Source: Candidatus Cloacimonadota bacterium
GTDB taxonomy: Bacteria; Cloacimonadota; Cloacimonadia; Cloacimonadales; WRIO01
Length of the DNA stretch: 38,792 bases
Assembly (NCBI GenBank): GCA_029553545.1
Contig: JAKPKU010000194.1
Coordinates: 1-38,792 of the forward strand
Reading direction: 5' to 3'
The notes under the pieces were generated by a model that searched no databases, had not been told where the DNA came from, and worked only from the letters and a program-made list of their open reading frames with translations. Below, piece by piece: positions 1-38,792 of the stretch. Made by a program: the position numbers and the translations under genes. The number at the start of each line of letters is the position of its first letter. Position 1 is the first letter of the stretch.

Positions 1-819
1 GGTTTGCGTAATGGCATATTTACTTCTTTCTGAATACTCAGGAAATGCAAAAGCCAAATAATAGCCTTTCATCTTCTGCTGAAAATGGGTATATATGCTA
101 TGATTCAATTCTTCATTATAGCCTTGAGGAGCCGTGCTTGAGTACTTTTTTATATGTTTTGCTAAAGACAGACTATGTTGCTCATCGCTATACCAATCAG
201 TAAAATACTTTTCAATTCTTCTTTTTGTATCAGCAAAATTTATATCACCAGCAATTGAGATAAAGCAGTTTTGGGGAGAATAATACTTTTTATAAAAAAG
301 CCTAAGTTGTTCAGCAGTACTTTTTTTTAATGCTTTTAAAGACCCTATTATTGGCTTACTATACGGGCTATTTTTAAAATACAAACGTGGTATTTGCTCA
401 GCAAAATAATCTTCTTTATCATTTTTATACTGCTTCAACTCCTCAATGACTACACCCTTTTCTGACATAAAATCTTCTTCTGTAAAGTTAGAGTATATAA
501 TAAGTTGGCTGAGAATTTCTAACCCTTTGCTAATCTTATTGCTGGGGAGACTCAAATGAAAACAAGTCGAGTCATTTTCTGTATAGGCATTAATATACGC
601 ACCAATATCAGATGCTTTTTCTACTATTTTATTTGATGGATATTTAGATGTTGACTTAAATACAAGATGCTCAAGCAAATGACTAAAGCCTTCTTCATCA
701 TCGCTTTCCCAATTAGAACCAACTTTAACGTGAAGTTGTAAGTTCACAATAGGATGTGAATCATCCTTAGCGCAGATCACCTTAAATCCATTATCTAATA
801 TGAAATGTTTGATTCTCAT
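1..819 (-). CDS. M16 family zinc metallopeptidase (insulinase/PqqL-like), C-terminus cut by window edge
   Basis: The frame is open from an ATG at 819 to base 1, giving 273 N-terminal residues; the rest lies outside the window. Near residue 50 there is an inverted zinc motif HLLEH (HxxEH), typical of M16 peptidases, where the two His bind zinc and the Glu is catalytic. The following ENDSTCFHLSLPS and EKGVVIEELKQYKND stretches match the M16 N-terminal half; the downstream Glu is the third zinc ligand region. No signal peptide is visible (it starts MRIKHFILDNGFKVIC), so it may be cytoplasmic or exported by another route. It begins 5 nt after the folE2 stop with no clear Shine-Dalgarno sequence, which suggests translational coupling. 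The family assignment is firm; the substrate is unknown. Confidence 0.85.
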   Translation of the reverse strand, partial: MRIKHFILDNGFKVICAKDDSHPIVNLQLHVKVGSNWESDDEEGFSHLLEHLVFKSTSKYPSNKIVEKASDIGAYINAYTENDSTCFHLSLPSNKISKGLEILSQLIIYSNFTEEDFMSEKGVVIEELKQYKNDKEDYFAEQIPRLYFKNSPYSKPIIGSLKALKKSTAEQLRLFYKKYYSPQNCFISIAGDINFADTKRRIEKYFTDWYSDEQHSLSLAKHIKKYSSTAPQGYNEELNHSIYTHFQQKMKGYYLAFAFPEYSERSKYAITQT

Positions 820-824
820 TTATA

Positions 825-1601
825 CTATTTTGTGTGTTGCTCTACAAAAGCATATGCTGAATGATTATGAATTGACTCAAAGTTTTCAGACTCAACACTA
901 AACCACGTAATGCGATTATCGTTTCTCATTTTTAAAGCAATTTCTCTCACAATATCTTCTACAAATACTGGATTCTCGTATGCTTTTTCTGTTACATATT
1001 TTTCATCAACTCTTTTTAAAAGAGAATACACTTCACAACTGGCGCTACTTTCTACGTATTCAATTAATTCATCCAACCAAATAAAATCTTGATAACGAAC
1101 CTTTAAAGTTACAATAGATCGCTGATTATGAGCTCCGTACTCACTTATTTCTTTTGAGCATGGGCATAATGCAGTGATTGGAACACTAACACCTATTACA
1201 AAATCAAACTTCTCTTTCAAGCTTGCTTCAAACTCACACTGATAGTTTAAAAGAGATTCAATTCTTGAGACAGGGGCTTTCTTATTCACAAAATAAGGAA
1301 ACTGTAGCTTGATATATGAAGAGTTAGAGCCTAATGTTGTTTTAATGTCCTTTAAAAAAGACTCTAAATTATCAATTAATGTCTCCTGATGATAACTGTT
1401 TAAGACTTCTAAAAAACGGCTCATGTGTGTACCACGAAAGTCTTTAGTTAGTTCAACAAAGATATCAATATTTGCTATGGTGTGTTGTATTGTATTCGTT
1501 CTATCTTCTACTATAATTGGATAGTTAATATTTTTTACACCAACTTTATCGATAGTAATATCACGGTAGTCTTTTTCATTTTGCACATCATTTTTTAACA
1601 A
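825..1601 (-). CDS. folE2: GTP cyclohydrolase FolE2 (type IB)
   Basis: This 258-residue protein belongs to the FolE2/MptA family, which converts GTP to 7,8-dihydroneopterin triphosphate, the first step of tetrahydrofolate (and preQ0/queuosine) synthesis in the cytoplasm. The signature LCPCSKEISEYGAHNQRS around residues 145-162 carries the metal-binding Cys and the His region of the active site, and THMSRFLEVL near residue 58 is also conserved. The start is a TTG at 1601, supported by GGAGA 6 nt upstream; an in-frame GTG at 1586 is a weaker alternative. It overlaps the end of apbE by 14 nt, so the two are co-transcribed. FolE2 is known to work with metals other than zinc, unlike FolE1. Neither the metal nor zinc-responsive control can be read from the sequence. 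Confidence 0.93.
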   Translation of the reverse strand: MLKNDVQNEKDYRDITIDKVGVKNINYPIIVEDRTNTIQHTIANIDIFVELTKDFRGTHMSRFLEVLNSYHQETLIDNLESFLKDIKTTLGSNSSYIKLQFPYFVNKKAPVSRIESLLNYQCEFEASLKEKFDFVIGVSVPITALCPCSKEISEYGAHNQRSIVTLKVRYQDFIWLDELIEYVESSASCEVYSLLKRVDEKYVTEKAYENPVFVEDIVREIALKMRNDNRITWFSVESENFESIHNHSAYAFVEQHTK

Positions 1602-2598
1602 AATCTATCTCCGAAATTAAGTATTTTTTTATTCCTTCTGTTTTCAAAGAAATCAAATCATCTCCAGATTTATAATAAATAATTGCTTCTGTATCTGGGT
1701 ATTTCTTTATTAGTCTAATTCCATCTTCTGGTGACATTACGAATAAAGCTGTTGACAATGCATCTGCCAGAACTGCAGTCTTAGAAATCACTGTTACTGA
1801 AATTGTGTTCTGAGCAGGATACCCTGTTTTGGGATTTAGAATATGATGATATCTCACACCATCAATCTCAAAAAAACGCTCATAATCACCAGATGTTACC
1901 ACAGCCATATTACTGACCTCAAGTGTTGCAATTACATCGGTAGCTATTCTTGGATGCTGAATTCCAATTCTTGTTTTTTTATTATTTTTAGAATATATTT
2001 TTAAGTCTCCACCAGCATTGATATATGCTTCTTCGACACCTTGTTTAATGAGATAATCCATCGTTTTATCGACAATATACCCTTTACTTATACTACCCAG
2101 GTTTATTTCTAAGCCATGAGGTCTATATAGGACTGTTGGTGATATTTTTACTTTATTAAACCCACTTTTCTTAATTGCCTGTGCCAATTGTTCATCATTA
2201 GGTATTGACTTCTCCCCCATATTCCATAAATTAATTAGCTCGGCAATAGAAACGTCATATAGCCCATTACTTTCAGTGTATATTTCTTTTGCAATTGTTA
2301 AAATATCAAAAAAGCTTTTGTCTATATTAACGGAGTCTAAGGGGTTATTATTAATTGCATGTAGTTCTCCATCAACATTATAATAAGATAGTTTTTCATT
2401 ATAATTTCTTATTATATTGAATGCTTTATCAATGCTTTTGTCAATATATTTATTTTTAGAAGAAACAGAAATATCAACTTGTGTGTCCATTAGAATTTGA
2501 GAGTTTTTAATATGATATATTTTTTGATTGTACCTATAATAGCTAAATGCAATTAATAATACAATTATTAATAGATTAATCCAGTCTCTTTTTTTCAT
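1588..2598 (-). CDS. apbE: FAD:protein FMN transferase (ApbE family)
   Basis: This is an ApbE-type flavin transferase, which attaches FMN covalently to Thr/Ser of target proteins such as Rnf/Nqr subunits outside the cytoplasmic membrane. Characteristic blocks are EAYINAGGDLKIY, the HHILNPKTGYPAQN motif and AVLADALSTALFVM near the C-terminus, whose Asp/Thr coordinate Mg2+. The N-terminus (MKKRDWINLLIIVLLIAFSY) is an uncleaved-looking membrane anchor without a lipobox Cys. I chose the ATG at 2598, preceded by GAGGG; a TTG at 2631 would add 11 residues but has no ribosome site. The length of 336 residues is normal for the family. It leads the minus-strand operon with folE2 and the M16 gene. No flavinylation target is encoded in the window. 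Confidence 0.92.
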   Translation of the reverse strand: MKKRDWINLLIIVLLIAFSYYRYNQKIYHIKNSQILMDTQVDISVSSKNKYIDKSIDKAFNIIRNYNEKLSYYNVDGELHAINNNPLDSVNIDKSFFDILTIAKEIYTESNGLYDVSIAELINLWNMGEKSIPNDEQLAQAIKKSGFNKVKISPTVLYRPHGLEINLGSISKGYIVDKTMDYLIKQGVEEAYINAGGDLKIYSKNNKKTRIGIQHPRIATDVIATLEVSNMAVVTSGDYERFFEIDGVRYHHILNPKTGYPAQNTISVTVISKTAVLADALSTALFVMSPEDGIRLIKKYPDTEAIIYYKSGDDLISLKTEGIKKYLISEIDFVKK

Positions 2599-2852
2599 AT
2601 GCCCTCGATATCTTTTTTTACCAATTTGCAAGTATAAAGGTTTTTGTCAACATCTTTTTCACTGTCTTATTATTAGTGTCTTTTACCAAAAAAACCAATA
2701 CAGCTTTCTTTTAAAAAACCAGCTGGGAAATTGCCCTTTTTTTCGTATTAAATAGTACAAAAAAAGAACAAATTTTCCTATTAACATCCCTGTTTTTATT
2801 GCTCTTCACTTATTTTTTGTTCATTATTGTATAAGACTATTTCTCAGTAAGA

Positions 2853-2931
2853 TATCCATGTGATACCCTTTACATTCCCCTTGCTATCTTGGAGAATGAA
2901 CGGTGGTCTTATAGGAATCTAAAGGGAATGT
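2853..2931 (-). repeat. Nested palindromic intergenic repeat, copy 1
   Basis: Read on the minus strand, this 79-bp element matches copies at 13590-13667 and 33221-33299. A 26-bp core (2872-2897) is identical in all three and includes TCTCCAAGATAGCAAGGGGA. The core folds as a hairpin CATTCTCC-10 nt-GGGGAATG. Outer arms ACATTCCCTTTAGATTCC and GGAATGTAAAGGGTATC are imperfect inverted copies of each other, so the same GGGGAATG could pair with either partner. No ORF lies inside. It sits over 250 bp from both flanking start codons. Confidence 0.9.
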
Positions 2932-3006
2932 AAGGGAGATTTATTGGAAGTTTTCTGAGATAATAAAAGATGTATATTATTCTCTCTTTTTTTTAAGAAA
3001 TGATGA

Positions 3007-3035
3007 TTGTTAATTTATTATTTTAAGATTATAAA
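3007..3035 (+). promoter_or_regulatory. Possible sigma70-type promoter for the hydrogenase-type operon
   Basis: TTGTTA (3007-3012), a 17-bp spacer and TATAAA (3030-3035) match the -35/-10 consensus at 4/6 and 5/6 positions. The region is AT-rich, so chance matches are common. The implied leader would be about 210 nt. Confidence 0.3.
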
Positions 3036-3104
3036 ACAACCTTTAAATGCGTGTCTGTCTAAAATTGCATACGCAATCTATTTAGTGTTCAAGTCCGATC
3101 TTTT

Positions 3105-3118
3105 GTTCAGTTCTGAAC
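3105..3118. promoter_or_regulatory. Perfect short palindrome, possible operator
   Basis: GTTCAG-TT-CTGAAC is a perfect 6-2-6 inverted repeat located between the possible -10 (3030-3035) and the first start codon at 3253. It could bind a dimeric regulator of the redox operon or form a hairpin in its leader. It does not match the Rex operator consensus. Function is unproven. Confidence 0.3.
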
Positions 3119-3252
3119 GGTATTTATTCTTCATTATACATACTTAAAATTCAATATAACAGTATATTACTCTATTTTTAAAGATATGGCACAGTTCTGG
3201 TATATATTAGATCATAAGTTTCGCAATCAAGAGAAGAAAAACGGGGGGAAAA

Positions 3253-3519
3253 ATGATAATAACAGTATGTGTTGGTAGTTCTTGCCATATTAAAGGATCG
3301 CATTCTTTTATAGATTATTTGCAGAAAGCAATTCCAGCCTATAATTTAGAGCAAAAAATAGTGCTCAAGGCAAGCTTTTGTATGGGGCATTGTTCAGAAG
3401 GCATCAATATTAAGGTTGATGATGAACATATTACAGTGAGAAATTTAGACGAAATGAAAGAATTGTTTGTCAATCGTTTGGTAAATGAGGCGGAGAAAGA
3501 AACATGCATTCCTTCATAA
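3253..3519 (+). CDS. Small thioredoxin-like [2Fe-2S] ferredoxin, first gene of hydrogenase-type operon
   Basis: An 88-residue protein with four cysteines in the NuoE/HydC-type pattern: C6-x4-C11 and C43-x3-C47 (in CVGSSC and CMGHC). This fold binds one [2Fe-2S] cluster and carries electrons; such single-domain versions are regular partners of the sensor-type H-cluster proteins. It is encoded directly upstream of, and overlaps by 16 nt with, the HydS-like gene. The ATG at 3253 follows a run of six G's, a strong ribosome-binding site. It probably shuttles electrons to or from the sensor protein; the exact partner is inferred from position only. Confidence 0.85.
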   Translation: MIITVCVGSSCHIKGSHSFIDYLQKAIPAYNLEQKIVLKASFCMGHCSEGINIKVDDEHITVRNLDEMKELFVNRLVNEAEKETCIPS

Positions 3520-5219
3520 AGATAAGAGAAAGTGACTGTAAAGATTGCTACAAATGCGTTAGACACTGCGTTGTCAAGGCAATACAGGTCAAAGACTCAC
3601 ATGCCAGAATCATAACAAATAGATGTATACAATGTGGAAAGTGCATTGATGTTTGCCCACAACATGCTATCAGAGCTATATCTTCACTTGATCAAGTTAA
3701 AAACTTAATTCTAACTAAAAGTACAAATGTAGTGAGTTTATCCCCAACTTTCACAGTTGCTTTTCCAGAATACAATCCAGCTCAATTTGTCCGAGCATTA
3801 CTCAAGCTTGGATTTAAAGCTGTAGAAGAGAGTTCAGCTGCAGCATATTGGGTTTTAAGAGAGTATGAAAAGTTAATACAAGAAGAAAAATTTATAATTA
3901 GTTCAGAGTGTCCTGCTTTGGTCAACCTAATTGAGGTATATCACCCTGAATTGATCGAATTCTTAGCACCCGTTGATTCTGCTATGCTTGCTCATGCGAA
4001 GTTGCTAAAAAAAGCTTATAAACAAAATAATGATGAAAATGTAAAGGTTATCTATATCGGTCCTTGCCAGAGCGCTAAAAGTGAGAATGAAAGATTTGAC
4101 GGTGAAGTTGACTATATCTTATCGTTTGAAGATATCCGTAAATGGTTTAGAGAACAGAGTATTTATCCAGAAGTTATAGATAATGCACCCTTTGAAACAC
4201 CTGAACTACATACTCAAGAGAAAAATTCAAGACTCTACCCAATTCAAGGCGGTATGTTATATAGAATAGGCATTAATCCCTTCGCACTCAACTTTTTGAA
4301 GGTCAGTGGCTTTGCAAGCTGTAAGAGATTCCTTGAATCTATTAGTAGTAATCATGAGTCATTAAAGTTTGCTGAAATGCTTATCTGCGAAGATGGCTGC
4401 TTAGGTGCCCCAATGATGAATCAAAATAGCCCACAGCTCGCTAAAATGAAGTTACTTGAATATGCAAAATCTAATAACAAGATACCAAATATCTTTGATT
4501 ATGAAGGTACAGAAGTAGATTTGACACGTACGTTTAAAAAAAGAGATATTATCTTCAAAGATGTTGAAGAAAGTGAAATACAAGAAATACTTAAAAAGTC
4601 AGGTAAAATAGGCACAGAAGATGAGCTTAACTGCGGTGCATGTGGATATTACTCATGCCGTGACAAGGCTATAGCTGTTGTTCAAGGTATGGCAGAATAT
4701 GAAATGTGCATACCTTATATGCGTGAGATGGCAGAATCTCGTGCTAATAGAATTATCGAGAGAGACCCTAATGGGGTATGCGAAGTTGATGACCAATACA
4801 AAGTTGTTCAGTACAATGAAGCATTTAAAGTAATCTTTGATTTACCAAATTATACAGAACTTGCAGGCAAAGATATCCGTGAGTTTATTGATATTGATAT
4901 CTTTAATCCTGATTATAAAAACAAGCCTGCAGCCCTTGTGCATTCAAAAAAACGTAATAAAGATATAGAAATTATCTCTTTTGATCTAATTGAAGACGGC
5001 ATGCATGTTGTAATAGTGACTGATATCAGCCAAAAAAGTGCTAATAGAGATCGTATCAATGCGCTCAAAGAACAGACTATAGAAAAAGCAAATGAGGTTA
5101 TTCACAAGCAAATGCGCGTTGCTCAAGAGATCGCATCATTATTAGGCGAAACTACTGCAGAAACAAAAGTTACTCTGCTTGATTTAATGAAGGTATTCCG
5201 AGAAGAGACAAAGGAATAA
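3504..5219 (+). CDS. HydS-like [FeFe]-hydrogenase sensor protein with 2x[4Fe-4S], H-cluster, Fe-S and PAS domains
   Basis: A 571-residue protein. Residues 12-22 and 41-51 are two [4Fe-4S] ferredoxin motifs (CxxCxxCxxxC). Residues about 75-335 form an H-cluster domain with reduced signatures: SSECPA (C136), GPCQSAK (C188) and ICEDGCLGAP (C295, C299), so the four cluster-ligand cysteines are present. The L1 motif has Glu135 where catalytic hydrogenases have the proton-relay Cys. Residues 377-402 add a further Fe-S site (CGACGYYSC...C), and about 413-510 is a PAS domain, followed by a helical tail. This architecture fits the putative sensory (group C/D) hydrogenases thought to sense H2 or redox state. 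The next gene, a SpoIIE-type phosphatase 1 nt away, is a likely output partner. There is no kinase domain. Confidence 0.88.
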   Translation: MHSFIKIRESDCKDCYKCVRHCVVKAIQVKDSHARIITNRCIQCGKCIDVCPQHAIRAISSLDQVKNLILTKSTNVVSLSPTFTVAFPEYNPAQFVRALLKLGFKAVEESSAAAYWVLREYEKLIQEEKFIISSECPALVNLIEVYHPELIEFLAPVDSAMLAHAKLLKKAYKQNNDENVKVIYIGPCQSAKSENERFDGEVDYILSFEDIRKWFREQSIYPEVIDNAPFETPELHTQEKNSRLYPIQGGMLYRIGINPFALNFLKVSGFASCKRFLESISSNHESLKFAEMLICEDGCLGAPMMNQNSPQLAKMKLLEYAKSNNKIPNIFDYEGTEVDLTRTFKKRDIIFKDVEESEIQEILKKSGKIGTEDELNCGACGYYSCRDKAIAVVQGMAEYEMCIPYMREMAESRANRIIERDPNGVCEVDDQYKVVQYNEAFKVIFDLPNYTELAGKDIREFIDIDIFNPDYKNKPAALVHSKKRNKDIEIISFDLIEDGMHVVIVTDISQKSANRDRINALKEQTIEKANEVIHKQMRVAQEIASLLGETTAETKVTLLDLMKVFREETKE

Positions 5220-5220
5220 A

Positions 5221-6381
5221 ATGAAAAACTTATACTTTGAAATCGCCTCAGCTCAGCTGAATAAATTCAATGAAGAATTGTGCGGTGACTCTATTATCAG
5301 CAATCAAGGTGATCGCACATCAACATTGATCCTTTCTGATGGGCTCGGTTCAGGTGTCAAAGCTAATATACTTGCAACTCTCACCTCTCGGATTATCTCT
5401 GTGATGCTTAAAAACGGTAGTGAGCTTTATGACGTGGTTGAGACATTAATTGACACTCTACCTACCTGCTCCTATCGTAAGCTCGCCTATAGTACTTTTT
5501 CGGTCGCTCAAATGTATAATACTGGTACTATACATCTCGTCGAATATGACAACCCCCCTGCTATTTTAATAAAGAAAAACAAGTTTTACCCAATTGAATA
5601 TAATAACCTCAATATACTTGGAAAGAATATAAAAGAAGCAATCGTTCCTGTTGAACCAGGTGACTGGCTTATCTTGGTTAGTGATGGTGAAGTCCACGCA
5701 GGTATTGGTGGTGTTTGGAATCTTGGTTGGTCTTGGGAAAGAATATCAGAATTTATCGAAAGAATAGTCCAAAAACCTCTCACAGCACATGAATTGGCAT
5801 TTGAACTTACAAATATCGCAGAGCAATTATATGCAGGAATGCCTGGAGATGATACGTCAGTAGCAGTGGTGAAAATCAGAGAAAAAAAGAGATTAAAGGT
5901 TCTTATTGGCGCTCCAGCAAAAAAAGAATTAGATAAGTTTGTCGTCAATCGTTTTATGAGTGAAGATACACGTAAAGTAGTATGTGGTGGTACAACAAGC
6001 AATATAGTTGGCAGAATACTTGGGCAAGAAGTTGGAGTTGATATGGACTCTATCAAGCCTGGTATTCCTCCAATAGGTATTATCAAAGGCATTCATTTAG
6101 TAACAGAAGGCATCATTACTATTAGTTCAATCTTAAAAATACTCAGTGTTGATGAGGAAATACCTATGCAAGTATTAAACCGTAATCATGATGGCGTCAG
6201 CATGCTTTTAAGAGACCTTTTAGATTCTGACGAAATAACATTTCTCGTAGGGCAAGCAATGAACCCCGCACATCAAAACCCTGGTATCCCAAAAGAGTTT
6301 GGTTTAAAAACCAAGATAACAGAAGATATCGCAAAACATCTCAGTAAACTAAATAAAAAAGTAGAAATAGAATATTATTAA
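5221..6381 (+). CDS. SpoIIE/PP2C-type serine phosphatase in hydrogenase-type operon
   Basis: A 386-residue protein whose N-terminal 220 residues carry PP2C/SpoIIE metal-binding motifs: CGDSI (D23), LSDGLGSG, LVSDGEVHAG and GDDTSV. These Asp residues coordinate Mn2+/Mg2+ for phosphoserine/threonine hydrolysis. Residues about 225-386 form an extra domain beginning RLKVLIGAPAKKELDKFVV, with GGTTSNIVGRILG and PPIGIIKGIHLVTEG, which I do not assign. No membrane segments are seen. It starts 1 nt after the HydS-like stop with an AAGGA ribosome site, so the two are co-translated. It likely turns the sensor state into dephosphorylation of an unknown target such as an anti-anti-sigma factor; that target is not in the window. 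Confidence 0.85.
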   Translation: MKNLYFEIASAQLNKFNEELCGDSIISNQGDRTSTLILSDGLGSGVKANILATLTSRIISVMLKNGSELYDVVETLIDTLPTCSYRKLAYSTFSVAQMYNTGTIHLVEYDNPPAILIKKNKFYPIEYNNLNILGKNIKEAIVPVEPGDWLILVSDGEVHAGIGGVWNLGWSWERISEFIERIVQKPLTAHELAFELTNIAEQLYAGMPGDDTSVAVVKIREKKRLKVLIGAPAKKELDKFVVNRFMSEDTRKVVCGGTTSNIVGRILGQEVGVDMDSIKPGIPPIGIIKGIHLVTEGIITISSILKILSVDEEIPMQVLNRNHDGVSMLLRDLLDSDEITFLVGQAMNPAHQNPGIPKEFGLKTKITEDIAKHLSKLNKKVEIEYY

Positions 6382-6410
6382 AGACATAAACGATCTCACG
6401 GGAGGAACTA

Positions 6411-6902
6411 ATGATCGAAGAAACAATGGAAGAACAAGTAAAATGGGTCGAAGGGCTATTAACTCAGTTTGGTAATAGCCGAACATCATTGATACCGATT
6501 TTACAAGCTGTACAGGCAAAATATCGCTACTTACCCCAAAATGTAATGACTGAAATTTCAACTCAATTGGGCTTGCCTCTGTCAAGTATCTACGGCGTGG
6601 CAACATTCTATGCACAATTTTCAACAGAACCTAAAGGCAGACACATTCTCCAAATTTGTGATGGAACTGCGTGTCACGTTAGAGGTGCAAAAGAATTAAT
6701 TGAGAGAATAAGAAAAGACTTTGGTTTATCAGAAGAAAAAAACACAACTGATGACAAATTCCTAACACTTGAAACTGTTGCATGTATCGGTGCCTGCGCT
6801 ATGGCGCCTGCATTAATTGCCGATGGGCACATCTATGGGCAAGTTAAAGTTGATAAACTTTTAGAAATTGTAAAAGAATTAAAAGAAGGAGATGTACAAT
6901 GA
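6411..6902 (+). CDS. NADH-dependent hydrogenase/dehydrogenase subunit HydC (NuoE-like)
   Basis: A 163-residue NuoE-family protein with a helical N-terminus and a thioredoxin-fold [2Fe-2S] domain. Ligands are C83 and C88 (CDGTAC) and C125 and C129 (CIGAC). Conserved blocks IYGVATFYAQFS and HILQICDGTACHVRGA are typical. It forms the electron-transfer core with the NuoF-like subunit in complex I-type modules and in bifurcating hydrogenases HydABC. The ATG at 6411 follows GGAGG (6401-6405). Its stop overlaps the next start (ATGA at 6899-6902). Confidence 0.94.
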   Translation: MIEETMEEQVKWVEGLLTQFGNSRTSLIPILQAVQAKYRYLPQNVMTEISTQLGLPLSSIYGVATFYAQFSTEPKGRHILQICDGTACHVRGAKELIERIRKDFGLSEEKNTTDDKFLTLETVACIGACAMAPALIADGHIYGQVKVDKLLEIVKELKEGDVQ

Positions 6903-8827
6903 AAGATTTCCACAATACTTTAGACGAACAAATACTATACCACCCAGAGCAACCAAGTAAAACATATTGTAAATATATGGTTGGCTTGCAAGATCTATCT
7001 CCTGCAGAAAAAGATATTGCTGATAAAATGACAGATACATACCGTAAAATACCTACCACCTTCAAGTGTCAAATTGCAATGTGTAAAGGTACTGGTTGTC
7101 AAGCTTCTGGTGAAATACCACTAAAAACAAAGTTTGACGAATTAATCAAAGCAAAAGGGCTCGAAAAAGATATTCATATTATTGAGACTGGCTGCCGTGG
7201 CTTTTGCGAGATGGGACCTATCATTGAGATATTCCCACAGAAGATATTCTATGTAAAGGTTACTCCAGACCATGTTGAAGATATAATCGAAAAAACTGTA
7301 CTCAAAAACGAAATTATCAATGAATTAGTCTTCCAAAATACACCTATCGCTGATGAGATTAACTTCTATAAAAAACAAACTCGTCGTGTTTTAGGGGAAT
7401 CTGGTGTGATAGATCCTGAAAACATCAATGATTCTGTAGCTGCAGGTTCATATTTGGGCTTAAAAAGGTGCTTGTTTGAACTCACACCTGACCAAGTCGT
7501 TGAAGAAGTAAAAAAGGCTGGCTTACGTGGTCGTGGCGGTGGTGGATTCTTAACTGGTATTAAATGGGGCTTAACTGCAAAGCAAGATGACCCTATTAAA
7601 TATGTAGTTTGTAATGCAGACGAAGGCGACCCAGGTGCATTCATGGATAGATCAGTACTCGAAGGTGACCCACATAAAGTAATCGAAGGTATGACTATTG
7701 CAGCTTATGCTGTAGGCGCTCAAGAAGGCTATGTTTACGTCAGAGCTGAATACCCATTGGCAATTCAAAGACTAAAAGAAGCTCTTGAACAAGCTACAGA
7801 AGTAGGTTTCTTAGGCAATAAAATCATGGGAAAAGACTTTAATTTCTCTCTTAAAATAGCCCAAGGTGCTGGCGCATTTGTCTGTGGTGAAGAAAGTGCT
7901 TTAATCGCATCAATTGAAGGTAAACGTGGTATGCCTACACCAAAGCCTCCATTCCCAGCTGAAAGAGGTTTGTTTGATAGACCTACAAATATAAATAATG
8001 TGGAAACATATGCATCCGTCCCACTCATTCTTAGACATGGTTATCAGTGGTATGCTTCACTCGGTACAGATAATAACCGCGGAACTAAGATCTTTGCTCT
8101 CTCTGGAAAGATTAGAAACACTGGTCTCGTTGAAGTTCCATTGGGTATCACTTTACGTGAAATCATCTTTGAAATTGGTGGTGGCATTAAAGACGGAAAA
8201 GAATTCAAAGCTGCTCAAATTGGTGGACCATCTGGCGGCTGCTTGACAGTTGATCACCTCGATATGCCTGTAGATTTTGACTCACTACAAAAAGCAGGTG
8301 CGATGGTTGGCTCAGGCGGACTTGTTGTACTTGATGAAACTACTTGTATGGTCGAAATATCAAGATACTTTATGAGCTTTACTCAGGATGAAAGCTGTGG
8401 AAAATGTATCCCATGCCGTGTTGGAACAAAACAAATGCTTGAGATTATGACAAAAATAGTTGCTGGTGAAAGCACAATGGACGACTTGAAAACTCTCGAA
8501 GAATTAGCAGTAGTTGTTAAAAATGCATCACTCTGCGGTCTCGGTAAGACAGCTCCAAACCCTATTCTCTCTACTATCAAGCACTTTAGAAATGAATACG
8601 TAGCACATATAGTTGATAAGAGATGCCCTGCTGGTGAATGCCAAGCTCTAAGACAATTCCATATTGATCCAGTTCAATGTAAAGGTTGCACAAAATGCGC
8701 AAGAGTATGCCCTGCTGGTGCTATTATCGGTGCAGTTAAAGAACCTCATGAAATATTACAAGACAAATGTATCAAATGTGGTGCTTGTATGAGCGCATGC
8801 CCATTTGGCGCAATATCAGTTAGCTAA
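6899..8827 (+). CDS. NADH-binding flavoprotein subunit HydB (NuoF-like, with N- and C-terminal Fe-S domains)
   Basis: A 642-residue subunit of the HydB type. Domains in order: a thioredoxin-like [2Fe-2S] domain (about 55-135; CKGTGC, then GCRGFC), the FMN/NADH-binding core (about 160-420; GLRGRGGGGF, NADEGDPGAFMDRS, GEESALIASIEGKRG), an SLBB region, the NuoF [4Fe-4S] domain with ESCGKCIPCRVGT and a later Cys in SLCGLG, and two C-terminal [4Fe-4S] motifs (CKGCTKCARVCPAGA and CIKCGACMSACPFGA). It oxidises or reduces NAD(P)H through FMN and passes electrons to Fe-S partners. In HydABC-type enzymes it pairs with the catalytic HydA, but no hydA follows; the transcript ends at the terminator 66 nt downstream. 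HydA may be elsewhere, or the module may serve another redox partner. Confidence 0.94.
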   Translation: MKDFHNTLDEQILYHPEQPSKTYCKYMVGLQDLSPAEKDIADKMTDTYRKIPTTFKCQIAMCKGTGCQASGEIPLKTKFDELIKAKGLEKDIHIIETGCRGFCEMGPIIEIFPQKIFYVKVTPDHVEDIIEKTVLKNEIINELVFQNTPIADEINFYKKQTRRVLGESGVIDPENINDSVAAGSYLGLKRCLFELTPDQVVEEVKKAGLRGRGGGGFLTGIKWGLTAKQDDPIKYVVCNADEGDPGAFMDRSVLEGDPHKVIEGMTIAAYAVGAQEGYVYVRAEYPLAIQRLKEALEQATEVGFLGNKIMGKDFNFSLKIAQGAGAFVCGEESALIASIEGKRGMPTPKPPFPAERGLFDRPTNINNVETYASVPLILRHGYQWYASLGTDNNRGTKIFALSGKIRNTGLVEVPLGITLREIIFEIGGGIKDGKEFKAAQIGGPSGGCLTVDHLDMPVDFDSLQKAGAMVGSGGLVVLDETTCMVEISRYFMSFTQDESCGKCIPCRVGTKQMLEIMTKIVAGESTMDDLKTLEELAVVVKNASLCGLGKTAPNPILSTIKHFRNEYVAHIVDKRCPAGECQALRQFHIDPVQCKGCTKCARVCPAGAIIGAVKEPHEILQDKCIKCGACMSACPFGAISVS

Positions 8828-8892
8828 TCTGCTTTATTTGGGTAATACTACTCAATAAAGATTCATATAACCTCCCCAAAGCTCCAAAAGCG

Positions 8893-8928
8893 AAAAGACG
8901 CAACGGTCTCCCCGCCGTTGCTCTTTTT
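8893..8928 (+). terminator. Rho-independent terminator of the hydrogenase-type operon
   Basis: GCAACGG (8900-8906), an 8-nt loop and CCGTTGC (8915-8921) form a perfect 7-bp GC-rich stem, preceded by A's and followed by CTCTTTTTT. It marks the 3' end of the operon after the HydB-like gene. Confidence 0.9.
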
Positions 8929-8962
8929 TATTATGCATAAATTAATAAGATGTGCAAATATC

Positions 8963-8992
8963 TTGACAAAAATAAGTCATACTTATTATTAT
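8963..8992 (+). promoter_or_regulatory. Likely sigma70 promoter of the NlpC/P60 gene
   Basis: TTGACA (8963-8968), an 18-bp spacer and TATTAT (8987-8992). It lies between the upstream terminator and the start at 9015, which has AAGGAG upstream. An overlapping TATAAT (8990-8995) is a perfect -10 but 21 bp from the -35. Confidence 0.45.
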
Positions 8993-9014
8993 AATTTTTA
9001 TATAAGGAGACTAT

Positions 9015-10250
9015 ATGAATAATAAATTGCCAAGCCCATCTCTATTACCAAACACTTGCTCAGATATGATTTCCCCTTATTTTTGGCTGAATAAACTGGA
9101 TAGTATAGACAAAACAATCATCTCTCAAAGCCATATTAAAAAACTAAATAAGATAACTTTAGAAAGGTCTTTAATCAATAATTTTTTAGATCATCATAGT
9201 TCAATTATTAATACAAGCAAAGATCTTATATGCAAGTATTATAGCTCATTGACTGAGAGCAAGTATTATCAAAAAGATGGTAACATTATTACAGAAGATT
9301 GGATCAAAAACCTTTTTGAGAGCATTAACTGGTATGATAACCCCCAACTATTTATCACAAATAGACTTGTAAACGAGCGACTATTGCCTACTGATGACAT
9401 GATTATGGAAACACCAGATGATTATGAATTTGATCTCTTACAAAACAATGCCCTTGATTATGGATCATTATGCATGGTCACTGCAGAATCAAAAGACAAA
9501 AAATGGCTATTTCAAATCAATCAATCATCTGCTGGCTGGATTAAAAAAGAATATATAGCCCCCATTCACAATGCTGATTACCAAAGTAATAATAGCCTTA
9601 TTATCGTATCTGAAGTTTATTCTTCACTATTTAAAGATCCTCAGTGTACAGAGTTTGCGATGGTTGTGCGTATGGGTACAAAGCTCTATTTTCAAGGGCA
9701 GAATAGTATAGCTTATACAATCTACAACCCAATTAGCCCTGAGCGACCCTATTATGTACTTAAAAAGGACGTCAGCAAAGGCTTTTTAAAATGTACATAT
9801 CGCAATATCTTTGAACAGGCGTTTAAGTTTATGCACACACCCTATGGCTGGGGTGACTCAAATGGCTTTATCGATTGTTCAAAGTTTCTGCAATTATTAT
9901 ATTCTGTATTTGGCATCTCAATGCCACGGAATGGAGCTTCACAAGGAAACACTGGGATAGAGCTTTTTAGCACTAAGACAATGTTAGGCAAAGAAAATAA
10001 AGAAGCATTTTTAGTGGCAAATAGCATAGCAGGGCTTTCTTTTTTTAGATTTAAAGGACATATCATGCTGTTTATTGGAATGCATAATAACAAGGCATAT
10101 TGTTTACATTGCCTTTATAAATATTATGATAAGTGCAATGTTAAATACATAGTAAACAGGATGATAGTTAGCGATTTATCACTTGGTGAAGGCTCAAACA
10201 TAGGCTCATTTTTGCAAAGAATAAGCCAAGCTAATTGTCTTATATTCTAA
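9015..10250 (+). CDS. NlpC/P60 family cysteine hydrolase with SH3-like domains
   Basis: A 411-residue protein with the layout of bacterial SH3-NlpC/P60 murein endopeptidases. Residues about 15-110 resemble the N-terminal stabilising domain, about 120-250 two SH3-like segments (KKWLFQINQSSAGWIKKEYI is the best match), and about 265-400 the NlpC/P60 peptidase. The catalytic Cys is C288 in GFIDCSKFLQ after PYGWG, and the His is H349 in FKGHIMLFIG. Such enzymes cut the D-Glu-diamino acid bond in cell-wall peptides. There is no obvious signal peptide (MNNKLPSPSLLPNTCSD), so it may act on imported muropeptides in the cytoplasm, or the true export signal was missed. It has its own promoter and ends in a 4-nt overlap with the convergent deacetylase gene. 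Confidence 0.85.
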   Translation: MNNKLPSPSLLPNTCSDMISPYFWLNKLDSIDKTIISQSHIKKLNKITLERSLINNFLDHHSSIINTSKDLICKYYSSLTESKYYQKDGNIITEDWIKNLFESINWYDNPQLFITNRLVNERLLPTDDMIMETPDDYEFDLLQNNALDYGSLCMVTAESKDKKWLFQINQSSAGWIKKEYIAPIHNADYQSNNSLIIVSEVYSSLFKDPQCTEFAMVVRMGTKLYFQGQNSIAYTIYNPISPERPYYVLKKDVSKGFLKCTYRNIFEQAFKFMHTPYGWGDSNGFIDCSKFLQLLYSVFGISMPRNGASQGNTGIELFSTKTMLGKENKEAFLVANSIAGLSFFRFKGHIMLFIGMHNNKAYCLHCLYKYYDKCNVKYIVNRMIVSDLSLGEGSNIGSFLQRISQANCLIF

Positions 10251-11266
10251 TAAATTCTTACAGCCTTTGAGGGAGGGATAATCTGATAGTGATTGTCTTT
10301 TAATCTTTCAATAAAGAATTTCAATTGCCTATATTTCATATCATTATGGCAATGAGTTATTACCACGATAACATTACCCTTCATTTTTTTAATCTCATCA
10401 ACTTTTAGTATTGCCCTCTTTTTGGAAGACTCAGGCACATCAAGAAACTGCCTACGCTTTGCAAAGCGGATACCCATACTCTCAGCCAGCTCTTCAACAA
10501 CAGAATTACTATCAGTAAAGCTATCGATATAGAATAAAGATTGTTCTTTAGTTTTTCTTAAAACAGTCTCCATCACTCTCCTATCAGCAGCAGCTTTGCT
10601 ACCCATATGATGATTAATGCCCACTGTTTTCTTTAGTTCATCGAAATACTTTTGCATTTGAACTTCGATTTCCTCATCGCTCATTTTCACAAATATTGCA
10701 TTTGTACCTGGATTATCTTTGGGATAAGAAAGTGGCTCCATTGGCATATGTATCAGGGCTTCATGCCCATTTTGAACTGCTAAGTTCATTGTTTCAACGC
10801 TATGAGCCAAGCCAGGAATAATTGAAAAAGCAATCTCTTTATCAAGACTTAAAAAACTATCAAGCAGTTTACCTTTAATATAACCAAAGTCATCGACAAT
10901 TATACAAATCTTGGGTAATTCGGAGTTGATTGTATAGAGCTTACCCTTCTCTGTGATAGATGGTTTGGGTGTATCAACAGTATAATCTCTATCTTCGGTT
11001 TTTGGTTGGAGTGCTGTGCTATCTACTTCTGCGACTTGATAATCAGCTTCATCATATAATAAATCGCTTTCTGGCACATTTTCTTTTTGCTCTGTCTGTG
11101 TTTTTTCAATAGGTCGTATGATGATCTCTTCTTCTTTTTCAAACAAGCTGTCTTTTGACAAATAGTACACAAGAAAGCCCAAAAGGAGAAATGCTATCAA
11201 AGCTATTATTGGAAAGCTTTTCCCTCTTTTGGTTTTATTCTTTTTTGCTTTACTTTGTTTTGGCAA
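10247..11266 (-). CDS. Divergent polysaccharide deacetylase family protein (YibQ/DUF610-like)
   Basis: A 339-residue protein with a lysine-rich cytoplasmic start, one membrane segment (about 19-40, FPIIALIAFLLLGFLVYYL), a linker rich in Glu/Thr, and a divergent polysaccharide deacetylase domain from about residue 118. Markers are PKICIIVDDFGY, IAFSIIPGLAHS, GHEALIHMPMEP, GINHHMGSKAAADRRVM, FYIDSFTD and VIVVITHCHND. The family is predicted to act on envelope carbohydrate, but no substrate is established. The start is TTG at 11266 with GAGAGGG upstream, 2 nt after the fusA stop, so it is translated from the fusA message. Its stop codon overlaps that of the convergent NlpC/P60 gene. Confidence 0.87.
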   Translation of the reverse strand: MPKQSKAKKNKTKRGKSFPIIALIAFLLLGFLVYYLSKDSLFEKEEEIIIRPIEKTQTEQKENVPESDLLYDEADYQVAEVDSTALQPKTEDRDYTVDTPKPSITEKGKLYTINSELPKICIIVDDFGYIKGKLLDSFLSLDKEIAFSIIPGLAHSVETMNLAVQNGHEALIHMPMEPLSYPKDNPGTNAIFVKMSDEEIEVQMQKYFDELKKTVGINHHMGSKAAADRRVMETVLRKTKEQSLFYIDSFTDSNSVVEELAESMGIRFAKRRQFLDVPESSKKRAILKVDEIKKMKGNVIVVITHCHNDMKYRQLKFFIERLKDNHYQIIPPSKAVRIY

Positions 11267-11268
11267 AG

Positions 11269-13353
11269 CTAAGCCCTCTCATTGTTTTTTGCATTAATAT
11301 CTTTAATAATCTGTTCTTCGATATTCTTTGGTACTTTTTCATACTTCAAAAACTCGAGAGTAAATTCTGATTTACCCTGTGTTAAAGACCGTAAAATTGT
11401 TGCATATCCAAATACCTCGACGAGTGGGATTGTCGCATCAATCATTGTAAATACGCCGTCAACAACTGTATCTAAGACCAAGCCGCGTCTCTGATTGATA
11501 CTGCTTAACACAGTACCACGAAATTCTGAAGGAAGTTCGACATTGAGCTTCATAATTGGTTCAAGTATTCTTGGTTTTGCCTTTTTATAAGCCTCTTTAA
11601 AAGCCTGTATTGTAGCAAGCTCAAAAGCAAGGTTTGATGAATCTACAGGGTGGAAATTACCATCATTGATAGTCATTTTGACACCAACAACAGGGAATCC
11701 TATCAACGACCCTTTATCAAGGCTGGAAAAGAATCCTTTTTCAGTCGCTGGCATAAATGTTGTAGGGATTACGCCACCTTTTACATCATCAACAAACTCA
11801 TTGTCATCAGAACCTGATAGCTCAATAAAGCCTACTACACGCGCAAATTGACCTCTACCACCTGATTGCTTTTTATGTGTATAGTCAAACTTGACAGTAT
11901 CGGCAATTGTCTCACGATAGGATACTTGTGGCATACCTACTTCAAGATCGATTTTATATTCTCTCTTCATTCGCTCTATATAAACATCTAAATGCAATTC
12001 GCCCATACCTTTGATAATTGTTTCATTAGATTCTTCATCAACCATCAATTTAAAAGTAGGGTCTTCTTTTATGAATCTATTCAGTGCTTTGCTCATATTA
12101 TCTTGAGACTTTTTATCTTTTGCTGTAATAGCAAGAGAAATTATCGGATCAGGGATATACATAGACTTTAATGAATATTTTATGTCGCCAGAAACAAAAG
12201 TATCACCCAAAGCACAATCAATACCAAATAATGCCACGATATCTCCTGCATAAGCTTCTTCAATATCAGACATAGAATTGGCATGCATTCTGATTAAACG
12301 CCCGATTTTGAATCTTTTATTCTGTGAAACATTGTATAAGTCATCACCTTTTTTGATCTTACCTTGATAAATGCGCACATAAGTTAATTGACCATATATC
12401 TGGTTTTCTAATTTAAATACCATGGCTACTGCCTCTTTATCAAACGAAGAAGAAAGCTCAATCTCTTTCTCTTTATTATTCAAGTCATAAGCCATATTTG
12501 TACGGTCAGTTGGTGCAGGTAAAAAGTCTAAAACATAATCTAATAAAAGTTGTATACCCTTGTTTTTAAAAGCTGAACCCATAAATACTGGAGTCAGTTC
12601 TGTTGATAAAACACCTTTTCTAATAGCTTCTTTTAATAGTTTATTAGTGACATTTCCTTCTAAAAACGCTTCGGTAAGCTCATCTGAGAACATGGAGGCT
12701 TTGTCAATTAACTCTTCTCTGAGTTTTTTAGCTTCTTCCAGCATTGCAGATGGAATCGCTTCTGTTCGTATTTCTGTACCAGCATGCCCATCAAAGTAAA
12801 ATGCTTTCATCTCTATTAAATCGACAATTCCTTCAAATTTATCTTCTAAGCCAATAGGCATTTGAGCTAAAACTGCATTTCTACTAAGCTTTTCTATAAG
12901 CTGATCTTTGACTTTAAAAGGGTTTGCGCCTACACGATCCAGTTTATTTACAAAAGCAATATTTGGCACGCCATATCTTTTCATTTGTCTATCGACCGTA
13001 ATTGATTGTGATTGCACCCCAGCAACAGAACAGAGTACGAGAATAGCTCCATCAAGTACGCGTAAGGCATTTTCTACCTCTATAGTAAAATCCACGTGTC
13101 CAGGTGTGTCAATAATGTTTATAGCTGTATCTTTCCAGGTAACGTTAGTAGAGGCTGAGCTAATTGTAATGCCACGTTCTTTTTCAAGCTCCATAGAGTC
13201 CATAGTTGCGCCTACACCGTCTTTTCCACGCACTTCGTGTACAGTGTGTATCTTGTTTGTGTAAAATAAAATCCTTTCTGTGAGGGTCGTTTTACCAGAA
13301 TCTATATGAGCACTAATGCCAATATTCCTGACTTTATTAATGTTATAATTCAT
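11269..13353 (-). CDS. fusA: Translation elongation factor G
   Basis: A 694-residue full-length EF-G, the GTPase that moves tRNA and mRNA through the ribosome. GTP-binding motifs are AHIDSGKTT (residues 15-23), DTPGHVDF (G3) and NKLDRVGAN (G4); the switch region carries [11 protein letters not shown]. All five domains appear present. The P-loop has Ser where typical bacterial EF-G has Ala (AHIDAGKTT); the Ser form is known from the spdEFG/mitochondrial EF-G1 lineage. The operon lacks the usual rpsL-rpsG-tuf neighbours and is followed only by the deacetylase gene, suggesting that a second EF-G may exist elsewhere. The start has AAGGA upstream. Confidence 0.95.
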
Positions 13354-13398
13354 TACATTCCTTTCGCTTATGATTAATGATTCAAATAATATACAGAC

Positions 13399-13420
13399 AA
13401 CTGTTTTTTTACAAACAGTT
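13399..13420. repeat. Short perfect inverted repeat upstream of fusA
   Basis: AACTGTTT (13399-13406), a 6-nt loop and AAACAGTT (13413-13420), followed on the plus strand by T's. It lies 46-67 nt before the fusA start codon and could be an operator or a hairpin; on the plus strand it resembles a weak terminator, but no gene precedes it there. Confidence 0.5.
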
Positions 13421-13589
13421 TTTTAGTCAAAAAATCAAACCAACCAATATCGTCAAGTAAATTAATCAATAATCTTAAAATAATTACAATATTTTATTTC
13501 TGCTCTATTTAAAATAAGCAATACCATCTTTTTGTATATACAATTAATCGATCATTATTAAACAAGATTTTCATGGTTTGTTTTCCTTT

Positions 13590-13667
13590 CCATTCTCTTT
13601 AGATTCCTATAAGATTACCATTGATTCTCCAAGATAGCAAGGGGAATGTAAGGGGAGTCTATGGGTG
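13590..13667 (+). repeat. Nested palindromic intergenic repeat, copy 2
   Basis: Plus-strand copy of the element seen at 2853-2931 and 33221-33299. The 26-bp core at 13624-13649 is identical to the others; the hairpin left arm reads GATTCTCC instead of CATTCTCC, so its first base pair is lost. The outer arms are more diverged than in copies 1 and 3. It lies about 240 bp from the fusA start and 200 bp from the next gene. Confidence 0.9.
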
Positions 13668-13819
13668 TAAAAGCTTTCATATCAGTAATCTAAATGATGT
13701 AGTTTGATAAAAACTAAAAACCAAGAAGATCTTCTTGTTTTGCACTGATTAGTTCTGAAGAATAATGTAAGAAATTGCTAATATTATCTATGAATTAAGC
13801 AAGGCATTTCAAAAAACTC

Positions 13820-13849
13820 TTGACATATTATTAACTTTAAAAATATAGT
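13820..13849 (+). promoter_or_regulatory. Sigma70-type promoter for the PNPOx-like / PBP1A gene run
   Basis: A perfect -35 TTGACA (13820-13825), an 18-bp spacer and TATAGT (13844-13849), with the start codon at 13869 preceded by GAGAGGA. Predicted transcripts would begin close to 13856, giving a very short leader. Confidence 0.6.
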
Positions 13850-13868
13850 AAGTAGAGAGGAATAAAAT

Positions 13869-14303
13869 ATGGCACGAAATACAGAATCGAAGTTAAAAAA
13901 TGAAATGTTTTCTCTAATAAGAGAGAATCAAGAGAGTTATTTGGCTACATCACTTAATAACCAACCTTATGTTAGACCACTAATACTCTTTTATGCATGG
14001 GGGCGGTTTTGGTATATAAGTTTAAAAAATGAAGCTAAAACGGCGCAAATTCAAAGTAATAAACGCATAGAAGTTTGTATTCCATTAAGAGAATCAGGAA
14101 ATACAGGATATATTAGAGCTATTGGTTCAGCAAAAATTGTAAATGACCCCAATCTAAAATATGATGCAATAGATTTTTGCTATTTTTTTGACGAGTACTT
14201 TGAGGGTGCTGATGATCCAAACTACATACTTATCGAGCTCTTTTTTGAACAAATGGAATTGATGAGACCTGGTGATAGTTATTCAGAGAAAATAAATTTA
14301 TAA
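13869..14303 (+). CDS. Pyridoxamine 5'-phosphate oxidase-like flavin-binding protein
   Basis: A 144-residue single-domain split-barrel protein of the PNPOx-like superfamily. The pattern YLATSLNNQPYVRPLILFYAWGRFWYIS followed by KTAQIQSNKRIEVCIP matches small FMN- or F420/haem-binding members. The enzyme activity is not known; these proteins are often general flavin reductases or antibiotic-resistance-like (NimA-type) proteins. It heads a long plus-strand run and lies 5 nt before the Gx transporter gene. The cofactor cannot be decided from the sequence. Confidence 0.8.
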   Translation: MARNTESKLKNEMFSLIRENQESYLATSLNNQPYVRPLILFYAWGRFWYISLKNEAKTAQIQSNKRIEVCIPLRESGNTGYIRAIGSAKIVNDPNLKYDAIDFCYFFDEYFEGADDPNYILIELFFEQMELMRPGDSYSEKINL

Positions 14304-14308
14304 AATAG

Positions 14309-14836
14309 ATGAATGCTCTAACAGAGAAAAAGACAATATTATTAGCTTTTATCACAGCATTTACTTTAAGCATTTACATCTTAGAGTTCTTCATACCAAA
14401 GCCATTGCCTTTTCTCAAATTGGGTTTAAGTAACGTAATGATAGTATTTTTGCTTTTTTCAGGACTAACAATTGAAGCTTTAATAGTGACAATAGCCAAA
14501 ACAATTATTGGCGGTTTTTTTACAGGAACAATCTTTAACCCCACAACTTTAATGTCTCTAAATGGCGGGCTTGCAGCCTATTTCTTTATGTTTTTAGCGC
14601 TAAAGCTAAAGATTAATTTTTCTGTTATTGGCATTAGTATCTTTGGCTCCATAATGCATAATCTTGCACAATTATTTACGGTCAAATATCTTATCTTACA
14701 AAACCAAAAGATATTCTATTTAGTTCCTATATTGTTGATCTTGGCGCTTTTTACAGGCATTATTACAGGATATATCGCACTTTTATTATTAAAACATTTA
14801 GATTTAAGAAAATTATATGAAAAAGCAGATATTTAA
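14309..14836 (+). CDS. Gx transporter family membrane protein (Hpre_diP_synt_I)
   Basis: A 175-residue protein with about five hydrophobic segments. The LPFLKLGLSNVMIVFLLFSG and LNGGLAAYFFMFLALKL regions match the Gx transporter family (pfam Hpre_diP_synt_I), which has ECF S-component-like folds. It was named for an older proposed role in heptaprenyl diphosphate synthesis; substrate transport is now considered more likely. In many genomes it sits near ApbE and Rnf-related genes, and apbE is present 12 kb away here. No clear ribosome site precedes the ATG, and it overlaps the next gene by 20 nt. Confidence 0.85.
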   Translation: MNALTEKKTILLAFITAFTLSIYILEFFIPKPLPFLKLGLSNVMIVFLLFSGLTIEALIVTIAKTIIGGFFTGTIFNPTTLMSLNGGLAAYFFMFLALKLKINFSVIGISIFGSIMHNLAQLFTVKYLILQNQKIFYLVPILLILALFTGIITGYIALLLLKHLDLRKLYEKADI

Positions 14837-16910
14837 GTATTTAAAATTCTTTATTGGCATCACTATTTTTATATTTGGTATGATTGCTGGTATTTTCTAT
14901 TTTTTTAGTAAAGAGCTCCCTCCAATGGAAGATGTGCAAAGTTATAGAATCAACTCTGGCTCAGAAGTTTATGATTGTAATAATAATCTCATTCATGTAT
15001 TTCAAATGGAAAATAGAAGGCTTACGAGCTTTGACAAGCTACCCAGCCATCTTGTAAATGCACTTATAACTGTCGAAGATGCAAACTTTTATAAACATTG
15101 GGGTGTAGATGTTTTTGCCATGTTTAGAGCTGTTATTGTTGACCTTGCCTCATGGAACTTTGCCCAGGGTGGTTCAACAATAACGCAACAGCTGGCACGA
15201 AATATGTTTTTAAACTTAGATAAAAAAATGACACGTAAAATAAAAGAGGCAATGCTCGCAGTACTAATTGAGAGATACTTTACAAAGGAAGAAATACTTG
15301 AAATATATTTTAATAAGATATATTTTGGTGATGGGGTGTACGGAGTTGAAACCGCTGCCCATAGGTATTTTGGCAAGACTGTGCAAGATATTAGTATAGC
15401 CGAAGCAGCATTGCTTGTAGGGATGATCCAAAGACCTAATTATTATTCACCTATCAAAAACCCAAAACAGAGTATGGAAAGACGTAACTTTGTTTTAAAA
15501 AAAATGTATAAAAGCGGCATCATTAGCTCGACACAATATGAAAGTGCCCTTACTGAAAATATAGAAATCGCACAGTCAAGATTCATTGACAACTTAAACT
15601 CAAACTACTTTATTGATTATATTCGCATCAAGCTTGAAAGAGAATATGGTACAGAGCAACTCTTTACAGGCGCCATGAGAATTTACGCCACAATAGACTA
15701 CGACCTACAAGTGTATGCAGATTCTGTTTTAAACGAACAGTATTCTATACTTGAAAATAATAGGGGCTATCGTAAAAAATACAAAGACTATCCAGCAATG
15801 GCATCGAATATAAGTTCGGACTATCTGCAGGGTGGTGTCTATGCGATTGATCCAAATACTGGTTATGTAAAAGTGATGATAGGAGGAAGAAACTTTAACC
15901 ATAGTAAGTTTAATCGCATTACCCAAGCTAAAAGGCAAGCGGGATCAGCATTTAAACCATTGCTCTACACTGCAGCGATTGAAAAAGGATACACGCCATC
16001 AACAATTATACATGACAGACCAGTGGTCTTCATGAAGAATAATCAAGTGTATTGGGAGCCAAAAAACTATGACAAAACTACTCTTGGATATGTTACTCTG
16101 AGAGATGCTCTTAAAAAATCACTGAATATTAGCGCTGCCAAAGTCATTTATGATATTGGACCCACGAGTGTTGTTAAAGTCGCTGAAAACTTTGGACTTA
16201 CTACGAATATACCTCCATACTTATCAATTGCTGTTGGTAGCTGTGAAGTGATACCTAGTGAACTAATCAGCTCTTTTGGTATATTTGCATCTGGTGGTGT
16301 AAAAGTTGAACCTATTTATTATACCAAAGTAGTTGATAGCAAAGGTAAAGTGCTTGAAGAAAGAAAACCAAATATAACCAGAGTGTTGGATCCCAAAGTA
16401 GCATGGTTAATGACCGATTTGCTCAAAAGCGTTGTCAACAGTGGTACAGCTGCTGGTATAAGGTCATATGGCTTTCAATACCCATGTGCAGGCAAAACAG
16501 GCACCACAGACGATTATCGAGACTCATGGTTCATTGGCTACACTCCAAGACTGGTTTTAGGGGTTTGGGGCGGCTTTGATAATAATAAAACAATGGGAAG
16601 CGGCATGACGGGAGCAGTTGTAACGGTACCTGTTTGGGCATCTATTGCCAAAAAAGCCTATGCAGATATGGCTACAAAGGGTATAAACATTAATGAAGAT
16701 TTTGTTAAACCACAGGGTATTGTTGAAGAAAATGTTTCAAAGATCACTGGCTTTTTGGCAAATTATACCAGTAGTTCAGTCATCAAAGAATTTTATATTG
16801 AAGGCACAGAACCGACAACATATTCAGATTCTCTTGTCTATAATTTTTACCCCTCTAAAATCGACCACAGAAAAGATTCTGTCTTAAATGTCAGAGAAAT
16901 ACACCGTTAA
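14817..16910 (+). CDS. Class A penicillin-binding protein (PBP1A family)
   Basis: A 697-residue bifunctional peptidoglycan synthase. An N-terminal membrane anchor (residues about 9-31) is followed by the GT51 glycosyltransferase: EDANFYKHWG (catalytic Glu near residue 87), GGSTITQQLARN, RKIKEAMLAVLIE and YFNKIYFGDGVYG. The transpeptidase domain has S377-A-F-K380 (SxxK), SLN in KKSLNISAAK, and KTG in CAGKTGTTDDYRDSW. It polymerises glycan strands and crosslinks them at the outer face of the inner membrane. The start overlaps the Gx transporter gene by 20 nt and the stop overlaps the next ATG (TAATG), indicating one operon. All motifs are intact. Confidence 0.95.
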   Translation: MKKQIFKYLKFFIGITIFIFGMIAGIFYFFSKELPPMEDVQSYRINSGSEVYDCNNNLIHVFQMENRRLTSFDKLPSHLVNALITVEDANFYKHWGVDVFAMFRAVIVDLASWNFAQGGSTITQQLARNMFLNLDKKMTRKIKEAMLAVLIERYFTKEEILEIYFNKIYFGDGVYGVETAAHRYFGKTVQDISIAEAALLVGMIQRPNYYSPIKNPKQSMERRNFVLKKMYKSGIISSTQYESALTENIEIAQSRFIDNLNSNYFIDYIRIKLEREYGTEQLFTGAMRIYATIDYDLQVYADSVLNEQYSILENNRGYRKKYKDYPAMASNISSDYLQGGVYAIDPNTGYVKVMIGGRNFNHSKFNRITQAKRQAGSAFKPLLYTAAIEKGYTPSTIIHDRPVVFMKNNQVYWEPKNYDKTTLGYVTLRDALKKSLNISAAKVIYDIGPTSVVKVAENFGLTTNIPPYLSIAVGSCEVIPSELISSFGIFASGGVKVEPIYYTKVVDSKGKVLEERKPNITRVLDPKVAWLMTDLLKSVVNSGTAAGIRSYGFQYPCAGKTGTTDDYRDSWFIGYTPRLVLGVWGGFDNNKTMGSGMTGAVVTVPVWASIAKKAYADMATKGININEDFVKPQGIVEENVSKITGFLANYTSSSVIKEFYIEGTEPTTYSDSLVYNFYPSKIDHRKDSVLNVREIHR

Positions 16911-18115
16911 TGATAATGTCTATTCTAATCGTAATCTCCATAATAAGCATAATGATTTATATGTTTTTTATTGCAATCTTTTTAAACAATATTGTAGAAC
17001 ATAGAAAAAGCATTAAGCAGCATTCACTACCTGTTAGTATTATTTGCAGTGCCAGAAATGAAGAACATAATATTAGAAGATTTCTTGATGCATTATTGAT
17101 TCAAGAATACGACTTAAACCTCGTGCAAGTCATCATTGTTGATGATTGTTCGGAAGACAAAACAAAAGAAATATTGGCTCTATATAAAGATAAATTCATA
17201 GACTATGACTACTTTACATCAGAAGGCAGGGAGACAGTCGTTTCTGCAAAGAAAAATGCGCTTACTCAAGCAATTTCAAAGGCAAAACACGAGATAATTC
17301 TAACAAGCGATGCAGATTGTATCCCCGCAAAAACATGGATAAATGGCGTAGTTGATACATATCAAAACAACCAGAGTGCAGACATGGTAGTTGGTTTTTC
17401 AGAAACAAATATTGGGCAAAGAATTACAAGCTTGAACAAACTTCAAAAGTCACTCTTTAAAAGTATTCCCTTTTATGCATTATTTGAGCATTTTGACTTT
17501 CTGACTCTAATGTTTGCCACAGCTGCTTCAATAAATGCAAGTCTATATTTATCATGCAGCGGACAAAACCTATCATTTAAAAAATCGTCTTTTGACTCTG
17601 TAGGCGGATACAAGCCAATAGAAAGGTATATTTCAGGAGATGATTTACATTTAATGCAATTGTTTAAACAAAAAAAGATGAACATTTTCTTTGCAAATAA
17701 TACAAGCGCAAGAGTTAAAACGCAAGCAATTCAATCGTTTTCAAAGCTTTTTAATCAGCGTGCACGATGGGCTTCAAATATGAAGTATATGCTTAGTTCA
17801 AACTTTATTTTCTTTGTTTATTTGCTTGCAGTTTTTTTAGTTACAACACTAATTCCAATTCTCTTATTTTGGCAGTTTAGTGTGATAGTGTTGATCTTTA
17901 TTAAAATAATAATAGACTTAACTTTTATCATACATTCAATGAAAGCTTTTAGGATTTGGGATAGATTTAGCGGATATGGCTGGCGTTCTAAATTAAACTT
18001 TTATTCTTTATTCTTTTCATGGACAATAATGCAGCCGCTATATACATTAATAATTAGCTTTTTAGGTGTCTTTTCTCTATTTAAGTGGAAAGATAGAAAG
18101 GGTTTTGAAAAATGA
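16910..18115 (+). CDS. Membrane glycosyltransferase, family GT2
   Basis: A 401-residue processive-type GT2 enzyme. It has an N-terminal membrane segment (2-26), a GT-A core with SIICSARNEEHNI, IIVDDCSEDKT, TSDADC (DxD-like) and SGDDLHL, the QxxRW motif in FNQRARWASNM, and three or four C-terminal membrane segments (about 295-395). It resembles hyaluronan/cellulose synthase-type or lipid-linked sugar transferases; donor and acceptor are unknown. It is start-stop coupled to PBP1A upstream and overlaps the GlmU-like gene by 4 nt, pointing to an envelope polysaccharide role. Confidence 0.88.
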   Translation: MIMSILIVISIISIMIYMFFIAIFLNNIVEHRKSIKQHSLPVSIICSARNEEHNIRRFLDALLIQEYDLNLVQVIIVDDCSEDKTKEILALYKDKFIDYDYFTSEGRETVVSAKKNALTQAISKAKHEIILTSDADCIPAKTWINGVVDTYQNNQSADMVVGFSETNIGQRITSLNKLQKSLFKSIPFYALFEHFDFLTLMFATAASINASLYLSCSGQNLSFKKSSFDSVGGYKPIERYISGDDLHLMQLFKQKKMNIFFANNTSARVKTQAIQSFSKLFNQRARWASNMKYMLSSNFIFFVYLLAVFLVTTLIPILLFWQFSVIVLIFIKIIIDLTFIIHSMKAFRIWDRFSGYGWRSKLNFYSLFFSWTIMQPLYTLIISFLGVFSLFKWKDRKGFEK

Positions 18116-19326
18116 AATATGTTATATTTGATGATCATAAAAAAGAGCAATTCCTGCCTATGACTTACTTACGCTTAATCGGTGATTTAAGAGTAGGTAT
18201 ATTGAAACTTAGACAAAGAATTGAGTACCTCTTTGAAATCGAAAAAACAAACTATATTATGGAAAATGGCTTGCTCGATTTATACGAAGAACGCCATCCG
18301 GATTGGTGTTTGAACTGTGTCGAAAAAGCTGATTATATTTTTATCAACAGCAGAGCAAAGATTAATCATGATAATATGCAGCAGATTACATCACTAAATC
18401 ATAATACTGTTCTAAAGAATGGAGAGAACATTATTGCTTTTCATTTATCCTGTGAAGCTCAGAAAATCGACAATTCAGAGTTAATCAAGCTTGCTGAAAC
18501 TTGCCAAACAGTTGAGACGCAAGATATTCATTGTTGGGAATATTTGTGGGAAATGATGCATGAAAATGGGCAGTGGATTACATTTGATTTTGAAAACATC
18601 TTTTATGAAGAAGACAATTTTATCGAAACAGAGTTAGGAGTCACTCTAATAAACCCTTATGACATTTGGATTGGAGAAGGAGTAGAGCTGAAAGCAGGTG
18701 TTGTAATTGATGCTTCAAATGGACCTGTGGTAATCGATGAAAATGCCACTATTATGCATAACTCAGTGATAATTGGACCAGCTTACATAGGTAAAAAATC
18801 AATGATAAAAGTTGCTGCAAAAATATATCCAAACACGTCTATCGGTCCCGTTTGTAAGGTTGGTGGAGAAGTAGAAGATACCATAATTCAAGGTTATTCT
18901 AATAAGCAACATGACGGCTTTTTGGGGCACAGTTTTATTGGAGAATGGGTCAATATCGGCGCCGATACCAATAACAGTGATCTTAAAAATACCTATAAAA
19001 ACGTTGCAGTCTATAATTATAGTGTAAGAGATAAGATTGATACTGGTAGCACATTTGTCGGGTGTTTTATCGGTGATCATAGCAAGATTGGAATAAATTG
19101 TTCCATTAATACAGGAGCTTTAATCGGCTTTGGCGCAAACCTATACGGAAGCCCATTAATTCAAAACTTCATTCCAAACTTCTCTTGGGGGCAAGCAGAC
19201 CACTTAGATAAATATCAGATAGAAAAGTTTTTATCAACAGCTCAAATAGTTAAGAATCGTCGAAATAAAGAATTGTCTATAAATGAAATACAAATTATAA
19301 AAGATATAAATAAAAGAGGAATATAA
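18112..19326 (+). CDS. GlmU-family protein (sugar nucleotidyltransferase-like plus left-handed beta-helix)
   Basis: A 404-residue protein of the alternative bacterial GlmU type found in Bacteroidota and relatives. The N-terminus MKYVIFDDHKKEQFLPMTYL with LRVGILKLRQRIEYLF is the family signature and lacks the classic GxGTRM loop of standard GlmU. Residues about 180-370 contain hexapeptide repeats (IWIGEGVELKAGVVID, AYIGKKSMIKVAAKIYPNTSIG, FIGEWVNIGADTNNSD) forming an acyltransferase beta-helix. The likely job is making UDP-GlcNAc from GlcN-1-P; this is predicted for the family. It is encoded between a GT2 enzyme and RicT. Confidence 0.87.
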   Translation: MKYVIFDDHKKEQFLPMTYLRLIGDLRVGILKLRQRIEYLFEIEKTNYIMENGLLDLYEERHPDWCLNCVEKADYIFINSRAKINHDNMQQITSLNHNTVLKNGENIIAFHLSCEAQKIDNSELIKLAETCQTVETQDIHCWEYLWEMMHENGQWITFDFENIFYEEDNFIETELGVTLINPYDIWIGEGVELKAGVVIDASNGPVVIDENATIMHNSVIIGPAYIGKKSMIKVAAKIYPNTSIGPVCKVGGEVEDTIIQGYSNKQHDGFLGHSFIGEWVNIGADTNNSDLKNTYKNVAVYNYSVRDKIDTGSTFVGCFIGDHSKIGINCSINTGALIGFGANLYGSPLIQNFIPNFSWGQADHLDKYQIEKFLSTAQIVKNRRNKELSINEIQIIKDINKRGI

Positions 19327-20283
19327 ATGAATAAAAATCCTAATGACATTACAGAAAATGGTGAGCAAATCATACAAACCATTATACAAGATGAACTACA
19401 AATCAACATCGATCACACTGAACTCTACATAGAAACTGAAGAGGCAATAAGCTATACTGAACAACAAGAATTTGTCGAAGTAGAGATGAGAAATTGGAGA
19501 ACTGCATACTTCACAAAGCCTGAAAACCTGTATGTCCAACCAGATGATGTGGTAATTGTACAGGTAGATAGAGGATTGGATATTGGTGTGGTAGTTCAAG
19601 CAGCAGTAAAGAACGAAGAACAAGATGATATGCAACAAGAATCGAAGGTTCTTTCAATTGTAAGAATCGCTACAGACAACGATTTACAACAACTCATTGG
19701 AATAGAGAAAAAAGAAAAGGCTGCTGAAGAGAAGTTTTTAGAGCTTGTGGTAAAGTACCCCTTTGAAATGAAATTAATAGACACAAAATACCAGTTTGAC
19801 ACCAATAAGCTCACATTTTTCTTTACTGCTGAAGGAAGAATTGACTTTAGAGAATTTGTGAGAGAGCTTGCCCAAGTCTTTAGAACACGCATCGAGCTTC
19901 ACCAAAGTACTGGGCGTGATGAAGCAAAACGACTCGGCGGATACGGCATGTGTGGCAATAAGTATTGCTGTGCTTCATTTCTCAAGAGATTTAATCAAGT
20001 TACAATAAAAATGGCAAAAGACCAAAACCTTTCAGGCAATCTTGCCAAGATATCTGGACCATGCGGAAGATTACTCTGTTGCTTGCACTTTGAAGGTGAT
20101 TTTTACACAGAACTTGCAAAAGACTACCCAGAGATCGGTGAAGAAGTGTGGGTGAATAAAAAGAAAATGTATGTCTTTAGAAATGATTATCAATTAAAAA
20201 TGGTATATTTAAGTGGTGAAGATCAAAGCATTATTTCAACACATATAGACGATTTTAACAAACAATATCGAGGAAAGAACTAA
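19327..20283 (+). CDS. ricT: PSP1-domain regulatory iron-sulfur protein (RicT/YaaT family)
   Basis: A 318-residue protein. The PSP1 core (about 70-240) includes PDDVVIVQVDRGLDIGVVV, and two cysteine clusters, GMCGNKYCCASFL and GPCGRLLCCL, match RicT. In Bacillus subtilis RicT works with RicA and RicF to bind Fe-S clusters and support RNase Y mRNA processing; a tRNA-modification link has also been proposed. The first 50 residues are a low-complexity acidic extension. The start follows the GlmU-like stop with no gap and has GAGGA upstream. RicA and RicF are not seen here. In Bacteroidota, PSP1 genes are often near gldH and PBP1A; a PBP1A gene in the same run fits that pattern, though gldH is absent. 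Confidence 0.88.
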   Translation: MNKNPNDITENGEQIIQTIIQDELQINIDHTELYIETEEAISYTEQQEFVEVEMRNWRTAYFTKPENLYVQPDDVVIVQVDRGLDIGVVVQAAVKNEEQDDMQQESKVLSIVRIATDNDLQQLIGIEKKEKAAEEKFLELVVKYPFEMKLIDTKYQFDTNKLTFFFTAEGRIDFREFVRELAQVFRTRIELHQSTGRDEAKRLGGYGMCGNKYCCASFLKRFNQVTIKMAKDQNLSGNLAKISGPCGRLLCCLHFEGDFYTELAKDYPEIGEEVWVNKKKMYVFRNDYQLKMVYLSGEDQSIISTHIDDFNKQYRGKN

Positions 20284-20288
20284 CATTA

Positions 20289-21344
20289 ATGAACGGACAC
20301 ATTCTTTCTTTTGAACCTCAGGAAATAGAAGCTATACTATTGCAATGGGGAGAAAAGAAGTATCGGATAAATCAGCTGCTTGATTGGATATACAAGAAAT
20401 ATTGCCTTTCATTTGATGATATGTTGAACTTGCCTATCACACTAAGAGAAAGGCTAAAAGAAAGCTTTGATTTCACTCTGCCGCAAGTTGACATTAGACT
20501 AAAATCTAAAGACTCTTCGGAGAAGTATAGCTTGAAATTAAGTGACGAAAACTTCATTGAAATTGTATTTATGTCCAATAATAAAAAAAATACATTGTGT
20601 ATCTCTTCTCAGGTGGGCTGCGCAAGAAATTGCCAGTTTTGTGCCACTGCAAAAATAGGTTTAATCAGAAACCTAAAGGTTGAAGAGATAGTAGCACAAC
20701 TCTTGATTGCCCAAAAGTTTAATCCTGAAAACAGAATCACAAATATCGTCTTTATGGGTATGGGAGAACCATTAGACAATTATGATAATGTTGTTAAAGC
20801 AATTCGTATCATACAAGCAGAATTAGGGTTTGCTTTTAGCCCCCGAAGAATGACTATCTCCACATGCGGTGTAGTTCCCGCTATTAATAAGCTGGCAGAT
20901 AGCGATATAAAAATAAAGCTCGCAGTGTCACTAAACTCAGCGATCAGCGCAAAAAGAAGTGAGCTAATGCCAATTAATCAAAAGTATTCTTTAGATGAGC
21001 TAAAGGCAGCACTGATTGAATTTCGAAAGAAAACAAGCTATCGAATAAGCTTTGAGTATATCATGATCAAGAATTTTAACATGTCTGACTCTGATGTCAA
21101 AGCTTTGATAAAATTTGCTGGCGATATATCCTGCAAGATTAACCTGATTAAGTGGAACAATGTACCTGGTTTACCTTGGCTTTCTCCATCAGATGAGGAT
21201 GTCGAAGCTTTTACAAAGAAGCTTATGGTTATCTCAGCTGCTATTACCTTAAGGCAAAGTAGAGGTGAGGATATTGCGGCGGCATGCGGTCAATTAGCAG
21301 CTCAAAGATTGCCTAAACAAGAAAAAGACAATAAAGAGAAATAA
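20289..21344 (+). CDS. rlmN: 23S rRNA (adenine-C2)-methyltransferase RlmN
   Basis: A 351-residue radical-SAM methyltransferase that modifies A2503 of 23S rRNA and A37 of some tRNAs. The [4Fe-4S] motif CARNCQFC holds C111, C115 and C118. Further family blocks are VFMGMGEPLDNYDNV, SPRRMTISTCGVVP, KLAVSLNSA and RGEDIAAACGQL, the last carrying the C-terminal catalytic Cys (C333). Length and motifs are normal. It starts 5 nt after ricT. Confidence 0.96.
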   Translation: MNGHILSFEPQEIEAILLQWGEKKYRINQLLDWIYKKYCLSFDDMLNLPITLRERLKESFDFTLPQVDIRLKSKDSSEKYSLKLSDENFIEIVFMSNNKKNTLCISSQVGCARNCQFCATAKIGLIRNLKVEEIVAQLLIAQKFNPENRITNIVFMGMGEPLDNYDNVVKAIRIIQAELGFAFSPRRMTISTCGVVPAINKLADSDIKIKLAVSLNSAISAKRSELMPINQKYSLDELKAALIEFRKKTSYRISFEYIMIKNFNMSDSDVKALIKFAGDISCKINLIKWNNVPGLPWLSPSDEDVEAFTKKLMVISAAITLRQSRGEDIAAACGQLAAQRLPKQEKDNKEK

Positions 21345-21421
21345 AATGTAATAATTACTTGACTTTTGGATTATATTATAAAAATAAGACATAAAAGGAA
21401 AATTAATAAGGAGAATATGAA

Positions 21422-23485
21422 ATGACAAAACATTTAAAAATGGGGCTTAAAATTATTTTGATTTTAGGATTCTTATTATCTATGCAAAACGTATTTGCAA
21501 AACCTGCAAAATCAACCAAGAAAGCAAAGAAACCAGCTGTAGTAGCTACCAAAGTTGAAACAGTTGCTGTCCCAAAAGACACAATTATAGTGCAATTAAC
21601 AAAAGGAACAGTAACCACTAAAGATATGGATTTTAAAGTATCTAAACTTCACCCTATGTACCAATCACGATACAAAACTGTTGAAGGACAAAAGCAGGTA
21701 GTCGAAGCGATTTTACAAGAAGAACTCTTTTACATTGAATCACTTGAACAAAACTACCAAAATAAGCCTGAGGTTTTGGAAGCTATTAAAATTGCCCAAA
21801 AGCCTATTCTGAATGAGAAATTCTATCAAAAAGAAATTGTTGATAAAGTTAAGATTGATGACAAAGATATCAATCAATACTATCAGAATAACAAAGGCAA
21901 ATTCACTATACCTCCTTCAATAAAAATTAGACACTTACAAGTTCAAACTCAAGAAGAGGCAAATTTAGTTAAATCTCTTATTGATAAAGGTAATAACTTT
22001 GAAGAGTTGATTGCGCAACACTCAACAAATAAATACTCTAAAGATAAAAAAGGTATAATTGAGAATATTCGTCACAATGGTTATATTACAGGCATTGGTA
22101 GAGATGAAGCGCTTGACAATCTAATTTTTTCTTCAACAACCAATGGTAAAATTGAATCAATCCAAACAGAAACGGGTTTTCATTTCATCCAAAAAATTGA
22201 ACAAGTCGATGAACAGATTAAAGAGCTTGATGCTGTAAAAAAAGACATTGCAAGCCAATTAAAAATGAGTAAAGAACGTGAATTGTATGATAGTTTAATT
22301 AATAAGCTGCAAAAAGACTACAATATTGTAATAAATAATGATTATATCAAAACCACTGATTTTCTATCAATTCACCCTGAAGAATTTAATAATATAGTCA
22401 TCAACTCCAGTGTACCTGAACTTGTTTACGATGCAAAGCGCACATTTTTCCTACTCAAGAATCGTTATCAAATGGAAAAAATGAATGTAGAAAACCCAGA
22501 GGCACGTAAACTTGCAATAATGGACGATTTAAACGGCTCACTTGTTTATTATTATGCGATTAGTAAAGGATTTGATAAAACAATAGCTGATGATATAGAG
22601 ATGATCAAAAGCGCAAAATCAGTCATGGTTCGTATGGTTTACCAAGCTGAAGTAACCGACCAAGCAAAAATTAGCGACTCTGAAATAATAGAGTACTACA
22701 ATGCTCATAAAGATGCTTACAAGGAAAGGGCTTATCGCGAAATAAGACAATTCACCTTCCAAACAGAGAAACAAGCTAATAAAACACGAAAAAAAGCTGC
22801 AAAACTCATTAAAAAGGGAAATGAAGAAAAGATAATTGACCTACTCAGAAAAGAATCTAATAATGTTGATAAAGATGGTTTACTCTCACCTATTTACAAT
22901 AATGGCATTGTACCAACTTATGGCAATGATGTAGAATACAATAAAATGGCTATAGAAATAAAAGAAAAAGAAGTAAGCCCTATCTTCAAGAATAATAGAG
23001 GGGAATATGTATTCTTCTACTTGGTTAGAATAACTGAAGAAAAACAAAAGCCCCTTGAAGAAGTAAAACTTAGCATCCAATCAAATGCACAAAGAAGAAA
23101 AGCAACTGAAATATTCAAAGCAAAACTCGAAGAATATCGTGCAAAATATGTTGTAAGTGAACATTATGAGCTTCTGAAAACTAAGGTTACCGCAAATGAA
23201 CTTTTTGATTTAGCTGAAGATGCACAAAAGAAAAATAGCTACCGCGATGCTGTTATCTATTATGATCAAATTATTAAAGAATTCACAAATGGCGTAGATG
23301 ACTATAAAGCATGGTTTATGAAAGCTTTCATCTTCTCTGAAAACATGAACAATAAGGATGAAGCAATAAGACTATATAAAGAAATGTTGAAAAAATGGCC
23401 TAATGGAGAGCTCAACGACTCTGCATCATATATGATTGATCATATAACAAATGGAGAAGATGAAACCTTTATACTCTCTGAATAA
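21422..23485 (+). CDS. Periplasmic parvulin-type peptidyl-prolyl isomerase with two PPIase-like domains and TPR tail
   Basis: A 687-residue exported folding factor. Residues 1-26 are a signal peptide (LKIILILGFLLSMQNVFA). A SurA/PrsA-like N-terminal helical part leads into a parvulin domain (about 160-265: PSIKIRHLQVQTQEEA, then NLIFSSTTNGKIESIQTETGFHFIQKIE). A second, diverged parvulin-like domain is at about 430-555 (YREIRQFTFQTEKQA and GEYVFFYLVRITEE). The C-terminus has TPR-like helices (ELFDLAEDAQKKNSYRDAVIYY). The first ATG at 21417 reads into an immediate stop (ATGAAATGA); 21422 is the real start, preceded by AAGGAG. It probably assists outer-membrane or secreted protein folding, for which the C25 and M14-like exports nearby are plausible clients. 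Confidence 0.87.
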   Translation: MTKHLKMGLKIILILGFLLSMQNVFAKPAKSTKKAKKPAVVATKVETVAVPKDTIIVQLTKGTVTTKDMDFKVSKLHPMYQSRYKTVEGQKQVVEAILQEELFYIESLEQNYQNKPEVLEAIKIAQKPILNEKFYQKEIVDKVKIDDKDINQYYQNNKGKFTIPPSIKIRHLQVQTQEEANLVKSLIDKGNNFEELIAQHSTNKYSKDKKGIIENIRHNGYITGIGRDEALDNLIFSSTTNGKIESIQTETGFHFIQKIEQVDEQIKELDAVKKDIASQLKMSKERELYDSLINKLQKDYNIVINNDYIKTTDFLSIHPEEFNNIVINSSVPELVYDAKRTFFLLKNRYQMEKMNVENPEARKLAIMDDLNGSLVYYYAISKGFDKTIADDIEMIKSAKSVMVRMVYQAEVTDQAKISDSEIIEYYNAHKDAYKERAYREIRQFTFQTEKQANKTRKKAAKLIKKGNEEKIIDLLRKESNNVDKDGLLSPIYNNGIVPTYGNDVEYNKMAIEIKEKEVSPIFKNNRGEYVFFYLVRITEEKQKPLEEVKLSIQSNAQRRKATEIFKAKLEEYRAKYVVSEHYELLKTKVTANELFDLAEDAQKKNSYRDAVIYYDQIIKEFTNGVDDYKAWFMKAFIFSENMNNKDEAIRLYKEMLKKWPNGELNDSASYMIDHITNGEDETFILSE

Positions 23486-23517
23486 ATATTAATCTTATAA
23501 TTAATTACACTTATTAT

Positions 23518-23547
23518 AAAGGGGTACAGCAATGTACCTCTTTTTTT
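23518..23547 (+). terminator. Rho-independent terminator after the parvulin gene
   Basis: GGGGTACA (23521-23528), loop GCAA and TGTACCTC (23533-23540) form an 8-bp stem with one G-T type pair, followed by seven T's. It separates the parvulin gene from alaS. Confidence 0.85.
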
Positions 23548-23608
23548 ACTTGACTAAAAATGGCTTCTAAATTCTTTTAAACTTTAGTGCTTAATAGTGG
23601 AGGTAAAG

Positions 23609-26212
23609 ATGCTTTCTGGAAATGAAATTAGACAACAATTTATAGATTTCTTTAAAAATAAGGGACATAACTTTGTACCATCTTCATCGGTAGTACCAAC
23701 AGATGATCCAACTTTATTGTTTACCAATGCAGGTATGAATCAATTCAAGCTATACTTTTTAGGGCTACAAGATACACCTTATAAACGTGCTGTAAATAGT
23801 CAAAAATGCATTCGTGCAGGCGGAAAACATAATGATCTGGAAGAAGTTGGTAAAGACTCTTATCACCATACTTTTTTTGAAATGCTCGGCAATTGGTCAT
23901 TTGGTGATTATTACAAAGAAGATGCAATTAAATGGGCATGGGAACTACTAACAGAGGTATGGAAATTGCCAAAAGAGAAGCTTCATGCGACTGTTCATCA
24001 CACTGACCAAGAAGCTTATGAGCTTTGGAAAACAAAAACAGATATTAATCCTGACTTCATCACTTTTCATGGTGATAAAGATAACTTTTGGGAAATGGGA
24101 GATACAGGACCCTGCGGACCTTGCACAGAAATTCACTATGACACGGGTATTGAGTACTGTGATAAAGCAAATGATCCAAACCATAAATGTATTGTAAACG
24201 GTGACTGTCATCGCTATATCGAGCTCTGGAACCTCGTATTCATGCAGTTCGATAGACAAGCTGATAAATCACTTGTACCTTTAAAGCACAAGTTTGTTGA
24301 TACAGGCTCTGGTCTCGAAAGAGTGTGCCGCGTTATTCAAAACAAGACATCAAACTACGATACTGATTTGTTTTCACCCATTATTGATGAAATTTCCAAG
24401 ATAACAAAGCACCCTTATACAGATGGAGAAGCTGGTATTGCGCACCGTGTCATCGCCGACCATGCACGATGCCTATGTTTTGCTATAGCAGATGGTGGAA
24501 TGCCTTCAAATGAAGGTAGAGGCTATGTTTTAAGGCGCATTTTAAGACGTGCAGCAAGGTATGGCAGATTATTAAACCAAAACCATCCTTTCCTTTATCA
24601 ATTAGCTGATACCATCGCAAAGAATTTTGGAGATCACTTTAGAGAGTTAAAAGATCGCCTTTCCTATATAAAAATGGTTATAAAAGCCGAAGAAGAAAGA
24701 TTTAACCTTACTTTAGATAATGGTCTTCATAGATTTGAAGAGATAACCAGCAAGCTTCATAATGATACAATTAGCGGATCAGACGTGTTTACTCTTTATG
24801 ACACATACGGATTTCCACCTGATTTAACTCAAATACTTGCAGAAGAAAAACAATTAAAAATCGATATGGACGGCTTTGCAATAGAAATGGAAAAGCAAAA
24901 AGAAAGAGCACGTTCATCTTCAAACTTTAAACTTGCTCTTGAAGATATATCTTGGATAACCCTTAAAGACAATACAGAAACTGAGTTTGTTGGCTACAAT
25001 ACAAATCAGACAGATTGCTTTATAACAAAATACTCTATCGATGATGAAGGAAAGATTAGTCTTTTATTAGACAAGACTCCTTTTTATGCTGAATCTGGTG
25101 GGCAAGTTGCTGATAAAGGACGTTTATTTAACGAAACTACAGAGATAATAATTACCAATGTACAAAAGTATAATGACAACTATCTCCACACAGGTGAGCT
25201 TGTAAAAGGAGAAATAAACTCTTTAAAATACACAGCTATGATAGAAGATCAATACCGTCTTAGTATTGCACGAAATCACACTGCTACTCACTTATTGCAT
25301 GCAGCTTTAAGACAAGTTTTAGGAGAACATGTGCAGCAAAAAGGATCTTTAGTTGCAGCAACCTACTTACGCTTTGACTTTACTCATATACAAGCTATGA
25401 GCGCTGAAGAGATTGAAGTTGTGGAAGATATAGTCAATAATGAAGTTAGAAATGCAACAAACCTAACTGTTGAGCATATGCATATTGACCAAGCCAAAGA
25501 ATCTGGAGCAATGGCATTATTCGGAGAGAAGTATGCAGATGACGTAAGGGTCGTTAGCGTTCCTGGCTTTTCTAAAGAGCTCTGCGGTGGTACACACTTG
25601 AATAATACAGGACAAATCGGTTATTTCAAAATCATATCAGAATCATCATCAGCCTCGGGAATCAGACGTATTGAAGCTGTCACAGGCACAAATGCTGAGC
25701 TATATGTTAAACAATTAAAAAAAGAGCTCTCCAGCATTGCTCACTTAATAAACTCTCCAGAAAAGAAAATCTATGAAAAAATAGAAAAAATGATGGCTGA
25801 ACTAAAAGAACTGCAAAGTGAAATAGAATCCTTCAAGCAAAAGTCTGCAGGAGATACAATTACAAATTTACTAAATAATGCAATTAGCTTCAATAATATA
25901 AAACTAATCGTGGCAAAAGTTAATGTACAAAACCAAGACGATTTAAAGACCCTGGGTGATAAGGTAAAAGATAAAATCGGCTCTGGTATTAGCGTATTAG
26001 CATGTATTATTGACGATAAAGTGTCGATTATTGTTAATGTCAGCAAAGATCTTATAAAGCAATATCAGGCTGGCAAAATTGTATCAAAACTATCAGCTAT
26101 TGTTGGTGGTAAGGGTGGAGGCAGACCTGACATGGCAATGGCTGGAGGTAAGCTCATAGACAAGCTTGACGAGCTTTTAGTATCTGCACCAAAGGTGATA
26201 GAGAATATGTAA
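23609..26212 (+). CDS. alaS: Alanine--tRNA ligase
   Basis: An 867-residue full-length enzyme that charges tRNA-Ala and edits mischarged Ser/Gly. The class II core begins LSGNEIRQQFIDFFKNKGH, with SSSVVPTDDPTLLFTNAGMNQFK as motif 1/2 region. The editing domain has HTATHLLHAALR and CGGTHLNNTGQIG, whose His and Cys bind zinc. The C-Ala domain ends GGKGGGRPDMAMAGG. The ATG at 23609 is preceded by GGAGG (23599-23603); an in-frame GTG at 23597 overlaps this site and is rejected. The tRNA-Thr gene begins 8 nt after the stop and is probably cut from the same transcript. Confidence 0.97.
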   Translation: MLSGNEIRQQFIDFFKNKGHNFVPSSSVVPTDDPTLLFTNAGMNQFKLYFLGLQDTPYKRAVNSQKCIRAGGKHNDLEEVGKDSYHHTFFEMLGNWSFGDYYKEDAIKWAWELLTEVWKLPKEKLHATVHHTDQEAYELWKTKTDINPDFITFHGDKDNFWEMGDTGPCGPCTEIHYDTGIEYCDKANDPNHKCIVNGDCHRYIELWNLVFMQFDRQADKSLVPLKHKFVDTGSGLERVCRVIQNKTSNYDTDLFSPIIDEISKITKHPYTDGEAGIAHRVIADHARCLCFAIADGGMPSNEGRGYVLRRILRRAARYGRLLNQNHPFLYQLADTIAKNFGDHFRELKDRLSYIKMVIKAEEERFNLTLDNGLHRFEEITSKLHNDTISGSDVFTLYDTYGFPPDLTQILAEEKQLKIDMDGFAIEMEKQKERARSSSNFKLALEDISWITLKDNTETEFVGYNTNQTDCFITKYSIDDEGKISLLLDKTPFYAESGGQVADKGRLFNETTEIIITNVQKYNDNYLHTGELVKGEINSLKYTAMIEDQYRLSIARNHTATHLLHAALRQVLGEHVQQKGSLVAATYLRFDFTHIQAMSAEEIEVVEDIVNNEVRNATNLTVEHMHIDQAKESGAMALFGEKYADDVRVVSVPGFSKELCGGTHLNNTGQIGYFKIISESSSASGIRRIEAVTGTNAELYVKQLKKELSSIAHLINSPEKKIYEKIEKMMAELKELQSEIESFKQKSAGDTITNLLNNAISFNNIKLIVAKVNVQNQDDLKTLGDKVKDKIGSGISVLACIIDDKVSIIVNVSKDLIKQYQAGKIVSKLSAIVGGKGGGRPDMAMAGGKLIDKLDELLVSAPKVIENM

Positions 26213-26220
26213 TTTGGTAA

Positions 26221-26295
<75 letters not shown>

Positions 26296-26591
26296 TTTAA
26301 TCATAGAAATTTTTGCATACTAACCAAAATACCTTATAAAGAAAATAAAAAATCATAAATAAAAAAAACACTCCCTCTATATATAGGGCTTATAAAATGG
26401 TGTTTTTTGAAAACTATTTTTACCTAAATCAGCAGATGACTACTACGAGCGTGTTTAGAGATGATTTTTTTTCGTACCAACAACTTTCCTTAGTTGGCTC
26501 AGATCAATTACATTTCATCTCTCTGTTCTAAGCTTTCAGTATTCTTCAAATCTGAATACCAGAATTACGCTTTAATCAGCACCCTCTCGTA
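26296..26591. other. Intergenic stretch with terminator and clustered inverted repeats
   Basis: About 296 bases between tRNA-Thr and the NTF2-like gene. After the hairpin at 26363-26408, four further pairings occur in order: CTAAA (26424-26428)/TTTAG (26454-26458), AGAGATGA (26457-26464)/TCATCTCT (26515-26522), CAACT (26481-26485)/AGTTG (26492-26496), and GTATTC (26539-26544)/GAATAC (26554-26559). This is denser than expected for a spacer. It could be a structured 3' UTR of the minus-strand operon or a small RNA on either strand. I do not recognise a known RNA family. Confidence 0.4.
26363..26408. terminator. Bidirectional terminator between tRNA-Thr and the minus-strand secretory operon
   Basis: AAAAAACAC (26363-26371) pairs perfectly with GTGTTTTTT (26400-26408), enclosing a smaller CCCT...AGGG stem. 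T-rich tracts flank it on both strands, so it can end the alaS-tRNA transcript and the opposing operon. Confidence 0.6.
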
Positions 26592-27560
26592 TTAACCTTC
26601 TACCATGAAATCGCCGAGATCAAAAATCGAATCCAATGGTGTTTCTTTTTCTGGTTGCCATGACCTAACGTATATTTTAGGTTGTTCTTCATTTGTAAAA
26701 TCGATTATTAAAAACAAATACCCTTTATCTGCATAATTGTCAGCACGCCAGGTTTGAATCATTCTTACCCCATAAATATTGTTATTATTGGGAGAAATCG
26801 AAATATCAATATCATCAAAATTTACTCGTATTTGCTTATTAACGCTAAAGATCTGGCTAATACTTTTCATATATTCGTTTTTATTCATCTTCAAGTAAGT
26901 AACTTTTGTAGGGTCGCTCAATTTAACCTCTTTCTGGTTTTTATCTTCTTGTAGCACCCTACCCACGATTATTAGGGCATGTTCGCTAAACACTTCATTG
27001 AGGAAGGTTAAGTCTTTACGATTATACGCTGTACGATAATTTTCAACAAAGCTCAAAATCATTTGTCTACGCCTTGTTTCTTTTGCAGGTAACTTATTAT
27101 CCATTATTTTCAGATAATTATGATATTCTAAAGCAAAGCTTACATCATCAATTCTACCGCCATGATTTATGATAATCACAAGTTCTGCGCTCTCTGTTTT
27201 ATCTGTATGACGTACAGACACGGGTATTCCACGTAATTCAAAGCCTGCATGCTCTCTATTTAAAAGACTCAGTCGCAAATCACTTTCTGTACATGTAAGA
27301 GGTGTACTTTCCCAAATGCTTTCAATGCGGTTCTTAGCTTGAGCAGTAAGATTGATATTATTTAAGTCTAATGATGATTTATTATAAAAGCTTTCATTAA
27401 ACTGATTAATCAGCATTTCAACACTTGATTGAATACTTTTACTAAAATCTTGATTTGCTCTATAAAAGACGTTCACATGTGTCTGCATTTGTGCATAGGC
27501 AAGCGATGTTGTAAACAACAGCATTAACAAAACAAGTTTTAATCTAAAAACTGTATCCAT
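26592..27560 (-). CDS. Secreted protein with C-terminal NTF2-like domain, unknown function
   Basis: A 322-residue protein with a signal peptide (MDTVFRLKLVLLMLLFTTSLAYA, cut probably before QMQT). Residues about 25-155 are unassigned; about 160-300 look like an NTF2/SnoaL-type domain: ILSFVENYRTAYNRKDLTFLNEVFSEHALIIVG, and GVRMIQTWRADNYADKGYLFLIIDF near the end. It is the last gene of a three-gene minus-strand operon; its ATG lies inside the end of the PKD gene (22-nt overlap) with GGGAG upstream. NTF2-like folds bind small ligands or serve as scaffolds; no catalytic residues stand out. It probably acts in the periplasm or at the cell surface with its two neighbours. Confidence 0.75.
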   Translation of the reverse strand: MDTVFRLKLVLLMLLFTTSLAYAQMQTHVNVFYRANQDFSKSIQSSVEMLINQFNESFYNKSSLDLNNINLTAQAKNRIESIWESTPLTCTESDLRLSLLNREHAGFELRGIPVSVRHTDKTESAELVIIINHGGRIDDVSFALEYHNYLKIMDNKLPAKETRRRQMILSFVENYRTAYNRKDLTFLNEVFSEHALIIVGRVLQEDKNQKEVKLSDPTKVTYLKMNKNEYMKSISQIFSVNKQIRVNFDDIDISISPNNNNIYGVRMIQTWRADNYADKGYLFLIIDFTNEEQPKIYVRSWQPEKETPLDSIFDLGDFMVEG

Positions 27561-29032
27561 ATAACTCCCTTTCCTTTTATTTCATTTTCAAAATCATCAA
27601 TTTTAACTTTTTTTAACAAATCCATGCGACAATCATCTTGTCCTGGACCAATAATATTTAATACTTCTTTACTGACAGGGCTAAAGATTAAAACATAGCA
27701 TTGATCTGTCTTCTGGAAATTACTTCTTTTACCATAGATAATTCGACCATCTTTTTTCATATTGACAAGCCACTGAATTGCGTTATCAACTTCAGTAAAT
27801 TCAAGCAAGTCTGACAAGCCATCGACTAAGTTTAAAACTATTTCTTTTTCTTTTTCTACTATAGGCTGTTTTTCTTGAGCAATAATTTCTTGTTTTTCTA
27901 TTAATGCATTATCATTTACAACTATCACTTTACTTACACTAACGGCTCTGTTTATGGTTAGAGTCACAGTATATTTCCCATTTTTATTATACTTATACTT
28001 TGGTTTTGTCTCGGTTATGGGATAGCTATCATCACCAAATTGCCATTGTATTTCATTAACGCTAATATTACTTGCAATTGGGGTTAAGCACACCTCTGCC
28101 CCATCTTGTATTATTTCAAAATCTACCTTCACAAGCTTGCTAAAGTCAAGATCTTCATTAAAGGTATAAATAATCGGGTGTTCATCCAATATGCCCTTTA
28201 TATTGTCTGCCAGCTCTGCAAGCTGAGTATCGTAAGTCATAACGACTTTTTCAGTTTTTTTCTGTACAGAACTATGTCCATCGATATATAGCTCAGCATT
28301 TCCACCTACTACTACTTTATATATTTTATCGCTATCAAATGCAAGTTTTACATTATTCACTGGCATTTGCATATATCTCACGTCAAAAGATACTGGGTAT
28401 ATATCTGGTGTTTGTGGGTTTGGTTTTTGTACATTTGATCTTTTTCTGGATTCTTTTAAATATTCGTACAATATATCATACAAATACAAGTTTAAATCTG
28501 CTTTATTTTCATACATTATAGCTTGTGGAATGAGCAATGTTTGTGCATAAAGGTTCAAATAAATGGGTATTATATCTCCTAATCCCAAAATGTCTTCTTT
28601 TTCAATAGCCTCTTGCATACGACTTTTGATGCGCTCACTCTCTGCATCAAGCCATGTTTTATAAGCAGTTTTATTCATATAGGCTAACATATATTTATTG
28701 TTTTTATCTGAATATGAGATATATTTAAAGTTGGTTAGTTTTATTTGACTAGACATAGCGATAGTTTGCCTCAATTCACCCTGAATTTTGCCGTCTCGCT
28801 CGGTTTGATCGTCAGAGATATCCACCTTAACTGTTGATTGCATTTGCAATATCATTTTTGATAAAGCTGTTTTTTGCATTTGTTCATCATTTACACACTC
28901 TTTAATACTTGAAACACATTCTCCGATATAATAATCGCTTGAGTTCTTTATTTTTAAATAATCTTCTGAGCTGGCATTTAGTAAACACACTGAGAAAATT
29001 ATTATAAAAATGATGAGAAAATGAACTTTCAT
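27539..29032 (-). CDS. Secreted protein with LPP20/FlgT-like N-terminus and PKD-like domain, unknown function
   Basis: A 497-residue protein with a signal peptide (MKVHFLIIFIIIFSVCLLNA). Residues about 25-150 (alternating AESERIKSRMQEAIEKED and QTERDGKIQGELRQT segments, with YMLAYMNKTAYKTW) resemble LPP20/FlgT-like envelope domains; this likeness is tentative. A PKD-like Ig fold lies at about 305-380 with QWQFGDDSYPITETKPKYKY and GKYTVTLTIN. The C-terminal 100 residues are unassigned. I chose the ATG at 29032, which has GGAGAGG upstream, over an upstream in-frame start at 29053. It overlaps the NTF2-like gene by 22 nt and follows the 29067-30182 gene by 34 nt. Confidence 0.7.
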   Translation of the reverse strand: MKVHFLIIFIIIFSVCLLNASSEDYLKIKNSSDYYIGECVSSIKECVNDEQMQKTALSKMILQMQSTVKVDISDDQTERDGKIQGELRQTIAMSSQIKLTNFKYISYSDKNNKYMLAYMNKTAYKTWLDAESERIKSRMQEAIEKEDILGLGDIIPIYLNLYAQTLLIPQAIMYENKADLNLYLYDILYEYLKESRKRSNVQKPNPQTPDIYPVSFDVRYMQMPVNNVKLAFDSDKIYKVVVGGNAELYIDGHSSVQKKTEKVVMTYDTQLAELADNIKGILDEHPIIYTFNEDLDFSKLVKVDFEIIQDGAEVCLTPIASNISVNEIQWQFGDDSYPITETKPKYKYNKNGKYTVTLTINRAVSVSKVIVVNDNALIEKQEIIAQEKQPIVEKEKEIVLNLVDGLSDLLEFTEVDNAIQWLVNMKKDGRIIYGKRSNFQKTDQCYVLIFSPVSKEVLNIIGPGQDDCRMDLLKKVKIDDFENEIKGKGVIWIQFLD

Positions 29033-29066
29033 AACCTCTCCTTTAAAAAACAATTATCCAAAATAT

Positions 29067-30182
29067 TTACCTCAACAAAAACCGACCACGATAATCACCA
29101 TCAAACTTCTTTATCTTTATACTTTCATCACGTGGTATTGAAAGGATCATTTTTGCATCCCAAATCCCACTCTGTGAAATCAATTCATTTACAGATATTG
29201 TTGTATACAAAAGGTGAACTTGATCATATATAGCTTCTTCAAACAATAAAGAAAAACTGATTCTGTCATCTTTTACTTCTTCTACCAATAAGCTGAGCTG
29301 GCAATCATTACTCATCTTTGCAAGGAATTCATGCAAAGTCATTTCTCTTGTCCTGCTATTGTCACCATATAGTAAGAATTTAATATTGAGGTTTATCTGA
29401 TCTTCATTTTTGTATGAAAAGAAAAGGTTGTACAGTGATTCAGCGGGGTATTTGCTATCCCATACCAGTTTTGTACTATCGCCTTCAATAAAGTAGTACA
29501 CTTTTCGACTAAAACCATCTGTGTTTGATTTCTCTTCGTAAATAGTCATTGCTGGATCTTGAATAGCATAAGTGTGCCATTGCTCAATATTAAAATTCTG
29601 TAGCTTATTTGGTATGATTCTATCAAGCCTTTCAAGCCAGTAATCTCCTAATTCTTTTTTATCCATTCCAGAGAGATACTGTCGCTCTTTGGGCATTGTT
29701 ATTTGCATTATATTACCTTGATTTATAATCTTCATTTGTAGCCATTTACTATCTGATGTATAATACTCATAATTGCTATTCTCATCTAATGTACTAAAGA
29801 AGGATAATATCTCATTTTTCTTCAGTTTACCTTTATTATTTATTTGTAAATCTATATTTGCATCATTCCAATACTCTTTCTTTTCTTTTGAGAAAACAAT
29901 AAGAGTTTGCATCAGTTTTTGGTTAAATAAAAGCAAATAAGGTTGTTGATAAATCTCGTTTAATTCATATCCCTGCGCAATAAATACGCTATCAGCAGGG
30001 CAATAAGGCAAACGTAAACCTTTCAAACTCTCTTCTCCGTTTAAGTTTTGTATAACCAATGGTAAATCATATTTATCGATTCTAATGCTATCGAATGTAA
30101 TTTCATTTGCATAAAGAACAATGCAAAAAACAAAAACGAACTGCATAACCACGATTATTAAAAAGCGTAACCAATGCTTCAT
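29067..30182 (-). CDS. Secreted protein of unknown function, first gene of a three-gene envelope operon
   Basis: A 371-residue protein that I do not recognise. It has a signal peptide or anchor (MKHWLRFLIIVVMQFVFVFCIVLYA). The mature part has no cysteine-rich or obvious catalytic motif and appears beta-rich, ending FDGDYRGRFLLR. The ATG at 30182 has GGAGG 5 nt upstream and is preferred over the upstream in-frame start at 30200. A promoter with a perfect TTGACA lies just upstream. Co-transcription with the PKD and NTF2-like genes suggests a shared envelope function. Confidence 0.7.
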   Translation of the reverse strand: MKHWLRFLIIVVMQFVFVFCIVLYANEITFDSIRIDKYDLPLVIQNLNGEESLKGLRLPYCPADSVFIAQGYELNEIYQQPYLLLFNQKLMQTLIVFSKEKKEYWNDANIDLQINNKGKLKKNEILSFFSTLDENSNYEYYTSDSKWLQMKIINQGNIMQITMPKERQYLSGMDKKELGDYWLERLDRIIPNKLQNFNIEQWHTYAIQDPAMTIYEEKSNTDGFSRKVYYFIEGDSTKLVWDSKYPAESLYNLFFSYKNEDQINLNIKFLLYGDNSRTREMTLHEFLAKMSNDCQLSLLVEEVKDDRISFSLLFEEAIYDQVHLLYTTISVNELISQSGIWDAKMILSIPRDESIKIKKFDGDYRGRFLLR

Positions 30183-30209
30183 TCTTACCTCCATAACCAT
30201 CAGAATAAC

Positions 30210-30238
30210 AATTTATATTTATTAATTGTATCTGTCAA
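30210..30238 (-). promoter_or_regulatory. Sigma70-type promoter of the secretory operon
   Basis: On the minus strand, TTGACA (30238-30233), a 17-bp spacer and TAAATT (30215-30210). The -35 is perfect and the -10 matches 4/6. The start codon lies 28 nt further on, giving a short leader. An overlapping TATAAA at 15-bp spacing is an alternative -10. Confidence 0.5.
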
Positions 30239-30264
30239 GATAAATTACTACATTCTTATTAATT

Positions 30265-30282
30265 TTTTAAAGACCTTTAAAA
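30265..30282. promoter_or_regulatory. 18-bp palindrome between divergent operons, possible operator
   Basis: TTTTAAAG-AC-CTTTAAAA is a perfect 8-2-8 inverted repeat located upstream of the secretory-operon promoter and about 80 bp before yjbQ. It could bind a dimeric regulator of one or both operons. High AT content makes chance possible. A second small repeat, GACTG-AAAT-CAGTC, is at 30315-30328. Confidence 0.35.
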
Positions 30283-30359
30283 TAATGATTTAAAAATAAA
30301 CAAAGATAATGATTGACTGAAATCAGTCTTTTAAGAAATGTAGCAATGAAAGGCAAATA

Positions 30360-30755
30360 ATGATCAAAAAACAAGTAACTATAAAAACAAATTGCAAAAT
30401 AGAAATGACTGACATAACCGCTTCTATAAACGATTTTGTAAAAGAAAACAATATAATTTCTGGACATATCACTGTATTTGTCCCACACACTACTGCTGGC
30501 ATAACAATAAACGAAAACTGTGACCCTGATGTTCAATATGACTTAAACGCAGCTATACAAACCATTTTCACAAACATAAACATAAAGCATTTTGAAGGTA
30601 ACTCGCAGGCGCATCTACTCTCTTCTTTGATTGGAGTGTCGCAAGATATTTTTATCGATGACAATAAACTTTTATTAGGTAGGTGGCAAGGCGTTTACTT
30701 TTGGGAGTTTGATGGACCAAGAACCCGTCAATTTAATATATTTTATGAGGGATAA
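30360..30755 (+). CDS. yjbQ: YjbQ family protein (UPF0047, secondary thiamine-phosphate synthase)
   Basis: A 131-residue protein matching the YjbQ family over its whole length: GHITVFVPHTTAGITINEN, then HFEGNSQAHLLSSLIG and LGRWQGVYFWEFDGPRTR. The conserved His and Glu form a metal or ligand site. Family members show weak thiamine-phosphate synthase activity, but the physiological role is unclear. It starts the plus-strand group yjbQ-MATE-arcC; AAAGG precedes the ATG. Confidence 0.92.
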   Translation: MIKKQVTIKTNCKIEMTDITASINDFVKENNIISGHITVFVPHTTAGITINENCDPDVQYDLNAAIQTIFTNINIKHFEGNSQAHLLSSLIGVSQDIFIDDNKLLLGRWQGVYFWEFDGPRTRQFNIFYEG

Positions 30756-30764
30756 CCAAGCATA

Positions 30765-32138
30765 GTGAAGCAAAGAATAGACCTTACTAAAGGCAATATT
30801 GCCATTCAATTAACCAAGGTTTCAATACCAATAATGATGACTATGTTTATCCAAATGGCATACAATCTCACAGACATGATTTGGATAGGTAGTATTGGTA
30901 GCGGCGCTGTCGCTGCAATCGGTACTGCAGGGTTTTTTACCTGGATAAGCAATGCAATGACCTTTATGCCCAAAGTTGGGTTAGAAGTCACTGTTGCACA
31001 ATCAACTGGTAAAAAGGACTTTAACGAATTAAAAACTTATATGGGTAATGGACTATTAATTGCCATCCTTATTTCTATCATCTATAGCATAGTCATATTT
31101 GTTTTGGCAAATCCATTAATCAATTTCTTCAAGCTTGGTACTGATGTCAACAACTACAACCCTACTGCTGCTGCTATATCTTACTTAAGAATTATCTGTA
31201 CAGGTATGTTCTTTACATTTTTAAACCCTTGCTTTTCTGCTATCTATAATGGCATGGGTAACAGTAAATTACCGTTTTATTATAATTCTGTTGGTTTAGT
31301 AATTAATGCAATACTCGACCCATTGCTCATCTTTGGTATTGCTGGGTTCCCAAAAATGGGGGTTAACGGTGCTGCTATAGCAACTGTGTTTGCCCAGTTA
31401 GTAGTTACAGTATTATTTATTATTAGAATGAGAGAAGATTTTGACTATGTTAAAAAGCTAAAAGACTTTTTACAATTCAACAAACACCATTTATTACGCA
31501 TACTCAAAATAGGTGTACCTCCTGCAGCACAAAGTGTTTTCTTTGCTTCAATTGCAATTGTAATTGCTCGAATAGTTGTACGTTGGGGACCCATTCCCAT
31601 TGCTGCTCAAAAAGTAGGCACACAAATTGAATCTCTTTCATGGATGACAGCAGGCGGTTTTTCCACTGCCCTGAGTGCCTTTGTAGGACAAAACTATGGT
31701 GCAGGAGAAATAAAAAGAATATGGAAGGGCTTTGTCACAGCGATGTATATCATGGGCGGCATGGGCTTAATTGTGAGCTTAATTCTTATACTCTTCCCTG
31801 GACCCCTATTCAAAATATTTATCAGAGAACCAGAAGCTGTTAAAATTGGCACCACATATCTAATCATTCTTGGCTATTCACAAATGCTAATGTGTCTGGA
31901 AATCGCTACTGGAGGCGCATTTAACGGACTTGGCAAGTCATTGACTCCTTCGATTATCGGAGTCAGCCTTAATTTATTACGTATCCCTCTTGCTCTTTTC
32001 TTGTCAACCTTCATGGGCTTAAATGGAGTCTGGTGGTCTATCAGTGGCACCAGTATGCTCAAAGGCGTTGCCCTTGTAGCTTGGTTCACATATTATTATA
32101 AAAAAAGATATTGTCCAAAACAAATATTATCACAATAA
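30765..32138 (+). CDS. MATE family efflux transporter
   Basis: A 457-residue membrane protein with about 12 hydrophobic segments in two related halves. The N-terminal RIDLTKGNIAIQLTKVSIPI, then MFIQMAYNLTDMIWIGSIG, and the second-half GVPPAAQSVFF with QKVGTQIESLSW are typical of NorM/DinF-type MATE exporters driven by Na+ or H+. The start is GTG at 30765, needed for the normal family N-terminus although the ribosome site (GAGGG) is rather far upstream. It lies 9 nt after yjbQ and 13 nt before arcC. Substrate unknown. Confidence 0.92.
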   Translation: MKQRIDLTKGNIAIQLTKVSIPIMMTMFIQMAYNLTDMIWIGSIGSGAVAAIGTAGFFTWISNAMTFMPKVGLEVTVAQSTGKKDFNELKTYMGNGLLIAILISIIYSIVIFVLANPLINFFKLGTDVNNYNPTAAAISYLRIICTGMFFTFLNPCFSAIYNGMGNSKLPFYYNSVGLVINAILDPLLIFGIAGFPKMGVNGAAIATVFAQLVVTVLFIIRMREDFDYVKKLKDFLQFNKHHLLRILKIGVPPAAQSVFFASIAIVIARIVVRWGPIPIAAQKVGTQIESLSWMTAGGFSTALSAFVGQNYGAGEIKRIWKGFVTAMYIMGGMGLIVSLILILFPGPLFKIFIREPEAVKIGTTYLIILGYSQMLMCLEIATGGAFNGLGKSLTPSIIGVSLNLLRIPLALFLSTFMGLNGVWWSISGTSMLKGVALVAWFTYYYKKRYCPKQILSQ

Positions 32139-32151
32139 ATTGGAGGTATAA

Positions 32152-33096
32152 ATGAACAAAAAAGCTGTTTTAGCCTTAGGTGGAAATGCAATCATACAAG
32201 CTGGACAAAAAGGCACTATCACAGAACAATTCCACAATACACGCGAAAGTCTCGGTGGCATTGTCGAACTTATCAAGCAAGGTTACCAGTTAGCAATTAC
32301 TCACGGCAATGGACCGCAAGTTGGGAATATGCTCATTCAACAAATGGCTGGTATCGACAAAGGAATAGCACCTCTACCTTTAGGCGTTCTCAATGCTGCC
32401 ACTGAAGGAACTATGGGATATATGATTGAACAGAGCTTGCAAAATGCTTTACATAAGGACAATCTGAAAAAAGAAGTCATTACGATTGCAACACAAGTTT
32501 TAGTTGATAAAAATGACCCAAGTATCCAAAACCCCAGCAAACCAGTAGGTCCCTTCTATACAAAAGAAAAAGCAGAAGCAATGCAAAAAGAATATGGTTG
32601 GACTATTGTTGAAGACGCTGGCAGAGGGTATAGACAAGTAGTACCATCACCTATCCCAAAAGAGATCATCCCCTTCAAAACAATCAAAAGCCTTGTTGAA
32701 GATGGCAAAATAGTCATTGCCTGCGGTGGCGGTGGCATACCTGTTTATCGTGAAGCAGATGGCACACTCGAGGGTATCGATGCTGTGATAGATAAAGACT
32801 TTGCTTCAGGTTTGTTAGCAAAAGAAATAGATGCTGATTTATTAGTAATTTTAACAGGTGTTGACCGTGTTGCAATCAATTTTGGCAAAGAAAATCAAAT
32901 TGAACTTGAGTCGATGACAGTTGAAGAAGCAAAAAAATACTTAGATGAAGGTCAATTCCCAAAAGGTTCTATGGGACCAAAAATTAGTGCTGCTATTCGC
33001 TTTATCGAACAAGGTGGCAATAAAGTCCTGATTACTTCTATCGAGCGAATTGTTGACGCTTTTTCTGGCAAAACAGGTACTTTGATAATTAAGTAG
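32152..33096 (+). CDS. arcC: Carbamate kinase
   Basis: A 314-residue amino-acid-kinase-fold enzyme that makes ATP from carbamoyl phosphate and ADP, releasing carbamate. Signature stretches are LALGGNAIIQAGQKGT, THGNGPQVGN, AGRGYRQVVPSPIPKEI, CGGGGIPVY and GSMGPKISAAIRFIEQGG. Length is normal. In arginine or purine fermentation it yields ATP, but neither arcA nor arcB nor any purine-degradation gene is nearby, so the carbamoyl-phosphate source is not shown. GGAGG precedes the ATG, and a strong terminator follows at 33121. Confidence 0.95.
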   Translation: MNKKAVLALGGNAIIQAGQKGTITEQFHNTRESLGGIVELIKQGYQLAITHGNGPQVGNMLIQQMAGIDKGIAPLPLGVLNAATEGTMGYMIEQSLQNALHKDNLKKEVITIATQVLVDKNDPSIQNPSKPVGPFYTKEKAEAMQKEYGWTIVEDAGRGYRQVVPSPIPKEIIPFKTIKSLVEDGKIVIACGGGGIPVYREADGTLEGIDAVIDKDFASGLLAKEIDADLLVILTGVDRVAINFGKENQIELESMTVEEAKKYLDEGQFPKGSMGPKISAAIRFIEQGGNKVLITSIERIVDAFSGKTGTLIIK

Positions 33097-33120
33097 TAAA
33101 CTTTATTTCTATAGATTTTG

Positions 33121-33146
33121 AGGTGGCAATATTGCCACCTTTTTTT
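33121..33146 (+). terminator. Strong rho-independent terminator after arcC
   Basis: AGGTGGCAATATTGCCACCT is a perfect 20-bp palindrome (33121-33140) followed by T's to 33146. It ends the yjbQ-MATE-arcC transcript. Confidence 0.9.
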
Positions 33147-33496
33147 GTGTAAATTGAGTAATCATTATCATATAAAAAAAGCATAAACAACAAACCATTT
33201 TTTCTTGTAAAATGTCCAATACATTCCCTTTTGATTCCTATAATAATACCTTTCATTCTCCAAGATAGCAAGGGGAATGTCAAGGGAATCATATGGATAA
33301 ACATTTGATAAATTGTCATATACAACAATGATGAGAATGTTTTCAAAAAGAGAGTAAATTAGAACCGACAATTGGTTTTTTATACTCATTTTTTGACATT
33401 TTAAAAAGTAAAATGTGATAATATTCAAGCTGTTTTTTTACAAATAGCTTTGCTTTTTTTGTGCAATATTCACAATCTAAAATTATTATTGTCGCA
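33147..33496. other. Convergent intergenic region holding repeat copy 3
   Basis: About 350 bases between the arcC terminator and the minus-strand C25 gene terminator. Apart from repeat copy 3 (33221-33299), no promoter or gene is convincing; short minus-strand ORFs run across the repeat and lack family similarity I can see. Confidence 0.6.
33221..33299 (+). repeat. Nested palindromic intergenic repeat, copy 3
   Basis: Plus-strand copy of the 79-bp element; core 33255-33280 identical to copies 1 and 2. Inner hairpin: CATTCTCC (33254-33261) and GGGGAATG (33272-33279) with a 10-nt loop. Outer left arm ACATTCCCTTTTGATTCC (33221-33238) is nearly complementary to the right arm from 33274. Unlike the other two it lies between convergent genes, which argues against a promoter role. 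Confidence 0.9.
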
Positions 33497-33530
33497 TAAA
33501 AAAAGGCTGGCACATTTTACGTACCAGCCT
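33497..33530 (-). terminator. Terminator of the C25/M14-like operon
   Basis: AGGCTGG (33504-33510) and CCAGCCT (33524-33530) form a perfect 7-bp stem; on the minus strand it is followed by a run of T's (plus-strand A's 33498-33504). It lies 25 nt after the C25 stop. Confidence 0.85.
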
Positions 33531-33554
33531 GGAATCTTTTATATATTGTTGAAA

Positions 33555-36500
33555 TTACTTCATCAATATCATTTTCTTCATCATTTGACCATTCTCATGA
33601 GTAAGCTTATAGAAGTAAATACCTGAGGATACTTGTTTACCTTGATCATCAAGTCCGTTCCACACAGCTTGGTGAGAGCCGCTTGTATAATGTGAGTTTG
33701 TAAGAGTCTTCACTTTTTGTCCTTTAATATTAAAGATATCTAAGCTGACATTTCCTTCGCTTGGCAGATCAAATGCGATTGTAGTGGTTGGGTTAAATGG
33801 ATTAGGGTAATTTTGATGCAATTTTAGGCTAATAGGGTTCATAATATGATCATCATTGCTTACATAATTATCTGGCGCATTGGTGGTGAATTTGATAGCC
33901 AAACCACCAGTTAAAGGTGATGCTGTTGCAGGATAGATATTTGCATAAGTATAAAGCACGCCGTCATTTTGTAAGTGATTTTCAATACCTACTGTAGCAT
34001 AGTTATTGGAAGATGCAGGGTTGTCAATAGTATGATATTGGAAAACAATATCGCCATCGTTGTCATTCTTTGGGTAAAGTATGATTTGGAATTTTTCTAA
34101 TGAGCTATTATTAAAGCCATTATAAGTATCTTTCCAATCGATAATAAATCTATTATTCGCTTGATCGTGGTAGTATCTGACTTTGACATCATCCCAAGTG
34201 GTTGGTGCTGTCATTAGCCCTTTTAAGTCATCCCAATATGGTGCCAACATTGCATATGGACCTAATGCAGAAGGAATACTCCAGTTGGTAAAGTCATTTT
34301 GCCAAGTAGTTCCAAATGATGCCCAGCCATTGGAGCAGACAGTCATACTATTATAATCTTTGCCATAATATTTAAATGTAATAGGTAGATTGATCGTAGC
34401 AGATTCATCATCTTTAAGAGACATAGTTGTCGCTGAATTATCGAGCTCAACCCAATTATAGACTGGGGCTTGAGAATAATTTGTATCATTGCTATCATAA
34501 GCAAAGTACCCGTATTTATCAGGACCAGTTGGAGCAGTATTACTTACATTGCCGATAGTTACAAAGAAATATGCACGTGCGATTTTGCCATCACTTGTAG
34601 TAAAATCAGCATAGAATTGAGCGTTTCTTCCCACATAGCAATCGCTTTGTACAGTAAGATCAAAGTTTATATCAGCAGCATTTCCACTAATAATATTACT
34701 TACAGGAATAGGTGTTGCGCTACAGCTGACAGCGTCTGTCATTGGATTAATTACTACACTAAGGTTTTCTGCATTGAGGGAGCTAATATTCTTAGCAGTT
34801 ATCTTGATCGCTCTTGTCTCTCCAGGATTGATAATGCCGTTATTTCCAACTACTTCTACAGCTGATATTTCAAAAGAAAGTCCACCAATAATAGAGATAA
34901 ACTTGCTAATATTATTTGTACCAAAATTCAAAGTAAAGGTTTCTACTGTTTGATCTGGGCATTCATCTGCAATATTTACAGTAATAGAAGCTGTTTGAGT
35001 ACCACCAGCAGGAACATTTCCAAAGTCTAAAGTATTCGCAGAAAAGCTTGTATAATCTGATGCAGCGCTTATATTAGCTGTAGCATTATTAATTGCTGTA
35101 TTACCATAGTTTTTCACAGTGACTTCTAATGTAGAGCTTTGACCAGATAGAATCTGTCCATTTGCAAATTCATGAGACACGATACCCAGTCCGCCAGTGT
35201 GATTCACAGCTATATTTTGAACAATAGGCAGGTAGTTTTTAGCTGTGATAGTAACTAATACATTATCCCCATCATTATCGTCAATTGGTAAAAATGCATA
35301 CCCGTCGGTAATTCTGGCATAAGTGTAATTATTATTATCTTTCGTAGCTGTAACATAGCCATGGCTTATACCTGGTACTTGAATTTCGAGGTGATGAACA
35401 TTCTCATTGATATTTGTGGGTAAATTATGAGTGATAGTCTTTGGATTGAGTTTCCAAAGGCTGAGAGCGGGATCGCTGAGCATATTGTAGATTTTAAAAT
35501 AAAAAGGTACATTTTCACTATTGCCCTGTGCATTGGGGAAATTATTATATACTTCAAGCTTACCGCGCATCACAGTTGTACCGAAGATTCGTGCATATTC
35601 ATCCATTACAGATCTAATCATACCTGATGAAATGCTATTATTTAAAGCGGTTGAAGTAAATAAAAAGCTTGGTCCAACAAACGCTACAGCACCATCTGGC
35701 TCTGTGGCAGTTCCTTTTGTCATCCAAACTTCACCAAAGCAAGGGTCATAATTGCTATTATCAAAATCACCATTATCACAGACAATTGAGTAGATAACAG
35801 GGGTTCTACCGCTATTATTTGTGGCATTAACATGATTGCGATAGAAGATAGGGAATTGCCAGCCATTGCCGCTTCCCCAGCCACGATAGGTGATATATTG
35901 AACACCGCTGTTAATTGAGTTGATAATTTGCTCAGTAAGGTATTCAGGAGATGTGCTACCACCTGATTCATTTTGATAGAAAACTGTATCTACTTGAGTA
36001 TAACCAGAAGCTTTAATCTTTTCATATATCCATCTTGAAGTATCAACAGGGCTTGTAGGAATTAAATTGCCAGAGGCATAGTTACCAGCCACGACTAAAG
36101 CCTTGTTTTGCCAATTATTGTTGTTAGCAACAGGAGCTCTTTCATAGCGAATTGTTTTACTGACAATTGTTTGTAACTCAGCTATGGAGTCAACACAAAA
36201 TCTACCTATCAGCATCTCTGGGAAGTAATCATTACCCTCAATCAGTCCATAATCAAGGTCAGTAGCACACACTTCAGGGTTGTCAGGAGCAGTCACATAA
36301 AATGTTGGAATCTTAAAATAGCTACTATTATTTGAGTCCCCGATGATTAACAAGTAGTCAGGTTTATTGATTGCCTCATTATAGTAATTTACAATTGCTT
36401 GCTTAATCTGCGTACTGGTAGGGCTTGCGCCAATGGTTTCTTTGTTGATCACATGAACGTCGAATCCACAAGCTTTTCTCCACTGCACATAAGAAGTTAA

Positions 36501-37097
36501 ATAATTATTTAGAGTATTATGAGAAATAATAACCATTGAAGGCTTTTTAATAGGAGAATTATGTAAATAAGAGTCTTGATAATTTGCTGCTAAGTGCTCG
36601 TACAAAGAGATGAAGCCCTCAGATACCTCATTTACTGTTTCAATTCTATCATAACCCTTGATACTCATATTAATTTTTTTGACTATAGAGTATTCATTGT
36701 TGCTTACTTGGAGGGGGCTAAAGGTCACAGTAAAGCCTCTCATCTCCTTAAAGATGAATTGATTTGTTATTTCAGCAAAAGCTGAATAATTGATGCTTCT
36801 ATTTTGTATAAGCTGCCCATTTTGATTGTAGCTTTCTATTTCCACACTCTGAATTTCGAGCTCTGCATTGTGGTATGGCAAGGCATAGGTCTTGCTTATC
36901 TTACATTCGTCAACCGTGCTTGAATGAGCTGTGTTCCAGTCTAAAAGCTTGTTTTCTAACTGTATTTTTACAACGTTATTTTGAGTTATTGCTTGATGAT
37001 TATAGAAATTAGACTGCATAGTTTGCTCATCGAGTTCGTATGCATTAATGCCTAAAATAAGCGTTAGCAGACTCATTATAAGACATAATCTCTTCAT
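33555..37097 (-). CDS. Gingipain-like C25 family secreted protein with T9SS sorting domain; catalytic His replaced by Trp
   Basis: A 1180-residue exported protein. Residues 1-19 are a signal peptide (MKRLCLIMSLLTLILGINA). A prodomain-like region precedes the C25 domain (about 185-545: PSMVIISHNTLNNYL, KPDYLLIIGDSNN, DYFPEMLIGRF). The Cys of the gingipain dyad is C440 in YSIVCDNGDFD. The position 33 residues before it, where gingipain RgpB has His (H211 to C244), is W407 in TYRGWGSGNGW, so the classic dyad is incomplete. Then come Ig-like/adhesin repeats, a beta-sandwich segment with FKYYGKDYNSMTVCSNGWAS, and a type A T9SS sorting domain (about 1090-1180, NYPNPFNPTTTI to MKKMILMK). It lies 20 nt after the M14-like gene in one operon; AAGGAG precedes the ATG. 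It may be an adhesin or a peptidase with altered chemistry. Confidence 0.9.
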   Translation of the reverse strand: MKRLCLIMSLLTLILGINAYELDEQTMQSNFYNHQAITQNNVVKIQLENKLLDWNTAHSSTVDECKISKTYALPYHNAELEIQSVEIESYNQNGQLIQNRSINYSAFAEITNQFIFKEMRGFTVTFSPLQVSNNEYSIVKKINMSIKGYDRIETVNEVSEGFISLYEHLAANYQDSYLHNSPIKKPSMVIISHNTLNNYLTSYVQWRKACGFDVHVINKETIGASPTSTQIKQAIVNYYNEAINKPDYLLIIGDSNNSSYFKIPTFYVTAPDNPEVCATDLDYGLIEGNDYFPEMLIGRFCVDSIAELQTIVSKTIRYERAPVANNNNWQNKALVVAGNYASGNLIPTSPVDTSRWIYEKIKASGYTQVDTVFYQNESGGSTSPEYLTEQIINSINSGVQYITYRGWGSGNGWQFPIFYRNHVNATNNSGRTPVIYSIVCDNGDFDNSNYDPCFGEVWMTKGTATEPDGAVAFVGPSFLFTSTALNNSISSGMIRSVMDEYARIFGTTVMRGKLEVYNNFPNAQGNSENVPFYFKIYNMLSDPALSLWKLNPKTITHNLPTNINENVHHLEIQVPGISHGYVTATKDNNNYTYARITDGYAFLPIDDNDGDNVLVTITAKNYLPIVQNIAVNHTGGLGIVSHEFANGQILSGQSSTLEVTVKNYGNTAINNATANISAASDYTSFSANTLDFGNVPAGGTQTASITVNIADECPDQTVETFTLNFGTNNISKFISIIGGLSFEISAVEVVGNNGIINPGETRAIKITAKNISSLNAENLSVVINPMTDAVSCSATPIPVSNIISGNAADINFDLTVQSDCYVGRNAQFYADFTTSDGKIARAYFFVTIGNVSNTAPTGPDKYGYFAYDSNDTNYSQAPVYNWVELDNSATTMSLKDDESATINLPITFKYYGKDYNSMTVCSNGWASFGTTWQNDFTNWSIPSALGPYAMLAPYWDDLKGLMTAPTTWDDVKVRYYHDQANNRFIIDWKDTYNGFNNSSLEKFQIILYPKNDNDGDIVFQYHTIDNPASSNNYATVGIENHLQNDGVLYTYANIYPATASPLTGGLAIKFTTNAPDNYVSNDDHIMNPISLKLHQNYPNPFNPTTTIAFDLPSEGNVSLDIFNIKGQKVKTLTNSHYTSGSHQAVWNGLDDQGKQVSSGIYFYKLTHENGQMMKKMILMK

Positions 37098-37117
37098 ATT
37101 AATTCTCCTTTAGTTTT

Positions 37118-38792
37118 CTATTTTAATAGTATTGCTTTTTTGGTTATAGTTTCATTATTATTAAATCTTAATTGGACAAAATATAAGCCAGAAGGTCTAT
37201 TTTGCGCATTCCAGGTAAATTGTTTGTTTTTGATTTGCGTATTGCTAAGTTCTTTTCTTTCTATTAATTGTCCCTTTATATTGAAAATCTTGATCTCTGC
37301 CGTGTCAACCTCTCTTGGAGTCTCATATTTCACATGTAAGACAGGGTTGAATGGATTAGGATAAATGCTTACTTTACTCTGTTCTGGTTTGATTACAACG
37401 TGATCATCGTTGGCAACACTTGAGACGCTTGCTGTAATTTGTATATTATCAATTTTCCAGCCAGGGTCTGTCAGCATTATATGATTTGCATTGCCTTCGA
37501 TGCCGTCTTTTAGTCTAAATCTCAAGTACAAATCATTTTCTATAAAATTATTTAATGATATTAATTCATGTTTCCAGCCAAAAGAATTGCCAGCAAACTT
37601 ATAGATTGAAATCCAATTCGCATCGTCATAAGATACCTCTACTGAGACAAAATCATTGTCCCATTCAGTATAAACTGAGTGCTCAAAGTGAAGATAAACA
37701 TCTTGCCCTGTATATCCGATCAGACTTAAAGGCGAAGACATAACAAGTGTGTAATCTGCATCTACATTGTAAAAACCATTGTCACTATAACTGTCTTTAA
37801 TAAAATAACTGTTATGTGTACTATCATTAACAACCAACCACGGGCCGTTCATTATCCAAAGGCAACACGTGCCCTCAAAGTCTTCGTAAAATATGTGATT
37901 GGTATAACCTGGTTCAAAGTGTAGATTATTATTTCCTGCTTGAATGTATATCGACCTTTTTATTGGTGCAAAGCCCTCTGTTATCAAGGTAAATTCATGC
38001 TGCCCTTCAAATGTTTCAATACTAATAGAACCATTGATTGAAATGATATCTTCAAACCCTTCTTGCTGCATTATTAAAGTGGATGAGAGATACTGGTCAT
38101 CATGAGACACTTCGATGTTGATAGTCGCAGGGCTTAATGGTTGTAACTCAATTTGAGTGGTGTTTTGTTGCTGATTATTAATAGTAAATTGCTGATATTT
38201 TGTAAGATATCCTTTTTTACTTACAATAAGATAATAAGTCCCTTCAGGAACAAAACGGTAAAATTTGCCATTTAGAGAATTGGATTTATTATTTTGAAAT
38301 GCTGTAGTATCAAGTCCGTCAATAGCAATATCGGCAGCAATTGGCTCTCGAGAAACACTATCTATCACTTGAACAATCTCAATTCCCGTTTCGAGTGGCG
38401 AGTTTTCATTATAATCAGTAAGCATATCAAAGAATTGATGTACAATTAATTTAAATATTTGTTTATTGTTTTGTATTTCATTAGGATCTGGCAAGATATA
38501 GTGTTGATCGTAAGAGATTGCAAAAGGAATAACACCATAATTCAAATAGAGCTCGTCAAGTAAGTTTCCATTCCTTCCCAAATTAGGACTTGCAGACCAG
38601 TTTTCACCAGCAATATCAGCCAATTTAGAGGTGAGGGTATACAGAGCTTGGTAATCGGGTGATTGTCTTACTTCAGCCCAATTATAGGGGAAATTGATCT
38701 CTCTCTGCATGAGCTCTTCTGTTAAATTAAAGAAACAAAAGTCAATCTTATAACTTTGTAAGAAATTCTTTAAAGCAGTAGTTTCACCTTCA
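37118..38792 (-). CDS. M14 carboxypeptidase-like secreted protein with T9SS sorting domain, N-terminus cut by window edge
   Basis: The frame is open to the window edge upstream of the internal Met at 38710, so the 5' part is missing. The visible N-terminal part (EGETTALKNFL, then INFPYNWAEVRQSPDYQALYTL and YILPDPNEIQ) resembles the end of an M14 zinc carboxypeptidase domain. The segment where the third zinc His is expected reads FFNLTEELMQ, and the usual catalytic Glu motif is not seen, so this may be an inactive homologue. Next come a carboxypeptidase regulatory-like domain (IEIVQVIDSVSREPIAADIA), a jelly-roll domain (FYEDFEGTCC to WKIDNIQIT), and a type A T9SS sorting domain (YPNPFNPVLHVKY to KKAILLK). 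The M14 call is moderate; the secretion signal at the C-terminus is clear. Confidence 0.75.
   Translation of the reverse strand, partial: EGETTALKNFLQSYKIDFCFFNLTEELMQREINFPYNWAEVRQSPDYQALYTLTSKLADIAGENWSASPNLGRNGNLLDELYLNYGVIPFAISYDQHYILPDPNEIQNNKQIFKLIVHQFFDMLTDYNENSPLETGIEIVQVIDSVSREPIAADIAIDGLDTTAFQNNKSNSLNGKFYRFVPEGTYYLIVSKKGYLTKYQQFTINNQQQNTTQIELQPLSPATINIEVSHDDQYLSSTLIMQQEGFEDIISINGSISIETFEGQHEFTLITEGFAPIKRSIYIQAGNNNLHFEPGYTNHIFYEDFEGTCCLWIMNGPWLVVNDSTHNSYFIKDSYSDNGFYNVDADYTLVMSSPLSLIGYTGQDVYLHFEHSVYTEWDNDFVSVEVSYDDANWISIYKFAGNSFGWKHELISLNNFIENDLYLRFRLKDGIEGNANHIMLTDPGWKIDNIQITASVSSVANDDHVVIKPEQSKVSIYPNPFNPVLHVKYETPREVDTAEIKIFNIKGQLIERKELSNTQIKNKQFTWNAQNRPSGLYFVQLRFNNNETITKKAILLK

Follow-up and report, generated by a model that had tools for sequence, protein, structure and literature searches.

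By their sequences, genes B and C of the window, the whole stretch of 38,792 nucleotides analyzed here from a Candidatus Cloacimonadota bacterium (contig JAKPKU010000194.1), are homologous to opposite ends of one secreted-type protein of about 610 amino acids, and their pairing is conserved. Genes of this family, called BC hereafter whether fused or paired, are linked to genes for PEGA-domain and FGE proteins. The reading we favor, at somewhat less than even confidence, is that B and C are an envelope partner that aids anchoring, folding or display of PEGA/FGE surface proteins.

The initial annotation described three consecutive minus-strand genes with a 34-nt gap between the first two and a 22-nt overlap between the last two, and both spacings are exact for the open reading frames that we call A, B and C. 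The features referred to below are the following.

30210-30238, minus strand: promoter-like site upstream of A, TTGACA-17-TAAATT, well placed
29067-30182, minus strand: gene A, 371-aa secreted-type orphan, read from the ATG at 30182
27539-29032, minus strand: gene B, 497 aa, N-terminal part of the LPP20/NTF2 envelope family with, in addition, a PKD domain and its own C-terminal domain
28682-28936, minus strand: LPP20-like N-terminal domain of B, residues 33-117, from the Pfam search, the family profile and the B model
27935-28111, minus strand: PKD domain of B, residues 308-366, lacking an equivalent in the aligned fused proteins
27539-27907, minus strand: C-terminal domain of B, residues 376-497, matched among the loci compared by split-form B alone
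27539-27560, minus strand: overlap of the B stop and C start, 22 nt, equal in length in the two closest pairs
26592-27560, minus strand: gene C, 322 aa, C-terminal part of the LPP20/NTF2 family, an alpha/beta module followed by an NTF2-like domain
26688-26894, minus strand: part of the NTF2-like domain of C that matches PF24125, residues 223-291
26363-26408, minus strand: AT-rich hairpin downstream of C, weak, possible terminator

GGAGG lies immediately 5' of the ATG of A at 30182, a start at an alternative in-frame ATG, at 30200, would lengthen A to 377 aa, and AAAGGAG precedes the ATG of B. All three proteins, for which signal peptides had been proposed, have by hydropathy strongly hydrophobic N-termini with no TM-like stretch further on. 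The common promoter and terminator proposed for the genes found no statistical support: promoter-like sites number 26 in the region against 21.7 (sd 4.7) in shuffled sequences, which is not above chance, a terminator scan of the region returned none, and the hairpin was no better than shuffles (z -1.0). A single A-B-C transcript is plausible.

Close spacing on one strand would suit a small three-protein surface complex special to the genus. Searches of Pfam, NCBIfam and PHROGs assigned A to no family with a meaningful score (best NCBIfam score 14 bits, cut-off 250), its two-row profile matched no PDB sequence up to E 10, and against one PEGA protein it aligned over a short piece only (26.9 bits). 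Among 124 genomes of the phylum, homologues of A occur only in its own genome and in the sister species G103, besides a weak 73-residue match in G120. G103 is the sole other species in which gene order could be examined, and there the trio breaks up, thereby failing the conservation check set in the initial annotation: A stands alone downstream of alaS, between alaS and fusA, the gaps flanking it hold no detectable remnant of B or C, and B-C lies on another contig. Furthermore, the window's own genome carries a second B-C pair, which is not accompanied by a copy of A. In a tree, the window C branches outside the pair formed by the C of this second copy and that of G103 (support 99/98 for the pair, 87/92 for all three), which would allow the trio to be the ancestral state of the genus, with loss in G103. 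Together, this evidence makes a three-protein complex highly improbable; A does not appear to belong to the B-C set and looks, from its distribution, like a genus-restricted neighbour. The proposal of an undescribed envelope unit thus holds for two of the three genes, and the same comparison strengthened the B-C pairing. The 22-nt overlap recurs both in the second pair and in G103; it is 4 nt long in G043, a more distant split pair.

B and C match the N- and C-terminal parts of the fused protein, with E-values against the fused-family profile of 5.9e-18 and 7.7e-74, respectively. Residues 1-290 of B match fused proteins (best 5.9e-9), and C aligns with their C-terminal parts at 22-30% identity. 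In the fused architecture an LPP20-like domain is followed by a beta-sandwich, then by an additional alpha/beta module and an NTF2-like domain, and AlphaFold2 modeled one fused relative with pLDDT 86.9 and pTM 0.85. The N-terminus is hydrophobic in 67 of 71 fused rows and a later TM-like stretch occurs in none of the 71, so that BC would be secreted as far as hydropathy indicates. By record titles, the whole fused protein is found in Cloacimonadota, Bacteroidota, Ignavibacteria, Calditrichota, Marinimicrobia and KSB1, contrary to the suggestion that the unit is specific to this lineage. Relatives of C occur in 32 of the 124 phylum genomes, mostly in frames of about 600 aa. In a wider set of genome contigs C alone gave no match, whereas with the family alignment as query 457 of 542 stretches passed tblastn; the best 80 were retained, from several phyla by title.

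The split form differs from the fused one in that B gains a PKD and a C-terminal domain, the PKD falling in a gap of the alignment. The annotation of B as an LPP20/FlgT-like start plus a PKD domain stands for the PKD, which exceeds the Pfam gathering scores (PF18911, E 2e-8, 34.6 bits against 27; also PF00801, E 6.2e-6, 26.6 bits against 23.5). Its LPP20 part fell far below the cut-off as a single sequence (PF02169, E 0.25, 12.2 bits against 25.9) and is supported by the family profile, which matches the LPP20 structure 4kzs over positions 25-107 (E 2.8e-6). The model of B is poor overall (pLDDT 57), in particular past about residue 230, so that no fold could be assigned to its C-terminal domain, but residues 1-60 and 101-140 are well modeled; among known folds the model comes closest to 4kzs again (Z 6.7 over 143 residues, with a Foldseek E of 8.8e-3). 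Among four fused members tested, the LPP20 cut-off was passed only by the relative from Bacteroides stercorirosoris (28.3 bits against 25.9); because the other three lie below Pfam cut-offs, domain-based surveys could miss the family.

The NTF2-like nature of C, also proposed initially, is supported by a Pfam match to Cds6_C (PF24125) just under the gathering score (E 1.8e-5, 25.4 bits against 27) and by the fold of a homologue: the corresponding region of the fused relative matches NTF2-like structures with Z of about 14-16. A profile of the C part gave weak, unrelated-looking matches only when compared with PDB sequences. The module that comes before the NTF2-like domain, at about residues 327-435 in the model of the fused relative, had a strand order that looked NTF2-like by eye; the list of fold matches barely covered this module.

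Foldseek with the fused relative's model returned Bd1075 first (E 4.9e-6) and other NTF2-like proteins next, and the NTF2-like region superimposes on Csd6 with Z 14.0 over 138 residues (rmsd 3.2). With the Cds6_C match, these likenesses favor a general cell-wall-binding envelope protein that lacks an enzyme domain, its linkage to PEGA/FGE genes reflecting common cell-wall surroundings and no joint complex. The housekeeping genes around BC in L211 are in keeping with this. L211 is the one locus tested of eight Bacteroidales-type loci in which BC has a fixed, different neighborhood, an arrangement that speaks against the partner of PEGA/FGE proteins. However, the peptidoglycan-binding lysine of Pgp2, K307, aligns with an invariant leucine of the family, L282, in a pairwise alignment that is itself weak (E 0.27), and wall binding alone leaves unexplained the 11 of 42 PEGA-family places, outside the profile's training rows, that lie near BC (see below). 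We consider this explanation, a rival to the envelope partner of PEGA/FGE proteins that we prefer, unlikely.

The linkage was observed in two neighbor sets, which are not independent, as they have several Cloacimonadota contigs in common and L224 and L115 are one locus. In the phylum set, from which split-form loci L035, L058 and L059 and 7 of 51 fragments were dropped, 22 of 44 full-length BC loci have a PEGA/FGE gene within two genes; such genes make up 28 of 128 near genes and 2 of 73 far genes (p 1.3e-4), the far-gene control coming from contigs chosen for BC or RT. L114 and L115, whose neighbors are RT or Avd genes, were not counted as PEGA/FGE loci. The wider set, comprising the best 80 of the 457 stretches that passed tblastn and leaving out FGE-only ORFs below 130 aa, which can be template repeats, gave 33 of 80 loci, with 42 of 241 near genes against 5 of 243 far genes (p 2.5e-9). 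The remaining loci (22 of 44 and 47 of 80) have no PEGA/FGE gene within two genes, some contigs ending there.

In the reverse direction, 25 of 56 strong places of the PEGA-family N-domain have a BC gene within 5 kb, where 0.47 would be expected under uniform placement. Most of the proteins used to build the profile are encoded near BC, and 14 of the 56 places are its training rows, every one of them near BC; without these the count is 11 of 42. Counted by genome, BC is present in 28 of 48 with the PEGA family (E 1e-5) and in 4 of 76 without it; with a strict cut and the 11 training genomes excluded, the figures are 12 of 13 and 9 of 100. G103 has B-C, yet no match to the PEGA-family N-domain or to RT, and the only PEGA protein found in the window is a different one, 7 kb from A.

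Such linkage might also arise if the genes only share variable surface-gene islands without being functionally connected, as PEGA domains are numerous (from 1 to 46 matches per genome across 21 genomes) and many contigs extend little beyond the genes. The excess over uniform placement, with or without training rows, the difference between near and far genes of the same contigs in both sets, and the appearance of the linkage under titles of several phyla make this improbable.

Some BC loci adjoin diversity-generating retroelements (DGRs). The own genome's second B-C pair (contig C16) lies directly downstream of a complete DGR with RT, bAvd, HRDC and template repeat. The best variable copy of this repeat is located elsewhere in the genome, and its 20 differences all fall at template adenines. 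Four other BC loci lie beside DGRs whose target mismatches fall at template adenines in 15 of 15 (L186), 22 of 22 (L191), 21 of 21 (L195) and 24 of 26 cases (L224). The window itself gave no RT, Avd or HRDC profile match, and no part of a DGR was found in it. At a DGR-type RT cut-off of our own choice (E about 1e-33), BC and RT co-occur weakly by genome (12 of 28, p 0.027), and the idea that BC exists only with DGRs was rejected on this count. That BC is an RT accessory protein was also rejected, BC being of secreted type; if secreted, it cannot act in the reverse-transcription step itself.

We propose that B and C would be two parts of one secreted envelope protein, a single chain of about 610 aa in most relatives, in which the LPP20-like domain and beta-sandwich, followed by the alpha/beta module and NTF2-like domain, might serve as a docking or scaffold element outside the cytoplasm. 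BC would most likely help to anchor, fold or display the adjoining PEGA/FGE (C-type-lectin-like) proteins, some of them DGR-diversified, and the window pair would be a second copy that has diverged and carries an additional PKD domain, beside the unrelated, genus-specific A. Linkage of genes is not interaction; that BC docks to the wall or outer membrane and touches PEGA/FGE proteins, the mechanism, and any role of the window copy are inferences.

PEGA proteins adjoining BC end in FGE or TonB_C domains and show beta-barrel-like regions below cut-offs, and two window proteins bear type IX-type sorting tails. These observations could point to a periplasmic chaperone or assembly factor serving outer-membrane and secreted proteins generally, including several kinds of PEGA protein, with a possible connection to type IX secretion. 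In a chaperone, division into B and C and the presence of a PKD domain would probably be unexpected, and we find this reading quite unlikely. A broader form of the envelope-partner reading, possible but doubtful, makes BC an extracytoplasmic partner dedicated, as anchor, chaperone or co-receptor, to PEGA/FGE receptors, including DGR-hypermutated ones, in Bacteroidota, Cloacimonadota, Calditrichota and their kin; cellular DGR systems would then have in BC a component on the display side.

A secreted-type family recurring beside DGR targets is a concrete candidate for target anchoring or display, and it is open to testing, since one of its members comes from the named strain Bacteroides stercorirosoris DSM 26884 (L245). 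No listing or excerpt returned by a literature search that covered few subscription papers describes the BC family or its link to PEGA/FGE genes. The excerpted text of PMC10053308 names Avd, HRDC and MSL as DGR accessory proteins, BC not being among them, and an excerpt of the Roux survey reports that 71% of sequences in the 24 main DGR target clusters have no recognizable domain outside the variable region (PMC8144416).

Compared with known systems, BC appears similar to the LPP20 family (HP1454, the protein of 4kzs) in its N-terminal domain, by profile and by the B model, but its architecture is longer and includes an NTF2-like domain, and B has no clear lipobox by eye. It shares with Csd6, Pgp2 and Bd1075 the fold of the NTF2-like domain and the secreted type, but no L,D-carboxypeptidase domain was found in it with Pfam and the Pgp2 lysine aligns, weakly, with a leucine. 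PEGA-domain and FGE-sulfatase surface proteins are frequent gene neighbors of BC, whereas A, B and C have no PEGA or FGE domain in Pfam searches. Finally, the second B-C pair and four BC loci adjoin the RT, template repeat and adenine-mutated copies that mark cellular DGR cassettes with FGE-type targets, from which BC differs in being of secreted type and in occurring also away from any DGR.

Three adjacent minus-strand genes lie in the window between tRNA-Thr, which comes immediately after alaS (named by eye), and a UPF0047 gene:

29067-30182, minus strand: gene A, 371 residues
27539-29032, minus strand: gene B, 497 residues
26592-27560, minus strand: gene C, 322 residues

ORF calls reproduced the three gene sizes, the 34-nt gap between A and B and the 22-nt overlap of B and C given in the initial annotation. 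The signal peptides proposed for all three proteins were borne out as far as hydropathy goes, since A, B and C each have a hydrophobic N-terminus, and no later transmembrane-like stretch was found in any of them by the same analysis. The shared promoter and terminator gained no statistical support: the promoter-like site before A is well placed, yet such sites are not commoner than in shuffled sequences, and the hairpin after C is not stronger than in shuffles. Farther upstream of A, at 3.4 and 6.9 kb (window 33555-38710), a C25-family peptidase adjoins a PEGA protein, and both carry type IX-type sorting tails.

Gene A is separate from B and C. A search of 124 phylum genomes, Cloacimonadota according to most record titles, matched A in the window's genome, in G103, the one other species available for comparison within the genus (47% identity), and weakly, over 73 residues, in G120. 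In G103, gene A lies between alaS and fusA (both named by eye) with neither B nor C adjoining it. The gaps searched there match neither gene, and B and C occupy a separate contig of 4,816 bases, so that A-B-C as one unit is not supported. The stretch between alaS and A in G103 (L057:8793-9683) also holds 68-bp direct repeats, 91% alike, and, by eye, small tandem repeats.

Sequence comparison shows B and C to be two pieces of a single protein, here called BC. Relatives of C occur in 32 of the 124 phylum genomes, mostly as frames of about 600 residues whose N-terminal part is matched by residues 1-290 of B (best 5.9e-9), and a profile built from an alignment of 34 fused proteins recovers both C (7.7e-74) and B (5.9e-18) from the window. 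The split form, whose B protein includes two domains absent from the fused form, one PKD and one C-terminal, recurs as a second pair on contig C16 of the same genome (B 44% and C 57% identical to the window copies), as one pair in G103 and as a more distant one in G043. In a midpoint-rooted tree of 14 C rows, the C proteins of the second pair and G103 group together (support 99/98) and the window C falls outside (87/92), and for this reason the window pair looks like an older copy. Elsewhere, a 445-residue protein (L060:8450-9787) in which the LPP20 domain is clear (PF02169, 6.1e-21) is distantly similar to B; the complete genome bearing it gave no C match.

A scan of a genome-contig collection for BC passed 457 of 542 candidate stretches. 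The best 80 of the 457, which were analysed, belong by record title to Cloacimonadota, Ignavibacteriales, Calditrichia, Marinimicrobia, KSB1, Bacteroidales and others, and include Bacteroides stercorirosoris DSM 26884. Eight loci, with mostly Bacteroidales titles, share a common other gene order, judged by gene size (L210, L211, L215, L225, L226, L237, L239 and L244); L211 was the one tested, and there BC is flanked by genes for DUF2148, DUF2797 and RecX proteins. BC in this fixed order looks vertically inherited. In L239 (Marinilabiliales) the order is kept and BC is broken up into four short frames.

BC genes are linked to genes for PEGA/FGE proteins, which are secreted surface proteins. Such a gene lies within two genes of BC in 22 of 44 full-length phylum loci and in 33 of the best 80 of 457 collection loci. 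Counting PEGA/FGE genes only, they make up 28/128 near genes versus 2/73 genes more than four away in the phylum (p 1.3e-4), and 42/241 near versus 5/243 far in the best 80 of 457 (p 2.5e-9). A search with the PEGA-family N-terminal domain placed 25 of 56 strong hits no more than 5 kb from BC, where 0.47 were expected; 14 of the 25 are the profile's own rows, and without them the count is 11/42. By genome, BC is present in 28 of 48 with the family at E 1e-5 versus 4 of 76 without it (p 5e-11), in 23/24 versus 9/100 at a strict cut, and in 12/13 versus 9/100 once 11 training genomes are removed. Against the linkage, half or more of BC loci show no PEGA/FGE neighbour. Short-gene pairs resembling, by eye, nucleotidyltransferase/HEPN-type modules lie near BC and PEGA/FGE in L061, L063 and L076.

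Several BC genes also lie beside diversity-generating retroelements (DGRs). Directly upstream of the second pair is a DGR (L035:13665-15590, on contig C16) with HRDC, bAvd and RT genes and a template repeat with the translation GSNRVNRGGSWNNNDNNCRVANRNNN. Among the variable copies found at other places in this genome, the best differs from the template at 20 positions, all 20 at template adenines, and two further copies are less clean (16/26 and 19/42). Stretches similar to this DGR are found on contigs C166, C75 and C216 of the same genome. BC and a DGR share a neighbourhood in L186, L191, L195 and L224, where 15/15, 22/22, 21/21 and 24/26 of the repeat mismatches, respectively, fall on template adenines; BC is close to an RT in L176 and L114, where no adenine-specific repeat pair was detected. 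Because co-occurrence of BC with DGR-type RT by genome is weak (12/28, p 0.027), BC looks tied to the PEGA/FGE proteins rather than to the DGR. A profile search found no DGR parts in the window. A lone HRDC-type gene adjoining mutL (by eye) in G103 (L057:15599-16063), a genome without a DGR RT match, is possibly a DGR remnant or has a separate role.

BC bears the marks of a secreted protein and therefore should not act in reverse transcription. Homology and linkage are established by the data; we infer a function on the display side, with contact between BC and the PEGA/FGE proteins; in the simplest role BC would be their anchor, chaperone or scaffold. The role of the window copy, which includes a PKD domain and lacks a linked FGE gene, may have drifted.

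An AlphaFold2 model of a fused relative (71 rows; pLDDT 86.9, pTM 0.85) predicts, in order, a small alpha/beta (LPP20-like) domain, helices, a beta-sandwich (as read from strand order) and an alpha/beta module, ending in a domain of NTF2-like fold (residues 443-588; top Z 16.1 across 120 residues at rmsd 1.8). The tentative LPP20-like assignment draws on a match of the family profile to 4kzs (E 2.8e-6) and on the B model, whose fold match is modest. The top Foldseek match of the fused model is Bd1075, described as an L,D-carboxypeptidase that also contains an NTF2 domain (PMC8938487). In Pgp2, peptidoglycan is described as bound by the NTF2 pocket, with Lys307 important for binding (PMC8038945), whereas the BC family has an invariant leucine at the aligned position, which makes it unlikely that BC shares the peptidoglycan-binding chemistry of Pgp2.
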